Below, one piece after another: positions 1-64,000 of a stretch of DNA of 64,000 bases. Position 1 is the stretch's first letter; each line of letters opens with the position of its first letter. Source of the DNA: Caulobacter henricii. GTDB lineage: Bacteria > Pseudomonadota > Alphaproteobacteria > Caulobacterales > Caulobacteraceae. The translations under genes and the position numbers were made by a program. Location: contig NZ_CP013002.1 of the NCBI RefSeq assembly GCF_001414055.1, positions 638,501-702,500 of the forward strand. The letters run 5' to 3'. The notes below the pieces were generated by a model. It saw only the letters and a list, made by a program, of their open reading frames with translations. It had not been told where the DNA came from and did no database searches.

Positions 1-69
1 GGAGGGGCCAGCGATAAGCGCTGGACGAGCTTGCATGGGTTGAGTGTAGGTTGGCGATGTCCGTTGGCC

Positions 70-83
70 TTGATATGGATCAA
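70..83. promoter_or_regulatory. FNR/FixK-type operator upstream of cydABX
   Basis: TTGAT-ATGG-ATCAA is a perfect match to the FNR/FixK consensus TTGAT-N4-ATCAA, and the dyad extends outward by CC/GG. It lies 76 bp before the cydA start. A Crp/FNR-family regulator, FixK in Caulobacter, would bind here and activate the bd oxidase under low oxygen. The site is seen directly; the regulator is inferred. Confidence 0.85.
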
Positions 84-159
84 GGCTTTTGCGGTCGGAC
101 CGGCCTAGGGCAGAGCTCTCGGTCGGCGCGATCATTCGCCGTCCGTATCGGAGCTGTGC

Positions 160-1719
160 ATGGACCCCGCCGTCGTCGATCTCTCGAGGCTGCAGTTCGC
201 GCTGACCGCGCTGTACCACTTCCTGTTCGTGCCTCTGACCCTGGGGCTCTCGTTCATGCTCGTCATCATGGAGAGCATCTACGTGATGACCAAGCGCCCA
301 ATCTGGCGAACGGTCACGCGGTTCTGGGCCGGGCTGTTTGGCATCAACTTTGTCCTGGGCGTGGCCACGGGCCTGACCATGGAATTCCAGTTCGGCATGA
401 ACTGGTCCTACTACTCGCACTATGTCGGGGACATCTTCGGCGCGCCGCTGGCGATCGAGGGCCTGATGGCCTTCTTCCTGGAAGCCACCTTTGTCGGCCT
501 GATGTTCTTCGGCTGGGACAAGCTGTCCAGGGTGGGACACCTGTTCGTCACCTTCCTGGTCGCCGTCGGCACCAATTTCTCCGCCCTGTGGATCCTGGTC
601 GCCAATGGCTGGATGCAGAACCCGGTCGGCGCGGCCTTCAATCCTGAGACCATGCGCATGGAGGTCACCGATTTTGGTGCCGTGATCTTCAATCCGGTGG
701 CCCAGGCCAAGTTCGTGCACACGGTCAGCGCCGGCTACACCATCGCCGCCGTCTTCGTGCTGGGGGTTTCGGCCTGGTATCTGCTCAAGGGCAAGTATGT
801 CGGCGTGGCCAAGCGCTCGATGACGGTCGCCGCCGCCTTCGGCCTGGCCTCGTCCCTCTCGGTCGTCGTGCTGGGTGACGAGAGCGGCTATACCCTGACC
901 GACAACCAGAGAATGAAGCTGGCCGCCCTTGAGGCCATGTGGGAGACCGAACCTGCCCCGGCCGGCCTGGCGGCCTTCGGCATTCCCAGCCTCGCTGACC
1001 GCAAGACCCACTACGAGGTCAAGATTCCCTATGTGCTGGGCCTGATCGCCACGCGCAGCATCGACAAGCCGGTCGCCGGCATCTTCGAACTGGTCGCCAC
1101 GGCCGAGGATCGCATCGAATCCGGGATTATCGCCTATGGTGCCGTGGAGGCTCTGAAGGCCAATCCCAAGGACCTCGCCGCCCGGGCCACCTTCGAGCAG
1201 CATCGCCGCGACCTGGGCTATGGCCTGATGCTCAAGCGCTATGTCTCCGACCCGCGCATGGCCGATCCGGCCACGATCAAGCGCACGGCCTGGGATACGG
1301 TGCCCAATGTGCCGGTGATGTTCTGGGCCTTCCGGATCATGGCCGGGACCGGCCTGCTGCTGATCGCCCTGTTCGCCACCGCCTTCGTGCTGGTCACCCT
1401 GCGCAAACACCAGACCAAGTGGTTCCTGATCCTGGCGGTCTGCGCCATCCCGCTGCCGTGGATCGCTTCGGAGCTGGGCTGGGTCCTCGCCGAGGTCGGC
1501 CGTCAGCCCTGGGCCGTGGAGGGCGTGCTACCGACCTTCCTGGGCGCGTCCAGCCTGAGCGTCGCCCAGCTCTGGACCACCATCATCGCCTTCACCCTGC
1601 TCTATGGCGCCCTTGCGGTGGTCGAGGTCGGGCTGATCCTGCGCCACATCAAGAAGGGCCCCTTCGCCGAGCAGGAGACCTTTGCCGTCTCCCCCGCCGG
1701 CGAACCGGCCGTCGCCTGA
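160..1719 (+). CDS. cydA: Cytochrome bd ubiquinol oxidase subunit I
   Basis: This is the haem- and quinol-binding subunit of the high-affinity bd oxidase in the inner membrane. It oxidises ubiquinol and reduces O2 to water. The 519 residues match the family length. The N-terminal helix carries the conserved His in LTALYHFLF, followed by the GMNWSYYSHYVGDIFGAPLA block. A long hydrophilic quinol loop (about residues 245-385) resembles the long-loop E. coli type. The ATG at 160 gives the expected N-terminus (MDPAVVDLSRLQFALTALYH). cydB starts 3 nt after the stop and cydX follows, forming an operon behind an FNR/FixK box. Confidence 0.97.
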   Translation: MDPAVVDLSRLQFALTALYHFLFVPLTLGLSFMLVIMESIYVMTKRPIWRTVTRFWAGLFGINFVLGVATGLTMEFQFGMNWSYYSHYVGDIFGAPLAIEGLMAFFLEATFVGLMFFGWDKLSRVGHLFVTFLVAVGTNFSALWILVANGWMQNPVGAAFNPETMRMEVTDFGAVIFNPVAQAKFVHTVSAGYTIAAVFVLGVSAWYLLKGKYVGVAKRSMTVAAAFGLASSLSVVVLGDESGYTLTDNQRMKLAALEAMWETEPAPAGLAAFGIPSLADRKTHYEVKIPYVLGLIATRSIDKPVAGIFELVATAEDRIESGIIAYGAVEALKANPKDLAARATFEQHRRDLGYGLMLKRYVSDPRMADPATIKRTAWDTVPNVPVMFWAFRIMAGTGLLLIALFATAFVLVTLRKHQTKWFLILAVCAIPLPWIASELGWVLAEVGRQPWAVEGVLPTFLGASSLSVAQLWTTIIAFTLLYGALAVVEVGLILRHIKKGPFAEQETFAVSPAGEPAVA

Positions 1720-1722
1720 GGA

Positions 1723-2880
1723 ATGACCGTCATGGAACTTCCAATCGACTATGCGACCCTGAGGGTCATCTGGTGGGCGCTGATGGGCGTCCTGCTGATC
1801 GGTTTTGCCCTGACCGACGGCTTTGACATGGGTGTCGGGGCCCTGCTGCCCTTCGTGGCCAAGACCGACGAAGAGCGGCGCATGGTGATCAACACCGTCG
1901 GCGCGACCTGGGAAGGCAACCAGGTGTGGTTCATCCTCGGCGGCGGCGCGATCTTCGCGGCCTGGCCTCTGGTCTATGCCGTCAGCTTTTCAGGCTTCTA
2001 CCTGGCCATGTTCCTGGTCCTGGCCGCGATGATCCTGCGGCCGGTGGGTTTCAAATATCGCTCCAAGCGGCCCGATCCGCGCTGGCGGTCCTTCTGGGAC
2101 TGGGCGCTGTTCACCGGCGGCTTCGTTCCGGTCCTGGTCTTCGGGGTTGCCGTGGGCAATGTCCTGCAGGGCGCGCCCTTCCGCTTCGATAGCGATCTCC
2201 GGATCACCTATCTGGGCTCGCTGCTGGGACTGTTCTCGCCCTTTGCCCTGCTGTGCGGCCTGCTTTCGGTCGCCATGCTGGTGCTGCACGGCGCGGCCTG
2301 GCTGTCGGTCAAGGCGGAAGAGGGCCCCGTCATCGAACGCGCCCGCCGCTTTGGCGAAATCGCCGGTCTGGCCAGTATCGTGCTGTTCGCCGCCGGCGGC
2401 TTCTTCGTCGCCTTCGGGGGGCAGGGGTTCCGGCTTGAGGACCTGACCAATGCCGCCGGACCGTCCAACCCGCTGCGCACCGGCGTCGTCGCCGCGCCCG
2501 GCGCCTGGCTGGACAACTATGTCCGCCATAGCTGGATGATCCTCGCCCCGGTCCTGGGCTTTGTCGGGGCCGCCCTGGCCCTGCTGGGCCTGAGGCTGGA
2601 CAAGGCCGCGCTGTCCTTCACCGGCTCGACCGTTTCGACGCTCGGGATCATCTCCACGGTCGGCCTGTCGATGTTCCCGTTCATCCTGCCCAGCGTTGCC
2701 GATCCGCGCTCGAGCCTGACGGTCTGGAATGCCTCGTCCAGCCACCTGACCCTGTTCATCATGCTGGTCTGCACGGTGATCTTCCTGCCGCTGGTCCTGC
2801 TCTACACCGCCTGGGTCTACAAGGTTCTGTGGGGACGCAGCACCACGGCCGCCCTGGCCACCAACCCTGACCTCTACTGA
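1723..2880 (+). CDS. cydB: Cytochrome bd ubiquinol oxidase subunit II
   Basis: This is the second structural subunit of the bd oxidase, an integral membrane protein of 385 residues with about eight to nine hydrophobic helices. The family signatures ALTDGFDMGVGALLPF and GTWEGNQVWFI (here GATWEGNQVWFILGG) lie near the N-terminus. Only 3 nt separate it from cydA, and cydX starts 13 nt after its stop, so the three are co-transcribed and probably translationally coupled. An in-frame ATG four codons later (MELPIDYATLRVIWW) is an alternative start. Confidence 0.97.
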   Translation: MTVMELPIDYATLRVIWWALMGVLLIGFALTDGFDMGVGALLPFVAKTDEERRMVINTVGATWEGNQVWFILGGGAIFAAWPLVYAVSFSGFYLAMFLVLAAMILRPVGFKYRSKRPDPRWRSFWDWALFTGGFVPVLVFGVAVGNVLQGAPFRFDSDLRITYLGSLLGLFSPFALLCGLLSVAMLVLHGAAWLSVKAEEGPVIERARRFGEIAGLASIVLFAAGGFFVAFGGQGFRLEDLTNAAGPSNPLRTGVVAAPGAWLDNYVRHSWMILAPVLGFVGAALALLGLRLDKAALSFTGSTVSTLGIISTVGLSMFPFILPSVADPRSSLTVWNASSSHLTLFIMLVCTVIFLPLVLLYTAWVYKVLWGRSTTAALATNPDLY

Positions 2881-2893
2881 GGGAGACGAGACG

Positions 2894-3013
2894 ATGTGGT
2901 ATTTTGCGTGGGTCCTGGGTCTGGGTCTGGCCGTCGCCTTCGGCGTGCTGAACGGCGTCTGGTACGAGTTCAACCTCGCCGATGATGGCGACGAGGGCCT
3001 CTCGGAGCCCTGA
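2894..3013 (+). CDS. cydX: Cytochrome bd oxidase small subunit CydX
   Basis: This small ORF encodes 39 residues starting MWYFAWVLGLGLAVAFGVLN, then GVWYE, and an acidic C-terminal tail. MWYF(A/T)W(I/V)LG is the hallmark of CydX/YbgT, a single-helix subunit needed for assembly or stability of CydAB. A purine-rich stretch (GGGAGACGAG) precedes the ATG. It sits 13 nt after cydB as in many proteobacterial cyd operons, and is easily missed because of its size. Confidence 0.93.
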   Translation: MWYFAWVLGLGLAVAFGVLNGVWYEFNLADDGDEGLSEP

Positions 3014-3182
3014 CCGGTGATCGGCACCGAAATTTCGCGATTGCGACAATCCAGCGCGCGAGTTTGGCGTCACCGTTAACCGTTGTTAAAGGGCGGATCG
3101 GTTCTTGTGTCAGCGTGACCCGAAGCGCGCCGGTGGTGTGAATCGGAGCCACGGCTGACCTGACGATCCCGGGGAACCTGAT

Positions 3183-3636
3183 ATGTCCGACCCAAATGCG
3201 CCGGCCCTGGAGCTGATCTCCTTCTGCATCGGCGAGCAGGAGTTCTGCATCGACGTGAAGACCGTCCGCGAAATCCGCGGCTGGACTCCGGCGACTCCGA
3301 TCCCGCACGCACCGTCCTATCTGCGCGGCGTCATCAACCTTCGCGGCGCGATCATGCCGGTCATCGACCTGCGCAACCGCCTCGGCCTGGGGGGTCACCA
3401 TCCCCGAGACCCGCCACGTGATCGTGGTGGTCGAGTGCCAGGACCGCCTGGCCGGCATTCTGGTCGACGCCGTCAGCGAGACCTTCACCGTCTCGCGCGA
3501 ACACCTGCAGCCGGCCCCTGACCTCGGCGTCGAGGAACTGCGCTTCATCCAGGCGATCATCTCGATGGAAAATCGCCTGATCACCTATCTGCGCATGAAC
3601 GACGTCTTCCCGGCCCTGATCAGCGAAGCAGCCTAG
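3183..3636 (+). pseudogene. CheW-like chemotaxis coupling protein, frameshifted
   Basis: CheW proteins are SH3-like scaffolds linking chemoreceptors to the CheA kinase. The first frame from the ATG at 3183 gives a good CheW N-terminal half ([20 protein letters not shown], then [10 protein letters not shown] and [12 protein letters not shown]). Homology then continues one frame away ([21 protein letters not shown] through LRMNDVFPALISEAA, stop at 3636). The switch falls on a run of six G at 3389-3394. With five G the reading is continuous ([17 protein letters not shown]) and gives a normal 150-residue CheW. Either the base is a sequencing or assembly error, or the gene is recently broken. No other chemotaxis genes are nearby. 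Confidence 0.88.
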
Positions 3637-3664
3637 GCGCTTTCGGTCTTCCGGTTTCGAAAAG

Positions 3665-3696
3665 CCGCCGTCCGCTCAGCGGGCGGCGGCTTCTTC
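3665..3696 (+). terminator. Intrinsic terminator after cheW
   Basis: A 12-bp GC stem (GCCGCCGTCCGC / GCGGGCGGCGGC, one wobble pair) with a 3-nt loop is followed by CTTCTT. It starts 28 nt after the cheW stop. Confidence 0.7.
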
Positions 3697-3754
3697 GTGG
3701 GCGGAAGGGGCTGACCAGCCAGGGGGTGTCCGAGCTGTCGCGGATCCTTCACAG

Positions 3755-3787
3755 CCGTCATCCCGCGCATGAAGCGCGGGGTGACGG
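3755..3787. repeat. Single-arm class 2 palindrome
   Basis: CCGTCATCCCGCGC-ATGAA-GCGCGGGGTGACGG forms one strong hairpin. It matches the end arm of the class 2 elements at 19328 and 53654 but has no partner arm, so it is probably a solo or decayed copy. It could terminate transcription between the convergent cheW and DUF3850 genes. Confidence 0.7.
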
Positions 3788-3837
3788 GTTGGAGGGCTGC
3801 TGAAAAGGCACAGCGTCCAGTTCAGCGGCCTCCCCAG

Positions 3838-4335
3838 CTACCCCTTCCGCACGATCATCGCCGCCGCGGCATGGAAGCCGGCCTCGGCCTCGGCTGCTGC
3901 AGCGACACCGGCGTGGCGGTCGGCGGCGACGCTCATGGCGGCCCGGCCGGTCGTGGGGGCGGCATAGCTGGCCGAGACCTTGCGGGCACCCTCGGCGCGG
4001 AGGGTGGCGTTGGAGGCCTGGGTCTCGTGCCAGGTGGCCAGCTGCTCGGCGGTCAGCTTGGCTTCGGGCGAGGCGTCGGCATGGGGCATGACCTCGCCAA
4101 AGCCGATGGCCACGAAGCCGTGAATGACGCCGTAGTCCTCTTCCGAGAGCAGGAAGGTGATCTGCCGCTCTTCGACCTGGCCCGTATAGGTGTCGCTGTC
4201 GGGATCGAACTCGCGCAGGACCAGGATGTCGCCGACGGCGAAGTCGCGGTCATTGCGGCGGATCTCAAAGCGCTTCTTGCCCGAGCGGACGGCGGCGAAA
4301 TACTGCGGCCAGGTCTTCAGTTCGTGGCGGTTCAT
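3838..4335 (-). CDS. DUF3850 (ASCH/PUA-like) domain protein
   Basis: The 165-residue product starts MNRHELKTWPQYFAAVRSGK and continues KRFEIRRNDRDFAVGDILVLREFD. This matches DUF3850, a small ASCH/PUA-like fold thought to bind RNA; no reaction is established. The domain covers about residues 1-80. The C-terminal half is Ala-rich (HAGVAAAAEAEAGFHAAAAM) and looks low-complexity. The internal ATG at 4335 was chosen because homology begins there and an AAGG lies 9 nt upstream; a longer reading up to 4587 would overlap the divergent gene. Confidence 0.75.
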   Translation of the reverse strand: MNRHELKTWPQYFAAVRSGKKRFEIRRNDRDFAVGDILVLREFDPDSDTYTGQVEERQITFLLSEEDYGVIHGFVAIGFGEVMPHADASPEAKLTAEQLATWHETQASNATLRAEGARKVSASYAAPTTGRAAMSVAADRHAGVAAAAEAEAGFHAAAAMIVRKG

Positions 4336-4522
4336 GGTCAGGGCCTTGGTCTGCGCGGCGAGTCGGGGGAGGTCAGGGCGCGGGTGTCGGACACCAGACC
4401 CTAGCGGAGGATTAACTCCACCGCACGCGACTGTGGACCGTCCTTGACGCAGGGGAGCCGTTTGACGGCCGGACCAAGGCTGATAGGCTTTCCTGAACAA
4501 CGATAAGTCAGACGGGGCGGAT

Positions 4523-5887
4523 ATGGCGGGCAAGCTTCCCAAGGCGTGCATCATCGGCGCGGGCTGCAGCGGCTTCACGACCGCCAAGCGGCTGAAGGAC
4601 TACGGCATCCCGTATGACTGTTTCGAGATCTCAGACGACATCGGCGGCAACTGGTACTTCAAGAACCCCAACGGCCTCTCGGCCTGCTACGAGAGCCTGC
4701 ATATCGACACCTCCAAGTGGCGACTGGCCTTCGAGGACTTCCCGGTTCCGGCCGAATGGCCAGACTTCCCGCATCACGCCCAGCTGCTGCAGTACTTCAA
4801 GGACTATGTGGCCCATTTCGGCCTGCGCGAGACCATCACCTTCAACACCCGGGTCGAGACCGCCAGGCGCACGGACGACGGGCTGTGGGCAGTGACCCTC
4901 TCCACGGGTGAGACACGGTTCTATGATGTGCTGTTCGTCTGCAACGGCCACCACTGGGACCCGCGCATCCCCGACTATCCCGGCGAGTTCGACGGGGTGG
5001 CCTTCCATGCCCACGCCTATAGCGATCCGTTCGACCCCATCGACATGCGCGGCAAGAACGTCGTGGTCGTGGGCATGGGCAATTCGGCCATGGACATCGC
5101 CAGCGAGCTGGCCCAGCGCCCGATTGCCAAGACCCTGTGGGTCTCGGCCCGGCGCGGGGTCTGGGTGTTCCCGAAATATCTTAACGGCAAGCCGGCCGAC
5201 AAGTCGGCCCTGCCGGCCTGGATGCCGCGCAAGCTCGGCCTGGCCCTGACCCGCAAGGTACTCAAGAAGACCATCGGCAGGATGGAGGACTACGGCCTGC
5301 CCAAGCCCGACCACGAACCCCTGGAAGCCCATCCGTCGGTGTCCGGCGAGTTTCTGACCCGGGCCGGCTGCGGTGACATCAAGTTCAAGCCGGCCATCCA
5401 GGCCCTGGAGGGACCCAATGTGCGGTTCGCCGACGGCAGTGTGGAACAGGTGGACGCCATCGTCTTTGCCACCGGCTACAAGATCAGCTTCCCGTTCTTT
5501 GACGATCCGGCCATCCAGCCCGGGGACGATCACTGCTTCCCGCTGTTCAAGCGGATGATGAAGCCCGACGTGCCCAACCTGTTCTTCATGGGCCTGGCCC
5601 AGCCCCTGCCGACCCTCGTGAACTTCGCCGAACAGCAGGCCAAGCTGGCGGCGGCCTATCTGGCCGGGACCTATGCCCCGCCCCCGGCCGACGAGATGGA
5701 CCGCATCACCACGCGGGACGAGGAGCGCCATCTGGGCCAGTTCTATGCCTCGGCCCGGCACACCATTCAGGTGGATTTCAACGTCTATTGCGCCGACCTG
5801 AAGAAGGAGATCACCAAGGGCGAGAAGCGGGCGAAGGCGGCGGGCAACCGCCTGCCGGTGGCCGCGCGGGCGGCAGCGCCGGCCTGA
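4523..5887 (+). CDS. Flavin-containing monooxygenase
   Basis: This 454-residue protein is an FAD/NADPH-dependent class B monooxygenase of the FMO/Baeyer-Villiger group. It has an FAD Rossmann motif near the N-terminus (IIGAGCSGFTTAK), the FMO fingerprint FxGxxxHxxxY (FDGVAFHAHAY), an NADPH-binding GxGxxA (VVVVGMGNSAMDIA) and the late FATGY motif. The substrate cannot be read from sequence; FMO-like enzymes oxygenate soft nucleophiles or ketones. It stands alone, divergent from the DUF3850 gene and followed by a repeat. Confidence 0.9.
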   Translation: MAGKLPKACIIGAGCSGFTTAKRLKDYGIPYDCFEISDDIGGNWYFKNPNGLSACYESLHIDTSKWRLAFEDFPVPAEWPDFPHHAQLLQYFKDYVAHFGLRETITFNTRVETARRTDDGLWAVTLSTGETRFYDVLFVCNGHHWDPRIPDYPGEFDGVAFHAHAYSDPFDPIDMRGKNVVVVGMGNSAMDIASELAQRPIAKTLWVSARRGVWVFPKYLNGKPADKSALPAWMPRKLGLALTRKVLKKTIGRMEDYGLPKPDHEPLEAHPSVSGEFLTRAGCGDIKFKPAIQALEGPNVRFADGSVEQVDAIVFATGYKISFPFFDDPAIQPGDDHCFPLFKRMMKPDVPNLFFMGLAQPLPTLVNFAEQQAKLAAAYLAGTYAPPPADEMDRITTRDEERHLGQFYASARHTIQVDFNVYCADLKKEITKGEKRAKAAGNRLPVAARAAAPA

Positions 5888-5888
5888 A

Positions 5889-6012
5889 CACTGGCCCCCT
5901 CCTGACCTGCTGCGCAGGTCGTCCTCCCCCATAGGGGGAAGATGGGTTCGTGCCGCCTCATCTTCCCCCTCCGGGGGAAGACGATCGCGAAGCGATCCTT
6001 AGGGGGCAAGTG
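5889..6012. repeat. Class 3 extragenic palindromic element
   Basis: The ends are inverted (CACTGGCCCCCT / AGGGGGCAAGTG, one mismatch). Inside lie two G/C-tract hairpins of the form CCTCCCCC-AT-AGGGGGAAGATG and CATCTTCCCCCTCCGGGGGAAG. The element at 54340-54419 carries the same ends and the same CCCCCGGAGGGGGAAGATGA core in opposite orientation. It lies between the monooxygenase and DUF2164 genes. Confidence 0.75.
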
Positions 6013-6050
6013 GCTAGACTGTGCCCATCCAAAGAATCGGAGACCGCCCC

Positions 6051-6302
6051 ATGGCCAAGATCGACCTCGACAAGGACACCCGGGCCGGGTTGACCGACGG
6101 CCTGTCGCGCTATCTGAAGGATGAGCTGGATCTGGAAGTCAAAGGCTTCGACGCCCAGTTCCTGCTCGACTTCATCACCGAGCGCCTGGGCCCCTTTTAC
6201 TACAATCAGGGCCTCCATGACGCCCAGGCCCTGTTCGCCAGCAAGATCGAGAGCATCACCGACGCGGTGTACGAGCTGGAACAGCCGATCAAGGGGTTCT
6301 GA
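6051..6302 (+). CDS. DUF2164 family protein
   Basis: This 83-residue acidic protein starts MAKIDLDKDTRAGLTDGLSR and has the DUF2164 pattern (LKDELDLEVKGFDAQFLLDF, then FYYNQGLHDAQ). The family is small, cytosolic and uncharacterised. The ATG at 6051 is preceded by GGAGA. It may be co-transcribed with the TetR gene starting 52 nt later. Confidence 0.85.
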   Translation: MAKIDLDKDTRAGLTDGLSRYLKDELDLEVKGFDAQFLLDFITERLGPFYYNQGLHDAQALFASKIESITDAVYELEQPIKGF

Positions 6303-6354
6303 GGTCCATGGACCTCGAAGGCCTTGCCCCCTGCCGTGGAATGAGGCTCAAATC

Positions 6355-7035
6355 ATGACGGGGCGTCACGATCGCCTGGTCCATGAGTCGCGTTTGATGT
6401 CGAATATCGCCTATTTTCCGAATCCGCCGGCTCAGGATGACCGGCCGGGCAAGCGGGAGCGGACCAAGGTCGCCAATCGGCAGGCCATTCTGGACGCGGC
6501 CCGGGAGGTGTTTGGGGACCTCGGCTACGACGCCGCCACGGTGCGCGACATCATCCGCCGCACGGGATTGGCCTCCGGAACCTTCTACAACTACTACAAG
6601 TCGAAAGAGGAAGTGTTCGACGCCTTGGCCGATGACGGGGCCCGCCGCTTCCGGCCCCTGCTGCGGGCCGAGATCGACAAGGCGGTCGATTTCCAGTCCT
6701 TCCTCAACGGGGCCATCCAGGCCTATTTCGTCTTTGCTGCGACCGAGCAGGAGACCTGGCGCCTGAACCGTCCGGCCGGGGAGCCGGTCCCCCAGGCGCG
6801 CGCCACGCCCGAGATCGTCGCGGTGTTCAATGAGGTCCGTGAGGGCTTTGCCAAGGTCCTCGAGCTGGAACATGCCCCGGCCGTCGATCTGGACTATCTG
6901 ACGGCGGCCTGTATCGCCGTGGCCCGTGACGTCGGCGACAAGATGCTGGAGCGCCGGCCGGTCGATACGGCCGGTGCCGCTGACTTCGCCGTCAAACTGA
7001 TCCTGGGCGGTCTGACCGCCCTCCCGAAACTCTAG
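6355..7035 (+). CDS. TetR/AcrR family transcriptional regulator
   Basis: A TetR N-terminal helix-turn-helix is clear (RQAILDAAREVFGDLGYDAA, then TVRDIIRRTGLASGTFYNYYKSKEEVFDAL), followed by a variable ligand-binding domain. The ATG at 6355 has GAGG 8 nt upstream; an alternative ATG at 6397 (MSNIAYFPNP) gives 212 residues but lacks an obvious ribosome binding site. An alpha/beta hydrolase starts 18 nt after its stop in the same direction and is a likely partner or target. The ligand is unknown. Confidence 0.9.
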   Translation: MTGRHDRLVHESRLMSNIAYFPNPPAQDDRPGKRERTKVANRQAILDAAREVFGDLGYDAATVRDIIRRTGLASGTFYNYYKSKEEVFDALADDGARRFRPLLRAEIDKAVDFQSFLNGAIQAYFVFAATEQETWRLNRPAGEPVPQARATPEIVAVFNEVREGFAKVLELEHAPAVDLDYLTAACIAVARDVGDKMLERRPVDTAGAADFAVKLILGGLTALPKL

Positions 7036-7053
7036 TTCCCGCCAGGAGCCCCC

Positions 7054-8100
7054 ATGGCCGACGTCGCCGTCCAGAAGTTCATTCTGAAGACCCTCCTGTC
7101 CCTGCCCAGTCCGATCCTGCGGACCCTGTCGGGGGGCGGTGTCGTCTATCGCGGCGGTCGCACCCTGGACCCGCGGTTCCAGTTCTTTACCCATGCGGCC
7201 AAGAAGATGCCGTCGATAACGACCCTGCCGGCGGACGTGGCCCGGGCGGCCAGCGCCCAGGGCCTGCTCGCCGTGTCCGGACCGTCAGAGCCGGGCGTGA
7301 CCTCCGAGGCCCTGACCATCGACGGTCCGGGTGGATCCCTGCCCCTGAGGGCCTATCGTCCGACCGACCAGGACCCGTCAGCCCCCCTGATCGTGTTTGC
7401 CCATTTCGGCGGCGGGGTGATCGGGGACCTTGAGACCTGCCATGCCTTTTGCGGCATCCTGGCGCGGGTGGCCCGCACGGCGGTGCTGTCCGTGGACTAT
7501 CGCCTGGCCCCCGAGCACCGCTTCCCGGCCGGCCTGGATGACGTGCTGGCCGCCTACCGCTGGGCGCGCGACAATACCGCCCGGTTCGGCGCCGCGGCCC
7601 TGCCGCCCGCGATCGGCGGCGACTCCATGGGCGGCAATTTCGCGGCCATCATCGCGCAGGAACTGCAGCGGGCCGGCGAGTCGCAGCCGGCCCTGCAGCT
7701 GCTGATCTATCCCGCCGTCGACGTGGCCAGCGAGACGGCCTCGATGACCACCTATGCCGACGCCTATCCGCTGAGCCGTCCGATCATGGAGTGGTTCATG
7801 GGCCACTATATGGGCCCCGACGCCGATCCGGCTGATCCGCGTCTGTCGCCCAACAAGACCGCAGACCTGACGGGCCTGGCCCCGGCCGTGGTGATCACCG
7901 CCGGCTTCGATCCCCTGGTCGACCAGGGCGAGGCCTATGCCAAGCGCCTTCAGGCCGCCGGGGTGCCGGTGACCTATCGCTGCTATGACAGCCTGGCCCA
8001 CGGCTTCACGGCCTTCACCGGCGCGGTGCCGGCCGCCGATGCCGCCTGTCGCGAGGTTGCGCGGCTGGTGCGAGCGGCTTTTGAGTCGGCAAAGGCCTAA
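7054..8100 (+). CDS. Alpha/beta hydrolase (hormone-sensitive lipase/esterase type)
   Basis: This 348-residue putative carboxylesterase has an HSL-type oxyanion motif as AHFGGGVIGD (HFGGG instead of HGGG), DYRLAPEHRFPAGLDD, the nucleophile elbow GGDSMGGN, the acid in GFDPLVDQGEAY and the His in LAHGFTAF, so the triad Ser-Asp-His is present. AGGAG lies 5 nt before the ATG. It follows the TetR gene closely. The natural ester is unknown. Confidence 0.92.
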   Translation: MADVAVQKFILKTLLSLPSPILRTLSGGGVVYRGGRTLDPRFQFFTHAAKKMPSITTLPADVARAASAQGLLAVSGPSEPGVTSEALTIDGPGGSLPLRAYRPTDQDPSAPLIVFAHFGGGVIGDLETCHAFCGILARVARTAVLSVDYRLAPEHRFPAGLDDVLAAYRWARDNTARFGAAALPPAIGGDSMGGNFAAIIAQELQRAGESQPALQLLIYPAVDVASETASMTTYADAYPLSRPIMEWFMGHYMGPDADPADPRLSPNKTADLTGLAPAVVITAGFDPLVDQGEAYAKRLQAAGVPVTYRCYDSLAHGFTAFTGAVPAADAACREVARLVRAAFESAKA

Positions 8101-8107
8101 CCACTTT

Positions 8108-8238
8108 CCGTTCTCCCCGGCGAAAGCCGGGGCCCAGATTCAGTCTGAGCGTCTGGGGATGATGCGCCTTCGGTCTGAGTTAGGCGCGCCGACCGCTTCG
8201 GGTTCGATCTGGATCCCGGCTTTCGCCGGGAAGAGCGG
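8108..8238. repeat. Class 1 palindromic repeat, copy A (minus orientation)
   Basis: The left end CCGTTCTCCCCGGCGAAAGC and the right end CGCCGGGAAGAGCGG are near-perfect inverted copies about 32 bp long. Each arm is itself a hairpin CCCCGGC-GAAA-GCCGGGG. The inner stretch CTGAGCGTCTGGGGATGATG is the reverse complement of the core of copies B and C, so A is inverted relative to them. It ends 15 bp before the oxidoreductase start. Confidence 0.9.
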
Positions 8239-8253
8239 GGAAAGAGAGTGCCG

Positions 8254-9243
8254 ATGAGCCCCACCATGCGCGCCCTCGTCGTCGAGAGCCTCGCCCCGGA
8301 CTATGCCGGCTGCACCGTGCTGGAAGTCCCGACGCCCACGCCTGGCCCGGGCCAGGTGCTGGTCCGCGTCTGCGCCGCCAGCGTCAACTTCCCCGACCTG
8401 CTGATGACGCGGGGCGAATACCAGTTCAAGCCGCCTCTGCCCTTCACGCCCGGCCTTGATCTGGCCGGCGAGATCGTGGTCCTGGGGCAGGGGGTCTCGG
8501 GCTTCTCCGTGGGCGACCCGGTGGTGGGCGGAGCGCGCCTGGGGGGCTTTGCCCAGTATGCGGTGCTCGACGCCGAAGCCCTGAAGCCCAAGCCCGAGCG
8601 CCTGTCCTTTGCCCAGGCTGCAGCCTATGGCGCGGCCTATCTGACCGCCTATGTCGCCCTGGTCCGCCGGGCGCGGATCGAGCCGGGCGACTGGGTGCTG
8701 GTCCATGGCGCGGCCGGCGGGGTCGGGCTGGCGGCGGTCGACCTGGCCAGGGCCCTGGGCGCGCGGGTGATCGCGGCCTCGGCCTCTGACGACAAGCTGG
8801 CGGCCATCCAGGCGCTCTATGCCCCCGACGCGGTGGTCAATGTCACCGGCGGGTTCAGGGACCAGGTCAAGGCCATCACCGGCGGGCGCGGGGCCGATAT
8901 CATCTATGATCCCGTCGGCGGCGACATCTTCGACGAGAGTGTGCGCTGCATCGCCTTCGACGGCCGGCTGCTGGTCATCGGCTTCACCTCGGGCCGGATC
9001 CCGACGGTCTCGGTCAATATGCCGCTGATCAAGGGCTTCTCGGTCATGGGAGTGCGGGCCGGGGAGTATGGCCGGCAGTTCCCGGAGAAGGGTCGCGAGA
9101 ACGGCGAGACGGTGTGGCGGATGGCCGATGAGGGCGTGATCTCGCCCCATGTCCATGCCGAGCTGCCCCTGGAGCGCTGGCGCGAGGCGTTTGACCTGCT
9201 GGCGGAGCGCAAGGTGGTTGGGAAGGCCGTGATCGTGCCCTAA
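8254..9243 (+). CDS. NADPH:quinone oxidoreductase-like MDR protein
   Basis: This zinc-free medium-chain dehydrogenase/reductase (Qor type) probably reduces quinones or activated double bonds with NADPH. It has a GroES-like N-terminal domain (TPTPGPGQVLVRVCAASVNF, PDLLMTRGEYQ, FTPGLDLAGEI) and a Rossmann domain with VLVHGAAGGVGLAAVDLARALGARV spanning about residues 145-170. The ATG at 8254 has AAAGAGAG just upstream; a GTG two codons earlier is possible. Confidence 0.9.
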   Translation: MSPTMRALVVESLAPDYAGCTVLEVPTPTPGPGQVLVRVCAASVNFPDLLMTRGEYQFKPPLPFTPGLDLAGEIVVLGQGVSGFSVGDPVVGGARLGGFAQYAVLDAEALKPKPERLSFAQAAAYGAAYLTAYVALVRRARIEPGDWVLVHGAAGGVGLAAVDLARALGARVIAASASDDKLAAIQALYAPDAVVNVTGGFRDQVKAITGGRGADIIYDPVGGDIFDESVRCIAFDGRLLVIGFTSGRIPTVSVNMPLIKGFSVMGVRAGEYGRQFPEKGRENGETVWRMADEGVISPHVHAELPLERWREAFDLLAERKVVGKAVIVP

Positions 9244-9246
9244 AAC

Positions 9247-9347
9247 CCTCGTCATCCCCCGCTTCATGCGGAGGACCCAAGCCGCGTTGGTCGTGCCAGC
9301 CCTGGCCTTCAGCCTGGGTCGCCCGGATGAACCGGGCGAAGACGAGG
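9247..9347. repeat. Degenerate class 2 palindromic element
   Basis: CCTCGTCATCCCCCGC at the left pairs with CGAAGACGAGG at the right. Inner arms GGACCCAAG and CTGGGTCGCCCGG recall the GGGACCCAT/ATGGGTCCC arms of the class 2 element at 19328. It lies between the oxidoreductase gene and the rpmH promoter. Confidence 0.6.
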
Positions 9348-9388
9348 GAGGGGCAGGGGTTTTAGCGAAACCCCTGAACCGACTCAGG

Positions 9389-9416
9389 TTGACAGCCGCA
9401 GCCCGTTCCCTTATCC
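9389..9416 (+). promoter_or_regulatory. Candidate promoter of rpmH
   Basis: TTGACA at 9389-9394 is followed after 16 nt by TTATCC at 9411-9416, leaving a leader of about 60 nt before the rpmH GTG. This is a sequence match only. Confidence 0.45.
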
Positions 9417-9477
9417 ACCGCCCCTCACTCGCGGAGGCCTTGCGGCCGTCGCGTCCCATTATTATCGGAGCCACCTC

Positions 9478-9612
9478 GTGAAGCGGACATTCCAGCCGTC
9501 GAAGCTCGTGCGAGCCCGCCGTCACGGCTACCGCGCGCGTATGGCCACCAAGAACGGCCAGAAGATCGTTGCGCGTCGCCGCGCCAAGGGCCGTAAGCGC
9601 CTGACGGCCTAG
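9478..9612 (+). CDS. rpmH: 50S ribosomal protein L34
   Basis: The GTG at 9478 opens a 44-residue highly basic protein ([20 protein letters not shown], then [22 protein letters not shown]), the exact length and pattern of bacterial L34 in the large ribosomal subunit. It is the first gene of the conserved rpmH-rnpA-yidC-engB cluster. A terminator-like hairpin lies between it and rnpA. Confidence 0.97.
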
Positions 9613-9669
9613 GAGCGGCTTACCCCGCTCTTTGCTCCCGCTCGCGGGAGGCTTGAGACCATGACAAAA

Positions 9670-9723
9670 GCCGCCCTTTCCAAAGACCTGATCCCAGGTT
9701 TTCGCCGGAAGGGCGGCTTTTTT
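9670..9723 (+). terminator. rpmH-rnpA intergenic terminator/attenuator
   Basis: GCCGCCCTTTCC (9670-9681) pairs with GGAAGGGCGGC (9707-9717) and is followed by six T. The loop holds a second small hairpin ACCTG-ATCC-CAGGT (9686-9699). The T-run ends 1 nt before the rnpA ATG, so it can set the rpmH to rnpA ratio and overlaps the rnpA ribosome-binding region. Confidence 0.85.
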
Positions 9724-9724
9724 C

Positions 9725-10192
9725 ATGCCTGATCTCCAGCCGCTGAAGATCGAGCGCCTGAAAAAGCGCCCCGACTTTCTGAAGGCCGCCAAGGCCCCGG
9801 CCCTGTCGCGCGGGGCAGTCTTCATGCAGATGCGGGCCCGGTCCGACGATGACCCCCTGATCCGGGTGGGGTTCACCGCCACCAAGAAGGTCGGGGGCTC
9901 CGTCGAGCGCAATCGGGCCAAACGCCGCCTGCGCGAGGCCGCGCGGCTGATGTTACCCCTTCATGGCCGCCCCATGTACGACTATGTATTCATCGCGCGC
10001 GGCGGCACCCGCACCCGCGAATGGGGGCGTTTGCTTGACGATGTGAAAACCGCGCTGATAAGCCTCGCGGCCGAACATGATCGCGCGGAGGCCCGGGCCA
10101 GACTGGCTCAATCCACCGATCTTCCTGAAGTCACACCCATCGACGCTAAACCTGCTAATCCAGGCGCGCCCGACCCCTCCGTTTCTGGTTAA
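9725..10192 (+). CDS. rnpA: Ribonuclease P protein component
   Basis: This is the protein subunit of RNase P, which matures tRNA 5' ends together with the catalytic RNA. The 155 residues contain the N-terminal [12 protein letters not shown], the central [20 protein letters not shown] and RRLREAARL (the RNR motif), and [12 protein letters not shown]. The C-terminal tail (residues about 120-155) is extended and Pro-rich. No later ATG fits the homology, so the start is 9725 although no Shine-Dalgarno is visible: the terminator T-run ends 1 nt before it. Confidence 0.96.
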
Positions 10193-10199
10193 GTCATCC

Positions 10200-12062
10200 A
10201 TGCAGAACGACAACAAAAACACGTTGATGTTCATCGTCAGCGCGTTCGCGATCCTGATCGGGTACCAGTTCTTTATCCTGGGTCCGCAGCAGAAGAAGGC
10301 CGAGGCCGAACTGCGCGCCAAGAAGATCGTCGAGGCCCAGACGGCCGCGACCCAGCCGGGGATCGTGCTTGGCCCCGACGGCCGGCCTGCGCCCCTGAAG
10401 CTGTCGCGCGACGCCGCCAAGGCCCAGAGCCCGCGCCTTGTCGTCGATACGCCGGCCCTGTCGGGTTCGATCTCGCTGAAGGGCGGCCGGATCGATGACC
10501 TGTGGCTCAAGCAATATGCCCAGACGACCAAGAAGAATTCGCCGCCGGTCGAGCTGTTCCGCCCCGAGGGTGCCGAGCACGCCTGGTTCGCCGATTTCGG
10601 CTGGGCCGGTGCCAATCTGCCGGGCCTGCCCGACAGCCGCACGGTCTGGACCGCCGCCCCCGGTCAGGTCTTGCGTCCGACCTCGCCGGTCGTCCTGACC
10701 TATGACAACGGTCAGGGCCTGGTCTTCACCCGCACCATTTCGGTCGACGCCAATGCGATGTTCACCGTCGCCGACAGCGTCAGAAACCAGGGCACCCAGA
10801 CCCTGTCCCTCGCCCCCTATGCCACCGTCCAGCGCCAGGGCATCCCGGCCGACCTCGGCAAGAACCAGATCGTCCATGAAGGCGCGATCGGCGTCTTCGG
10901 CATCGATGGCGGCAAGAGCCACGAGCTGAAGCAGCAGAAGTACGGCAAGTGGAAGAAGGACAAGCCGCTCGAAAACTTTGTGTCCAAGGGGGGCTGGGCC
11001 GGCATCACCGACAAGTACTGGCTGACCGCCCTGATCCCGGATCAGGCCCAGGACATCACCGCCCAGTACCGCGTCACCCAGGCCGGCCCTGTCGACATCT
11101 ATGACGTCAATTTCGTCGGTCCGGTGAAGGCCCTGGCACCCGGCCAGACCCTCGCCCAGAACACCCGCCTGTTCGCCGGTGCCAAGACCGTTCCGCTGCT
11201 GCGCAACTACGAGTTCGGCGGCCAGCCGCCGGCCTGGTGGAAGTTCTGGGACGAGAAGAAGGCCGAGGTGCCGCGCTTCGACGACGCCGTCGACTGGGGC
11301 ATGTTCCGCTTCTTCACCCGCCCGATCTTCAACATCATGGAGATGTTCTTCCAGCTGGTCGGCAACTTCGGCGTCGCCATCCTGCTGCTGACCGTCGCGC
11401 TCAAGCTCGTTCTCTATCCGCTGGCGGACAAGAGCTATGAGTCCATGGCCAAGATCAAAAAGATCGCGCCCGAGGTCGAGAAGCTGAAGGCCAAGTTCAA
11501 GGACGATCCGGCCAAGCAGCAGCAGGAGATGATGGGCCTGTACGCCAAGGAGAAGATCAATCCGATGATGGGCTGCCTGCCCATGCTGATCCAGATCCCG
11601 GTGTTCTACTCGCTCTACAAGGTGCTGACGGTGACCATCGAAATGCGGCATGCGCCGTTCTTCGGCTGGATTCAGGACCTTTCGGCCCGCGATCCGTCTA
11701 CCTTCATGAACCTGTTCGGTCTGATCCCCTGGGATCCGGCGACCGCCCCGCTGATCGGCGCCTTCCTGTCGGGTCCGCTGCATATCGGCGTCTGGCCGCT
11801 GCTGTACGGCTTCACCATGTGGCTGACCACGGCCATGAACCCGCCGGCCGCTGATCCGATCCAGCAGAAGATCTTCCAGTTCTTCCCGATCATCTTCACC
11901 TTCACCCTGTCGCAGTTCTCGGTGGGCCTGGTGATCTACTGGTGCTGGAGCAACGTCCTGACGATCTTCCAGCAGTACATCATCATGCGCCGCTACAAGG
12001 TCGAGAACCCGATCGACCAAATCATCGCCCGGTTCCAGGGCAAGTCCGCAACGGCGACCTGA
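10200..12062 (+). CDS. yidC: Membrane protein insertase YidC
   Basis: YidC inserts and folds inner-membrane proteins, alone or with SecYEG. The 620-residue protein has an N-terminal signal-anchor ([20 protein letters not shown]), a large periplasmic beta domain (about residues 60-340) and the conserved 60KD_IMP core ([20 protein letters not shown] onward, with [20 protein letters not shown] and the last helices). The ATG at 10200 follows the rnpA stop by 7 nt. Its stop overlaps the engB start (TGATG), indicating coupling. Confidence 0.97.
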
Positions 12063-12748
12063 TGACCGAACCCAACTTCGCGCCGCCTCCCAATTTTTCA
12101 CCTCCTGAGGGTCCCGTCTTCAGCGAGGAAGAGATCGAGGCGGCGCGTGTGCTGTTTGCCCAGCCCGTGGCCTTCATGATGGGGGCCGTCAACATGGACG
12201 GCCTGCCTCATCCGATCGCCCCGGAAGTGTGCTTTGCCGGCCGCTCCAATGTCGGCAAGTCCAGCCTGATCAACGGGCTGGTCGGGCAGAAATACCTGGC
12301 CCGCGCCTCCAACGAGCCGGGCCGGACGCGGGAGATCAACTTCTTCCTGCTGGCCGAGAAGCTGCGCCTGGTCGACCTGCCGGGCTACGGCTTTGCGCGG
12401 GCTTCGAAGACCACGGTCAGCAAGTTCCAGGACCTGGGCCGGGCCTATCTGCGCGGCCGGGCCACGCTCAAGCGCGTCTATCTGCTGATCGACGCCCGCC
12501 ACGGCCTCAAGAAGGTCGACGGCGAGGCCCTGGATGCCCTCGATACGGCGGCGGTCTCCTACCAGATCATCCTGACCAAGGCCGACAAGATCAAGCCGCA
12601 CGAGGTCGAGAAGGTCACGGCCGAGACCCTCAAGGCCATCGCCAAGCGTCCCGCCGCCTTCCCGCGCGTACTGGCCACCTCGTCAGAAAAGGGCCTGGGT
12701 ATGCCGGAACTGCGGGCCGAGATCTCGCGGGTCTGCCTGGACGAATAG
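12062..12748 (+). CDS. engB: Ribosome biogenesis GTPase EngB/YihA
   Basis: This TrmE-Era-EngA-EngB-Septin-like GTPase is required for 50S subunit assembly and, in other bacteria, division. The 228 residues contain G1 [14 protein letters not shown]2 region [10 protein letters not shown]3 DLPGYGFA and G4 LTKADK. A roughly 50-residue N-terminal stretch precedes the G domain. The ATG overlaps the yidC stop by 1 nt. Confidence 0.96.
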
Positions 12749-12773
12749 GGGGCGGGAAGGACGGGGCTCGCCC

Positions 12774-13076
12774 TCAGGATCCTTGCCGCCTGTAGGTCGC
12801 CGTACAGCGTGCCGTGCACTGGGCCCACTGGCTGGGGCAGATGTCGTCGTCGCCCGCCTTGCAGAAATAATAGCTTCGCGCGCAGGCGGCCCGGCACTGG
12901 CCCGCATCACCGCCCGGCCGGCTTGAGGCCAGCGGGATCAGCGGCTGCAGGGTGGTCTGCGGACCCACGGCCGCGGCAGCCGGCGGGACCTTGGCCTTGG
13001 AGGCAGGCGTCGGGTCGGCACCGGCCGGTGAGGCCAGGGCGAGGGACACAAGCAGCAGGGTCAAAGCGCGGCGCAT
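12774..13076 (-). CDS. Small secreted Cys-rich protein, unknown function
   Basis: The 100-residue product has a classic signal peptide (MRRALTLLLVSLALASPAGA, cleavage after AGA), a Pro/Ala linker, then six cysteines within about 38 residues (QCRAACARSYYFCKAGDDD, ICPSQWAQCTARC). The spacing suggests three disulphides in the periplasm or outside. I do not recognise the family. It is convergent with engB, 25 nt from its stop. Confidence 0.7.
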   Translation of the reverse strand: MRRALTLLLVSLALASPAGADPTPASKAKVPPAAAAVGPQTTLQPLIPLASSRPGGDAGQCRAACARSYYFCKAGDDDICPSQWAQCTARCTATYRRQGS

Positions 13077-13163
13077 GGGCGTAGCCTAGGGCCTGGCGGT
13101 TAAGGTTTGGCTAACCATGTTTTGGCGGCCGGTGACGGAGGGGGCGCTGCAGGGCTTGCCGCG

Positions 13164-13916
13164 CTACTTCAGCTTTCCGATCAGCGCCATCGCCGCCGCC
13201 GGGTTCCTGACCTTGGCCCCCGAGATGAAATAGGCGAACACGTCGCCGCGACGGGCCCAGGCGCGGGTCTGGTCGACCACGCCGTCCAGCTCCCCGGAGG
13301 TCATGCCGGTGGGTTCGTCCTCGCGGCTGCACATCAGCCGGGCATAGGTGAAGTCGGCGGTCGGCTGGTCGATACAGGGCCAGGTCGGCTCATCGTCATC
13401 GACGGCATAGACGATGGCCGCACCGTACCGCGCCGCGAGATCATAGAACTGCGTCGTGGCGAAGGTCGGGTTGCGAACCTCCAGGGCATGGCGGGCCGGG
13501 CGGCCGCCGATCTCGCGCGGCAGCAGTTTCAGGAAGCCCTCGAAGTCCTCCGGTTCGAACTTCTTCGTGCCCATGAACTGCCAGTTGATCGGTCCCAGCT
13601 TGTCGCCCAGCTCGGTCAGGCCCTGGCCGAGGAACTTCTTCAGCGACTCGCCATTGGCCGACAGCACCTTGCGATTGGTGCAGAACCGGCTCGCCTTGAC
13701 CGAAAAGACAAAGTCGTCCGGCGTTTCGTCATGCCACCTGCGCCAGCTGTCGGGCTTGAAGGTCGAATAGTAGGTGCCGTTGATCTCGAGGCTGGTCAGC
13801 CGGGACGACGCGTATCGCAGCTCGTCCTTCTGCTTGACCGTGTCGGGATAGAAAACGCCGCGCCAGGGCTCGAACGTCCAGCCGCCGATGCCGGTTCGAA
13901 TGACGCCTGAGGACAT
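13164..13916 (-). CDS. DUF72 family protein
   Basis: This 250-residue TIM-barrel-like DUF72 (YecE) protein has IRTGIGGWTFEPWRGVFYP at the N-terminus, LEINGTYYSTFKPDSWRRWH, and FVFSVKASRF. The biochemical role of the family is not established. The ATG at 13916 was preferred over the upstream one at 14006 because homology begins there and AAGGGA lies 6-8 nt upstream. It is divergent from the toxin-antitoxin pair, sharing a 156-bp intergenic region. Confidence 0.88.
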   Translation of the reverse strand: MSSGVIRTGIGGWTFEPWRGVFYPDTVKQKDELRYASSRLTSLEINGTYYSTFKPDSWRRWHDETPDDFVFSVKASRFCTNRKVLSANGESLKKFLGQGLTELGDKLGPINWQFMGTKKFEPEDFEGFLKLLPREIGGRPARHALEVRNPTFATTQFYDLAARYGAAIVYAVDDDEPTWPCIDQPTADFTYARLMCSREDEPTGMTSGELDGVVDQTRAWARRGDVFAYFISGAKVRNPAAAMALIGKLK

Positions 13917-14012
13917 TTTTGTTCCCTTCTTGTTCTTTTCGAAGTTAGGTGAGGTTGGGCGAGGCGTCGAGGGAAAAAAGGCCCCGCACAGGAAGCGCGC
14001 TTTCATAATTTA

Positions 14013-14059
14013 TACGGCATTGCCGGATTATTGACTGGATTTCATACGGCAATGCCGTA
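14013..14059. promoter_or_regulatory. Twin palindromic operators of the HigBA-like pair
   Basis: Two similar dyads are present: TACGGC-ATT-GCCGGA at 14013-14027 and the perfect TACGGC-AAT-GCCGTA at 14045-14059. Their centres are 32 bp apart, about three helical turns. A TTGACT at 14031 lies between them. They immediately precede the toxin start and are the likely autoregulatory operator of the HTH antitoxin. Confidence 0.75.
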
Positions 14060-14072
14060 GTCTGGAGGGCAG

Positions 14073-14435
14073 GTGCTGAAGCCGTTGCACACGGTGGCCT
14101 ATACCGCCGGCTTTCTGGCCCAGGCTAAGGCCGATGGCATGACCGAGGCGGAGATGGAGGCTATGGAGCGAATGCTGGCCGCCAATCCCGAAGCGGGCGA
14201 AATGATTGTTGGCTCGGGTGGTTGCCGCAAGGTGCGTATCGCCGGCAGGGGACGGGGGAAGTCGGGCGGCTATCGCGTCGTGACCTTCTTCGCTCATGCG
14301 GGATTGCCGGTTTATCTGGTGGCGATGTTGTCTAAGGGCAGCCGAGGCAACTTTTCCGCCGCCGAGGTCGCCGCCATGGCAAACATGGCCAAGAGGATTG
14401 TCGCCGCCGGGAGCGGCGGGCTGCAGAGGCATTGA
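14073..14435 (+). CDS. HigB/RelE-like toxin
   Basis: The 120-residue product matches the HigB2/RelE-ParE toxin group: [20 protein letters not shown], then [32 protein letters not shown] and [19 protein letters not shown]. Family members are ribosome-dependent mRNA interferases. The GTG at 14073 has GGAGGG 3 nt upstream, which is rather close, so the exact start is uncertain. The toxin precedes the antitoxin gene, the HigBA order. Two dyad operators lie just upstream. Confidence 0.85.
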
Positions 14436-14449
14436 TCGGGATCGAGACG

Positions 14450-14752
14450 ATGAGCCAGGGCGACGACGTCAACTTCCACCGCATCATGGCGGGCCTCGAA
14501 GAGGTTGCGCAAATCGTCGAAGGCCGCGCCGCGCCGGCGCGTCTTCGGGCACCGGGCGAGGTGGACGTCAGGGCGATCCGCCAGAGACTGGGCCTCAGCC
14601 AGAGCGCTTTCGCCGCCCGGTTCGGCTTCAGCGCGTCTGCCGTGAAGGACTGGGAGCAGCACCGCCGTCGCCCGGAGGCCGCCGCACGCATTCTGCTGAC
14701 GGTGATTGATCGCGAGCCCGCCGCCGTCGCGCGGGCGCTGGCGTCCAGTTGA
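14450..14752 (+). CDS. HigA-like HTH antitoxin
   Basis: This 100-residue protein has an N-terminal toxin-contact region and a C-terminal XRE-type helix-turn-helix ([36 protein letters not shown]). It would neutralise the adjacent toxin and repress the operon through the dyads at 14013-14059. The ATG at 14450 was chosen; a TTG at 14432 would overlap the toxin stop (TTGA) and adds six residues. Confidence 0.85.
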
Positions 14753-14800
14753 TGGCTTCAAATCTAAACGGCTGCGATCCAGACGCCGCGCCGCTTCAAA

Positions 14801-16189
14801 TCAGCACTCCACCCGGTTGACCGACAGGCCCACAGCCAGGCCGCCCATCGAGGTTTCCTTGTAGATCTCGTTCATGTCCTCGCCGGTGCGCTTCATGGTG
14901 GCGATCACCTTGTCGAGGCTCACCGAGTGCTGGCCGTCGCCCAGCAGGGCCAGCCGGGCGGCGTCGATGGCCTTGATGGCCCCCATGGCATTGCGCTCGA
15001 TGCAGGGGATCTGCACCAGGCCGCCGATCGGATCGCAGGTCAGGCCCAGATTGTGCTCCATGCCGATCTCGGCGGCATTTTCGATCTGGGCATTGGTCCC
15101 GCCGAGGGCAGCGCACAGGCCGGCGGCAGCCATGGAGCAGGCGACGCCGACCTCACCCTGGCAGCCGACCTCGGCCCCGCTGATCGAGGCATTGCGCTTG
15201 TAGAGGGCACCGATGGCGGCGGCGGTGAGCAGAAAGGTACGCACCTGGTCCGGCGTGCCCTGATAGAAGCGCACGAAGAAGCGCAGCACCGCCGGCACCA
15301 GCCCGGCCGCGCCATTGGTCGGGGCGGTGACCACCCGGCCGCCGGCGGCGTTCTCCTCATTGACGGCCATGGCCCACAGATTGACGAAATCCATGGCGGC
15401 CAGAGGGTCACTGATCTGCCGCTCCATTCGCCCCTGCAGGGTCTGGTGGATCTGCCGGGCGCGGCGCTTGACCGAAAGCCCGCCGGGCAGGATGCCGTCC
15501 TGGCGCATGCCGCGGTCGATACAGGCCTCCATGGCCCCATAGATTCGGTCCAGGCCCGCATGCATCTCGTCCTGGCTCATGCGCGCCAGTTCATTGGCCC
15601 CCATCACCCCGGCGATGGTCAGGCCGGCATCGGCGGCGCGCTGCAGCAGGTCCGCCCCGCTCTCGAACGGAAACGGGATGGCGGGACCCTCCTCGGGCGG
15701 CGCGTTGCGGCCCATCTCGGACTCGTCGCGGACAAAGCCGCCGCCGACCGAGAAATAGGTCCGTTCGGCGATCAGGATGCCGGCGGCGTCGAAGGCGGAA
15801 AAGGTCAGGCCGTTGGGATGCTGGGGCAAACGCTCATGGCCCAGCCAGACGATGTCGCGGGCCTCGTCGAAGGCGATCCCGGTCTCGCCGCCCAGGGACA
15901 GCCACTGGCTGGCGCGCGCCTCGGTCAGGGCGGCTTCGCCTGCATCGGGATCGAGCTCGGCGGGGATGAAGCCCATCAGGCCCAGCACGACCGCCCGGTC
16001 GGTGGCGTGGCCGTGGCCGGTCAGGGCCAGGGACGCATAGAGGCGCGTCTCGACGCGGGCGACGTCGGCAAGCCTGCCACTGTCACGCAGCCGGCCGACG
16101 AACAGCACCGCCGCCGTCATCGGGCCCATGGTGTGGCTGCTCGACGGGCCTACGCCGAGTTTGAAGAGGTCGAAGACTGAGGCTGTCAT
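14801..16189 (-). CDS. sdaA: L-serine dehydratase (iron-sulphur type)
   Basis: It deaminates L-serine to pyruvate and ammonia using a [4Fe-4S] cluster. The 462-residue single chain has the beta domain ([20 protein letters not shown]) and catalytic alpha domain ([60 protein letters not shown]), with the cluster cysteines in [15 protein letters not shown] and IPCIERN. It is the first of several serine/threonine genes transcribed on this strand. Confidence 0.96.
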
Positions 16190-16244
16190 GGGTGTATCCC
16201 GCTCGACCGCATTGCGGTCGGCGCTATCCGGTTCAAAACAGGCT

Positions 16245-16357
16245 TGTCATCACTGCCGCCCTCCGGCGAAGGCCGGGGGAAAGCCGGGACCCAGGGCGCA
16301 GCGCGATGCGCCGGCCCATGGGTCCCGGATAGCCTCTGGGAGGCTTCCGGGATGACA
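16245..16357. repeat. Class 2-related palindromic element
   Basis: Outer ends TGTCATC / GATGACA and inner arms GGGACCCA / TGGGTCCC are inverted. The segment also holds CCGGCGAAGGCCGG and GCCTCTGGGAGGC hairpins. The GGGACCCA...TGGGTCCC arms match the class 2 element at 19328. It separates sdaA from the M28 peptidase gene. Confidence 0.65.
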
Positions 16358-16372
16358 GGATTGAGCTGAGGC

Positions 16373-18025
16373 CTACTTGCGCTCTGCCTTCGAGGCGTCG
16401 CGGGTTCCCTTGAACTCCGAACCCTCGCCCCATTCGGGCCAGCGGGTGGAGTTGGCCAGATCCGCACCAAGGCCCTGGATCAGGCTGATGTCAGCGGTCA
16501 TGCCATCGAGTCGCCAGCTGGCGTTCCACTCGTCGGCCGGCTGGTGATAGGCATTGATGCGATAGGCGTCGGCGAAGGCCTTGCCGGCCGCCACACCGCC
16601 CTCGACCAGATCCTCGCCCGAGCCGAACGAGATGGCCGGCACACCGCGCTTGGCGAAGGGGAAGTGGTCCGAGCGATAGAAGTAGCCGGCTTCCGTGGCC
16701 GGATCAGGCGTATAGGTGCGGCCGACCTTTTTGCCGTGAGCGATCAGATCGTCCAGCAGGCCCAGCTTGGCGCTGCCCGAGATGGTGAAGTCCTTGGCCG
16801 GGCCGGCGGGATCCAGGGCGTCGGTGTTCAGCACGCCGACGGTCTTGGCCAGAGGATAGAGCGGGTTGGCCGCATAGTACTCCGAGCCCAGCAGGCCCTT
16901 TTCCTCGGCGGTCACGGCCAGGAAGACCAGGGTGCGGTCGGCGCGGGGGCTCTTGGCGAACACCCGGCCCATTTCCAGCATAGCCGCGATGCCGGTCGCG
17001 TTGTCGACGGCGCCGTTATAGATCGTGTCGCCCTTGGCATCGGCCAGGCCCACGCCCAGATGGTCCCAGTGGCCGGTGAAGAACACCGTCTCGTCCGGAC
17101 GCTTGGCACCGGTCAGCTTGCCGACCACGTTCTTGGAAATGATCACCTTGGGCTCGACGGCATAGGCGGCCGAGAAGGTCGCGCCCTTCAGTTCCACCGG
17201 TTTGAAGTCGCGGCTATGGGCCTGCTTCTTCAGGGCGTCAAAATCCAGGCCGGCCGCCTTGAACAGCTCCACGGCGGTGTCGCGCTGGATCCAGCCTTCC
17301 AGGGCCGGGTGCTGCTTGGTCGGCTCCTTGCGGACGATGTCGAACATCGTGTTGGTGTTGGAGTTCTTGACCGTGGCCCAGCCGTAGGAGGCGGGGGCCG
17401 TCTCATGCACGATCAGCAGGCCGGCCGCACCGAGGCGGGCGGCTTCCTCGAACTTGTAGGTCCAGCGGCCATAATAGGTCATGGCCTTGCCGCCGAAGTC
17501 ACCGGACCCGGTCTCGAAGTCCGGGTCATTGATCAGGACGACGACGATCTTGCCCTTGACGTCCAGGCCTTTGAAATCGTCCCAGTTCCGTTCCGGGGCC
17601 TTGACGCCATAGCCGGCGAAGACGATCGGGGCGTTCTGGATCGACACCTTGTCGACATTGGTCATGGCCGCACGGATGGCGATCTGTTCACCCTGATTAA
17701 GGGCGATGTGGCTGTTACCGACCATCATGTGGGCGCTGACCGGGCCCTTGATTTCGAACATGCCCAGCGGCACGTCCTGGGTCCAGGCGCGCTTGCCGTC
17801 CTTCAGGTCGCCGCCGGGCTCCAGGCCCGCAGCCTGCATCTGTTCGACGATATAGGCGACGGTCTTGGTCTCGCCGGCCGTGGCGGGGCCGCGACCCTCG
17901 AAGGCGTCCGATGACAGGGTCTTGATGTGGGCGGCCAGATTGGCGGGGTCGATCTTCGGCGCATCCGCGGCATGGGCCAGCATGGGGGCCGTGAACAGGG
18001 CAGTGGCGAGCAGAAGGCGTTTCAT
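16373..18025 (-). CDS. Secreted M28 family zinc aminopeptidase
   Basis: The 550-residue exported peptidase starts with a signal peptide (MKRLLLATALFTAPMLAHAA). A PA domain (NAPIVFAGYGVKAPERNWDD) is inserted before the M28 core. Zinc-ligand motifs are present: TGHWDHLGVG (His), GAVDNATGIA (Asp), VTAEEKGLLGSEYYA (catalytic Glu pair) and YRSDHFPFAKRGVPAISF (His). It probably trims peptides in the periplasm. The start at 18025 gives a proper signal peptide; an upstream ATG at 18046 adds MLQRVTK. Confidence 0.93.
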   Translation of the reverse strand: MKRLLLATALFTAPMLAHAADAPKIDPANLAAHIKTLSSDAFEGRGPATAGETKTVAYIVEQMQAAGLEPGGDLKDGKRAWTQDVPLGMFEIKGPVSAHMMVGNSHIALNQGEQIAIRAAMTNVDKVSIQNAPIVFAGYGVKAPERNWDDFKGLDVKGKIVVVLINDPDFETGSGDFGGKAMTYYGRWTYKFEEAARLGAAGLLIVHETAPASYGWATVKNSNTNTMFDIVRKEPTKQHPALEGWIQRDTAVELFKAAGLDFDALKKQAHSRDFKPVELKGATFSAAYAVEPKVIISKNVVGKLTGAKRPDETVFFTGHWDHLGVGLADAKGDTIYNGAVDNATGIAAMLEMGRVFAKSPRADRTLVFLAVTAEEKGLLGSEYYAANPLYPLAKTVGVLNTDALDPAGPAKDFTISGSAKLGLLDDLIAHGKKVGRTYTPDPATEAGYFYRSDHFPFAKRGVPAISFGSGEDLVEGGVAAGKAFADAYRINAYHQPADEWNASWRLDGMTADISLIQGLGADLANSTRWPEWGEGSEFKGTRDASKAERK

Positions 18026-18107
18026 CTTTGTCACTCTTTGGAGCAAATCTTGTCGTTGGGGCGGGACCGTATCCGGGGTCTTCCGTTAGGGGAAGGGGCC
18101 AGTGGCG

Positions 18108-19304
18108 TCAGGCCCTGGAGATCCGTCGCCCATCCACGGCCCAGCGCTGCAGCACCGCGCCATCCCAGACATGCAGGGCGTCATAGAGATTGATGGTCGG
18201 ATCGCAGTGGCCCGGCTGCAGCCAGACGATGTCGCCCACCTTGGGGACGTCGGGCGGGAAGGCCCGGGCCGGGTCGGCATCGGCCGCGCTGACCGCACGG
18301 TCGAAGCCGAGCGGATCGCGGCCGGCGGCCTTCAGGACGTCGATCATGGCCGGGTGGGCGATCATGCCGTGTTCGTCGCCCATCGGCCGCCACAGCGAGC
18401 CAGGGGCGGCACCGGAGACCATGCGCGCCGGTGGGCCGTCCATCGATACGGCCTTGAAGCCGGCATCGACGACGACATGGCTCTTGTGACGGGCCGAGAC
18501 GACACTGGCGGCGATGAACAGGGACGGCTCGAACGGCCAGTCGCCGCCGCCCGGGGCCCCGCAGGCGTCGTACTCTACGTCCATCACGCCATAGGAGCCG
18601 GCCTGCAGCTCGGTGAAGACGCCCGAGGCCAGGTCAAAGGCATGGGTGCCGGTGCCGCCGCCGGTGACCACGGGCGGCGGCAGGCCGGCGGCGGTCAGTT
18701 CGGCGACCAGGGTCTTGAGGGTGGCGAAGGCGGCCTCGTCGGCCGACCGGCGCAGGGCCCCGTCGTCCAGATGCTGCAGGTGGCCGAGATAGGCCTGGAT
18801 CCCGGCAAAGCGCAAGCCCGGCGAGGCGTCGGCGGCCCGGGCCAGGGCCAGGGCTTCGTGCGGATAGGCCCCCGTGCGATGGGTGCCCAGGTCCAGGTCG
18901 ACGACCAGGTCCAGCAGGGTCCCGGCCGCCACGGCGGCGTCCGACAGGCGGTCGATCTGGCCGGCATCGTCGGCCGTGACGCCGATCCGGGCCCCGGATC
19001 TCGCCAGGGCCGCCAGACGCGGCGCAGCCCAGGGCGGTGGGGCGGCGGTGACGAGGATGTCGGTGATCCCGCCGGCCACGAAGGCCTCGGCCTCACCGAC
19101 AGTCTGGGCGCAAAGGCCGACCGCCCCGCGCTCGACGATCAGCCGGCCAAGGGTCGAGCACTTGTGGGTCTTGCCATGGGCCCGCAGCCGCACGCCGGCC
19201 GCGTCACAGAGGGCCTGCATGCGGTCGAGATTACGCAGCAGGGCGGCCTTGTCGACCACAAGGAGCGGGGTCTGGGGGAGGGCGTCTGCGCCTGGAAAGT
19301 TCAT
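18108..19304 (-). CDS. DSD1-family PLP enzyme, D-threonine aldolase-like
   Basis: This fold-type III (alanine racemase-like) PLP enzyme has 398 residues. The Schiff-base lysine lies in RLRAHGKTHKC. The C-terminal metal site reads PGHCDPTINLYDAL: the H-x-D spacing resembles D-threonine aldolase, while eukaryotic D-serine dehydratases use H-x-C. It likely cleaves D-threonine or related D-3-hydroxy amino acids to glycine and an aldehyde, or dehydrates D-serine. The ATG at 19304 was preferred; one at 19334 falls within the class 2 repeat. Confidence 0.85.
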   Translation of the reverse strand: MNFPGADALPQTPLLVVDKAALLRNLDRMQALCDAAGVRLRAHGKTHKCSTLGRLIVERGAVGLCAQTVGEAEAFVAGGITDILVTAAPPPWAAPRLAALARSGARIGVTADDAGQIDRLSDAAVAAGTLLDLVVDLDLGTHRTGAYPHEALALARAADASPGLRFAGIQAYLGHLQHLDDGALRRSADEAAFATLKTLVAELTAAGLPPPVVTGGGTGTHAFDLASGVFTELQAGSYGVMDVEYDACGAPGGGDWPFEPSLFIAASVVSARHKSHVVVDAGFKAVSMDGPPARMVSGAAPGSLWRPMGDEHGMIAHPAMIDVLKAAGRDPLGFDRAVSAADADPARAFPPDVPKVGDIVWLQPGHCDPTINLYDALHVWDGAVLQRWAVDGRRISRA

Positions 19305-19327
19305 GCTGATCCCATTCCCGATCCAAT

Positions 19328-19443
19328 CCGTCATCCCGCGCTTTATGCGCGGGACCCATCTGTCCGCCTTAGGGACGATGCCACGCTAGCGCGCACGTGC
19401 GAGCTGAACCATGGGTCCCGCGCATAAAGCGCGGGATGGCGTG
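19328..19443. repeat. Class 2 palindromic element
   Basis: Perfect 28-bp inverted arms (19332-19359 and 19411-19438) begin CATCCCGCGCTTTATGCGCG. Each arm is itself a hairpin GCGC-TTTAT-GCGC. The core carries AGCTGAACCATGGG, also present (CAGCTGAACCAGGGG) in the element at 53654-53788. Confidence 0.88.
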
Positions 19444-19451
19444 ATAGGGCG

Positions 19452-20429
19452 TTAAATCTCGCCCGCCAGCACCCGCGCGAACAGGGCCGGATCGACATTG
19501 CCCCCCGACAGCACGATCGCTGCCGTCTGGCCCTTCAGGTCGATCTTGCCCGTCAGGGCCGCCGTCAGCGCCACGCAGCCGCCCGGCTCGACCACCAGCT
19601 TCAAGGTCGAGAAGGCGTAGCGCATGGCCTCGGCCACCTCGGCATCGGTGACCGCGACGATGCCGGCGAGGTGGGCCTGGTTGATCGGAAAGGTCAGCTC
19701 GCCGGGGATCGGGGTCAGCAGGGCGTCGCAGATCGAGCGGGCGTCCTTGTCGATGGTCTCGCGCTGGCCGCTTGCCAGCGAACGGCGGGTCTCGTCGAAG
19801 CCGGCGGGCTCGACGCCCCAGATCGCGGTGGCGGGCGACAGGGCCTTCACGGCCGTCGAGGTTCCGGCGATCAGACCGCCGCCGCCGACGCAGCAGATCA
19901 GGGTGTCCAGGCTTGCGCCAGCCGCCGTCGCCTGCTCGACGATCTCGAGGCCCAGCGTGCCCTGGCCCGCGATGATATGCGGATCATCATAGGACGGCAC
20001 CACGACGCATCCGCGCTCGGCGGCGATCTCGTCGGCGATCGCGACGCGGTCCTCGGTGAAGCGGTCATAGAAGCGGATCTCGGCCCCGAACCCGCGGGTG
20101 CCCTCGACCTTCACGGTCGGCGAGTCGGAGGGCATGACGATCAGGGCGGGGCAGCCGACGAGCTGGGCCGCCAGGGCCACGCCCTGGGCGTGGTTGCCGG
20201 ATGAAAAGGCGACGACGCCGCGCCGGCGCTCATCGGCGGTCAGCTGGCTGAGGCGGTTATAGGCCCCGCGGAACTTGAAGGCCCCGGCCCGCTGCAGGGT
20301 CTCGGGCTTGAGCAGGACCCGGCCGCCCAGGCGCTCATTGAGGGCCGGGCTTTCGAGGAGCGCAGTCACGACCGCCTGGCCCTTCAGGCGTTCGGCGGCG
20401 GCCTGGATATTGGAAAGCGTGACAGTCAT
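19452..20429 (-). CDS. Threonine/serine dehydratase-like PLP enzyme
   Basis: This fold-type II PLP protein has 325 residues. The Schiff-base lysine is in AGAFKFRGAYN, followed by SSGNHAQGVA and the phosphate-binding loop CCVGGGGLIAG. It lacks the C-terminal ACT-like regulatory domain of biosynthetic IlvA, so it is a catabolic threonine dehydratase or a serine racemase; sequence alone does not decide. An ATG at 20429 was chosen. It sits with the D-threonine aldolase-like gene and sdaA on the same strand. Confidence 0.88.
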   Translation of the reverse strand: MTVTLSNIQAAAERLKGQAVVTALLESPALNERLGGRVLLKPETLQRAGAFKFRGAYNRLSQLTADERRRGVVAFSSGNHAQGVALAAQLVGCPALIVMPSDSPTVKVEGTRGFGAEIRFYDRFTEDRVAIADEIAAERGCVVVPSYDDPHIIAGQGTLGLEIVEQATAAGASLDTLICCVGGGGLIAGTSTAVKALSPATAIWGVEPAGFDETRRSLASGQRETIDKDARSICDALLTPIPGELTFPINQAHLAGIVAVTDAEVAEAMRYAFSTLKLVVEPGGCVALTAALTGKIDLKGQTAAIVLSGGNVDPALFARVLAGEI

Positions 20430-20528
20430 GACCAAGGTCTAACCTGCGCGCGCCCGCATCGAAACCCTTTGCGAGGCTCGCTGTTCACGCCATAACCAGC
20501 GCGGGGTTGGGCTGTTGAGGGAATCCAC

Positions 20529-21137
20529 ATGAAGACCGCACTGTTTGCCGCCGCCGCTGTCGCGGTGCTGGGTTTCTCCGCGCCGGCCCTGGCGGGTGAG
20601 GTCTTTGTCGGGGCCTACAAGCATGATGTCACCTTCATCGGTGAGGCCGTGGGCCTGGGGGCCGCCGGTCGCGAGGACGGGGTCGACATCCATCTGGGCT
20701 ATCGCACCGGCCGCATCGAGAGCCTGACCTGGCTGGGCAAGCCGCAGGTCCACACCTTCGTCTCGATCAACAGCGAGAACACCTCCAACTTCGTCGCCGC
20801 GGGCTTCAACTGGAAGCTGGATCTGGGCCAGTCGGGCGGCTTCTATCTGCGCCCCGGTATCGGTCTGGCCTATACCGACGGCGAGGCCGGTCTGCCGGCT
20901 GCCAATGCCCCGAACCTGACCCCGCAGGAACGCGCCCGCCGCACCAAGCTCTACTACACGCGGATCGACTTCGGATCCCAGGTGCTGTTCGAGCCCGAGA
21001 TTGCCCTGGGCTACCAGTTCAATGACCGCTGGTCAGGTGAGCTCAGCTACACCCACCTGTCGAACGGCCAGATCTTCCACCAGGGCAAGAACCAGGGGCT
21101 TGACGACGTGGGGGTTCGGCTGGTCTACGCCTTCTGA
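20529..21137 (+). CDS. PagL-like lipid A 3-O-deacylase (acyloxyacyl hydrolase)
   Basis: The 202-residue product is an outer-membrane beta-barrel enzyme with a signal peptide (MKTALFAAAAVAVLGFSAPA, cleaved near ALA-GE). The C-terminal part, ELSYTHLSNGQIFHQGKNQG then LDDVGVRLVYAF, carries the PagL catalytic HxSN motif and ends in the aromatic residue typical of outer-membrane proteins. PagL removes the 3-O acyl chain of lipid A, remodelling LPS. GAGGGA lies just before the ATG. Confidence 0.85.
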   Translation: MKTALFAAAAVAVLGFSAPALAGEVFVGAYKHDVTFIGEAVGLGAAGREDGVDIHLGYRTGRIESLTWLGKPQVHTFVSINSENTSNFVAAGFNWKLDLGQSGGFYLRPGIGLAYTDGEAGLPAANAPNLTPQERARRTKLYYTRIDFGSQVLFEPEIALGYQFNDRWSGELSYTHLSNGQIFHQGKNQGLDDVGVRLVYAF

Positions 21138-21260
21138 CTTCGCGGGGGCCGGCTTTGACCGCTCCCGTGTCGCCGCCCACAATCGACTAAGCGTCTGCGG
21201 CCGAGTCCTGTCGAAGGGCCGCGTGACGTCACCGGGCAGGTGACAAGGCATATCTCTACC

Positions 21261-22547
21261 ATGGCCAATGTGACCGTCGTCGGCGCCCAGTGGGGCGATG
21301 AAGGCAAGGGCAAGATCGTCGACTGGCTGTCCAACCGGGCGGACGTCGTCGTGCGCTTCCAGGGCGGCCACAATGCCGGCCACACCCTGGTGGTCGACGG
21401 CAAGGTCTACAAGCTGGCCCTGCTGCCCTCGGGCGTGGTGCAGGGCAAGCTGTCGGTGATCGGCAACGGCGTGGTCGTCGATCCCTGGCACCTGCTGGGC
21501 GAGATCGCCAAGATCGCCGAACAGGGCGTGATCATCGGCCCGGACCTGCTGGTGCTGGCCGACAATGCCACCCTGATCCTGCCGCTGCACAAGGACCTGG
21601 ACCAGGGCCGCGAAGCCCAGTCGACCCAGAAGATCGGCACCACCGGTCGCGGCATTGGTCCGGCCTATGAGGACAAGGTCGGCCGCCGGGCCATCCGCGT
21701 CGCCGACCTGGCCGACCCCGAGGCCCTGAAGCCCAAGATCGAGCGCCTGCTCAGCCACCACGGAGCCCTGCGCCGGGGCCTTGGCCTGCCGGAGGCCGAC
21801 GGCGCGGCCCTGTTCGACCAGCTTATGGAAATCGCGCCGCAGATCCTGGCCTATGCCCAGCCCGCCTGGCGGCTGCTGGACCAGGCCCACAAGGCCGGCA
21901 AGCGCATCCTGTTCGAAGGGGCCCAGGGCGCCCTGCTGGATGTCGACCACGGCACCTATCCGTTCGTCACCTCGTCCAACACCGTCGCCGGACAGGCCGC
22001 CGCCGGATCGGGCATGGGTCCCAAGGGCCCGGGCTATGTGCTCGGCATCGTCAAGGCCTATACGACCCGGGTCGGCGAGGGCCCGTTCGCCTGTGAACTG
22101 GATGACGAGGTCGGCAAGCACCTGTCGACGGTCGGCCGCGAGGTCGGGGTCAATACCGGCCGCGCCCGACGCTGCGGCTGGTTCGATGCGGTGCTGGTGC
22201 GCCAGTCGGTGGCCATCAATGGCATCGACGGCATCGCCCTGACCAAGCTGGACGTGCTGGACGGCCTGAAGACCCTGAAGATCTGCGTCGGCTACAAGAT
22301 CGGCGACCGTGAGGTCGACTATCTGCCGGCCGGCATGCGCGACCAGGCTGCCGCCGTGCCGATCTATGAAGAGATGGAAGGCTGGAGCGAAAGCACGGCC
22401 GGGGCCCGCTCGTTCAAGGATCTCAACGCCAATGCCATAAAGTATGTGCGTCGGGTCGAGGAACTGATCGGTGCGCCGGTGGCCTTGCTGTCGACAAGCC
22501 CTGAACGGGATGACACCATCCTGATGCGTGATCCGTTCCAGGGTTAG
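21261..22547 (+). CDS. purA: Adenylosuccinate synthetase
   Basis: It catalyses the GTP-dependent first committed step from IMP to AMP. The 428 residues start [20 protein letters not shown] (the P-loop GDEGKGK), followed by [27 protein letters not shown] and [16 protein letters not shown]. The ATG at 21261 gives the standard N-terminus; an in-frame GTG at 21240 would add seven residues without homology. Confidence 0.97.
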
Positions 22548-22599
22548 GGCACCGGCTAAGGTTGAGCCTAAAGGTCCCTGAAACCCGTCATGGCCTAGC

Positions 22600-24366
22600 G
22601 TGATACAGCTAGACGTTGCGAGGGTGTCGGCCTTGGGTCTGCGTGAGTTCCTGAATGACGGGTTGAACGGCGCGGCGCTCGAGATGGGTCGGCGCAGTGC
22701 CTCGGCTCGTCTGGCGGCGACAGCCCTGGCCGGCGGTCTGCTGGCCTTCCATTTCGGCCCCATGGCCTGCCTCGCCTGGCTGGCGGTGATCGGCGTCCTG
22801 GAAGGGCTTCTGCGGATCCTCCATCGCTATGTCACGGCGCATCCCGAGCAGTTGATCGTGCCATTGCGGCTGGGAATCCCGGCGGCCTACAGCATGGCCT
22901 GGGCGACCATGGCGGGTCTGAGCTGGGCCCATGGTCCGCCAAGCATGAAGTTTGCGGCCATTCTCTTCCTGTTTGGCCTGATGCTTGACGCCCTGAAGTA
23001 TTCGGCGATCAGCCGTTCGGTCCTGCTGGCCATGGCCCCGCCGCCCTTCATTGCCTTGACGGTCGCCCCCCTGCTGGCCGGCGGCTTCAAGGCCTGGGAC
23101 CTGGCGGTTGTGGCCATCACCCTGGCCGCCCTGCTCGCCTATTTCCTGGATACGTCGCGCCGGGTGCGTGCCAATGCCGTGGCCCTGGAGCAGGCCCAGG
23201 CCCAGGCGACCGAGGCCAACCGGGCCAAGTCGGCCTTCGTGGCCATGATGAGCCATGAACTGCGCACGCCTATGAACGGTGTGCTGGGTCTGGCCCATGC
23301 CCTGGGCACCACCCGGCTGGATGCCCGGCAGGCCGACTATCTCGAGATGATCATCCAGTCCGGCGATGGCCTGATGACCATTCTCAATGACATTCTGGAC
23401 CTGTCGAAGGTCGAGGCGGGCAAGCTGGAACTGGAGGCCGAGCCCTTCGAAATTCGCCGGCTGGCCAGCCAGATCCATCTGGTCTGGAGCCAGACCGCCC
23501 AGCAGAAGGGCCTGGTCCTGACGCTCGACGTCGCGCCCGGGACACCGACCTGGCTGCTGGGGGATCCGATGCGGGTGCGGCAGATCCTGCTGAACCTCGT
23601 CTCCAATGCCCTGAAGTTCACCGAGGTAGGTCGCATCGAGATCCGCATTGCCCCGGGCGAGGCGGGCGGCGTGGATATCACGGTTGTCGATACGGGCGTC
23701 GGTCTCAGCGTCGAGCAGCAGGTCACTCTGTTCAGCCCCTTCAGCCAGGGCGATCGGTCGACGGCGCGGCGGTTCGGCGGCACAGGCCTGGGCCTGGCGA
23801 TCAGCCGGCACCTCGCCCAGTTGATGGGCGGCCAGATCACCGTGACCAGCGCGCCGGGGCAGGGTTCGGCCTTCCGGGTCCATCTGGCCTTGACCCCGGC
23901 CCAGGCCCCCGCCGCCCTCGAACCGGCCGGCCCCGCCCTCACCGTTGAAGGGGTCCGGGTGCTGGTCGTCGACGACAATCGGGTCAACCAGATGGTGGCC
24001 CGGGCCATCCTGGAATCGGCAGGTATTGTCGTCGAGACCGCCAATGACGGCCGCCAGGCCCTGGCGCGTTTGCGGGTCGAGAATTTCGACGTTGTGCTGA
24101 TGGACGTCCACATGCCCGAGATGGATGGGGTCGAGGCCGTGCGGCGCATCCGGGCGGGCGAGGGCGGCCGGCCTGACATTCCGATCCTGGCCCTGACCGC
24201 CGATGCCATGGCCGGTGAGGCGGAGCGCCTGCTGGCCCAGGGCTTTGATGACGCCCATCCCAAGCCGATCCAGCCGGCCGGTCTGCTGGCGGCCGTGGCG
24301 CGGATGAGCCGGTCCTCGACCGAACCTGACGGGCCGGCCGGGCCGGTGCATTTCGCCCCGATCTGA
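22600..24366 (+). CDS. Membrane hybrid histidine kinase
   Basis: The 588-residue sensor kinase has an N-terminal membrane region of about five hydrophobic stretches (residues 37-183) with no recognisable sensor domain. A short coiled-coil (LEQAQAQATEANRAKSAF) leads to the HisKA domain (phospho-His 219 in MMSHELRTPMNG), the HATPase domain (NLVSNALKFTE, DTGVGLS, RFGGTGLGLAI) and a C-terminal receiver with the acceptor Asp in VVLMDVHMPEMDG and Lys in HPKPI. The start is uncertain: GTG at 22600 lacks a clear ribosome site and a GTG at 22624 is an alternative. It is the first of three signalling genes in line. Confidence 0.9.
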   Translation: MIQLDVARVSALGLREFLNDGLNGAALEMGRRSASARLAATALAGGLLAFHFGPMACLAWLAVIGVLEGLLRILHRYVTAHPEQLIVPLRLGIPAAYSMAWATMAGLSWAHGPPSMKFAAILFLFGLMLDALKYSAISRSVLLAMAPPPFIALTVAPLLAGGFKAWDLAVVAITLAALLAYFLDTSRRVRANAVALEQAQAQATEANRAKSAFVAMMSHELRTPMNGVLGLAHALGTTRLDARQADYLEMIIQSGDGLMTILNDILDLSKVEAGKLELEAEPFEIRRLASQIHLVWSQTAQQKGLVLTLDVAPGTPTWLLGDPMRVRQILLNLVSNALKFTEVGRIEIRIAPGEAGGVDITVVDTGVGLSVEQQVTLFSPFSQGDRSTARRFGGTGLGLAISRHLAQLMGGQITVTSAPGQGSAFRVHLALTPAQAPAALEPAGPALTVEGVRVLVVDDNRVNQMVARAILESAGIVVETANDGRQALARLRVENFDVVLMDVHMPEMDGVEAVRRIRAGEGGRPDIPILALTADAMAGEAERLLAQGFDDAHPKPIQPAGLLAAVARMSRSSTEPDGPAGPVHFAPI

Positions 24367-24452
24367 GTTTCCTGGCCGAGTATAGCCGCCCTATTAGCGA
24401 AGCCTTAGCCCTGGAGCCTTAGAGGCAATAAGGTCTCCAGAGGGTCTTGTTC

Positions 24453-25592
24453 TTGTCAGCGCGTCGAAACCTCAAGCCGGTGCGCAACAATGATCGGGTG
24501 ACCCGTAGCCTGCGGGCGCTGGAGCGAACGGCTTCGACCAGTCGGGTGCTGAACCTGCTGGCCATTCAGGCAACCAGTGGCCATCGCCCGGAACACAGCC
24601 AGCATCCGCTGTTTCGCAACCGGGTGCTCAACAACGCCCTGATCATCAAGCATCGCCTGCGCAGCGACGACATCTTCCTGTTCGACGACGTGCGCCCGAC
24701 GGCCACCAAGATCATCATCCCCTTCGACCGCAGCGACCTGGGCCTGGGCGGCCAGTCCTTCTTTGTGGGACAGCGTGGCTGGGACGAACTGCTGCGGGAA
24801 GCCTGCAAAGATACCACTGACATGGTGCGCGACGCAGCCACCCTGCGCATGATCGACATGCTGCCGTCCCTGGATCCCTTCCTGCTGCGCGAGCACCTGC
24901 GTCGCCACGGCATGAGGGTCGCGGACTGCTATTTCGCCCTGTCGGCGGCCGATCTGGACCAGATGCAGGGCTTTGTCGGCTTCGAGATCTCACGCCTGAT
25001 CGAACTGGCCTATCGCGACACCGGACGCGCTTCGGGCGCTCACGCTGCCCGCCTGGTGGAAGCCCTGCTGTCGACGGATGTCGACGAACGCCTGGAGCCG
25101 CTACGCGAAACCTTGGTGCTGGAGGGCGAAAGCTTCAAGGAAGGCGTCTTCAGCTGGAAGGGCTTCCTCTATTACAAATGGATGCTGAACAATCTTTGGC
25201 CCCGGCTTTCGGAGATAAGCGCCGAGATCGGCCAGCTGGTCATTCCAGGGGTGCGTGACACCGACACTGCCCGCTATCTCGACGAGACTCGCAAGCGTCT
25301 CCAGGCGGGGATCATGGTCGAGCGCATGGCGGTGCAGCGCACGCTCAAGGTCTATGACGATGCTTTCGAAGACCTGATCGAGAACGGCAAGCCCCAGGCC
25401 TTCCGGGCTTTCCTGCTGCGCGCGCCGGAGATGTTCCTCTCGCTGGGAGAAAAGGTCGGGGTGATCTCACACATCTCAAGCTACTGGCGCTATCGCTTCC
25501 CGGACGGGCGCCCGCCAACGGCTCAGGTCGAAGAAGCTATTGATATATTTCAAGATTTCGAGAGCGGCCTCAGCGTGAACCTGCCCGGCTGA
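24453..25592 (+). CDS. Conserved hypothetical protein in signalling cluster
   Basis: I do not recognise a domain in this 379-residue soluble protein, although its codon use is clearly that of a real gene. It has no signal peptide or membrane helix and is rich in charged helices (for example TRKRLQAGIMVERMAVQRTL). The TTG at 24453 was chosen over the in-frame TTG at 24447 because AGAGGG at 24439-24444 is then 8 nt away, versus 2 nt. It sits between a hybrid kinase and an atypical receiver protein in the same direction, so a role in that pathway is inferred. Confidence 0.7.
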   Translation: MSARRNLKPVRNNDRVTRSLRALERTASTSRVLNLLAIQATSGHRPEHSQHPLFRNRVLNNALIIKHRLRSDDIFLFDDVRPTATKIIIPFDRSDLGLGGQSFFVGQRGWDELLREACKDTTDMVRDAATLRMIDMLPSLDPFLLREHLRRHGMRVADCYFALSAADLDQMQGFVGFEISRLIELAYRDTGRASGAHAARLVEALLSTDVDERLEPLRETLVLEGESFKEGVFSWKGFLYYKWMLNNLWPRLSEISAEIGQLVIPGVRDTDTARYLDETRKRLQAGIMVERMAVQRTLKVYDDAFEDLIENGKPQAFRAFLLRAPEMFLSLGEKVGVISHISSYWRYRFPDGRPPTAQVEEAIDIFQDFESGLSVNLPG

Positions 25593-25681
25593 GGGCCTTT
25601 TTTGCAATCGTTATCAAGTGGATCTTTACCAATGGTCGCTAGGCTCAGCGCCCAGTAACCCAGCCAGGAGTCAGTTTTCCG

Positions 25682-26491
25682 GTGTTCGACGGCAATCCCC
25701 GCATCCTGCAGAGAGTTGCCGCGAAGATTCAGCGGGTGCTGGTCGTCGACCCCAATGCGTCCACGGCGCGGTTGCTGGCCGACCAGCTGAGGCCACTGGG
25801 CAATGTGCAGATCTATCCGGCCCCGAACCTCGACAAGGGCTATGCCCTGGCCCGTACGGTCGATCCGCAGTTGATCTTTGTCGAGCATGCCAGCGCCGGC
25901 ATGGACGGCCTGCTTCTGACCCGCACGATCCGCCGCAGCGAACTGGTCTGCCGCCAGGCACCGATCATCATGTGCACGAACGAGGCGACCGCAGAGACCA
26001 TTTTCGGGGCTCGCGACGCCGGTGTGCATGAGTTCATGCGCAAGCCCTTCACCATGGGCGACCTGGAGCGCCGGCTGGAAGCGGTGACCCTGAAGCCGCG
26101 CGACTGGATCGAGGCCGTGCAATATGTCGGGCCGGATCGCCGCCGCTTCAATTCGGCCGAATACAAGGGCCCGCGCAAGCGTAAGGTCGACGCCGCCGGA
26201 TCGGTAGCGGCGCGGCTCTCACAGGCCCTGCGCATTGTCCGTTCGGCCGCCCAGGCCCTGGACACCGATCCCGCCCAGGCCCGCCGCGCCCTGGCCGTCC
26301 AGGCCTTGGAGCTGCGCAAGGTCGGCGAGGCGGTCAAGGAACCGCGTCTGGTCGCCGCCGCCGAGGCCCTCGAAGAGTGCATGGTCAGCAATGCGCCCGG
26401 GGCTCAGGCCCGCACCGACCTGCTCAAGCGCATTGACGCCCTGATGAGCTTCATGGCCCCCGAGGCCGATACCGGCCGCGGCGCAGCCTAG
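25682..26491 (+). CDS. Atypical receiver-domain protein (acceptor Asp replaced by Glu)
   Basis: The 269-residue product has an N-terminal CheY-like receiver (residues about 17-135). Of the active-site residues, the acidic Asp23 (VLVVDPN), Thr99 (IIMCTNE) and Lys121 (FMRKPF) are kept, but the phospho-acceptor position reads LIFVEHASAGMDG, that is Glu68 instead of Asp. It is followed by WIEAVQYVGPDRRRF and an Ala-rich helical C-terminal region without a DNA-binding domain. GTG start with AGGAG 11 nt upstream. It is likely a constitutive or phosphorylation-independent output protein of the upstream kinase cluster. Confidence 0.85.
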   Translation: MFDGNPRILQRVAAKIQRVLVVDPNASTARLLADQLRPLGNVQIYPAPNLDKGYALARTVDPQLIFVEHASAGMDGLLLTRTIRRSELVCRQAPIIMCTNEATAETIFGARDAGVHEFMRKPFTMGDLERRLEAVTLKPRDWIEAVQYVGPDRRRFNSAEYKGPRKRKVDAAGSVAARLSQALRIVRSAAQALDTDPAQARRALAVQALELRKVGEAVKEPRLVAAAEALEECMVSNAPGAQARTDLLKRIDALMSFMAPEADTGRGAA

Positions 26492-26674
26492 CCGGGCTGG
26501 CCCCGCCTGATCTGCCCGATGCTGGGCAGGGTGAAGGGTTTCGCGGACTGAAGGTGTGTCGCGTGAACGACAAGCTGCAGCATTCCCGCCCCTGTCATAA
26601 TTCGACAACCTAAGTCCTGAAAATATTTCACAGAGCGTCACTAACCGTCCCCCCAGCTAAACGAGGGGACTTCA

Positions 26675-29365
26675 ATGAATTTCCGGGTTGTACTGATGGG
26701 TGCCGTTTCGGCGCTTGGACTGGCGTCGATGGCAAACGCCCAGGTCGCCAGCACTGAAACCGCCGAGGTCAGCGAACTGGTGATCACCGCCCGTCGTCCC
26801 CTCGCCGAGAGCGAGGCGACCGCCCTGCAAGTGCAGCGCGCCTCGGACTCTCTGGTCAGTGTCCTGTCGGCCGATGCCGTCGGCGACCTGCCCGACCAGA
26901 ACATCGCCTTTGCCATCGGCCGTCTGCCGGGCGTCGCCGTCCAGCGCGACCAGGGCCAGGCCCGCTATGTCAACCTGCGCGGCGCGCCGGTCTACTGGAC
27001 CACCCTGTCGTTCGACGGCCTGAGCGTGGTCAGCCCTCAGGGCCGCGACTCGCGCTTCGACAACATTCCTTCGGCCATCGCCAGCCAGATCTCGGTGCAG
27101 AAGGCGATCGTGCCGTCGATGCCGGGCGACACCGTTGCCGGCAATGTCGACATCCGCACGCGCCGCGCCTTTGACCACAAGGGCCAGAAGATCAGCGGCA
27201 AGATCGGCGTCGGCAAGGTCGAACTGGGTGGTGGCACCGAGCTGGATACTAGCCTCGTCTATTCGAACATCTTCATGGACGGCAAGCTGGGCCTCGTGGC
27301 CCAGGGCTCGTTCTACAGCCGCGACATGGTCACCAATAACTGGGAAACCGACCCCTATCTCGGCAACACGGTCGACCCGAGCAAGCGCTTTGCCCGCGAG
27401 CACGAGAACAAGCACTATCGTCTGAACCGTTCGAACTTCTCGGGCTCAACCCGGGTCGATTACCAGTTCGACGACAACAACACGGTCTTCGCCAGCACGA
27501 TCAATACCTTCTTCCGTGATGACGAGCTGCGCGACAACTTCATCTTCCGGCTTGACCAGGGCACGGATGCGGCCGGCAACGCCTACAACAGCGCCAACTT
27601 CATCAACGCCAACTCCCCGACCTTCGGGACGGTCTATGGTGCGCGGATCAACGGTCGCGTCGACTATCGCGACACCAAGGAATTCATGACCACCAATACG
27701 GTGGGCGGCGAGCATGCCCTGTCGGGCTGGAATCTCTCCTGGCGCGCCAACTACACCTTCACCGACGACGGTCGCGACACCCCGGTCACCGCCGCCTTCC
27801 AGAGTCCGTCGAGCTTCCTGCTGCGTCCGACCGTCGAGTATGATCTCCGCAACGGCGACGTGAACACCATCAAGCTGTTCAGCACCGGCGGCACGACCAC
27901 GGCCCGCACCAAGGGCGCCCAGGTCACCAATATCGAGGCCTTCCAGTTCCCGGCGACCTCGATCGGCAACGTCGAAGGCGGCGACATCACCAGCGCCTGG
28001 ACCGGCAAGTTCGACCTCGATCACGAGGGGCAGCTGTTTGGCCTGCCGACGAAGTTCGAGTTCGGCGGCCTCTATACCGACCGCACCAAGAAGTCGCGCG
28101 AAACGGCCTTCAGCCGGTCCTTCACGGCCGCCAATGCCGTGCCGTGGGCCTTCTTCGCCATCGACGACGCCTATATGGGCACCCAGAACCTGAACTACAG
28201 CTTCCGCTACACCAATGCGGGCGCGACCACGGCCTATATGGACAACCTGGTGGCCACCGGCGTCGCCACCCGCAGCGACACCCGCGGCAACTTCTGGAAG
28301 GTGTCGGAAAAGATCACCGCCGCCTACGGCATGGCCACCACGACCTTCGACTGGGGTAACCTGGTCTATGGTGCCCGCGTCGAGATGATCGAGAACACCG
28401 GCCAGGCCTATGTGAACTTCCCGGCCGTCGGTGCGACCCCGGCCGAGACCCGTCTGGTCAATACTTCCAGCGACGAGACCCTAGTCTATCCCAGCCTGCA
28501 CCTGAACTGGAACGTCACCGACGAGGTCAAGCTGCGGGTCGGCCTGACCACCTCGGCTTCGCGCGCCGACTTTGACGACCTGCGTCCCAACTTCTCGATC
28601 AATGACGCCAACCAGTCGATCTCGGGCGGCAACCCGAACGCCAAGCCGGAGAAGCAGATCGGTCTGGACACCTATGTCGAGTGGTACATGACTCCCGAGG
28701 GCTTCTTCTCGGCCGGCCTGTTCTACAAGGACATCTCGGACGTCCTGGTCCAGAAGGCGGACACCTTTGGCCTCGATACCCTCGACGTGCCGGGCCTCGA
28801 CCGTTCGAACTACCTGTTCACCAAGGTCGACAACGGCGGCGACGGTCACCTGCAGGGTGTGGAAGTGTTCTTCTCGGGCACCGCCAAGAAGCTGGTCAGC
28901 GACCTGAACCTGCCGGAATGGATGGAAGGCTTCGGTACCCGCCTGTCGGGCACCTGGACCTCGTCGGAGGTCACCCTGCCGACCGTCGGCGGCGTGCCGG
29001 CGCGCAAGATCAGCGTCCTGGGTACTTCGGACGCCGTCTACAACCTGCAGGCCATCTACGAAAAGTACGGCCTGACCGTTCGTCTCGCCTACCAGTACCG
29101 CACCCCCTGGGGCGAGTCGGTGGGCAGCTACCGAGTCACCAATGGTGTCGTCAATCCGGCCGACAACGGCGACATCTTCTGGGATGCCGACGAGGAACTC
29201 GACCTGTCGGTCCGCTACCAGGTCAACCAGAACTTCGAAGTCTATCTCGACGGCGTCAATCTGACTGACCAGGGTGCCCGTCGCTATGGCGATCAGAAGC
29301 GCTATCCGATCGAGTACGAGACCTTTGGTCGCCGCTATGTCGCGGGTGTCCGCTTCAACTTCTAA
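26675..29365 (+). CDS. TonB-dependent outer-membrane receptor
   Basis: The 896-residue receptor begins with a signal peptide (MNFRVVLMGAVSALGLASMA, cleaved at NA-Q), then VSELVITARRP before the plug domain (residues about 60-170, with DLPDQNIAFAIGRLPGVAVQ and VNLRGAPVYWTTLSFDG). The plug and barrel pattern fits the Xanthomonas/Caulobacter TonB receptor group. The barrel ends in the aromatic signature YVAGVRFNF. It imports an unknown ligand, in this group often carbohydrates or other scarce nutrients. GAGGGG precedes the ATG. A strong terminator follows. Confidence 0.94.
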   Translation: MNFRVVLMGAVSALGLASMANAQVASTETAEVSELVITARRPLAESEATALQVQRASDSLVSVLSADAVGDLPDQNIAFAIGRLPGVAVQRDQGQARYVNLRGAPVYWTTLSFDGLSVVSPQGRDSRFDNIPSAIASQISVQKAIVPSMPGDTVAGNVDIRTRRAFDHKGQKISGKIGVGKVELGGGTELDTSLVYSNIFMDGKLGLVAQGSFYSRDMVTNNWETDPYLGNTVDPSKRFAREHENKHYRLNRSNFSGSTRVDYQFDDNNTVFASTINTFFRDDELRDNFIFRLDQGTDAAGNAYNSANFINANSPTFGTVYGARINGRVDYRDTKEFMTTNTVGGEHALSGWNLSWRANYTFTDDGRDTPVTAAFQSPSSFLLRPTVEYDLRNGDVNTIKLFSTGGTTTARTKGAQVTNIEAFQFPATSIGNVEGGDITSAWTGKFDLDHEGQLFGLPTKFEFGGLYTDRTKKSRETAFSRSFTAANAVPWAFFAIDDAYMGTQNLNYSFRYTNAGATTAYMDNLVATGVATRSDTRGNFWKVSEKITAAYGMATTTFDWGNLVYGARVEMIENTGQAYVNFPAVGATPAETRLVNTSSDETLVYPSLHLNWNVTDEVKLRVGLTTSASRADFDDLRPNFSINDANQSISGGNPNAKPEKQIGLDTYVEWYMTPEGFFSAGLFYKDISDVLVQKADTFGLDTLDVPGLDRSNYLFTKVDNGGDGHLQGVEVFFSGTAKKLVSDLNLPEWMEGFGTRLSGTWTSSEVTLPTVGGVPARKISVLGTSDAVYNLQAIYEKYGLTVRLAYQYRTPWGESVGSYRVTNGVVNPADNGDIFWDADEELDLSVRYQVNQNFEVYLDGVNLTDQGARRYGDQKRYPIEYETFGRRYVAGVRFNF

Positions 29366-29406
29366 AGCTGGAGAGCTTGGGGTCGCTTCGGCGATCCGTG
29401 CGACGG

Positions 29407-29440
29407 GAGCCGGCTGAGCGATCAGCCGGCTCTTGGCGTT
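29407..29440. terminator. Strong hairpin terminator after the TonB receptor
   Basis: A perfect 11-bp stem GAGCCGGCTGA / TCAGCCGGCTC encloses a GCGA (GNRA) tetraloop and is followed by TTGGCGTTTT. It lies between convergent genes and could serve both. Confidence 0.85.
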
Positions 29441-29459
29441 TTAGCGATCCGTGTCCGGA

Positions 29460-30173
29460 CTATCTCTGGCCGGCAGGGCGTTGCAGCCAGAGCCGCAAGG
29501 CGTCATTGACCGCTTTGGGGGCTTCCATCGGGGTCATGTGGCCGGCGTGGTGGATGACCACCGGCGGCGCGCCCCCGATCGCCTCGGCCATGGCGCGGTG
29601 CCCGGCGACCGGGGTGATCTGGTCGGTCTCGCCACAGAGGATCAGCAGCGGAACCTTCAGGGCCTTCAGGGCCGCCTCGCCGTCCTGGCGTTCCAGGCTG
29701 TTCTGGCGGATGAAGACCTCGCGGCCGAGGCGCTGGGTCATGGCCACGATGCGGCCGGTCAGGTCCTGGTCGTTCAGGCGCGAGGCGTCGATATAGCTTT
29801 TCAGGATCGCTTGGCTGATGCCCAGAAAGTCGCCGGGCCTCCGGGCGGCTTCAGTCAGGGCCTGTCGCCGGGAGGCGCGCTCGGGGGTGTCGACGCGGAT
29901 CGAGGTGTCCAGCAGGGCCAGGCGCTCAAGACGCCCGGGCGCGATCCGGGCGATCTCCTGGGCGACATAGCCGCCCATCGAAAAGCCCGCGAGGGCGAAG
30001 GTCGGTTCGGCCTGGTCCAGAACGCCCTGCGCCAGGTCTTTGATGGATTCGCCGCGCGTCAGATCGGGGACCCAGGGGCGGGCGACATCGGCCAGTCCGC
30101 TGATCTGGTCGCGCCACAGCCCGGCATCGTTCAGCAGGCCGGGCAGGAGGATCAACTGGGGGAGGGGGGGCAT
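29460..30173 (-). CDS. Alpha/beta hydrolase
   Basis: This 237-residue soluble alpha/beta-fold hydrolase has LILLPGLLNDAGLW at the oxyanion side, the nucleophile elbow LAGFSMGGYVAQE, the acid in CGETDQITP and the His in HHAGHMTPME. It resembles small esterases or haloperoxidase-like hydrolases; the substrate is unknown. It is convergent with the TonB receptor gene. Confidence 0.9.
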   Translation of the reverse strand: MPPLPQLILLPGLLNDAGLWRDQISGLADVARPWVPDLTRGESIKDLAQGVLDQAEPTFALAGFSMGGYVAQEIARIAPGRLERLALLDTSIRVDTPERASRRQALTEAARRPGDFLGISQAILKSYIDASRLNDQDLTGRIVAMTQRLGREVFIRQNSLERQDGEAALKALKVPLLILCGETDQITPVAGHRAMAEAIGGAPPVVIHHAGHMTPMEAPKAVNDALRLWLQRPAGQR

Positions 30174-30190
30174 CGGGCGCTTATAGCGCG

Positions 30191-30318
30191 CCCTTCTCCC
30201 CCTGCGGGAGAAGGTGCCGGCGCAGCCGACGGATGAGGGGTCGCCTGGCCTGACCGGATAGAGGAGCGCGACCCCTCACCCGAACCTTCGGGCCACCCTC
30301 TCCCGCAGGGGGAGAGGG
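30191..30318. repeat. Class 4 palindromic element
   Basis: CCCTTCTCCCCCTGCGGGAG at the left and CTCCCGCAGGGGGAGAGGG at the right are inverted. An inner pair GATGAGGGGTCG / CGACCCCTCACCC makes a long cruciform-capable structure. The hairpin at 42207-42229 is one arm of the same family. It lies between the hydrolase gene and the rpoH terminator. Confidence 0.8.
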
Positions 30319-30323
30319 AAACG

Positions 30324-30349
30324 AAAAAGGGGCGCTTGAAGCGCCCCTT
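30324..30349 (-). terminator. rpoH terminator
   Basis: On the minus strand AAGGGGCGC-TTCAA-GCGCCCCTT is followed by a T-run (AAAAA at 30324-30328 on the plus strand). It lies 20 nt after the rpoH stop. Confidence 0.88.
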
Positions 30350-30368
30350 CCGTCGAACCCGGTTAAGC

Positions 30369-31256
30369 CTAGGCCTCGACCATGTTCTTGGCGATGGCCG
30401 CTTCGCGCATCGTCTTCTGCAGCTTTTCGAAGGCGCGGACCTCGATCTGGCGAACCCGCTCGCGGCTGACGCCATAATGGGCGGCCAGGTCTTCCAGGGT
30501 GGTCGGGTCGTCCTTCAGGCGACGCTCGGTCAGGATGTGACGCTCGCGGTCGGTCAGTTCGACCATGGCCTCCTGAAGCAGCCCCATGCGCAGGGACTTT
30601 TCTTCATTCTCGGCGACCACGGTCTCCTGGCTGACCTGCTCGTCATCGGCCAGCCAGTCCTGCCACTCGCTTTCGCTGTCCGAGCGCAGGGGCGCGTTCA
30701 GCGAGGCGTCGGGGCCCGACAGGCGGCGGTTCATCGAGATGACCTCGCTGTCCAGCACGCCCAGCTTGGTGGCGATGGCGCTGACCTGATCGGCGCGCAG
30801 GTCGCCGTCCTGGAAGGCCTCGATCTGGCTCTTGGCCTTGCGCAGGTTGAAGAACAGCTTCTTCTGCGCCGCGGTTGTGCCCATCTTCACCAGCGACCAC
30901 GAGCGCAGGATGTATTCCTGGATCGAGGCGCGGATCCACCACATGGCATAGGTGGCCAGGCGGAAGCCCTTGTCGGGCTCGAACTTCTTGACGGCCTGCA
31001 TCAGACCGACATTGCCCTCGGAGATCACCTCGCCGATCGGCAGGCCGTAGCCGCGATAGCCCATGGCGATCTTGGTCACCAGGCGCAGGTGCGAGGTGAC
31101 CATCTTGTGGGCGGCTTCAGAGTCCTGATGCTCCTTCCAGCGCTGGGCGAGCATGAACTCCTCGTCCTTCGGCAGCATCGGGAACTTGCGGATCTCGGTG
31201 AGGTATCGCGACAGGCCGCCGTCAGGCGACATCACCGACAAAGAGCTAGCGGCCAT
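30369..31256 (-). CDS. rpoH: RNA polymerase sigma factor RpoH (sigma 32)
   Basis: This is the heat-shock sigma factor directing transcription of chaperone and protease genes. The 295 residues contain region 2 (LVTKIAMGYRGYGLPIGEVI, FDLATYAMWW-like segment GFRLATYAMWWIRASIQEYI), the RpoH box AAQKKLFFNLRKA and the region 4 helix-turn-helix (LEDLAAHYGVSRERVRQIEV). The length matches Caulobacter RpoH when the ATG at 31256 (MAASSLSVMSPDGGLSRYL) is used; an ATG at 31304 adds an unsupported Arg/Gly-rich stretch. Confidence 0.97.
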   Translation of the reverse strand: MAASSLSVMSPDGGLSRYLTEIRKFPMLPKDEEFMLAQRWKEHQDSEAAHKMVTSHLRLVTKIAMGYRGYGLPIGEVISEGNVGLMQAVKKFEPDKGFRLATYAMWWIRASIQEYILRSWSLVKMGTTAAQKKLFFNLRKAKSQIEAFQDGDLRADQVSAIATKLGVLDSEVISMNRRLSGPDASLNAPLRSDSESEWQDWLADDEQVSQETVVAENEEKSLRMGLLQEAMVELTDRERHILTERRLKDDPTTLEDLAAHYGVSRERVRQIEVRAFEKLQKTMREAAIAKNMVEA

Positions 31257-31312
31257 AAAAACACATCCCCTTGGGCCGGCGGATCGCCCGCCTCGTCCCA
31301 TCACAACAGGTC

Positions 31313-31335
31313 AGATAGGAAGCGGTTGCGGTCAA
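31313..31335 (-). promoter_or_regulatory. Candidate rpoH promoter
   Basis: On the minus strand TTGACC (31330-31335) and CTATCT (31313-31318) are separated by 11 nt. Caulobacter housekeeping promoters typically have a short gap between a TTGAC-type -35 and a GCTA-type -10. The -10 match is partial. Confidence 0.35.
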
Positions 31336-31466
31336 GTTAAGGCCTATGACGCATTTGTAATCTCCCAGCCACCCACTCAGGTATTGTCCGGACCGGTCGA
31401 GGCCTTGAACGGGCACCACTTCGCGGCGATCCTGCCGCCGTTATCTCACACAGGACTGGGTCCAGT

Positions 31467-31829
31467 ATGCTCCGTTTCGTCTTTCGCGTCCTGTTCGCCG
31501 CGCTCGGCCTGTGGCTGGCCGATCGCCTGCTCGGCGGCATCTCGGCCGACGGCTGGCCGACCCTGATCCTGGCGAGCCTGCTGCTGGGCGTCGTCAATGC
31601 GGTGGTCAAGCCGGTGGTGGTGCTGCTGACCTTTCCGATCACCATCGTCAGCCTGGGCCTGTTCCTGCTGGTGGTGAACGCGGCCATGCTGGGCCTGGTG
31701 GCCTGGCTGCTGGATGGCCTGATCGTGAACGGCCTGGTGTCCGGTGTCCTCGGCTCGATCATTGTGGGTGTGGTCAGCTGGGCGGGGCAGGTGATGATCG
31801 GCGACGGCAAGGCGCGCGAGGACGCCTGA
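31467..31829 (+). CDS. Phage holin family 4-like small membrane protein
   Basis: The 120-residue product is almost entirely hydrophobic, with about four membrane helices (MLRFVFRVLFAALGLWLADR, then LASLLLGVVNAVVKPVVVLL and VVNAAMLGLVAWLLDG). The NAVVKPVVVLLTFPITIVSLG pattern is typical of the YvlD/phage holin 4 superfamily, common on bacterial chromosomes without phage context. The function is unknown; no lysis genes are near. Confidence 0.85.
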   Translation: MLRFVFRVLFAALGLWLADRLLGGISADGWPTLILASLLLGVVNAVVKPVVVLLTFPITIVSLGLFLLVVNAAMLGLVAWLLDGLIVNGLVSGVLGSIIVGVVSWAGQVMIGDGKAREDA

Positions 31830-31931
31830 TCCGCCTGCCGCAAAGGCAGCCTGCCCAGGACCGTGATCCTGCTCTAGTCTCTGCTCCATGACGCCCCGGC
31901 CACGGGACCGAGGCGCGGGAGGAGAGCAGCG

Positions 31932-32462
31932 ATGAGCATCGCCGGCGTAAATCACCTGGCCCTGGTCTGCCGCGACATGGCCGAAACCACCCGGTTCTAT
32001 ACCGAGGTCCTGGGCATGCCGCTGATCAAGACCGTCCAGTTGCCGGACGGCGGCCAGCACTTCTTCTTCGACTGCGGCGGGGGCTCCAGCCTGGCCTTTT
32101 TCTGGTGGGCCGATGGGCCGCCGGCCGCGCCGGGGATCGCCTCGGTGAAGGCCTTCCCGCTGGAGGCCCGCACGGCGGTCGGGTCTATGAACCACATCGC
32201 CTTTTCGGTTCCGGAGGACGAGCTGGAAACCTGGCGGCAGCGCCTGGTCGAGGCCGGGGTCGAGACCTTTCCGATGGTGGTCAATCACGACGACAGCGAG
32301 ATGGGCGTAGCCCGCAAGAACCATGAGGGCGTCTTCGTGCGTTCGGTCTATTTCACCGACCCCAATGGGATCATGATGGAGCTGGCCGCTTTCACCCGAC
32401 CCTTTACCCCCGCCGATGTCCGCCACGCGCCGGGCTCGGCGCGCACGCCGGCGGAGGTCTGA
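31932..32462 (+). CDS. VOC (glyoxalase/dioxygenase) superfamily protein
   Basis: This 176-residue protein has paired beta-alpha-beta-beta-beta modules: NHLALVCRDMAETTRFYTEV (first metal His) and MNHIAFSVPEDELETW (second His), ending YFTDPNGIMMELAAF with the metal Glu. It could be a glyoxalase-like enzyme or ring-cleavage dioxygenase; the reaction is not determinable. The next gene starts 3 nt after its stop, so the two form an operon. Confidence 0.88.
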   Translation: MSIAGVNHLALVCRDMAETTRFYTEVLGMPLIKTVQLPDGGQHFFFDCGGGSSLAFFWWADGPPAAPGIASVKAFPLEARTAVGSMNHIAFSVPEDELETWRQRLVEAGVETFPMVVNHDDSEMGVARKNHEGVFVRSVYFTDPNGIMMELAAFTRPFTPADVRHAPGSARTPAEV

Positions 32463-32465
32463 GCC

Positions 32466-33149
32466 ATGCCGCGCCTGCGCCAGATTCCCAGGGCCGAGGT
32501 CTCTGATCCGAAGGTGCTGGCCCTCTATGACCAGCTGTTCGGCGACCGCGATCCGGTCAGCCAGCCCGGCACCGCCACCGGCACGCGGGGTGACTGGTGG
32601 ACCGTGTTCGCCAACAGTCCGGACGTACTGCTGCATGCGGCCCGCGGTTTTGGGCTCTATCGCGACCCGGCCCGCAAGCTGGACCCGGTGCTGCGGGAAC
32701 TAGCCCAGACCCGGGCCGGCTGGGCGCGGGGCAGCCAGTTCGTCTATTCCCAGCACTGCAAGTCCCTGCGGGGCCTCGGCGTCTCCGAGGCCAGGATCGC
32801 CGCCGTGGCAGCCTGGCCGGTGTCGGACCTCTTCGATCGTCGCGAGCGCGCGGTCCTGGCCTATGCCGACGCCCTGGTCCTCGACGGCGGGCGGGTGGCT
32901 GACGGCGTGTTCGAGGCCCTAAAGGCCGAACTCGACGACGAGCAGATCCTGGAACTGACCTACATCACCTGTCTCTACGAGATGCATGCGGTGATGAGCC
33001 GGGCCCTGCGGCTGGAGTTCGATGACCGGCCCGAACCGGTCGTCGAGGTCGCGGCCCCGGAGGGGTTTGCGGCCCGCGATTTCATGGATACGGGGCGATC
33101 GGCCGATGCCGCCGCGCTGCCGGCCAAGGACCCGGAAAGCGCAGGGTAG
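32466..33149 (+). CDS. Carboxymuconolactone decarboxylase family protein
   Basis: The 227-residue helical protein has the CMD/AhpD-like core (VLRELAQTRAGWARGSQFVY, SQHCKSLRGLGVSEARI, RERAVLAYADALVLDGG). The redox CxxC of true AhpD is missing (QHCK only), suggesting a CMD-type enzyme rather than a peroxidase partner. It is translated from an ATG 3 nt after the VOC gene stop, which suggests joint action on an aromatic or lactone substrate (inference). Confidence 0.85.
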   Translation: MPRLRQIPRAEVSDPKVLALYDQLFGDRDPVSQPGTATGTRGDWWTVFANSPDVLLHAARGFGLYRDPARKLDPVLRELAQTRAGWARGSQFVYSQHCKSLRGLGVSEARIAAVAAWPVSDLFDRRERAVLAYADALVLDGGRVADGVFEALKAELDDEQILELTYITCLYEMHAVMSRALRLEFDDRPEPVVEVAAPEGFAARDFMDTGRSADAAALPAKDPESAG

Positions 33150-33302
33150 AGGCCGATCCCGGCCACCTAAGTCCCTCTAAAGCTTGCGGTAATCACTGTG
33201 ACGGCCGCGTGAAGTTTTCGCGAAATCACGCCCCTGAAGCGGCACCATTAGCCCGCTGTTAGGTCTGAAATGGTCCCTGCTTGGGCAGTGGAGGCGTATC
33301 CG

Positions 33303-35516
33303 ATGTTCACCCTGCGAGACACCGTTTCTTCCCTGCAGCCGGCGCGCGCCGACGATCTGGGCAAGACTCTCTATGAGCGGTTCCGCGAGGAGCCCGACAG
33401 CCTGATCATCCCTGTGCTCGATGCCGAGGACCGCCCCATCGGCCTTGTCGAGCGCAATGCCTTCTTCCTGCGCATGGCCGCCGAATATGGCCGGGCCCTC
33501 TACGCCAATCGTCCGATCTCCGTCCTGATGGATGTCGAGCCCCTGGTGGTCGAGGCCGACATGGCCCTGGCCGAGTTCACAAACGATAGCCTCTCCTATC
33601 GGGCCTCGGATCTGCTGCGTGGCTTCATCGTCACCGACGGCGGACGCTATCTGGGCGTCGGCACGGTCCTGGCCCTGTTGCAGGCCGCCAGCGAAAGCAA
33701 TCGCCGCGCCCTGGCCCAGCTGGCCTCGGCCAATGAAACCGCCGAACGGGCCGAAAACTTCATGACCGCCGTGGTCGAGGCCATGCCCTCGATGGTCTTC
33801 GTCAAGCGAGCTGACGATCACCGCTATGTCCTGCTCAACCGGGCCGGCGAAAAGACCCTGGGCATGTCGCGCGAGGAGATGATCGGTCGGACCGACGCCG
33901 ACTTCTATTCCCCGGAACAGGCCGAGATCTACGCCCAGCGCGACCGGGACCTGGTGGCTTCCGGCGAGGTCCGGGTGATCGAGGAAGACCTGGTGCCGCG
34001 CAAGGATGGGACCATGGCCATCCTGCGGACCAAGAAGATCGCCATCTTCGATTCCGAGGGCAAGGCCGAGTACCTAGTGGGCGTTTCCGAAGACATCGCC
34101 GACCGCAAGCGGGCTGAGGCCCAGATCGCTCGTCTGGCCCACTATGATCCCCTGACCGAACTGCCCAACCGGGTGCTGTTCCAGAAGGACCTGGGCGAGG
34201 CCTTGTCGCGCCGGGCGCGATCGGGTGACAAGCTGGCCGTGCACTTCATCGACCTGGACCGCTTCAAGTCGGTCAATGACACCCTGGGTCACCCGCTGGG
34301 CGATGCCCTGCTGCGCATCGCCGCCGAACGCCTGCGCGGCTGCGTGCGGGATGGCGACACCGTGGCCCGCCTGGGTGGCGATGAGTTTGCCGTGGTCCAG
34401 ACCGGCCTTGCCGACCTGACCGGGGCCACAAGACTTGCCGAGCGGGTGGTCGAAGCCATGGCCGCCCCGTTCGACCTCCAGGGCCATCAGGTCATGATCG
34501 GGGCCAGTGTCGGGGTCTCCGTCGCGCCATCGGACGGTGACGATGCCGACGAGCTGCTCAAGAAGGCCGACATGGCGCTCTATCGCGCCAAGGCCGATGG
34601 GCGCGGGGCCTTCCACTTCTTTGAACGGGCCATGGACGAAGAACTGCAGGCCCGGCGGGCCCTGGAGCTCGACCTGCGCCGGGCCCTGACCGCCGGCGAG
34701 TTCCAGCTCTACTACCAGCCGCTCTATCATCTGGGCGACGACCGGGTCACCGGCTGCGAGGCGCTGCTGCGCTGGAACCATCCCGATCGCGGCATGGTTT
34801 CGCCGGCCGACTTCATTCCGATTGCCGAGGAGATCGGCCTGATCGTCCAGTTGGGTGAGTGGGTCCTGCGCCAGGCCTGTGCGGAAGCCGCGACCTGGCC
34901 CGACCATGTGCGTCTGGCGGTCAATCTGTCGCCGGCCCAGTTCCGCGACCGGGCCCTGGTCAGCACCGTGGTCTCGGCCCTGGCGGTCTCAGGCCTGCCG
35001 GCCCAGAGGCTGGAGCTGGAAATCACCGAGTCGGTCCTGCTGCAGGACAATGTCGCCAACATGTCGATGCTGCATGATCTGAAGGCCCTGGGCGTGCGCA
35101 TCTCAATGGATGACTTCGGCACCGGCTATTCGTCCCTGAGCTATCTGCGCAGCTTCCCGTTCGACAAGATCAAGATCGACCAGACCTTTGTCCGCGACAT
35201 CCTCGAGGACAGCGACGCCATGGCCATCATCAAGGCCGTTCTGGACCTCGGCTCGAGCCTGGGTATCGTCACCACGGCCGAGGGCGTCGAGACCGTCGAG
35301 CAGCTCAATGCCCTGCGCGACCAGGGCTGCGCCGAGATCCAGGGCTATTTCATCAGCCGGCCCGCCCCGGCCAGCGAGATCGCGCGCCTGCTCGGCGTCG
35401 AGGCGCGGGATCTGCGCGTGCCCGAAGGCCGCCAGGCCGTGCTGACCTTCGCTCCAAAGGAGGCACCGGCAAAGACGTCGCGCGCCAAGCGCGGCGTGCG
35501 AAGCGCGAAAGCCTAG
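33303..35516 (+). CDS. CBS-PAS-GGDEF-EAL c-di-GMP signalling protein
   Basis: This 737-residue bifunctional-type protein has a CBS-pair-like N-terminal region (about residues 32-130: LIIPVLDAEDRPIGLVERNA and FIVTDGGRYLGVGTVLALL), a PAS domain (about 150-265), GGDEF (about 275-440; intact GGDEF at 358-362 and an I-site RDGD at 349-352) and EAL (about 455-710; EALLRW at 486, DDFGTGYSS, KIDQTFV and TAEGVET present). Both diguanylate cyclase and phosphodiesterase active sites look intact, with product inhibition of the cyclase likely. The ATG at 33303 has GGAGG 8 nt upstream; an ATG at 33270 is less likely. It is cytoplasmic, with no membrane segment. Confidence 0.95.
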   Translation: MFTLRDTVSSLQPARADDLGKTLYERFREEPDSLIIPVLDAEDRPIGLVERNAFFLRMAAEYGRALYANRPISVLMDVEPLVVEADMALAEFTNDSLSYRASDLLRGFIVTDGGRYLGVGTVLALLQAASESNRRALAQLASANETAERAENFMTAVVEAMPSMVFVKRADDHRYVLLNRAGEKTLGMSREEMIGRTDADFYSPEQAEIYAQRDRDLVASGEVRVIEEDLVPRKDGTMAILRTKKIAIFDSEGKAEYLVGVSEDIADRKRAEAQIARLAHYDPLTELPNRVLFQKDLGEALSRRARSGDKLAVHFIDLDRFKSVNDTLGHPLGDALLRIAAERLRGCVRDGDTVARLGGDEFAVVQTGLADLTGATRLAERVVEAMAAPFDLQGHQVMIGASVGVSVAPSDGDDADELLKKADMALYRAKADGRGAFHFFERAMDEELQARRALELDLRRALTAGEFQLYYQPLYHLGDDRVTGCEALLRWNHPDRGMVSPADFIPIAEEIGLIVQLGEWVLRQACAEAATWPDHVRLAVNLSPAQFRDRALVSTVVSALAVSGLPAQRLELEITESVLLQDNVANMSMLHDLKALGVRISMDDFGTGYSSLSYLRSFPFDKIKIDQTFVRDILEDSDAMAIIKAVLDLGSSLGIVTTAEGVETVEQLNALRDQGCAEIQGYFISRPAPASEIARLLGVEARDLRVPEGRQAVLTFAPKEAPAKTSRAKRGVRSAKA

Positions 35517-35527
35517 ACGTCTCCGGT

Positions 35528-35956
35528 TCAGGTTTCGGCGGGAGGCGGCGACGACTTTCGCGGCCGGCCGCCCAGCTTTCCGTTCTCGCGTGCAGACGTC
35601 GTCTTGCGGGGACTGCGCGCCTGGCCGCCTTTCTGGCCTAGTTGCGCGGCGATCCAGGCCCTGGATCCGAACACGCCTTCGAAAAGGGCCGGTACATAGA
35701 GATCGGCGTCCAGCTTGGGAAAATAGAGCCCGGTCCCGCCACCCACGACCTGCACTTCGGCCAACTGGTCTGGCGTGGCGTTTTCCAGGGTCTGGGTCAG
35801 GGCGGGGGGAAAGCTGAAATAGGCACCGTTATCCAACTCGATTTCGACCAGAGCCCGGGTCCTGACATAGCGCGCCGCGACGGCGTGAACGCGATCCCGG
35901 TCAAGGCGAACGCCCAGAACCGTCGCCGTTCGGACCTCCTCGTCAGTAATCGCCAT
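35528..35956 (-). CDS. DUF2442 protein with AT-hook-like tail
   Basis: The 142-residue product has a DUF2442 core (about residues 35-85: ALVEIELDNGAYFSFPPAL) and a basic tail containing ENGKLGGRPRKSS, where GGRPRK is an AT-hook-like DNA-binding motif. Its start overlaps the upstream DUF4160 gene by 14 nt. DUF4160 and DUF2442 genes are often adjacent, and the pair is suspected to be toxin-antitoxin-like; this is not proven. If so, this member with a DNA-binding tail would be the antitoxin (inference). Confidence 0.8.
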   Translation of the reverse strand: MAITDEEVRTATVLGVRLDRDRVHAVAARYVRTRALVEIELDNGAYFSFPPALTQTLENATPDQLAEVQVVGGGTGLYFPKLDADLYVPALFEGVFGSRAWIAAQLGQKGGQARSPRKTTSARENGKLGGRPRKSSPPPAET

Positions 35957-36206
35957 GAACGCGTCTCCATTCTGCGCAGAGCTTTTCGAGGTTGGCCTCG
36001 ATCAACGCCACGATCGGCACCAGGTCCTTGCCCTTGAAGCCATGGTTTTCCCGTATCTCCACCGGACCGTGTGACAGCGGATCGCCGTTGCAGTTCAACA
36101 GGAAAACCGCTGCGTGTTCGGGGCCAACGACATGCACATGGCTGGGTCGGTGGTCTTCCGAATAGATGACGATGCGGTTTGCGCCATGACGCACTAGCGT
36201 TGCCAT
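35943..36206 (-). CDS. DUF4160 protein
   Basis: This 87-residue protein has the DUF4160 hallmark near the N-terminus (IVIYSEDHRPSHVHVVGPEH, then HGFKGKDLVPIVALIEANLE). The HxxHxH-like segment DHRPSHVHV is conserved in the family. It overlaps the DUF2442 gene downstream, so the two form a bicistron. The region upstream is AT-rich and contains inverted repeats. Confidence 0.82.
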   Translation of the reverse strand: MATLVRHGANRIVIYSEDHRPSHVHVVGPEHAAVFLLNCNGDPLSHGPVEIRENHGFKGKDLVPIVALIEANLEKLCAEWRRVHGDY

Positions 36207-36213
36207 TGCAGTC

Positions 36214-36310
36214 TATCAAAAACCCAAGCGCTTAGGAATGGCGTGAATGCGCCGCACCAAATGAAGCCCTGGCCGCCTTGATTATGCAATCAAAAGACGT
36301 GTTTTTGATA
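36214..36310. repeat. 10-bp inverted repeats around an AT-rich spacer
   Basis: TATCAAAAAC (36214-36223) and GTTTTTGATA (36301-36310) are perfect inverted repeats bracketing 77 bp. Inside, TTGATT-ATGC-AATCAA (36278-36293) is a second dyad. The block lies immediately upstream of the DUF4160 gene. It may be regulatory or the remains of a small element. Confidence 0.5.
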
Positions 36311-36326
36311 TATTCGCGTTAAAATT

Positions 36327-37352
36327 TCAGGCGATCCGCTTCAAGGCTGCGCCCAGGTCCTCGACCATTTCCGGCGTCGTGGCCCAGGAGCACATGAAGC
36401 GGGCCGTGCCGTCCAGGAAGCGGTAGACGAACCAGCCCTCGCCGCGCAGACGCTCCAGGGTCGGCTCGTCCATGTCGACGAAGACGCCATTGGCCTCGAC
36501 CGGGTGGCGGATCGGGAAGGGCATCAGGGCCGCCAGCTTGCGGGCCATGGCATTGGCGTGAGCCGCCCGCGCCGCCCAGGGGCCGCCGTCATTGGCCTCG
36601 CCCAGCAGGCCCAGCCACGGGGCGGCCAGGAAGCGGCCCTTGCTGACCAGCTGGCCGGCATGTTTCAGCCGCGCATCCAGCCGGCGGGCGTGGTCGGGAT
36701 TGAGGAAGACCACGGCCTCGGTCGGGGTCGAACCGGCCTTGGTGCCGCCCATGACCAGGATGTCGACGCCCATCTTCGCGACGGTCTTCAGATCAAAGCC
36801 CGCCGCCACGGCATTGGCCAGACGCGCGCCATCCAGGTGGACGCCATAGCCCTTGGCCTTCACCGGCGCGATCAGGGCGGCCAGGTGCGCCGCGTCATAG
36901 ACCGTGCCGTATTCGGTGGCGGTGGTCAGGGACAGGGCCGCGGCCGGCTGGTTGTAGGACACCTCAGGCCGCGCCAGGGCCGCTTCCAGTCCGGCCAGTT
37001 CGATCTTGCCCGAGGCCCCCGGCAGGCCGATCAGCCCGACGCCCTGGCCAAAGAAGCCGGGCGCGCCGGTCTCGTCGGTGCAGATATGGGCATGCTCGTG
37101 GGCCAGGACCGCCTCGTGCGGCCGAGCGAGGACCGTCAGGGCAAAGGCATTGGCCGCCGTGCCCGAGGCGGTGAAACGGACCTCGGCATCGGCGTCCAGC
37201 AGGGCGCGGATCCGGTCGGCCGCGGCGGCGCTGACATGGTCGGTGCCATAGCCCGAGGCCGTCCCGGCATTGGCGGCGAGCATCGCCTCCATGACCTCGG
37301 GCATGGCCCCGGCGACATTGTCGGACGCGAAATCGTAGCGGGCAGAAGACAT
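36327..37352 (-). CDS. Low-specificity threonine aldolase
   Basis: This fold-type I PLP enzyme cleaves L-threonine/allo-threonine to glycine and acetaldehyde. It has 341 residues with SDNVAGAMPEVMEAML at the start, HEHAHICTDETGAPGFF, GYGVHLDGARLANAV (the PLP Asp) and MGGTKAGSTPTEAV containing the Schiff-base Lys. The ATG at 37352 overlaps the stop of the upstream GFA gene by 1 nt (TGATG), so the two are translationally coupled. Confidence 0.93.
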   Translation of the reverse strand: MSSARYDFASDNVAGAMPEVMEAMLAANAGTASGYGTDHVSAAAADRIRALLDADAEVRFTASGTAANAFALTVLARPHEAVLAHEHAHICTDETGAPGFFGQGVGLIGLPGASGKIELAGLEAALARPEVSYNQPAAALSLTTATEYGTVYDAAHLAALIAPVKAKGYGVHLDGARLANAVAAGFDLKTVAKMGVDILVMGGTKAGSTPTEAVVFLNPDHARRLDARLKHAGQLVSKGRFLAAPWLGLLGEANDGGPWAARAAHANAMARKLAALMPFPIRHPVEANGVFVDMDEPTLERLRGEGWFVYRFLDGTARFMCSWATTPEMVEDLGAALKRIA

Positions 37353-37759
37353 CAGAACGGCGGACTCTCTGGAAAACCGGGCGTGGCAGGGTCGATCACA
37401 TGCCATGCCGGGGCCGAGCGGGTCCAGATCCGGACGCCCGGCTTGAGGTCGGCGGACTCGTCCAGCCCGCCCAGCTTCACGGCCAGGAAGGGCGCGCCGA
37501 TATCCGACAGCAGGGGCGTGCCGCAGTCCGGGCAGAACACCCGCCCGACATTGGCCCCGCTGCCGCCGGGGCGGTCATACTGGCGGGGCGTGCCCTCGAC
37601 AAAGCGAACGCTGTCGCGCGGGGCCATGGCGATGAAGTTGGGCCCGCCGCCCGAGGCATACTGGCAGTCCCGGCAGTGGCAGACGGCCACGCCCATGAAC
37701 TCGGCGTCGATCTCGTAGCGAATGGCGCCGCAGAGGCAGCCGCCGGTCTTGAGGGTCAT
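37352..37759 (-). CDS. GFA family (glutathione-dependent formaldehyde-activating-like) protein
   Basis: The 135-residue Cys-rich zinc protein has the GFA/CENP-V motifs GGCLCGAIRYEI, VCHCRDCQYASGG and VFCPDCGTPLL. Family members bind zinc and may react with glutathione adducts; few have proven activity. The ATG at 37759 has GGAG 7 nt upstream; a GTG one codon earlier is possible. It is coupled to the threonine aldolase gene. Confidence 0.9.
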   Translation of the reverse strand: MTLKTGGCLCGAIRYEIDAEFMGVAVCHCRDCQYASGGGPNFIAMAPRDSVRFVEGTPRQYDRPGGSGANVGRVFCPDCGTPLLSDIGAPFLAVKLGGLDESADLKPGVRIWTRSAPAWHVIDPATPGFPESPPF

Positions 37760-37780
37760 CACAGTGCTCCGTCTTGAGGA

Positions 37781-38920
37781 TCAGGCCTGGCGGCCCCAGG
37801 CCCTCACGTCGTCCACAAACAGCTCGGGCTCTTCCATCGCCGCAAAGTGGCCGCCGCGCGGCATGTCGGTCCAGCGGGTGATGTTGTAGGCGCGGTCGCA
37901 CCAGCTGCGGGGCGGGGCGGAATAGAGCAGCTCCCCGGGGAAGTTGGCGAAGGCAGTGGGGGTCTCGCAGCGGGTCCCGGCCGGCAGGACAATGCCGCCT
38001 TCCTCCATCAGGCCACGATAGTACCAGGCCCCGGTCGTGAAGCTGCCGGTCATCACATAGAGCATGATGTTGGTCAGCAGCTGGTCGTCGCTGAACACCT
38101 GCTCGAAGGGCTTGCCGGACAGGTCGGCCCAGTCGTGGAAGCGCTCGAGGATCCAGGCCGCCTGGCCGACCGGATTGCCCGCGCCCAGCCAGGCCAGGGA
38201 CTGGGGCTTGGAGGCCTGGAGCCGGAAATAGGCCCCCATGACGTCCATGGCAAAGCCGGTGCGCTGGATCCAGGCGATCTCGGCCTCACCCTGCGGCGGG
38301 CCGGCGGGCCGGAAGCCGATCATGTTCAGGTGGATGGCCTTGACGTGTGCGGTGTGGTCGAGGCCGAGCCAGGAGGTGACCAGCCCCCCCCAGTCGCCGC
38401 CCTGGGCGAGGTAGCGGTCATAGCCCAGCACCTCCGTCATCAGTGTGTTGAACAGGCGGGCGGTGGCGCGCTGGCCGATCGGGCGGGCGGGCTTCCCCGA
38501 AAAGCCGAAGCCGGGCAGGGACGGGATCACCAGATCAAACGCGTCGGCCGGGTCGCCGCCATGGCGTGACGGGAAGGCCAAGGGCTCGATGGCGTCCCAG
38601 AACTCGAAATGGCTGCCCGGCCAGCCATGGGTCAGCAGCAGCGGCCGCTTGCCGCCGGCCTCGCCCACCACGTGGACGAAGTGGATGTCGAGGTCCTCGA
38701 CCCTGGCCGTGAACTGCGGATGGCGGTTGAGGGTCTCCTGCGCCTTGGCCACATCGAAGCCGTCGGCCCAGTAGGCGGTCAAGCGCTTGAGGGTGGCGGC
38801 GTCACAGCCATGGTTCCATCCGCCGCCCTCCGGCGCATCCGGGAACGCATAGGCCCGGACCTGGGCCATGACCCTGTCGACGGCTTCCTGGCTCCACTCG
38901 ACCCTGAACGGCGTGGCCAT
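37781..38920 (-). CDS. Microsomal-type epoxide hydrolase
   Basis: This 379-residue alpha/beta-fold epoxide hydrolase has the EHN N-terminal domain typical of the mammalian EPHX1 class (FRVEWSQEAVDRVMAQVRAY, WADGFDVAKAQETLNRHPQF). The oxyanion motif is LTHGWPGSHFEFWD, the nucleophile Asp lies in AQGGDWGGLV and the catalytic His in RGGHFAAMEEPE. It opens epoxides to diols. It is followed 21 nt later by the GFA and threonine aldolase genes in the same direction. Confidence 0.93.
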   Translation of the reverse strand: MATPFRVEWSQEAVDRVMAQVRAYAFPDAPEGGGWNHGCDAATLKRLTAYWADGFDVAKAQETLNRHPQFTARVEDLDIHFVHVVGEAGGKRPLLLTHGWPGSHFEFWDAIEPLAFPSRHGGDPADAFDLVIPSLPGFGFSGKPARPIGQRATARLFNTLMTEVLGYDRYLAQGGDWGGLVTSWLGLDHTAHVKAIHLNMIGFRPAGPPQGEAEIAWIQRTGFAMDVMGAYFRLQASKPQSLAWLGAGNPVGQAAWILERFHDWADLSGKPFEQVFSDDQLLTNIMLYVMTGSFTTGAWYYRGLMEEGGIVLPAGTRCETPTAFANFPGELLYSAPPRSWCDRAYNITRWTDMPRGGHFAAMEEPELFVDDVRAWGRQA

Positions 38921-38982
38921 GGCGTCCTCCCTGTTTTGCGGAGAGGGTCAGGCGGGTGACGTGGGGGAGGTCAAGACTAACT

Positions 38983-39112
38983 CCGCTCTCCCCGGCGAAA
39001 GCCGGGGCCCAGATCAAACCCTGAGAAGTGGGCGTCTTCACACCGTCCGCAGGCGCATCATCCCGAGACGCTCTGGCTGAATCTGGGCCCCGGCTTTCGC
39101 CGGGGAGAGCGG
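38983..39112. repeat. Class 1 palindromic repeat, copy B (plus orientation)
   Basis: It begins CCGCTCTCCCCGGCGAAAGC and ends CTTTCGCCGGGGAGAGCGG, with perfect terminal inverted repeats including the GGCCCAGAT/ATCTGGGCC inner part. The core carries GGCGCATCATCCCGAGACGC, shared with copies A (inverted) and C. It lies between the epoxide hydrolase and EamA genes. Confidence 0.93.
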
Positions 39113-39120
39113 AAGTTTTG

Positions 39121-40020
39121 CTAGGCCTTCACCACCCCGATCCGCTCCCGCACCTTCGGCCACAGCACGTTCACCGCCAGCCCGGTCAGGACCAGCCCGG
39201 CGGCGATCAGCTTCCAGGCGGGCAGGCCCTCGTGCAGCAGCAGGGCTGAGGCGCCCATGCCGAACACCGGGACCAGCAGGGCCATAGGCGTCACCGTGGC
39301 GGCCGGGTGGCGGGCCAGCAGCCAGCCCCAGGCGGCATAGCCGAACATGGTATTGCCCACCGCCTGCCAGAGAACGGCCACCCAGGTCAGGGCATCGGCC
39401 GAGCGCACGCCGTGGACCATGGCGCTCCAGCCTTCCAGCCACAGCGACATCGCAAACAGCGGCGGGATCGAGAACAGGCTGGCCCAGACCACATAGCCCA
39501 GCATGTTCACGCTGCCGGCCTGACGGGCGACGATATTGCCGCCCGACCAGCTGGCGGCGGCCAGCAGCACCAGCCCGACGCCCAGGGGCGTGGCCGAGCC
39601 GCCGCCATGGGCGGCGATCAGCACGATGCCCGAAGCGGCCAGCAGCAGGGCGACGACCTGAAAGGGCTGCACCCGCTCGCCGTTGATCTTCATGGCCATG
39701 CCGATGGTGAAGAACACCTGGGTCTGCACCACCAGCGAGGCCAGGCCCGGCGAGATGTGGCCCTTCATGGCCAGGAACAGCATGCCGAACTGTCCGGCCC
39801 CGATCAGCACGCCATAGGCGGCCAGGTTGCGCCACGGCACATCGGGCCGCCTGACGAAAAACGCCATGGGCAGTAGTACCAGGGTGAACCTCAGGGTGGC
39901 GAACAGCAGGGGTGGCAGATGGTCGAGCCCGATGCGGATGACCACGAAATTGGTGCCCCACACCGCCACCACGGCCAGGGCCAGCAGCAGATGGCGCAGG
40001 GGCAGGGGCGCAGCGGTCAT
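39121..40020 (-). CDS. EamA/RhaT family transporter
   Basis: This 299-residue inner-membrane protein has about ten hydrophobic helices in two EamA repeats (ALAVVAVWGTNFVVIRIGLD in the first; VGNTMFGYAAWGWLLARHPA in the second). Drug/metabolite-transporter superfamily members export amino acids or metabolites; the substrate is unknown. The ATG at 40020 has AAGGA 8 nt upstream; longer readings lack support. It lies downstream of a TetR gene on the same strand. Confidence 0.9.
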   Translation of the reverse strand: MTAAPLPLRHLLLALAVVAVWGTNFVVIRIGLDHLPPLLFATLRFTLVLLPMAFFVRRPDVPWRNLAAYGVLIGAGQFGMLFLAMKGHISPGLASLVVQTQVFFTIGMAMKINGERVQPFQVVALLLAASGIVLIAAHGGGSATPLGVGLVLLAAASWSGGNIVARQAGSVNMLGYVVWASLFSIPPLFAMSLWLEGWSAMVHGVRSADALTWVAVLWQAVGNTMFGYAAWGWLLARHPAATVTPMALLVPVFGMGASALLLHEGLPAWKLIAAGLVLTGLAVNVLWPKVRERIGVVKA

Positions 40021-40123
40021 CGGCGGGTCCTTTTCGGGCGGGCCATCCGCCTTTGATACCTGACGTGCGGCGCTGCAATGGAAACATTGTCCCGGTGACA
40101 ATCCGGAGGCGATGCGGGCGGGA

Positions 40124-40729
40124 TCAGGGCTCCGGCAGCCCGAGGCCGCGCAGCAGGGTGGCAAACATCTGGCGCCGCAGGGTCTGGGGGTCGATGGTCG
40201 GGGCCAGCTTGCCGGTGATCTGCAGCATCAGCATGCCGTGCAGCACCGACCAGAACATGTGGCCGATCATCTCGGCGTCGCCCTCCAGCAGGCCCGCCCG
40301 GATCATGCCCTCGACATGAACGGTCATGGTCCGCCGGGCCCGGGCGACGGCCGCCTGCAGCTCCGGATAGTCGGCCTCGGTCGGCTGGTTGAGGTCGAAC
40401 ATCAGGCGGTAGGCCTGGGGCTGGGCGAGGGCAAATTCGATATAGGCCATGCCGGCCTGGCGTGACCGGACGATCGGGTCGCCCGCCTGACCCATCCCGG
40501 CCTCGAGGGCCTCGGCGAAGCGGGTAAAGGCGGCCGCCCGAACGGCGGCAAGGATGGCGTCCTTGTCCTGGAAATAGCGATAGGGCGTCATCGGACTGAC
40601 CCCCATGGCCGTTGCCAGCTCGCGCATGGTCACGGCCTCGGGGCCGCGCTCGGCGAACAGGCCTTCGGCGGCCACGCACAGGCGACGGCGGAAATCTTCG
40701 ACGTCTTCGGAAGACAGGACGCGGGGCAC
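40124..40729 (-). CDS. TetR family regulator
   Basis: The 201-residue regulator has a TetR helix-turn-helix (LCVAAEGLFAERGPEAVTMR, ELATAMGVSPMTPYRYFQDK) and a C-terminal dimerisation/ligand domain. It is divergent from the carotenoid oxygenase gene across 91 bp that contains an operator-like dyad, so it probably represses that gene and itself. The ligand is unknown. Confidence 0.92.
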   Translation of the reverse strand: MPRVLSSEDVEDFRRRLCVAAEGLFAERGPEAVTMRELATAMGVSPMTPYRYFQDKDAILAAVRAAAFTRFAEALEAGMGQAGDPIVRSRQAGMAYIEFALAQPQAYRLMFDLNQPTEADYPELQAAVARARRTMTVHVEGMIRAGLLEGDAEMIGHMFWSVLHGMLMLQITGKLAPTIDPQTLRRQMFATLLRGLGLPEP

Positions 40730-40742
40730 TGACGAATCCCAG

Positions 40743-40784
40743 TTGACGAACTCATTTTCTTACAACATAAATTTACAACGTAAA
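40743..40784. promoter_or_regulatory. TetR operator overlapping a divergent promoter
   Basis: TTTAC-AAC-GTAAA (40772-40784) is a perfect odd-spaced dyad. A partial copy TTACAACATAA (40760-40770) lies just before it. A TTGACG (40743-40748) followed 17 nt later by CATAAA could be the promoter for the carotenoid oxygenase gene and would be covered by bound repressor. Confidence 0.6.
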
Positions 40785-40820
40785 CAATAAGCCATCACGA
40801 CCACAGCCCGGAGACCGACC

Positions 40821-42203
40821 ATGGACGGCGAGGTTCGCGTCAACCCCTATCTGACCGGCAATTTCGCACCGGTGCACAGCGAGGATGATTTCGAGCTGGT
40901 GGTGGAGGGGGTCCTGCCCCCCGGCCTGACGGGCACCCTGTACCGCAACGGACCCAATCCGCAGTTCGAGGCGCGCGACGGCAACTATCACTGGTTCGTC
41001 GGCGACGGCATGCTGCACGCCTTCACCCTGGACGCGGGCCGTGTGCACTACCGCAATCGCTGGGTCCGCACGAACAAGTGGACGGTCGAACACGCGGCCG
41101 GCCAGGCCCTGTTCGGCAGCTGGGGCAATCCGATGACCACCGATCCGTCGGTCATGGGCACCGACAGCGGCGTGGCCAATACCAACATCGTCCAGCATGC
41201 CGGCCGCCTGCTGGCCCTGGAGGAGGCCCATGCGCCCTTCCAGCTGTCGGGACCCGAGCTCGACTCCATCGGGTCCTATGATCTGGGTGGCAAGGTCACC
41301 GCCCACCCCAAGACCTGCCCGCTCACCGGCGAGATGGTGTTCTTCGCCTATGCCGATGATCCGATGCCGCTGTCGAACAAGGTCAGCTGGGGTGTGGCTG
41401 ACGCCAACGGCACCCTGCTGAAGCGCGAGACCTTTGAGGCCCCCTATTGCTCGATGATCCATGATTTCGCGGTCACCCGCGAGCATGTGGTCATTCCGGT
41501 CCTGCCCCTGACCGGAAGCCTGCAGCGGGCCATGGGCGGCAAGCCGGTCTTTGCCTGGGAGCCCGAAAAGGGCGGCCAGCTGGCGGTGCTGCGCCGCGAC
41601 CGGGGCGTCGAAAGCCTGCGCTGGTTCGAGGCCCCCAAGGGCTATGTCTTCCACGTGATGAACGCCTTCGATGAGGGCGAGACCGTCATCGTCGACGTCA
41701 TGCGCCATGCCGCGGCCCCGCTGTTCCCCAAGGCCGACGGCACGCGGGGCGAGAACGCGGCGGCCTATCTGGTGCGCTGGACGATCGACCTGGCCAGCGG
41801 GTCGGTGACCGAAACCCAACTCGACGATCTGGCCGGCGAGTTCCCGCGCTTTGACGAACGGCTCGCGGGCCTGCCCTATCGTCACGGCTGGTTTGTCGGC
41901 CAGAGCCTAAAGCCCGGCGACTTCCGCACCCACATCATCGCCCATATCGACCTCGAGACGGGCCGTCGCAGCGAATGGAGCGTCCCGGTCGGCGATGCGG
42001 TGTCCGAGGCGGTCTTCACCCCGGCCTCACCGACTGCGCCGGAGGGCGAGGGCTGGCTGACGGCGGTGGTCTATCGCGGCCAGCTGAACGCTAGTGAGCT
42101 GGTGGTTCTGGATGCCCAGAACGTGGCTGCCGGACCGGTAGCCAGTGCAAAGGTGCCGAGGCGCGTGCCGTTCGGCTTCCACGGCAACTGGGTGAACGCC
42201 TAG
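40821..42203 (+). CDS. Carotenoid/stilbene cleavage oxygenase
   Basis: This 460-residue non-haem iron dioxygenase of the carotenoid cleavage/lignostilbene family is a seven-bladed propeller whose iron is held by four His. All four are visible: VTAHPKTCP, SMIHDFAVT, YVFHVMNAFDEG and FGFHGNW near the C-terminus. The N-terminal TLYRNGPNPQF motif is typical. The substrate could be an apocarotenoid or a lignin-derived stilbene; the latter is plausible in Caulobacter. It is divergent from a TetR gene. Confidence 0.94.
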   Translation: MDGEVRVNPYLTGNFAPVHSEDDFELVVEGVLPPGLTGTLYRNGPNPQFEARDGNYHWFVGDGMLHAFTLDAGRVHYRNRWVRTNKWTVEHAAGQALFGSWGNPMTTDPSVMGTDSGVANTNIVQHAGRLLALEEAHAPFQLSGPELDSIGSYDLGGKVTAHPKTCPLTGEMVFFAYADDPMPLSNKVSWGVADANGTLLKRETFEAPYCSMIHDFAVTREHVVIPVLPLTGSLQRAMGGKPVFAWEPEKGGQLAVLRRDRGVESLRWFEAPKGYVFHVMNAFDEGETVIVDVMRHAAAPLFPKADGTRGENAAAYLVRWTIDLASGSVTETQLDDLAGEFPRFDERLAGLPYRHGWFVGQSLKPGDFRTHIIAHIDLETGRRSEWSVPVGDAVSEAVFTPASPTAPEGEGWLTAVVYRGQLNASELVVLDAQNVAAGPVASAKVPRRVPFGFHGNWVNA

Positions 42204-42206
42204 CGT

Positions 42207-42229
42207 CCTTCTCCCCTTGCGGGAGAAGG
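42207..42229. repeat. Class 4 single-arm hairpin
   Basis: CCTTCTCCC-CTTGC-GGGAGAAGG is one arm of the class 4 element seen at 30191. It lies 4 nt after the carotenoid oxygenase stop and may act as a terminator although no T-run follows. Confidence 0.65.
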
Positions 42230-42302
42230 AAGGCGAACAAGTGTTTGACTTGATCGCGGAAGCTCCTGTTACCTCACCGCCAACAACCAAGGGAGCGCCG
42301 CC

Positions 42303-43358
42303 ATGGCCTGGGATTTTCTGGTCGCCAAGACCGACCTGAGACAGACACAGTTCCAGCCCGCGACCCTGCCGGACCTGGGCGAGGGTGAGGTCCGGCTGGC
42401 CGTCGACAGCTTTGCCCTGACGGCCAACAACATCACCTATGCCGTGTTCGGCGAGGCGATGCGCTACTGGGATTTCTTCCCGGCGGCGGAAGGCTTCGGC
42501 CGCGTGCCGGTCTGGGGCTTTGCCACGGTCGAGGCCTCGAACCATCCGGACATCAGCCTGGGTCAGCGCTTCTACGGCTACTACCCGATGTCCAGCCACC
42601 TGACGGTCCAGCCGCGCAAGACGCGGGGCGGCTTCGCCGACGCCGCGCCCCACCGGCAGCATCTGGCGGCGGTCTATAACCAGTATTCAGCCGTCGGCGC
42701 CGAGGATGACCTGGAGGCGGCCCGGGCGATCCTGCAGCCGCTGTTCATCACCGGATTCCTGATCGACGACTTCCTCGACGAGCACGCCATGTTCGGGGCC
42801 GGCTCGATCATCCTGTCCAGCGCCTCGTCCAAGACCGCGATCGGCCTGGCCTTCCTGCTCAAGCAGCGGGGCGGGGCCAAGGTGGTCGGCCTGACCTCGT
42901 CGCGCAATGTCGCCTTCGTCGAGGCCCTGGGCTTCTACGACCAGGTGGTGACCTATGAGGATCTCGCCACCGCCCCGATGGCGACGCCGGCGGTCTTTGT
43001 CGACTTTGCCGGCGATGCGGCGGTGCTGGGCACGGTGCACCGGCGGTTCGGGGACGACGTGGCCTATTCCTGCCTGGTGGGCGGCACCCACTGGGAGGCA
43101 CCGCGCGGCGCCGGTGACCTGCCGGGCCCGCGTCCGATCCTGTTCTTCGCCCCCGACCGCGTGAAGAAGCGCCAGGAAGACTGGGGCCCCGGCGGCTTCG
43201 AGACCCGCTACGGCGCGGCCTGGAGCGCCTTTGTCGGCGATGCGCCGCGCTGGCTGAAGGTCGAGACCGGCCACGGGCAGGATGCGCTGGCCGAGACCTA
43301 TCTGTCGGTGCTGGAGGGCCGAGCCACGCCGGAGACGGGGTGTATCGTCAGGCCCTAG
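42303..43358 (+). CDS. DUF2855 family protein
   Basis: This 351-residue protein looks like a degenerate medium-chain dehydrogenase/reductase. It has a GroES-like N-terminal part (GEVRLAVDSFALTANNITYA) and a Rossmann-like part (IILSSASSKTAIGLAFLLKQ). The family is DUF2855, with no established reaction. It follows the carotenoid oxygenase gene by about 100 nt in the same direction and may act on its products (inference). Confidence 0.82.
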   Translation: MAWDFLVAKTDLRQTQFQPATLPDLGEGEVRLAVDSFALTANNITYAVFGEAMRYWDFFPAAEGFGRVPVWGFATVEASNHPDISLGQRFYGYYPMSSHLTVQPRKTRGGFADAAPHRQHLAAVYNQYSAVGAEDDLEAARAILQPLFITGFLIDDFLDEHAMFGAGSIILSSASSKTAIGLAFLLKQRGGAKVVGLTSSRNVAFVEALGFYDQVVTYEDLATAPMATPAVFVDFAGDAAVLGTVHRRFGDDVAYSCLVGGTHWEAPRGAGDLPGPRPILFFAPDRVKKRQEDWGPGGFETRYGAAWSAFVGDAPRWLKVETGHGQDALAETYLSVLEGRATPETGCIVRP

Positions 43359-43373
43359 GGCTCCGTCCTTCAA

Positions 43374-43503
43374 CCGCTCTTCCCGGCGAAAGCCGGGAGC
43401 CAGATCGCGTTCAGAACGGCTGTTGTTCTGGCTCGGTCAGAAGGCGCGCCATCCCCAGACGCCCAGGCTGAATCTGGGCCCCGGCCTTCGCCGGGGAGAG
43501 CGG
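43374..43503. repeat. Class 1 palindromic repeat, copy C (plus orientation)
   Basis: The left end CCGCTCTTCCCGGCGAAAGC and the right end CCTTCGCCGGGGAGAGCGG are inverted with a few changes. The core has GGCGCGCCATCCCCAGACGC, as in copies A and B. It lies between the DUF2855 gene and a convergent hydrolase gene. Confidence 0.92.
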
Positions 43504-43509
43504 AGATAT

Positions 43510-44397
43510 TTACTTGCCCGCCATCCGGTCGATCACCGCCACGATCCGAGGCCAGGCCGCCGAGGTCGGGTCGATCAGTTCAAAGTGTCCGGCCTCGGCC
43601 ATCGTGATCTCCTCGACCCGGTCGCCGGACGCCTTTGCCCTGGCTGCGAAGTCGACACCGAAGGCCGGCGGCACGATCGGGTCCAGCGCGCCGGAGATCA
43701 CCGCCACGGGCGTCCTGATCGGCAGCAGGGCCGGTGGCGAGGTGTCGGCATAGCGGTCTGAAAGGGCCGAGCCGGCGGTCAGCCGGTCGATGGTCTCTGG
43801 CCCCCCGCAGGCGTCAGGCCCCGTGGCGCGATAGGCGGCGAGATCATTGATGCCGGCCAGGCTGATCGCCCCCCGGATCTTCAGCGGCTTGCCCACGCGC
43901 AGGGGACTGGCCTTGGGCAGGCGCGGGCGCGCCGCGGCCCAGGTGGTCAGGTGGCCGCCGGCCGAGTGTCCGGCCACGACGACGCGCCGGAGATCCAGAT
44001 TATGGACCGGTGCCAGCTGGCGCAGCCTGTCCAGGCCGTTCGCCACATCGACGAAGGTGCCCGGATAGCCGCCGCCGGGTTCGCCCAGCCGGCGATAGGC
44101 CAGGTTCCAGACCGCATAGCCGCGCCCCTGCAGGTCCTTGGCCATATAGGCCATCAGCTCGACGCTGGGATATTTGGCCTGCCAGCAGCCGCCGTGGATC
44201 AGCACCACCACGGGATGCTTGCCGGCCCCGGCGGGCAGCCAGAGGTCGCCGAACTGCTCGGGCTCGGCGCCATAGGGGATGTGCGCGGTCGGCTGGGCGC
44301 GCGGCATGTCCAGCAGCTGGCGGAAGGTCTTGGGCGCGGCGGCGGCGGAGCTGGCCGTGATCAGGGCGAGGGCAATGGCGAAACAGGCAAGGCGCAT
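43510..44397 (-). CDS. Secreted alpha/beta hydrolase (BD-FAE-like)
   Basis: The 295-residue exported hydrolase starts with a signal peptide (MRLACFAIALALITASSAAA). It carries an HGGCW oxyanion motif (VVLIHGGCWQAKYP), the nucleophile elbow VAGHSAGGHLTTW, an acid in SGALDPIVPP and a His in EAGHFELIDP. It resembles esterases of the kynurenine formamidase/feruloyl esterase-like group. The ATG at 44397 was chosen because the signal peptide begins there. Confidence 0.9.
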   Translation of the reverse strand: MRLACFAIALALITASSAAAAPKTFRQLLDMPRAQPTAHIPYGAEPEQFGDLWLPAGAGKHPVVVLIHGGCWQAKYPSVELMAYMAKDLQGRGYAVWNLAYRRLGEPGGGYPGTFVDVANGLDRLRQLAPVHNLDLRRVVVAGHSAGGHLTTWAAARPRLPKASPLRVGKPLKIRGAISLAGINDLAAYRATGPDACGGPETIDRLTAGSALSDRYADTSPPALLPIRTPVAVISGALDPIVPPAFGVDFAARAKASGDRVEEITMAEAGHFELIDPTSAAWPRIVAVIDRMAGK

Positions 44398-44503
44398 GAG
44401 TGGGCTTTCGTCGATCGGACCGCCAGCTAGCCCCGCGCCGGCGGGGCGCGTCAACGGTTCAGGCGGCGCGCAGGCGAGAGCAAGAAGTCGTGACCTATAA
44501 CCT

Positions 44504-44632
44504 CCGCTCTCCCCGGCGAAAGCCGGGGCCCAGATCGAACCCACGATCACGTCCGCACGGGCAAGACTTTTGGCGGATCAGCCCCAAACGCACCGGATGA
44601 ATCTGGGCCCCGGCTTTCGCCGGGGAGAGCGG
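44504..44632. repeat. Class 1 palindromic repeat, copy D (plus orientation)
   Basis: The ends are the full consensus: CCGCTCTCCCCGGCGAAAGC at the left and CTTTCGCCGGGGAGAGCGG at the right. The core GATCAGCCCCAAACGCACCG, followed by GATGAATCTGGG, is shared with copy E but not with A-C. It stands 53 bp before the GIY-YIG gene. Confidence 0.94.
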
Positions 44633-44640
44633 ATATCTTA

Positions 44641-44681
44641 TAACCTTAGATTGAATTTAACAGATAATCTCTTTAAGGTTA
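44641..44681 (+). promoter_or_regulatory. 5' leader hairpin sequestering the GIY-YIG ribosome binding site
   Basis: TAACCTTA (44641-44648) and TAAGGTTA (44674-44681) are perfect inverted repeats, with GATT/AATC extending the stem inside. The AAGG at 44675-44678, 7 nt before the ATG, is the only Shine-Dalgarno and lies in the 3' arm, so the folded mRNA would hide it. Confidence 0.6.
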
Positions 44682-44685
44682 CGCC

Positions 44686-44970
44686 ATGATGTTCCACGTC
44701 TACATCATGGCCAGCCGCCGCAATGGTACACTCTACACGGGCTATACCGACGACCTCGGCCGTCGCGTCTCAGAGCATCAGTCGCGTGAACGCGGCTTCA
44801 CCGGGCGATATGGTTGCACAATGCTGGTCTGGCATGAAGCCCATGAGACACGGGAAGGCACTTGGCGGCGTGAGCGCCAGATCAAGGAGTGGCGACGGGT
44901 CTGGAAGCTGCAACTGATCGAGGCTGATAACCCGGAGTGGCGGGATCTGGCTCTGGAGTTTCTGGGTTAG
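44686..44970 (+). CDS. Small GIY-YIG nuclease
   Basis: The 94-residue protein is a stand-alone GIY-YIG domain (COG2827-like). It has FHVYIMASRRNGTLYTGYTD, the GIY and YIG strands reading VYIM...LYTGYT, the catalytic Arg in DDLGRRVSEH and the metal Glu in WRRERQIKEW. It has no DNA-binding extension. Family members cut DNA, but the cellular role of these short forms is unclear. The gene is framed by two inverted class 1 repeats (53 bp before, 15 bp after), and its ribosome site sits in a hairpin. A second ATG follows immediately (44689). Confidence 0.93.
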   Translation: MMFHVYIMASRRNGTLYTGYTDDLGRRVSEHQSRERGFTGRYGCTMLVWHEAHETREGTWRRERQIKEWRRVWKLQLIEADNPEWRDLALEFLG

Positions 44971-44985
44971 AGGACCTCCAGCAAG

Positions 44986-45113
44986 CCGCTCTCCCCGGCG
45001 AAAGTCGGGGCCTAGATTCATCCAGTACGTTTGGGGCTGGCGCGCCTAGGACACAGCCAAATCAGCTACGCTCAGGGTTCGATCTGGACCCCGGCTTTCG
45101 CCGGGGAGAGCGG
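44986..45113. repeat. Class 1 palindromic repeat, copy E (minus orientation)
   Basis: The left end is CCGCTCTCCCCGGCGAAAGT and the right end CTTTCGCCGGGGAGAGCGG. The core CATCCAGTACGTTTGGGGCT is the reverse complement of the copy D core, so D and E are sister copies pointing toward each other around the GIY-YIG gene. Confidence 0.94.
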
Positions 45114-45130
45114 GCTTTAGGGATCCAGAG

Positions 45131-45164
45131 CAAAACACCCGCCCCGGTTTCCCGGGACGGGCGC
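45131..45164 (-). terminator. secA terminator
   Basis: On the minus strand CCCGTCCCGG-GAAA-CCGGGGCGGG (one wobble pair, GNRA loop) is followed by TGTTTTG. It lies 29 nt after the secA stop. Confidence 0.85.
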
Positions 45165-45192
45165 TTCAAACTCAGACTGCAGAGCCTGATCG

Positions 45193-47958
45193 CTAAACCA
45201 GCGACCCGTGGCACTGCTTGAACTTCTTGCCCGAACCGCAGGGGCAGGCCCCGTTGCGATTGGTGTTCTGCCAGCCGGCCGGCAGGGCCGAGGTCGGCAG
45301 GGCCTGGCGCTGGGCCGGGGTCAGGCCGGACGGAATGCCCCCGGCCACGGCGACATTTTCACCGGTCAGAGGATCGAGGTGGATTTCGATCAGTTCTTCC
45401 GGTGCCCGCAGCGGCTCGGGTTCGGCATAGGCGATCTCGACCGTCATCAGCCAGCGGGTGGTGTTGGTGCGCAGGTCGCCCAGCAGCTTTTCGAACAGGC
45501 TGAAGGCTTCGGTCTTGTACTCATTGAGCGGATCGCGCTGACCATAGCCGCGCAGGCCGATGACGTTGCGCAGATGGTCCAGGTGCATCAGGTGCTCGCG
45601 CCACTGCAGATCGATCATCTGCAGCAGGAAGCTCTTTTCCACCTGGCGCATCTGCTCGGGCGTAATGATCTCTTCGCGCTGGGCGGCATAGTCATTGGCG
45701 GCCTTGGTGATGCGTTCGCGCATCTCCTCGTCGGCGATGCCTTCCTCGGCGGCCCACTCGGCCAGGGGCAGGTCGAGCCCGAAGACCGACTTGACCCGTT
45801 CGGTCAGGCCCTCGATGTCCCACTGCTCGGCATAGGCCTTGGGCGGCAGGTGACGCAGGACCAGGTCGTCGACCACGTCGCGGCGCATTTCATGGATGAT
45901 GTCCGAGAGGTCGCTGGACTCCATGAACTCCTGGCGCTGCTCGAACACGGCCTTGCGCTGGTCATTGACGACGTCGTCGTACTTCAGGAGGTTCTTGCGG
46001 ATCTCGTAGTTGCGCTGCTCGACGCGCTTCTGGGCGGTGGCGATGGCGTTGTTGAGCCACTTGTGGGTGATCGCCTCGCCTTCCTGGACACCGAAGGTGC
46101 GCATGATCGCGTCCAGACGCTCGCCGGCAAAGATGCGCAGCAGGTCGTCTTCGCACGACAGGAAGAACTTGGAGTGGCCCGGGTCGCCCTGACGGCCGGT
46201 ACGGCCGCGCAGCTGGTTGTCGATGCGGCGGCTTTCGTGGCGCTCGGTGCCGAGCACGAACAGGCCGCCGGCCTCGAGGGCCTGCTTCTTGGCGGCGGAG
46301 ATCTCGGCTTCGAGGCTAGCCCGCTGGGCGACTTCGTCCTCGTGGGTCGGGACGATGCCCAGACCCTTCTGCTGCTGCCGCCAGGTGGACAGGCGCATGT
46401 CGATATTGCCGCCGAGCTGGATGTCGGTACCGCGGCCGGCCATGTTGGTGGCGATGGTCACCGCGCCGGGCACGCCCGCGTCGGCGACGATCAGGGCTTC
46501 CTGCTCGTGGAAGCGGGCGTTCAGCACCTGGTGCGGAATGCCGTTGTGCTTCTTGCCGTCATGTTCCCAGGCATAGGTGGCCAGGAGCTTGGACAGGGCT
46601 TCCGACTTCTCGATCGAGACCGTGCCGACCAGGATCGGCTGGCCGCGCATGTGGCAGTCGGCAATCTGCTTGAGGATCGACTCGTTCTTCTCGCGCTCGG
46701 TGCGATAGACCTCATCGTCGTCGTCGATGCGCAGGACCGGACGGTTGGTCGGGATCTCGCTGACGGCCATCTTGTAGATGTCGTCAAACTCCTGGGCCTC
46801 GGTCGAGGCCGTGCCGGTCATGCCCGACAGCTTGGTGTAGAGGCGGAAATAGTTCTGGATGGTCACCGAGGCCAGGGTCTGGTTCTCGGGCTGGATCTCG
46901 GCGCCTTCCTTGGCTTCGATGGCCTGGTGCAGGCCTTCCGACAGGCGGCGACCGGTCATCATGCGGCCGGTGAACTCGTCGATCAGCACGACCTCGTCGC
47001 CCTTGACGATATAGTCCTTGTCGCGCGTGTAGATCACATTGGCGCGCAGGGCCTGGTTCACGTGGTGGACCAGCGAGATGTTGGCGGCGTCATAGAGGCC
47101 GGCCGTGTCCTCGGCCAGGTGACCGCCGGCCATCAGGATCTCTTCGATGCGCTCCTGGCCCTCCTCGGTGAGGATGACCTGCTTCTGCTTCTCGTCGAAA
47201 TCGTAGGTGGCCTTGTCCTTGATGAGCTCCTTCACCAGGACGTCGATGGTCTTGTAGAGCTCGCTGCGGTCCTCGGTGGGGCCCGAGATGATCAGCGGCG
47301 TGCGGGCTTCGTCGATCAGGATCGAGTCAACCTCGTCGACGATCACGAAGTGGTGGCCGCGCTGGACCATTTCCTCGACGCTGTAGACGAGGTTGTCGCG
47401 CAGATAGTCGAAGCCGAATTCGTTGTTGGTGCCGTAGGTGATGTCGCTGCGATAGGCCCGCTGGCGCTCGCCCTGGCTCAGGCCGTTGACGATGACGCCA
47501 TAGCTGAGGCCGAGGAAATTGTAGACCTGACCCATCCAGTCGGCGTCGCGCTTGGCCAGATAGTCATTGACCGTGATGACGTGCACGCCCTTGCCGGCCA
47601 GGGCGTTCAGATAGGTGGGCAGGGTGGCGACCAGGGTCTTGCCTTCACCCGTGCGCATTTCCGAGATGCCGCCGAAGTGCAGCACCATGCCGCCGACCAT
47701 CTGGACGTCGAAGTGGCGCATGCCCAGCACGCGCTTGGAGGCCTCGCGGACGGTGGCGAAGGCTTCATGCAGCAGGTCGTCGAGGGTCTCGCCCTTTTCC
47801 AGCCGGGCCTTGAACTCGGCGGTCTTGGCCTTCAGAGCCTCGTCGGAGAGCGCGGCGAGTTGCGGCTCAAAGGCGTTGATCTTCGCCACACGGGCGGTCA
47901 GCGTCTTGACCTTGCGGTCGTTGGAAGAGCCGAAGAGCTTTTTGGCGAAGCCGAGCAT
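45193..47958 (-). CDS. secA: Protein translocase ATPase SecA
   Basis: SecA is the motor that drives preproteins through SecYEG. The 921 residues have the N-terminal [18 protein letters not shown], Walker [19 protein letters not shown]-type [28 protein letters not shown], the helicase C-terminal motifs ([22 protein letters not shown]) and a C-terminal SecB/zinc motif ([15 protein letters not shown]). The ATG at 47958 was chosen over one at 48012 on homology. It is divergent from the parvulin gene, which also acts on exported proteins. Confidence 0.98.
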
Positions 47959-48261
47959 GAAGTCGAGATTCCGATGAAGTGTTAGGCGCAGCGGGCGTCG
48001 GAGTTCCTGCAAGGTAACGACCAGGCACGACGATTTCCGTCTTTACAGCGCGCGGGAGACTTAAGCAGCGACCCTTCCAGTGTCAACGCGAGGGCCCGCC
48101 ATAGAGCCCGGCAAAGGTGTCGGTTTCAGGCCTTTTCAGCATTTCGAAGACGACTGCGCCAAAAATGCCGGAAACCCCTGTTGTGGAAGTGGCGGACTTG
48201 CATTCCCCTGATGCCGAAACCGCGCTAGAGCCGTCCCGAAGGTTCGCCGGAGGTTCGCCCC
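47959..48261. other. Divergent secA / parvulin intergenic region
   Basis: This 303-bp gene-free region contains the secA leader and a candidate plus-strand promoter near its right end. No ORF or repeat of the classes found elsewhere is visible. Confidence 0.7.
48208..48231 (+). promoter_or_regulatory. Candidate promoter of the parvulin-argJ operon
   Basis: GCTAGAGC at 48224-48231 matches the Caulobacter -10 consensus GCTANAWC at seven of eight positions. CTGATGC at 48208-48214, 9 nt upstream, is a weak -35. The resulting leader would be about 24 nt. Confidence 0.35.
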
Positions 48262-49242
48262 TTGATCAAGTTCCCTCACAGCCGGATCTGGGCCCTGCTG
48301 GCCGTCACGGTGGTGGTGGCCGCCTGCGGCCAGAACCAGAGCGCCGAGAAGCCGCCGGAGCCGGGTGATACGGCCGTGGCGCGGGTCAATGGCCATGCGG
48401 TCTGGGCGTCCGACGTCAAGCGCGAGGCGGTGGCCCAGGGCCTGATCAGCGAGGGCGAGCCCCTCGACATCTCCAGCGACCTGTTCCGCCAGCGCCTGGA
48501 TGAGGTCGTCGACCAGAAGCTGCTGGCGGCCGAAGCCCTCAAGCGCAAGCTGGACAAGGACCCCGTCGCCCAGCGCCGCCTGGCCGCGGCCCGCGAGCGG
48601 ATCCTCGGCGACATGCTGGTCGAGAGTGTGGTCGAGAAGGCCGTCAACGAAGACGCCATCCGCCGGCTCTATGCCGAGCAGCAGAAGCTGTCCAAGCGCT
48701 CGGAAGAGATCCGCGCCCGCCAGATCCTGGTCGCCAGCCAGGCCGAGGCCGAGAGCATCAAGAAGCTGCTGGCGACGGGCGCCTCGTTCGACGCCCTGGC
48801 CATGGAGCGCTCGACCGACCAGGCCACCCGCTTCAACGGTGGTGACCTCGGCTACTTCACCGTCGACGTCATGCCGGAGGCCTATGCCGGTGCCCTGAAG
48901 ACGGCCCAGAAGGGCCAGCTGGTCGGTCCGTTCGCCACCGAAGGCGGCTGGGCGATCCTGCGGGTCGAGGACAAGCGCATGGAAGAGCCGATCACGCTCG
49001 AGGCGGCCCGGCCGCAGATCGTGCGCTTCCTGACCTATGATCAGGTCCGTGACCTGCTGGAAAAGCTGCGCGGCGGGGCCAAGGTCGACATGCTGACCAG
49101 CAAGACCCAGGACCTGCCCGGAGAACCGGAGGAGCCGGCCTCGGCACCGCCGGTCGAGCTGCAGGGCTCGGCACCGGCCGCCGCGCCCCAGCCCGCGCCG
49201 GCCACGGCCAACCCAGCCCCCGGGGCCCCCGCGAAGAAGTAG
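48262..49242 (+). CDS. Parvulin-type peptidyl-prolyl isomerase lipoprotein
   Basis: The 326-residue protein is a periplasmic PrsA/SurA-like foldase. The signal sequence ends in a lipobox (VVVAAC, Cys22), so it is lipid-anchored. A SurA-N-like domain (about residues 38-150) precedes the rotamase domain (EIRARQILVASQAEAESIKK, FNGGDLGYFTVDVM, GPFATEGGWAILRV), and the C-terminus is Pro/Ala-rich. The TTG start is supported by GGAGG exactly 8 nt upstream. argJ starts 13 nt after its stop. Confidence 0.92.
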   Translation: MIKFPHSRIWALLAVTVVVAACGQNQSAEKPPEPGDTAVARVNGHAVWASDVKREAVAQGLISEGEPLDISSDLFRQRLDEVVDQKLLAAEALKRKLDKDPVAQRRLAAARERILGDMLVESVVEKAVNEDAIRRLYAEQQKLSKRSEEIRARQILVASQAEAESIKKLLATGASFDALAMERSTDQATRFNGGDLGYFTVDVMPEAYAGALKTAQKGQLVGPFATEGGWAILRVEDKRMEEPITLEAARPQIVRFLTYDQVRDLLEKLRGGAKVDMLTSKTQDLPGEPEEPASAPPVELQGSAPAAAPQPAPATANPAPGAPAKK

Positions 49243-49255
49243 TCGAGACGACCTG

Positions 49256-50692
49256 ATGCCCCGCAAGACCGACAAGACCGACGCCCAGACGACCTCTGAA
49301 GCGGAGGCGACCCCCTCTGTGTCCGGTGCCGTCGAACGGGTGGGCCAGAGCCTGGAACGGGCCCTGGACCCGCTGGCCTCTGTCCTGAAGCGCGCCACCC
49401 GCAGGCTCAGCGAGGCCCCGGCCGCCTCGACCCCGGCCGCCGCACCGGGCAAGCCGGGCCTGGCGATCTCGCCCCTGGCCGTACCGTTTCCAGTTATTCC
49501 GCCGATCGCCGGCGTCGAGATCGCCACCGGTCGCGCGGGCTTCTACAAGCATGAGCGCGAGGACCTGCTCCTGATGCGGTTCGCCGAAGGCACCTCGGCG
49601 GCGGGCGTCTTCACCCGCCACGGCGTCGGCTCGGCCCCGGTCGACTGGTGCAAGCGCCAGCTGACGGCCTCGGGCGGCGCCGATGTGCGGGCCCTGGTGG
49701 TCAATGCCGGCTGCGCCAACAGCTTCACCGGCAAGCCGGGGGCCGATGCGGTCCGCCGGGTGGCCACGGCCGTGGGCAAGCGCTTCGACTGTCGCCAGCG
49801 CGACGTGATGATGGCCTCGACCGGGGTCATCGGCGTGATCCTCGACGATGCCAAGATCACGGCCCGCCTGGCCGAGGTCGAGACCCGCCTGACCGAAGAT
49901 GCCTGGGCCCAGGCCGGGGCGGCGATCATGACCACCGACACCTTCCCGAAAGGGGCCTATGCCACGGCCCTGATTGACGGCCACGAGGTGAAGATCGCCG
50001 GCATTGCCAAGGGCTCGGGGATGATCGCGCCCGACATGGCCACCATGCTGGCCTTCGTGGCGACCGACGCGGCCATCGCCCCGGCGGCCCTGCAGACCCT
50101 GGTCAGCCTCTATACCCGCACCACCTTCAACTGCGTGACGGTGGACGGCGACCGCTCGACCAATGACACCCTGCTGCTGTTCGCCACCGGCCAGTCGAGC
50201 GCGCCCAAGATCCACCGGGCCGGTGACCGGCGTCTGGCCGACTTCCGCGAGAAGCTGGAAGGCGTTCTGCTGGATCTGGCCCTGCAACTGGTCAAGGACG
50301 GCGAAGGCGCGACCAAGTTCGTCAAGATCACCGTCAATGGGGCCGAGAGCCCGGCCAGCGCCCGCAAGATCGCCCGCACCATCGCCGAGAGCCCCCTGGT
50401 CAAGACCGCCTTCGCCGGCGAGGACGCCAACTGGGGCCGGATCGTCATGGCCGTGGGCCGGGCTGACGAGCCGGTGGCCCGCGAGAAGATCAATGTCCGC
50501 TTCGGCGAGCTCTATGCCGCCCGCGATGGTCTGGTCTCGGCCGAATATGACGAGGCGGCGATGAGCGCCTACGTCAAGAACCAGGAGTTCGAGGTCAGTG
50601 TCGATGTCGGGGTCGGCAAGGGCTCGGCCACGGTCTGGACCTGCGACCTGACCAAGCAGTATGTGGCGATCAACGGGGATTACCGGAGCTAG
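49256..50692 (+). CDS. argJ: Bifunctional ornithine acetyltransferase/N-acetylglutamate synthase ArgJ
   Basis: ArgJ transfers acetyl from N-acetylornithine to glutamate in the cyclic arginine pathway. The 478 residues include the autocleavage site KGSGMIAPDMATMLAF, where the Thr becomes the new N-terminus of the beta chain, and the conserved VNAGCANSFTG and NWGRIVMAVGRADEPV. Homology starts only at about residue 72 (LAVPFPVIPPIAGVEIATG), leaving an unusual Ala/Pro/Thr-rich N-terminal extension of about 70 residues; typical ArgJ has about 400. A later start is not obvious. Confidence 0.95.
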   Translation: MPRKTDKTDAQTTSEAEATPSVSGAVERVGQSLERALDPLASVLKRATRRLSEAPAASTPAAAPGKPGLAISPLAVPFPVIPPIAGVEIATGRAGFYKHEREDLLLMRFAEGTSAAGVFTRHGVGSAPVDWCKRQLTASGGADVRALVVNAGCANSFTGKPGADAVRRVATAVGKRFDCRQRDVMMASTGVIGVILDDAKITARLAEVETRLTEDAWAQAGAAIMTTDTFPKGAYATALIDGHEVKIAGIAKGSGMIAPDMATMLAFVATDAAIAPAALQTLVSLYTRTTFNCVTVDGDRSTNDTLLLFATGQSSAPKIHRAGDRRLADFREKLEGVLLDLALQLVKDGEGATKFVKITVNGAESPASARKIARTIAESPLVKTAFAGEDANWGRIVMAVGRADEPVAREKINVRFGELYAARDGLVSAEYDEAAMSAYVKNQEFEVSVDVGVGKGSATVWTCDLTKQYVAINGDYRS

Positions 50693-50695
50693 CGC

Positions 50696-51076
50696 GTGGA
50701 GTCCGTTCCCGTCGTTAAGGACGAACATCGCCAGCAGCCTGTGCCTTCCGAATGGCGAGAGACGTTCCGGTCCATCGTCGAGGCGTTCCGTTTCGGCGAC
50801 CTGCGTTTGAGTGCTGGTGTGGAGCAAGTGGCTCCAATCGACGCTTCCCTTGCAGAGAATATCGCTGGAAACCTGAAGGCCTATGGCGGCCGACTGGCTA
50901 GCCTGCCGGAGGAGGCTTGGGACACGTCGGTCTGCCAATGGCAGGGCGAGTACTGGGAGGTGCTGGTCGACCTCTTCACGGAACAGGAGGGTGCGGTCGA
51001 TCTCGTACTCTCTGCGTGTGTAAAAGAAGACGGTGCGCGCTACGCATTCGAAGTTCTGCTTGTCTACGTCCCCTAA
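50696..51076 (+). CDS. Small conserved protein (DUF7668-like)
   Basis: The GTG at 50696, 3 nt after the argJ stop, opens 126 residues. The second half (VCQWQGEYWEVLVDLFTEQE, GAVDLVLSACVKEDGARYAF) resembles a small conserved family I associate with DUF7668; that assignment is tentative. No signal peptide or membrane helix. Composition is somewhat less GC-rich than argJ. Confidence 0.65.
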   Translation: MESVPVVKDEHRQQPVPSEWRETFRSIVEAFRFGDLRLSAGVEQVAPIDASLAENIAGNLKAYGGRLASLPEEAWDTSVCQWQGEYWEVLVDLFTEQEGAVDLVLSACVKEDGARYAFEVLLVYVP

Positions 51077-51143
51077 GCTAGGACGATGATGATCAAGCGT
51101 TTCACGCGTTATCTGGCCTCCTGAATCATGATTGGACCCGGCG

Positions 51144-51614
51144 ATGGCGGATGAAGTCCTGCCTCTCAACCTATTCTCTGTCGCCGAGGCCTGCCGCGAG
51201 GCCGGCTATGTGGTCAGCGAGATCGACAATGGTCTGGAGGTCTCGGGCGGCGACGACGGCGGGGCCTTCTATCTGCTGCCGGAAGGCGGCTGGCTGCAGG
51301 TGCGCTGCCAGGTGCTCGACCCGCAGGACCTGGATCAGGCCCGCGACCTGACCGCCCTGTTCGAGACCGTGGCCCGGGCGCAGTTTCGCCTGATCGGCTG
51401 CCGGTTCGGCTTCGATGTCCTGACCGGCCTGTGGCTGATCGAGGACGCCTATCCGGGCTTCGACCCCGAGGCTGTTCCGGCCCTTCTGGAACAGCTGGCC
51501 TTTGTCTGGGGTGCCCTGCAGGCCGTGCTGGAGGCCGCCCTGCGGGGGGAGGTGCCTACGGACGACGGGCTGGATGCGGCGTTTGAACTCGAGGCGATCG
51601 CGCCCCCCAACTAG
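51144..51614 (+). CDS. YbjN-like domain protein
   Basis: This 156-residue acidic protein has a pattern typical of YbjN/type III secretion chaperone-like folds: LNLFSVAEACREAGYVVSEI, FYLLPEGGWLQVRCQV, DVLTGLWLIEDAYPGFD. It is cytosolic with no known activity. The ATG at 51144 was chosen; a TTG at 51132 is in frame. Confidence 0.65.
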   Translation: MADEVLPLNLFSVAEACREAGYVVSEIDNGLEVSGGDDGGAFYLLPEGGWLQVRCQVLDPQDLDQARDLTALFETVARAQFRLIGCRFGFDVLTGLWLIEDAYPGFDPEAVPALLEQLAFVWGALQAVLEAALRGEVPTDDGLDAAFELEAIAPPN

Positions 51615-51713
51615 GGCGATTGCCGGAGCCAAAAAGGGCTCCAGTTTGGAACCTGCGGCGAGGCTTGCCGTTCCGGTCCGGCGGTCTGTCGACCGGAATC
51701 ATGAGGATGAACC

Positions 51714-52256
51714 ATGGACGGATCGGGTTTTCGGTTTGGCTGTCTGGCCCTGATCGGCGGACTGCTGCTGACCGGCGTCGCCCAGGCGCAGACCGGGCGT
51801 AGCGACGACAAGCCCAAGGCCGAAGCCCCGGCTCCGAGCCGCTGGGGCGAAACCCGCAAGCGGGCCCTGGATATCGGTGCCCAGCCTGTCCGGGATGTCG
51901 GGGTGATGCGGCGCGAGGCTCCGGCCATCCTCGAACAGGCCCTGGCTGATCCCTATTCGCTGAAGGGTCTGAAGACCTGCACCCAGCTGGCCGCCGAGGT
52001 CCGCAGGCTCAATGAGGCCCTGGGCGCCGATTTCATCGTCGGCAATGAGGTCAAGGAAAGCCGGGTCGGCAAGCTGGCCGAGGCCGGCGGCAAGACGGTG
52101 ATCAATTCGATCATCCCGTTCCGCGGCCTGGTTCGCGAGATCTCCGGTGCCGCCCCGGCTGAGCGTCACCTCGACGCGGCCCTGGATGCCGGCCTGGCGC
52201 GGCGCGGGTTCCTGCGCGGGGTTCATTACAAGCAGGGTTGCAAGACGAAGTTCTGA
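51714..52256 (+). CDS. Exported hypothetical protein
   Basis: The 180-residue product has a signal peptide (FGCLALIGGLLLTGVAQA, cleaved before QTG) and a helical mature part (APAILEQALADPYSLKGLKT, VINSIIPFRGLVREISGAAP) with two cysteines (KTCTQ, QGCKTKF) that may form one disulphide. I do not recognise the family. It is probably periplasmic. Confidence 0.72.
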   Translation: MDGSGFRFGCLALIGGLLLTGVAQAQTGRSDDKPKAEAPAPSRWGETRKRALDIGAQPVRDVGVMRREAPAILEQALADPYSLKGLKTCTQLAAEVRRLNEALGADFIVGNEVKESRVGKLAEAGGKTVINSIIPFRGLVREISGAAPAERHLDAALDAGLARRGFLRGVHYKQGCKTKF

Positions 52257-52323
52257 GGGGGGGGCGGTTCGGACGTGGCGAATGGCGGCTGTGGGTGGGA
52301 AGTGGACTATTGAGGTCCTTGGG

Positions 52324-52791
52324 TCACTCGTCCGGCGAGACAAATGGCAGGTCCAAATATTGCTGGATCCAGTCCTTGAAGGACGGAGCTACCAGTGCGG
52401 TCTCACCCGTCTCGTGATCGAAGAACCAAACCTCGGAATTTTGGTCTAGCGCGACGCCGTCGAAGGCGAACAAGTTGCCCATGCAATCCGAAGCGAAAGC
52501 GATCTTGCCCTGCGGCAATTCCATTTCTCGCCAAGCCTCAGTGGATGAGATCATCTCATCTGCTGACAGAAAGTCGGCCACATCAGCGAAATGGGCCTCT
52601 TCTTCGCAGACGCTATGAAGAAGCGCGATTGTCGGTTGTGGCAGGCCAATGCCGATGACCGCTTCTCGATATTCAGCAGGTAGACGGCCGCCGAGTTGTT
52701 CCTCCGCTCGTGCCAAATCGGCAACGTCTACGGGCTCTGGAGGATTGTCGGGATGCGACCATTTAGTCGAAAAGTCGGCGAGCTCGCGCAT
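52324..52791 (-). CDS. SMI1/KNR4 (SUKH) family protein
   Basis: This 155-residue protein has the SUKH pattern: DLARAEEQLGGRLPAEYREA at the N-terminus, then KIAFASDCMGNLFAFDG and WFFDHETGETALVAPSFKDW. In bacteria such proteins are often immunity proteins of polymorphic or contact-dependent toxins. No toxin gene is visible next to it, so it may be an orphan. The internal ATG at 52791 was preferred over 52830 because homology begins there. Confidence 0.85.
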   Translation of the reverse strand: MRELADFSTKWSHPDNPPEPVDVADLARAEEQLGGRLPAEYREAVIGIGLPQPTIALLHSVCEEEAHFADVADFLSADEMISSTEAWREMELPQGKIAFASDCMGNLFAFDGVALDQNSEVWFFDHETGETALVAPSFKDWIQQYLDLPFVSPDE

Positions 52792-52924
52792 TGTAGTCCT
52801 AGAGCGTTGCCGGCACGAGTGCCGTAGCATGACCTCACTTTAACCGACGCTGCGAATGTCACCTATGGGTGGAAAACTGCCTGTGGCTGAGCTACCGCTG
52901 TGCGGGATTGCTTCGGAGCGACGG

Positions 52925-53353
52925 ATGAAAGGCACGCCCCCAGAAGAAGTCTTCCCGGCCATCGGAACGGTAGAAAACCCTGCCATCTTTTATGACGGTC
53001 GCGATTTACTGCTCTGCTACGAAGTTGCACCTGTGGACGATGGCGGAACAGTCATTCTGGCTTTCAGCGACGTCATCTTCTTCGAGCAAAATCCGCATAA
53101 CGTCGAGGGGCTCCGGGACTATAAATATCCTATCCGTGCGTGGGACTTCACGGAGGTTTGGGGGAGCGACCGCACCAAAAGGTGGCGGGCTTTAGGTTGT
53201 CGGTTTTGGACAATCTCGTTCAACGACGTAACCGTCGAAATAGTCTTCTCCGAGGTCCGACAGGTCCACCAAGTTCGTGAACCCAATGCACCGCACGACG
53301 CCTTGTTGGAGTTCCTGCGAACTGAATACGGGTCGACACCCGCAGGCCATTGA
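52925..53353 (+). CDS. Hypothetical protein, possibly immunity-like
   Basis: The 142-residue protein contains AIFYDGRDLLLCYEVAPVDD, VILAFSDVIFFEQNPHNVEG and a C-terminal helix. I do not recognise it. The ATG at 52925 has GGAG 5 nt upstream; an ATG at 52856 lacks one. It is divergent from the SUKH gene and less GC-rich than the core genes, which suggests an accessory, perhaps transferred, pair. Confidence 0.6.
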   Translation: MKGTPPEEVFPAIGTVENPAIFYDGRDLLLCYEVAPVDDGGTVILAFSDVIFFEQNPHNVEGLRDYKYPIRAWDFTEVWGSDRTKRWRALGCRFWTISFNDVTVEIVFSEVRQVHQVREPNAPHDALLEFLRTEYGSTPAGH

Positions 53354-53459
53354 AATTCTAGGCGTTAAGCTAAGCACCTTTGGCCACCGAAGGTCCGACT
53401 TGGGTCGAAAGCAGTCTTTGGCTTCGTTCCAGAAAGCGGACGCCCCGCGTCCCGCTAAT

Positions 53460-53604
53460 CCTTAAATCTCCTGGAGGCTGCAGCGTGCCGGTCTGTCCAG
53501 GTTGGTCAAGGACTGGCCTGCGGCCAGCCGCTCCGCGGCGGCGCGGAGCGCCGTCCTTGAGCAACCTGGACAGACCGGCGATCGTCTCGCCGTGAGATTT
53601 AAGG
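53460..53604. repeat. Class 5 large palindrome
   Basis: The outer ends CCTTAAATCTC / GAGATTTAAGG are perfect 11-bp inverted repeats. Inner 27-bp arms (53487-53513 and 53553-53579, beginning GCCGGTCTGTCCAGGTTG) have one mismatch. The loop holds CTGGCCTGCGGCCAG and further GC-rich self-complementary sequence. A single copy is seen in the window. Confidence 0.85.
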
Positions 53605-53653
53605 ATGGCTCCCTTCGGCGCGAAGGCGGGCGCGACGCCCTTCCAATAAATTA

Positions 53654-53788
53654 CCGTCATTCCCGCCCTTGTGGCGGGAACCCCTCGCACCGCCGCAGGT
53701 GCGGGAGAGGCGAAGTGCGCACGCACTTCGCTGGCGCTTCACGTGTCAGCTGAACCAGGGGTTCCCGCCACAAGGGCGGGAATGACGG
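53654..53788. repeat. Class 2 palindromic element, perfect 31-bp ends
   Basis: The perfect inverted ends 53654-53684 and 53758-53788 start CCGTCATTCCCGCCCTTGTG. Each end folds on itself (CCCGCC-CTTGT-GGCGGG). The core contains GAAGTGCGCACGCACTTCGC (a further hairpin) and CAGCTGAACCA, as in the copy at 19328. Confidence 0.92.
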
Positions 53789-53913
53789 GCGGTATGGGGA
53801 TTGGCCGTCCTGAATCCCCGTTTTTCCCAGAATAGACCTAAGCGAAATCAACCGCTTGTAAGAAACTTGATCGCGCCAATCCGACGCGCTGAATCCGCCC
53901 GCATAATCAGTCT

Positions 53914-54110
53914 CACCTGACAGCACGGGAAGGGCGTCCGGCCGGCGACTGAGACGGCTGTCAGGGGTGATCGTGCGGGGCCACCGGTCGGACGAATGTC
54001 CGTGCCGGCGTGCTTAATGCGAGGGCAGGGGACGTAAACCTGCCTATCGGAGGTCTGCCAGGGCCTCCGCCCGTCCGAAGGTTCGCTCCGGGTCCCTCCG
54101 GAATCGGCGT
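53914..54110. other. Candidate structured RNA region
   Basis: Several nested stems occur in a short stretch: CACCTGACAGC (53914-53924) with GCTGTCAGGGGTG (53957-53969); GGAC-GAAT-GTCC inside ACCGGT...CCGG; and GCAGG...CCTGC. No match to tmRNA, RNase P RNA, SRP RNA or common riboswitches was recognised. Function is unknown. Confidence 0.3.
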
Positions 54111-54339
54111 GGCTGCAGCCTCGGGCTCAAGTCCGTCGCGAGGAGGACAAGATCCGGGTGGGGCAAAAGGTTGAACCAGACCTGCGCGCCCCGGCCAGAG
54201 GGATAACGATCACGCGGAGCGTCTGTCTTCGTCGAAACGGTACTTGCACATCCCCTCATCCGGGCGAGGCCCGGACGCTCCGCGACCCTTCCCATCCCCA
54301 TCGCAGCTTCGGCGCGAGGACGCGAAGCTGTGCCTGCCA

Positions 54340-54419
54340 GACTTGCCCCCTCCGCGCCTGCGGCGCTCCTCCCCCGGAGGGGGAAGATGAAGCGCGCAGC
54401 AGCCCGTAGGGGGCCAGTG
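54340..54419. repeat. Class 3 palindromic element, short copy
   Basis: Ends CTTGCCCCCT / AGGGGGCCAGTG and the core CCCCCGGAGGGGGAAGATGA match the element at 5889-6012 in the opposite orientation, with the second G-tract hairpin missing. Confidence 0.75.
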
Positions 54420-54453
54420 CGGCGCTTGCCACAGGTCTCCCAATCAAGTTCAC

Positions 54454-55233
54454 ATGCCGGCCTTGCGTCGTGACCCGGGGACAGCCTTGACCGAAGCCTT
54501 GATCGTGCGGGGTCTGAACAAGACCTTCGCCAAGCCTGCCGTGGCCAATCTCGACCTGACGGTACGGGCCGGCGAGCTCTATGCCCTGCTCGGGCCCAAC
54601 GGCGCGGGCAAGACCACGACCCTGCGGATGGTGGCGGGCCTGACCAAGCCCGACAGCGGCGAGATCAGCATCTTCGGCGTCGATGCCCGCCGGGACCCGG
54701 CCGGGGCCAAGGCCCTGGTGGCCTGGGCCCCTGACGAGGCGATGATCTATGACCGCCTGACGCCGCTCGAATATCTGGAATTTGTCGCCGGCCTCTGGAG
54801 TGTCGATCCCAAGCTGGCCAAGACCCGGGCCGAACAGCTGCTGGCCCAGCTGGGCCTCGCCGACGAGGCCCGTCGCCGTTGCGAGGGCTTTTCGCGGGGC
54901 ATGAAGCAGAAGGTCGCCCTGGCCGGGGCCCTGATCCATGATCCGCGCCTGCTGATCCTCGACGAGCCCCTGACCGGCCTGGACGCCGCCGCCGCCCGAC
55001 TGGTCAAGGACATGCTGCAGGCCAGGGTCGATGCCGGCGGCACGGTGATCCTGACCACCCATATTCTCGAGGTCGCCGAGCGCATGGCCGACCGTATCGG
55101 CATCATTGCGGGGGGACGCCTGCTGGCCGAGGGGCAGCTGGAGGACCTGCGGGCCCAGGCTGGTGGGGCGGGCGGCAGCTCGACCCTCGAAGATGTCTTC
55201 CTGCAGCTGACCGCCGAGAGCCAGCCCGCGTGA
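54454..55233 (+). CDS. ABC transporter ATP-binding protein
   Basis: This 259-residue nucleotide-binding subunit of an ABC-2-type exporter has Walker A LLGPNGAGKTTTL, the signature FSRGMKQKVALA, Walker B LLILDEPLTGLD and the switch His in LTTHILEVAER. The start codon of the permease overlaps its stop (GTGA), so the two proteins are made together. The ATG at 54454 is used; a TTG at 54487 is possible and closer to the domain start. Confidence 0.93.
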   Translation: MPALRRDPGTALTEALIVRGLNKTFAKPAVANLDLTVRAGELYALLGPNGAGKTTTLRMVAGLTKPDSGEISIFGVDARRDPAGAKALVAWAPDEAMIYDRLTPLEYLEFVAGLWSVDPKLAKTRAEQLLAQLGLADEARRRCEGFSRGMKQKVALAGALIHDPRLLILDEPLTGLDAAAARLVKDMLQARVDAGGTVILTTHILEVAERMADRIGIIAGGRLLAEGQLEDLRAQAGGAGGSSTLEDVFLQLTAESQPA

Positions 55234-56783
55234 GCCTGCTCCCTCCTGGTTCCACCCTTTGGCTCCTGGCCCACGAGATGCGTCTGGCCTGGCGCGGCTT
55301 TCGCGCCGGTCGCTCCGGCAAGGGGCCTGGGGCCCTGATCGGCCTGGCCATTCTGTTCGCCTTCGCCAGCATAGCCGGGGTTTTTCTGGCCCTGGCCGTG
55401 CATGGCCATGAGGTCCCGATCCATCCCCTGGCCGTCCTGATCGCCGACATCATCTGTGCGGTGGCCCTGACCCTGATGCTGTCCCAGACCCTCAGCGCCT
55501 CGGCCGAGGCGCTGTACGAGCGGGGCGATCTGGATCTACTGTTCTCGTCACCGATCGCGCCGCGCAAGGTGCTGCTGGTCCGGTCGCTGGGCATCGCCAC
55601 CGGGGTCGCGACCATCTTCATGGCCTTCGCCGCCCCCCTCCTGCTGCCGCCGATCCTCTATGGTCATCCCGGTTGGCTGGGCGTGTTCGGCGTGCTGTTT
55701 GCCCTGGCCCTGACGGCGACGGCCGTGGGTCTGGTCCTGGCCATGATGCTATTTGCCCTGATCGGACCGCGCCGGACCCGCACCGTGGCCCAGGTGCTGG
55801 CAGCCCTGGTGGGCGCGGCCTTTTTCCTGGCCAGCCAGTACCGCAACCTGATGGGCAAGGCGGCCAGTGAGAGCCTCTATGCCACGATCGTTCGTGAGGC
55901 GATGGACGGCCGACTGACCCCGCCGCCCTGGGCCAGCCTGCCCCTGCGCGCCATGCTGGGTGAGCCCCTGCCTCTGGCGGCCATGATGGCGGCGAGCGTG
56001 GTCCTGTTCTGGCTGGCGACGACCGCGCTGGGCCGGCGGTTCTCCGACTCCGCGGCGGCGGCCCAGGGCGCGGCCTCGAAGCGGTCGCGCGGCCGGGTCA
56101 AGCCGGCCAGGGCCTTTGCCGCCGGGGCTTTCCGCGCCACCGTGCGCAAGGAGCTGCGCCTGATCGGCCGCGACGCCGCCCTGTTGTCGCAGGTGCTCCT
56201 GCGGGTGCTCTATCTGATCCCGCTGGCCCTGGTTCTGGCCCGCTCGGCCGCCAGGGTCGACGCCATAGCCCTGGCAGGCGGGGCCGGGATCGTGGCCTTC
56301 ATGGCCGGTCAGGTGGCCGGCAGTCTGGCCTGGATCACCCTGTCGGCCGAGGACACGCCTGACCTGCTGGCCGTTTCGCCGACGCCCATGACGACCCTGC
56401 ACCGGGCCAAGCTGGCCGCCGCCCTGATTCCCGTCGGCGTCCTGCTGATCGGTCCGATTGCGGCCCTGACCTGGTTCCAGCCCCTAACCGGCCTGATCAC
56501 CGCCGTGGGTGCCGGACTGGCGGCCCTGTCCAGCGGCCTGATCAATATGTGGCATCAGAAGCCGGGCAAGCGCGCCGACTTCCGCCGGCGGGGCAGCGCG
56601 TCCTGGCTCGCGACCCTGATCGAGCTTTTGATCGGCAGTCTGATCGCGGGCGCCACCACCCTGACGGTGATGGGCCTGGCCGGCTGGGCCGCCCCCCTGC
56701 TGATCATCGCCCTGACGGCCTTGATGCTGATGCGGCGAACCGACGAGCAGATCACCCGGACGCTGAGAACGGCGGCGGCCTAG
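55230..56783 (+). CDS. ABC-2 type transporter permease
   Basis: The 517-residue integral membrane protein has about twelve hydrophobic segments (for example LIGLAILFAFASIAGVFLAL and LIADIICAVALTLMLSQTLS). It is the membrane partner of the preceding ATPase. The cargo is unknown. The GTG start at 55230 overlaps the ATPase stop by 4 nt, and its TAG stop overlaps the stop of the convergent kinase gene within CTAG. Confidence 0.88.
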   Translation: MSLLPPGSTLWLLAHEMRLAWRGFRAGRSGKGPGALIGLAILFAFASIAGVFLALAVHGHEVPIHPLAVLIADIICAVALTLMLSQTLSASAEALYERGDLDLLFSSPIAPRKVLLVRSLGIATGVATIFMAFAAPLLLPPILYGHPGWLGVFGVLFALALTATAVGLVLAMMLFALIGPRRTRTVAQVLAALVGAAFFLASQYRNLMGKAASESLYATIVREAMDGRLTPPPWASLPLRAMLGEPLPLAAMMAASVVLFWLATTALGRRFSDSAAAAQGAASKRSRGRVKPARAFAAGAFRATVRKELRLIGRDAALLSQVLLRVLYLIPLALVLARSAARVDAIALAGGAGIVAFMAGQVAGSLAWITLSAEDTPDLLAVSPTPMTTLHRAKLAAALIPVGVLLIGPIAALTWFQPLTGLITAVGAGLAALSSGLINMWHQKPGKRADFRRRGSASWLATLIELLIGSLIAGATTLTVMGLAGWAAPLLIIALTALMLMRRTDEQITRTLRTAAA

Positions 56784-59050
56784 GCCTCCAGCAGGGCCCG
56801 GATGTGGCAGACCACCCCGCCCGGGTCGAACTGGATCGAGGCTTCGCCCGACAGTTCCGCGGCCAGGCCCCGTTCGATCAGGCGTGAGCCCAAGCCCCTC
56901 TGGGTCGGCGGACTGACCGTGGGGCCATCGCGCTCGGTCCAGGTCAGGTCGAGGCGCCCGGCTCCGGGGCTCGGTGCCTGGGCCCAGTGGATCGTGATCC
57001 GGCCTGAGGACGTGGATAGAGCGCCGTACTTGACCGCATTGGTGGCCAGTTCGTGCAGGGCCATCGACAGGGACAGGGCCGTGCGGGGGGACAGCCGGAT
57101 GGCCGGGCCCGCCAGCTCGAACCGGGCCGGACCGCCGTACAGGGTCGCGACGCGGTCAGCGACATCGTGCAGGTCGGCGCCTTCCCAGTTCTCCCGGGTC
57201 AGAAGGTCGTGGGCCTCGGACAGGGCGACGATCCGGTTGGTGAAAGCCTCCTGGGCCTCGGCGAGGGGCCGGGAGGCATTGAAGCTCTGGGAGGCTAAGG
57301 CCTGGATGGTGGCCAGGGAGTTCTTGACCCTGTGGTTCAGCTCATTGACCAGCAGCCGCAGGTGGGTTTCAGCCCTTTTGCGCTCGGTGATATTGACGGT
57401 GGCACCGAGTAGCCGTGTCGGCTTGCCCTCGGGCGAGAAGAAGGCCTGGCCCTTGGCGGCGATCCAGCGCTCCTGACCGTCGTCACCGCCCAGGGCGCGG
57501 AACTCAATGGCATAGTGGCCGCCCTGTGTCGGGTCCAGAGCGCGGCTTATTGCGGCGCGGGTCGGCTCAAGATCGTCGGGGTGGAGGCGCTCGTAGAAGC
57601 TGTCGATGTTGACCGGCTTGCCAGGGGCCACGCCGAACATCGCATAGCAACGATCCGACCAGGTCAGCAGGCCCGACTTGACCTGCAGTTCCCAGATCCC
57701 GACATCGGCGGCATCCACGGCCAGGCGCAGGGTTTGTTCCTGTAACTGCAGATGGGCCTCGGTCTCCTTGCGGGCCGTGACGTCCGAGACCACACCGACG
57801 AAGCGGACGCACTTGTCGTCCTCGAAATAGGCCCGGCCGAAGGTCTCGAGCCAGCGCAGAGCGCCGTCGCTGGCCCGCCGGATACGGTATTCGTGATTGA
57901 TGCGACCCTCGCCAGCAGGGTCCAGGGCCGTACTGATCGCGGCACGAACGCCGGCGACATCATCCGGATGAACCCGTTGCTCGAAGGATTCGAAAGAGTT
58001 CAGGCCCTCCTCAGGGAGTCCGAAAATTTGTCGGGCCCGGGCATCCCAGTAGCGCAGGCCGATGCGCATGTCGTGATCCCAGCGCCCCATCCGGGCGGCA
58101 TCGACAGCCAGGTCCAGATCAGACTGGGCTGCCTGCAGGGCGGCGGCGACCGCCTTGCGTTCGGTGATGTCGACGACGACCCCTGTATTGCGCAGAGGCC
58201 GTCCGTCGGCATCGAGGTAGCAGCTGCCGCGCGTATAGACCCAGCGGATGGAACCGTCGCTCTGCACGAGCCGATACTCGTCCTCGAAGTCACTGCCGGT
58301 CTTCATGGCCGCCAGACAGATCTGGCGGACCCGCTCCCGGTCCTCCGGATGGACGGCGGGCGTGAAGCTGTCCACCGGCAGGCCGGCGGCGGCATAGTCG
58401 GGAGAGAGCGAGTGCAGTGTGGCATAGCCGGCGTCGGCATAGACCTTGTCGGCCTGGATATCCCAGTCCCAGGCCCCGATACCGCCGGCCGCCTCGATTG
58501 CGAGGCGATAGCGGCGCTCGGTTTCGCGCAGGGTCTTTTCGGTTTCAACCGCCTCGGTCAGCTCGACCGCAGTGATCATCACCCCGCCGACGCCGGTTGG
58601 AGCACCGGTGTCGGGCACGGGGCTGAAGCTGATGTTGAAATGGCCGATCCGGGTACCGGCCTCGCCGTCGCGCTTGAGACTCAGGGGCAGTTTTTCAAGG
58701 GCATAGCCACCGCTCTGTCCGGACAGAATGCTCTCGTGCATCGACCGCAGGCTGGCCTGGTACTCCTGGGAGTGCTGGTTGAAAACCATGCCGAGGGCCG
58801 ACGGGTGCAGGTCGTGCAGGGCCGGCGCATAGGCGTCATTGTAGATCAGGCAGAGCTCGGGACCCCAGCGCAGGGCCATCGGAAAATTGGTGGCCAGGAT
58901 CATGTCGACGGCCAGACGCAGGCTCGGTGACCAGGCCTCCATCGCGCCGATCGGTGTCTGGGCCCAGTCGAAGGCCCGGACCCGCCGGCTCATTTCGCCG
59001 CCCGCGATCCGGGTTGGCATAGGCATGGCGCGCGGCTCTTGCTCCGCCAT
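56780..59050 (-). CDS. Cytosolic multi-PAS HWE histidine kinase
   Basis: This 756-residue soluble sensor kinase starts with an N-terminal PAS/GAF-like domain (DMILATNFPMALRWGPELCL), followed by three PAS-PAC units (about residues 180-305, 310-435, 435-560; each ends in DITERK-like motifs such as VVVDITERKAV). The HWE/HisKA2 kinase core has phospho-His near 573 (LVNELNHRVKNSLATIQ) and the N-box ALHELATNAVKYGALS. There is no membrane helix. HWE kinases often serve light, redox or general stress signalling. The ATG at 59050 has AGGGG upstream. No response regulator is adjacent. Confidence 0.93.
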   Translation of the reverse strand: MAEQEPRAMPMPTRIAGGEMSRRVRAFDWAQTPIGAMEAWSPSLRLAVDMILATNFPMALRWGPELCLIYNDAYAPALHDLHPSALGMVFNQHSQEYQASLRSMHESILSGQSGGYALEKLPLSLKRDGEAGTRIGHFNISFSPVPDTGAPTGVGGVMITAVELTEAVETEKTLRETERRYRLAIEAAGGIGAWDWDIQADKVYADAGYATLHSLSPDYAAAGLPVDSFTPAVHPEDRERVRQICLAAMKTGSDFEDEYRLVQSDGSIRWVYTRGSCYLDADGRPLRNTGVVVDITERKAVAAALQAAQSDLDLAVDAARMGRWDHDMRIGLRYWDARARQIFGLPEEGLNSFESFEQRVHPDDVAGVRAAISTALDPAGEGRINHEYRIRRASDGALRWLETFGRAYFEDDKCVRFVGVVSDVTARKETEAHLQLQEQTLRLAVDAADVGIWELQVKSGLLTWSDRCYAMFGVAPGKPVNIDSFYERLHPDDLEPTRAAISRALDPTQGGHYAIEFRALGGDDGQERWIAAKGQAFFSPEGKPTRLLGATVNITERKRAETHLRLLVNELNHRVKNSLATIQALASQSFNASRPLAEAQEAFTNRIVALSEAHDLLTRENWEGADLHDVADRVATLYGGPARFELAGPAIRLSPRTALSLSMALHELATNAVKYGALSTSSGRITIHWAQAPSPGAGRLDLTWTERDGPTVSPPTQRGLGSRLIERGLAAELSGEASIQFDPGGVVCHIRALLEA

Positions 59051-59174
59051 CGCGGCTGTCCCCTCCCACCGGCCATTGACCGGTCCCTTAACCAAGGTGA
59101 ACCCATAGCCGAGCTTGATTCAAGGCCTCTCTGGCCGGAACCGGTTGCGTTAGGCCGGGAAAGCCCCGGCCAAC

Positions 59175-59218
59175 GAAAAAACGGCCGCTTTCGCCCCGTG
59201 GAGGGTGAAAACGACCGT
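59175..59218 (-). terminator. rhlE terminator
   Basis: On the minus strand ACGGTCG...CGGCCGT pair through a mostly paired stem and are followed by TTTTTTCG (AAAAAA at 59176-59181 on the plus strand). It lies 45 nt after the helicase stop. Confidence 0.75.
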
Positions 59219-59262
59219 CGATTCAGTCAGATGCCCGAAGGTCTCGATACCCGTTATGGGGA

Positions 59263-60678
59263 TCAGTCGATCGGGTTCCAGCGCTTTTCAGCGGGGGCCG
59301 CCGCGCTGTTGCGCTTGGGCCCGCGATAATCGCCGCCGGCCGGCTTGGCTGAGGCGTTGCCGCCGCCGTTGCGACCACGGGCCTGGCCCTGGCCGCCACC
59401 CTTGGCCTGTTCGCCATTGCGCGACGGACGGTTGCGCTGGCGGCGCAGTTCGGCCGGGACGTTGTTGCGTGGGTCGGCGCGACGCGGATCGACGTACTTC
59501 TCAGGCGGGGCCAGCTTGTCGGCCACAGCGGCCGCAGCGGCCAGGCTCTTGTCATTGCGACGATCGAAGGTCGGGATCGTCTGGCGGGTGGCCTTCTGGA
59601 TGTCGCGCAGCAGGGTGCGTTCGTCATCAGCGCAGAAGCTGATGGCGATGCCGTCCTTGCCCTTGCGGGCGGTCCGGCCGATGCGGTGGACATAGGACTC
59701 CGGCACATTGGGCAGTTCGAAATTGAAGACGTGGCTGACGTCGTTGACGTCGATGCCGCGCGCCGCGATGTCGGTGGCGATCAGGGCCTTGACCTCGCCG
59801 GCCTTGAAGGCGGCCAGGGCGCGTTCGCGCTGGCCCTGGGTCTTGTCGCCGTGGATGGCGGCCGCTTCGATGCCGCTGGCGACCAGATACTTGGCCACCC
59901 GGTCTGCGCCGCGCTTGGTGCGGGTGAAGACGATGGAGCGTTCGACGGCGCTGTCGGCCAGTAGTTCGGCCAGAAGCGGGCGCTTGCGCTGGGCTTCGAT
60001 GAAGATCAGCGACTGTTCGATGCGCTCGACCGTGGTGGCCTGGGGTGTGATTGAGACCTGGGCCGGGTTCTTCAGCAGTTCACCGGCCAGCTTGCCGATT
60101 TCGCTAGGCATGGTGGCCGAGAAGAACAGGTTCTGGCGTTCCTTGGGCAGCTGGCTGGCGATCTTGCGGATCGGCACCACGAAACCCAGGTCCAGCATCT
60201 GGTCGGCTTCGTCGAGCACGAAGATCTCGACACCGTTCAGGTGGGCGGATTTTTCACCCAGATGGTCCATCAGGCGGCCCGGGGTGGCCACGACCACGTC
60301 GACGCCGGCCGCGAGGGCCTTCATCTGCGGGCCGTACTTCACGCCGCCGAACACGGTGGCGACGGTCAGGCCCATATGCTTGCCATAATCCCGGAAGCTG
60401 TCGGCGATCTGGGTGGCCAGTTCGCGGGTCGGGGACAGGACGAGGCAGCGGAAGCCGCGGCGCGGGGCCGGCTTCCTGTCTTCGGCCAGGCGGTGCAGGA
60501 TCGGCAGGGCGAAGGCGGCCGTCTTGCCGGTGCCGGTCTGGGCGATGCCCAGCAGGTCGCGTCCGGTCATGACGGTGGGGATGGCCTGGGCCTGGATCGG
60601 GGTCGGGGTGGTGTAGCCCTTGTCGGCCAGGGCCTTGAGGAGCGGCTTGGCCAGGCCAAGGTCAGTAAATTGAGTCAA
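59263..60678 (-). CDS. rhlE: DEAD-box RNA helicase, RhlE type
   Basis: This ATP-dependent RNA helicase works in ribosome assembly, RNA decay or cold adaptation. The 471 residues carry the Q motif (PTPIQAQAIPTVM), motif I AQTGTGKTAAF, motif II VLDEADQMLDLGF, SAT (FFSATMP) and motif VI HRIGRTARKGKDG. The C-terminal 70 residues are basic, Asn/Gly-rich and probably disordered (RGRNGGGNASAKPAGGD), typical of RhlE. The assignment among DEAD-box paralogues rests on overall pattern. Confidence 0.93.
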   Translation of the reverse strand: MTQFTDLGLAKPLLKALADKGYTTPTPIQAQAIPTVMTGRDLLGIAQTGTGKTAAFALPILHRLAEDRKPAPRRGFRCLVLSPTRELATQIADSFRDYGKHMGLTVATVFGGVKYGPQMKALAAGVDVVVATPGRLMDHLGEKSAHLNGVEIFVLDEADQMLDLGFVVPIRKIASQLPKERQNLFFSATMPSEIGKLAGELLKNPAQVSITPQATTVERIEQSLIFIEAQRKRPLLAELLADSAVERSIVFTRTKRGADRVAKYLVASGIEAAAIHGDKTQGQRERALAAFKAGEVKALIATDIAARGIDVNDVSHVFNFELPNVPESYVHRIGRTARKGKDGIAISFCADDERTLLRDIQKATRQTIPTFDRRNDKSLAAAAAVADKLAPPEKYVDPRRADPRNNVPAELRRQRNRPSRNGEQAKGGGQGQARGRNGGGNASAKPAGGDYRGPKRNSAAAPAEKRWNPID

Positions 60679-60949
60679 GTGGGCTGTCTTTCAGACAAAG
60701 CCGCATGACGGCGCGCGCGGTCCTCGCGCGGCTCGCCCATGAGGCGGGTCGGTTGGGGAGCGCCCCGCGTGGCCCGGGCGGTCTATGGAAAGCTTCATGG
60801 CGCTCGACAGGCTGATCCGAAATCGGACCTTCACGCGGCTGGAGCACCGATAGCGCCTATTGGCGCGAAGCCCATATCCTTTGTTGCAGGTGCGAAGTCA
60901 AGGGGCGCAGGGCCGAACCCCCTGCGCGGAGCCCTTTGGTGTCTGGATT
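60679..60949. other. rhlE leader and intergenic region
   Basis: Between the rhlE start and the end of the next minus-strand gene are 271 bp without an ORF. It includes GC-rich hairpin sequence near rhlE (GCGCGCGCGGTCCTCGCGCG) and the hairpin GCGCAGGG / CCCTGCGC at 60905-60927, which may terminate the gene starting at 61396. Confidence 0.6.
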
Positions 60950-61396
60950 TCAGGGCTTGGGCTTGGGCCTGGCGTCGACGATCTTGTTGACGATCTTCCA
61001 GCCCTCGGCCGTCTTCAGCAGCTGCATATAGTCGGTCAGGACGGCGTTGGGATAGTCCAGGACGATCTTGGCGCTGGCGGCCGACCCGGTGACGTCGATC
61101 GACTCGATCCAGCGCTTGCGCAGAGGCTCGTCTGCGGCAGGCTTGCCGCTGGCCCCTGCGATGTAGTCATCGTCGCTGCGCTGTCCATAAACGCCGTCCC
61201 GGATCCAATGAAGACGCGCCTCCTCGTGGAAGGCCTGACCGAATTCCTGGGCCTGGCCGGTGGCCTGGCCGGCCAGATAGTGTTCCAGGGTTGCGCGGAC
61301 GGCCGCCTGCTCAGGATTGTCCTGGGTCTGGGCCAGAACAGGGGCGGCCGTCTGCATGCAAGCGCCTGCAGCGACGATTGCGATCAGTCTGTTCAT
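60950..61396 (-). CDS. Exported lumazine-binding/NTF2-like protein
   Basis: The 148-residue product has a signal peptide (MNRLIAIVAAGACMQTAAPV, cleaved at LAQ) and an NTF2-like cone fold of the putative lumazine-binding family (AVRATLEHYLAGQATGQAQE, HEEARLHWIRDGVYGQRSDD, WKIVNKIVDARP). The reaction is unknown. AGGA lies 6 nt before the ATG at 61396. Confidence 0.85.
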   Translation of the reverse strand: MNRLIAIVAAGACMQTAAPVLAQTQDNPEQAAVRATLEHYLAGQATGQAQEFGQAFHEEARLHWIRDGVYGQRSDDDYIAGASGKPAADEPLRKRWIESIDVTGSAASAKIVLDYPNAVLTDYMQLLKTAEGWKIVNKIVDARPKPKP

Positions 61397-61496
61397 GGCA
61401 GTCCTCTCCAGCTTCTCCGGTGAAGCTAGGAAGGCCATATGGCGACGATGCGACCAGGACCTTGCCAGTCTGGTTTGTCCGCGCCAAACCCCTCCT

Positions 61497-61901
61497 ATGA
61501 GCAAGCCCACCGTCCTCGTCGCCGCCGCTGCCATGATCGATGTCGATGGCCGCGTGCTGATCTGCCAGCGACCCATGGGCAAGTCCCTGGCGGGTCTGTG
61601 GGAGTTTCCCGGCGGCAAGGTGGAACCGGGTGAGACACCGGAAGACTGCCTGATCCGCGAGTTGCACGAAGAGTTGGGGATCAAGGTCGCGCAGTCCTGC
61701 CTCGCGCCCTTTGTGTTCGCCTCCCACAGTTACGAGTCTTTTCACCTCCTGATGCCACTCTATCTGCTGCGCCGCTGGGAAGGCCTGGTTACGCGCAAGG
61801 AGCATGAGGCGCTGGCATGGGTGAAGCCGGACAAACTCGCGGACTATCCGATGCCCCCGGCGGACGTCCCGCTGGTGGCCTGGTTGCGCGATCTGCTCTG
61901 A
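61497..61901 (+). CDS. mutT: 8-oxo-dGTP diphosphatase MutT (Nudix)
   Basis: MutT hydrolyses oxidised dGTP and prevents A-to-C transversions. The 134 residues contain the full Nudix box GGKVEPGETPEDCLIRELHE followed by ELG, and LLICQRP-type strand RVLICQRPMGKSLAGLWEFP. The ATG at 61497 starts MSKPTVLVAAAAMID. Its stop TGA overlaps the proposed CTG start of the downstream pilin gene. Confidence 0.95.
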   Translation: MSKPTVLVAAAAMIDVDGRVLICQRPMGKSLAGLWEFPGGKVEPGETPEDCLIRELHEELGIKVAQSCLAPFVFASHSYESFHLLMPLYLLRRWEGLVTRKEHEALAWVKPDKLADYPMPPADVPLVAWLRDLL

Positions 61902-62065
61902 AACGCTTTGCTCGCAACCAGAGCGGCGCCACCGCCATTGAAGTGGGCCTGCTCGTTGCCTGCATCTGCATCGCCATCATCAGTGCCGTATCCATGCTGA
62001 GCGGCAGCATCAAGACCAGCTTCGACAAGACCTCGACTGCCGTTGCATCGACGCAGGGCAGCTAG
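61898..62065 (+). CDS. Flp/Fap-type pilin, probable non-ATG start
   Basis: The 55-residue product (LKRFARNQSGATAIEVGLLV onward) is a type IVb Flp pilin subunit: short basic leader, prepilin peptidase site G10-A11 with Glu at +5 (ATAIE), and one hydrophobic helix. The usual Tyr at +6 is Val. The only in-frame ATG lies at 61817, 81 nt upstream inside mutT, and would give an odd 82-residue form. CTG at 61898 overlaps the mutT stop as CTGA, resembling ATGA coupling, and yields a normal pilin length. No other pilus genes are near. Confidence 0.75.
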   Translation: MKRFARNQSGATAIEVGLLVACICIAIISAVSMLSGSIKTSFDKTSTAVASTQGS

Positions 62066-62176
62066 GACTGAGGTGCTACGCACCACGACGCGAGCTGGCG
62101 CATTCGACGACTAGACTCTCCCCAAGCCGTTGGCGATACAGTGGGCCCACTTGCTGTCGTGCGGGACCGAGTTGGA

Positions 62177-63112
62177 ATGTATAACGTCGTCTATTGTTTT
62201 GATAAGAATTACCAACAGCATTTTGCCGCTTCTTTGCAGTCTTTGGTGAAAAATTTCTCCAAAGATCCCGCTTTGCTATGTGTTCACATCGTGACCGATA
62301 TCGCTAGTGATGAACTTACTAAGTTTATAGGTGATTTTTCCGATAGACATAAAATTGACGCGCGAATTCATCAATTGAATTCGGCGCAAATGAGTTTCAT
62401 CGAAAAAGTACCGGCTAAGTTTAGAAAGCTAAAAGGATATCTTAATATATCGGCCTATTTCCGTTTGCTCATACCCTTGTTGTTGGGGGAGGATGTGGAA
62501 AGGGCGGTTTATGTCGAATCTGATACAATTTTAGTTTCTGACATTTCAGAATTGTATTCGATTGATCTGGGCGGTAAGGCGATCGGCGCGGTGCTTGATG
62601 TTAACAATAATGAGGCGTCAAAGCAGCATGGCTTGAATGCGTATTATAATTCTGGCCTCTTGGTCATGTGTATTCGTGAACTGCGCATGAAAGATTTTTC
62701 CAATAGAACCATGGATTACATTTCAAGTGCAAGCTCTCAAATAATGATGGCCGATCAGTGCGCAATCAATATTGTAATGAAAAATGATATTTGTTCTATT
62801 CCAGAAAAATGGAATCGATACGTTTCCAATAGTAAGTTCTCAATTGCGCATGCGGAAGATAGAATTAATGGGGCTGCTCTTATTCATTTTATCACTGAAA
62901 ATAAGCCCTGGCATGACTGGTTTGCTAACGATTTAGGTGAACTGTATTGGGATAATTTGCGAGCTTCGCAATGGCCAAATCCCGTTTCAAATAAGCCTGT
63001 GACGGTTAATGAGCATATTTTGATGGCGCGAAAGCTGAAAAAACAGGAAAAATATATTGAATCGATCTCAATGTACGAGACTATAGTTACGCATTTGATG
63101 AAAAAAAAGTAA
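62177..63112 (+). CDS. Glycosyltransferase family 8 protein
   Basis: This 311-residue GT8 (LPS alpha-glucosyl/galactosyltransferase-like) enzyme has NVVYCFDKNYQQHFAASLQS at the N-terminus, a DxD-like metal site reading YVESDTILV (Glu114-Ser-Asp116), HGLNAYYNSGLLVM, and the HFxxxxKPW element (IHFITENKPWHDW). It probably adds a hexose to a surface polysaccharide. The gene is strikingly AT-rich with AT-ending codons compared with all genes to its left, indicating horizontal transfer. The ATG at 62177 aligns with its paralogue downstream. Confidence 0.92.
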   Translation: MYNVVYCFDKNYQQHFAASLQSLVKNFSKDPALLCVHIVTDIASDELTKFIGDFSDRHKIDARIHQLNSAQMSFIEKVPAKFRKLKGYLNISAYFRLLIPLLLGEDVERAVYVESDTILVSDISELYSIDLGGKAIGAVLDVNNNEASKQHGLNAYYNSGLLVMCIRELRMKDFSNRTMDYISSASSQIMMADQCAINIVMKNDICSIPEKWNRYVSNSKFSIAHAEDRINGAALIHFITENKPWHDWFANDLGELYWDNLRASQWPNPVSNKPVTVNEHILMARKLKKQEKYIESISMYETIVTHLMKKK

Positions 63113-63271
63113 TGGGCTGTCGTTGGTAATTAAACGGCGAAACTAACGCTCTGCCCTATCTCCGGCAAGCTGTTCCTCAAAGCCGAGAGCATCCGCCAGG
63201 TTCATCTCGACCGCCCCGGACGATGCCATGGCGCTCACGCTGTCTCATGTTCTTCTGCATTGGTGAGTAAG

Positions 63272-64000
63272 ATGCCTCACGTCGTTTACTGTTTTGACGC
63301 GAACTACCAGCAGCATTTTGCGGCCTCTATATCATCTCTGGTCGATCACTATGGCGATGATCCGGCGTCACTCACCGTGCATGTCATAACGGACTCTCAG
63401 GATCCGACCCTCGATGCTTTCGCTGAGGATTTTTCCACACGAAAAGGCGTCAATGTAAGAATTAATCGCATCTCAGACGATCAAATCTCGTTTTTGGAGC
63501 TCGTTCCGAGAAAGTACAGAGATGTAAAAGACTATATAAACATATCAACATATTTCAGAATTTTAATACCTCAGATCATTTCTGGGGATATTGATAAGGT
63601 TGTATATATAGATTCAGACACCGTTATTTTGAGTGATTTGTCGGAATTATTCTCGCATCAGATGAATGGCAAATCGATTGGCGCTGTCCTCGACATCGAT
63701 GATAAAATTAATGCGACGCGCCACGGGTTGAGTCATTATTTCAATGCTGGCGTGCTGTTGATGGACCTTTCGGCTTTGAGGTCCAAGAAATTCACTCAGA
63801 AATGCATTGAATATATGTCTTCTGAAGATTGCGATGCTATCTTGGGGGATCAGTGCGCCATCAATATTGTCATGCAAGGCGACATTAAACCCCTGCCACG
63901 GCGATGGAATCGCTACGTTACAAACTTCGACGACTCGATTTCCCGCGCCAGGGACGTCCTCGCGGATGCGGCGATCATCCATTTCATCACCGGCCAGAAG
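63272..64000 (+). CDS. Second GT8 glycosyltransferase, cut off by the window edge
   Basis: An open frame runs without a stop from the ATG at 63272 to the end of the window (243 codons). The protein MPHVVYCFDANYQQHFAASI continues SSLVDHYGDDP and is clearly paralogous to the preceding gene. It keeps the canonical DxD (YIDSDTVIL), HGLSHYFNAGVLLMD and the start of the C-terminal HFxxxxK element (IIHFITGQK). The tandem pair suggests the edge of a surface-glycan locus. A GTG three codons earlier (63263) is possible. Confidence 0.92.
   Translation, partial: MPHVVYCFDANYQQHFAASISSLVDHYGDDPASLTVHVITDSQDPTLDAFAEDFSTRKGVNVRINRISDDQISFLELVPRKYRDVKDYINISTYFRILIPQIISGDIDKVVYIDSDTVILSDLSELFSHQMNGKSIGAVLDIDDKINATRHGLSHYFNAGVLLMDLSALRSKKFTQKCIEYMSSEDCDAILGDQCAINIVMQGDIKPLPRRWNRYVTNFDDSISRARDVLADAAIIHFITGQK

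Follow-up and report, generated by a model that had tools for sequence, protein, structure and literature searches.

The stretch of DNA analysed here (the window) comprises 64,000 nucleotides of the Caulobacter henricii genome (3.96 Mb; designated G000, with the other genomes numbered likewise). At window positions 44504-45113 it contains a small nuclease gene enclosed by two repeats. The left-hand repeat, copy D (44504-44632, + strand), is a REPIN-like, two-hairpin member of the class 1 family with outward tags CCGCTC; it is followed by an AT-rich leader (44633-44685, +), by an intact gene for a 94-aa GIY-YIG nuclease (44686-44970, +) and by a further two-hairpin repeat, copy E (44986-45113, - strand), in the orientation opposite to D. 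An earlier note on this DNA had described the arrangement, and it is exact to the base: the repeats are 128-129 bp each, 53 and 15 bp separate them from the gene, and the whole unit is 610 bp long with the inverted termini CCGCTCTCCCC...GGGGAGAGCGG. Copies A (8108-8238, -), B (38983-39112, +) and C (43374-43503, +; common to G006) are repeats of equal length and, as was also stated there, lack the gene.

The 94-aa protein contains a GIY-YIG domain (Pfam, E 2.1e-13) in which the catalytic residues are kept; across 26 sequences H31 and E63 are invariant and Y6, Y17 and R27 nearly so. Its structure model is confident (pLDDT 93.5), and the nearest solved structures, by both sequence and fold, are the UPF0213 proteins 1zg2 and 1ywl. 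The leader carries a TTAGATTGA-like motif common to some homologues, at 44645-44656, 29 nt 5' of the start codon, and six homologues, the distant paralogue L033 among them, have the motif at a similar spacing; it is possibly a promoter or leader signal. Its enrichment is only modest: it occurs in 14 of 114 upstream regions as against about 3 in shuffles, 1 downstream and 10 on the reverse strand, and lies 28-30 nt before the start in only 7 of those 14 occurrences.

The hairpin CCCCGGCGAAAGCCGGGG, with up to three mismatches allowed, is matched 12 times in the window where 0.5 matches would be expected, and G000 as a whole contains 25 near-full class 1 copies and 55 arm matches. In an alignment of the 25 copies similarity is 77% within the repeat and falls to 27-29% beyond its ends, which are sharp and common to the copies, and no target duplication is visible around them. 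Most consist of two hairpins, mainly CCCCGGC-GAAA-GCCGGGG or CCCCGGC-GAAG-GCCGGGG, with tags pointing outward and a partly conserved, asymmetric spacer between them; the stem is (T)CCCCGGC/GCCGGGG, and 37 of 50 arms have the tag CCGCTC. As folded single strands, D (z -9.7) and E (z -6.6) are far more stable than their shuffles. The proposal that the core sequences of D and E are nearer to each other than to any other copy was refuted by their ranks among the 25 copies: for D, E comes 15th of 24 over the full length and 16th of 24 over the core, for E, D comes 14th and 20th respectively, and the copy closest to D lies elsewhere in the genome (85%).

At one fixed place, 22 of the 25 class 1 copies carry GANTC, the CcrM methylation site (e.g. 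window 44599-44603), and this could tie the module to the cell cycle. The CIR repeats of Caulobacter also carry GANTC, according to the passages of PMC2229807 used here. Compared by description (Chen and Shapiro 2003; passages of PMC2229807 and PMC10969869), CIR and class 1 repeats are alike in being two-armed and intergenic with a conserved GANTC; CIR repeats are given there as about 110 bp, as against 129 bp for class 1, and those passages mention no nuclease.

A second nuclease gene of G000 (C1:2958621-2958902), 79% identical to the first, is likewise framed by two inverted class 1 repeats. This second complete unit (C1:2958480-2959087) is homologous to the 610-bp unit from outer repeat end to outer repeat end, and on both sides the match stops there; the gene leaders are 53 and 54 bp, and the tails 15 and 7 bp, in the two units. 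In all, six GIY-YIG matches were found in G000: the two genes framed by class 1 repeats, three further small genes and one of UvrC size. The gene at C1:3529794 has a two-hairpin repeat of the CGTCATTCCCGCC type on its upstream side only; nine near-full copies of this repeat were found, one of them the second-class member at window 53653-53788 (+). The gene at 3259803 sits between hairpins of the CGTCATCCCCCGC class, which has only five pattern matches. The third small gene, at C1:3342268-3342492 (L031), beside which two TTCGACAAGCTCAGGATGAGG-type repeats lie inverted to each other on the same side, was excluded from all counts since it is too unlike the query for the cut-off.

Flanking repeats were then scored at homologous genes elsewhere. 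The sample consisted of the search matches together with 60 places more, taken from high in the homologue list, some being omitted, e.g. near contig ends; from 179 loci, 29 repeat loci, three others and those with scores below the cut-off were set aside, giving 121 loci with a homologue; removal of redundancy left 119, and 114 of these extended for 300 bp to either side. Inverted flanks were present at 77 of these 114; the same was true of 556 of 4000 mismatched pairs and of one window gene out of 49. The rate in mismatched pairs is high because different loci have repeat types in common. Related repeats on both sides in either orientation were present at 84 of 113 homologues, as against 333 of 2000 mismatched pairs. 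Flanking of the GIY-YIG gene by repeats of its own class is recurrent, a point that the earlier note had put up for testing, and the contrary outcome that it had named, a nuclease mostly without repeats, was not seen. The repeats are not always inverted: of the 113 loci 47 are inverted, 25 direct and 12 undecidable, the other 29 being without paired repeats. The direct repeats that flank the units of G039 and G031 are 93-94% alike, and the repeats linked to other nucleases carry CGTC or TGTC tags.

Among close homologues in a scan of named genomes, 19 of 27 were flanked (2 skipped; two of the 27 are the G039 and G032 loci again). The UPF0213/YhbQ-like proteins are the nearest in structure, and at distant Bacillota and Patescibacteria homologues paired flanking repeats were found in 0 of 19 cases (4 skipped). 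Homologues in two groups of congeneric genomes are mostly unflanked, with 10 unflanked rows to one flanked and with 0 or 1 class 1 arm per genome. In a protein tree, built on few columns and with many unresolved forks, flanked and unflanked rows are mixed and 25 changes are needed. Ten loci picked from 34 matching records of a plasmid collection had paired repeats in eight cases, which include Neisseria gonorrhoeae (whose record, of chromosome size, is catalogued as a plasmid), S. meliloti, A. lipoferum and N. aromaticivorans; the Photobacterium and Spirosoma loci fell below the cut. The N. gonorrhoeae homologue, 52% identical, lies within an array of CGTCATTCCCGC CGTC repeats, and at this locus (L293) the hairpins start 2 bp past its stop codon as part of the larger array. 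Plasmid p1 of Planktothrix agardhii (L301) has a homologous GIY-YIG gene, accompanied by direct repeats, with an MmeI-type restriction gene on one side and the DISARM gene drmA on the other.

The sequences of nuclease and repeat also vary together. Over 77 flanked loci the similarity of the proteins correlates with that of their repeats (rho 0.54; 0/2000 permutations), and within genomes the correlation is 0.84 over 28 pairs (12/5000). When repeats were permuted only among paralogues, within each of the 11 genomes with more than one locus, the cross-genome rho of 0.531 compared with a mean of 0.448 and a maximum of 0.53 after shuffling (0/2000). The co-variation thus exceeds what species ancestry gives, by a modest but consistent amount.

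The 610-bp unit lies at secA, and this site was compared between relatives. Among the 30 secA loci shown (73 genomes searched), the nuclease is present in G000, G006 and G032; 26 of the 30 have no nuclease within 1.5 kb, and one contig is uninformative. Furthermore, G039 has the nuclease beside secA on another contig and G027 has none at secA. The relatives that lack the unit at secA (the 26 informative loci and G027) include empty sites, which the earlier note had suggested looking for, and the flanks are not identical at the same place in all relatives, an outcome it had named as speaking against its reading. Since the secA unit is common to four species, it is not young. The neighbour opposite secA is one gene in G000 and G006 and another in G032 and G039; the end of a gene of the latter type adjoins secA in G055, where the secA interval contains no class 1 repeat. 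A lone two-hairpin repeat occupies the site in G001 and G041, one weak repeat arm is found there in G051 and G027, and in G032 the piece 3' of the nuclease corresponds in sequence to the right-hand half of G041's lone repeat. Three states of the site can thus be distinguished: one empty, one holding a lone repeat and one holding the nuclease. The secA-linked nuclease of G006 (L246; G006:C164:5652-5933) appears inactive because of an in-frame TAA near its start; 36 repeat arms remain in that genome, which also carries other GIY-YIG genes.

Where G000 has the class 1 repeat of site B, G006 has at the same intergenic site a different GIY-YIG gene adjoining a CGTC-type repeat. A. lipoferum has the nuclease, with its repeats, in the sufB-sufC interval; in the four other Azospirillum intervals examined sufB is followed by sufC with the unit absent, and among 12 Azospirillum rows listed (23 records matched) only A. 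lipoferum covers the gene region. Tens of bases beside this insertion are unaligned, and neither a clean junction nor a target-site duplication was found at sites B, C and L253, at the secA sites or at the Azospirillum site. Two candidate empty sites were rejected: at Sinorhizobium hflX-mazG, strain K101 also has gene sequence, and a stretch of G006 proved instead to differ in length by about 1.6 kb in the surroundings of a repeat.

The earlier note had further suggested testing whether presence of the nuclease follows repeat number, and a strict link of this kind is not upheld because of G027, which has 37 class 1 arms, a GIY-YIG match of UvrC size only and no small GIY-YIG gene. This is the one case seen of the repeat-rich genome without the nuclease that had been named there as contrary evidence. 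In a search for RAYT-type transposases (PF01797), 30 of 120 genomes gave a match, and G000 gave 0 matches at E 0.001.

These features can be compared to several known systems. A 2025 paper on Neisseria (N. meningitidis) reportedly describes the Ssn proteins, GIY-YIG nucleases whose cleavage site is a repeated sequence in single-stranded DNA, and is said to report an effect on transformation. Ssn nucleases reportedly share a GIY-YIG domain with its catalytic residues, which the 94-aa protein has, many genomic copies of a cognate sequence, which exist here and which the 94-aa nuclease presumably recognises, and site-specific cleavage of single strands, which is predicted for it. A small GIY-YIG nuclease paired with a genomic repeat is common to both, and the N. 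gonorrhoeae homologue among CGTCATTCCCGC repeats may be an Ssn member; the Ssn work reportedly concerns single-strand cleavage and transformation and not discrete nuclease-repeat units with empty sites. The nuclease of the 610-bp module is probably of the Ssn kind. REPIN/RAYT systems (REPtrons), in the descriptions used here, likewise have inverted, non-autonomous REP pairs beside the gene of a cognate enzyme, with several classes per genome; the enzyme here differs in being a GIY-YIG nuclease, and no Y1 tyrosine transposase was found in G000.

The CGTC-tagged REPs are, according to a 2013 survey, mostly HH dimers of Alphaproteobacteria, apparently without a dedicated transposase, and S. meliloti, A. 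lipoferum, N. aromaticivorans and the Neisseriae are named among their carriers (Di Nocera et al. 2013, PMC3733652). The survey found no tyrosine transposase gene flanked by CGTC repeats, and "GIY" is absent from its main text. By that description class 1 repeats resemble CGTC REPs in their HH dimers, outward tags, four-base loop (4-5 in the CGTC definition) and CCA-like tail, and S. meliloti, A. lipoferum, N. aromaticivorans and N. gonorrhoeae all show flanked GIY-YIG genes here. The class 1 tag is mostly CCGCTC where CGTC or TGTC/CCTC tags are described, and the class 1 stem lacks the complementary AT with which the stems of CGTC REPs, and those of the other nuclease-linked classes, begin. 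On this subject PMC12306157 cites, in the part relevant here, the 2013 survey only. Among the open-licence articles searched, judged by titles and the openings of abstracts, no association of GIY-YIG genes with REPs was recognised.

We consider the 610-bp stretch to be, with somewhat better than even likelihood, a nuclease-REP module, in which a GIY-YIG endonuclease is combined with its cognate REPIN-like repeats and the nuclease-free copies are non-autonomous relatives. The layout and the association of nuclease and repeat are firm, a discrete and mobile nuclease-REP module is well supported, and we infer that the nuclease most likely drives the spread of the repeats. Since the partnership recurs with matching repeats in many bacteria, a tiny mobile unit is suggested. 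The proposal of a nuclease-bearing mobile unit made in the earlier note is thus supported in part, by recurrent flanking, the second unit, the empty and occupied sites and the lack of a RAYT match, and loses the argument from sister copies D and E. In such a module the nuclease would recognise the tag and hairpin of a repeat made single-stranded, at the replication fork or during DNA uptake, and cut it; host repair or recombination between repeats might then copy or remove the nuclease-bearing segment, gene loss leaving a lone repeat and gene gain producing repeat-gene-repeat. The module would behave like a homing endonuclease directed at the members of its own repeat family. Against this reading stand G027, the 29 of 113 homologues with no paired repeats, the age of the secA unit and the failure to find a clean junction or target-site duplication; moreover, GIY-YIG enzymes are not known to join ends.

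Alternatively, the nuclease may be a resident enzyme of the cell that acts on the repeats in hairpin processing, DNA uptake or recombination control; the repeats would then spread by other means and the gene would stay near its targets for regulation. The persistence of repeats in G027 without the nuclease, the retention of the secA unit in four species, the homologues that are unflanked across whole groups and the transformation effect reported for Ssn are all consistent with such a role. However, the two complete units, the empty and occupied sites and the several nuclease-repeat pairs per genome look like selfish modules, and a resident enzyme is rather unlikely. The nuclease could also be passive cargo, since recombination between scattered repeats would move anything enclosed by them; the 93-94% alike direct repeats of G039 and G031 are as gene conversion or recombination would give, and the lone secA repeat of G001 and G041 fits deletion between repeats. 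Passive carriage should, however, involve many gene families, and only one of the 49 window genes has paired inverted flanks; furthermore, nuclease and repeat co-vary, and we regard this explanation as distinctly improbable.

Mobilisation by a RAYT or IS200-type transposase encoded elsewhere, with the GIY-YIG gene incidental, would follow the known REP/RAYT logic, and PF01797 is after all matched in a quarter of the genomes searched (30/120); it was rejected for G000, which has no such match, and taken with the lack of tyrosine transposase genes flanked by CGTC repeats in the 2013 survey (PMC3733652) this makes it very improbable. The hairpins are terminator-like and intergenic, and they might be neighbours of the gene by chance. 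This was rejected on the controls for hairpin excess (12 versus 0.5), flanking (77/114 and 84/113), co-variation and distant homologues (0/19), together with the end-to-end match of the paralogous units, and its probability is negligible.

The nuclease-REP module has a wider bearing, because the 2013 survey left unsettled what enzyme is responsible for the spread of CGTC-tagged REPs, common elements in Alphaproteobacteria and Neisseria. It is quite possible, though at somewhat less than even odds, that the dedicated enzyme which the CGTC REP superfamily seemed to lack is a small GIY-YIG nuclease, and that hairpin cutting together with host recombination moves the repeats and the nucleases' own genes. 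If so, this would be a mobile system without a DDE or HUH/Y1 transposase, and, at about 350-610 bp, one of the smallest autonomous units. A nuclease co-varying with the repeats between which it sits, with empty sites in relatives, makes the question of the spreading enzyme directly testable and points to a GIY-YIG-based mobile module.

Other dispersed repeats are present in the same DNA. Window 53390-54400 contains several, in addition to the class 2 repeat at 53653-53788, with matches at many places in relatives. Another repeat, about 120 bp long, occurs in G006 (L248:6256-6376) and at eight places in G000, e.g. C1:200806-200921; it is 91-98% alike between G006 and G000 and so is far better conserved than class 1.
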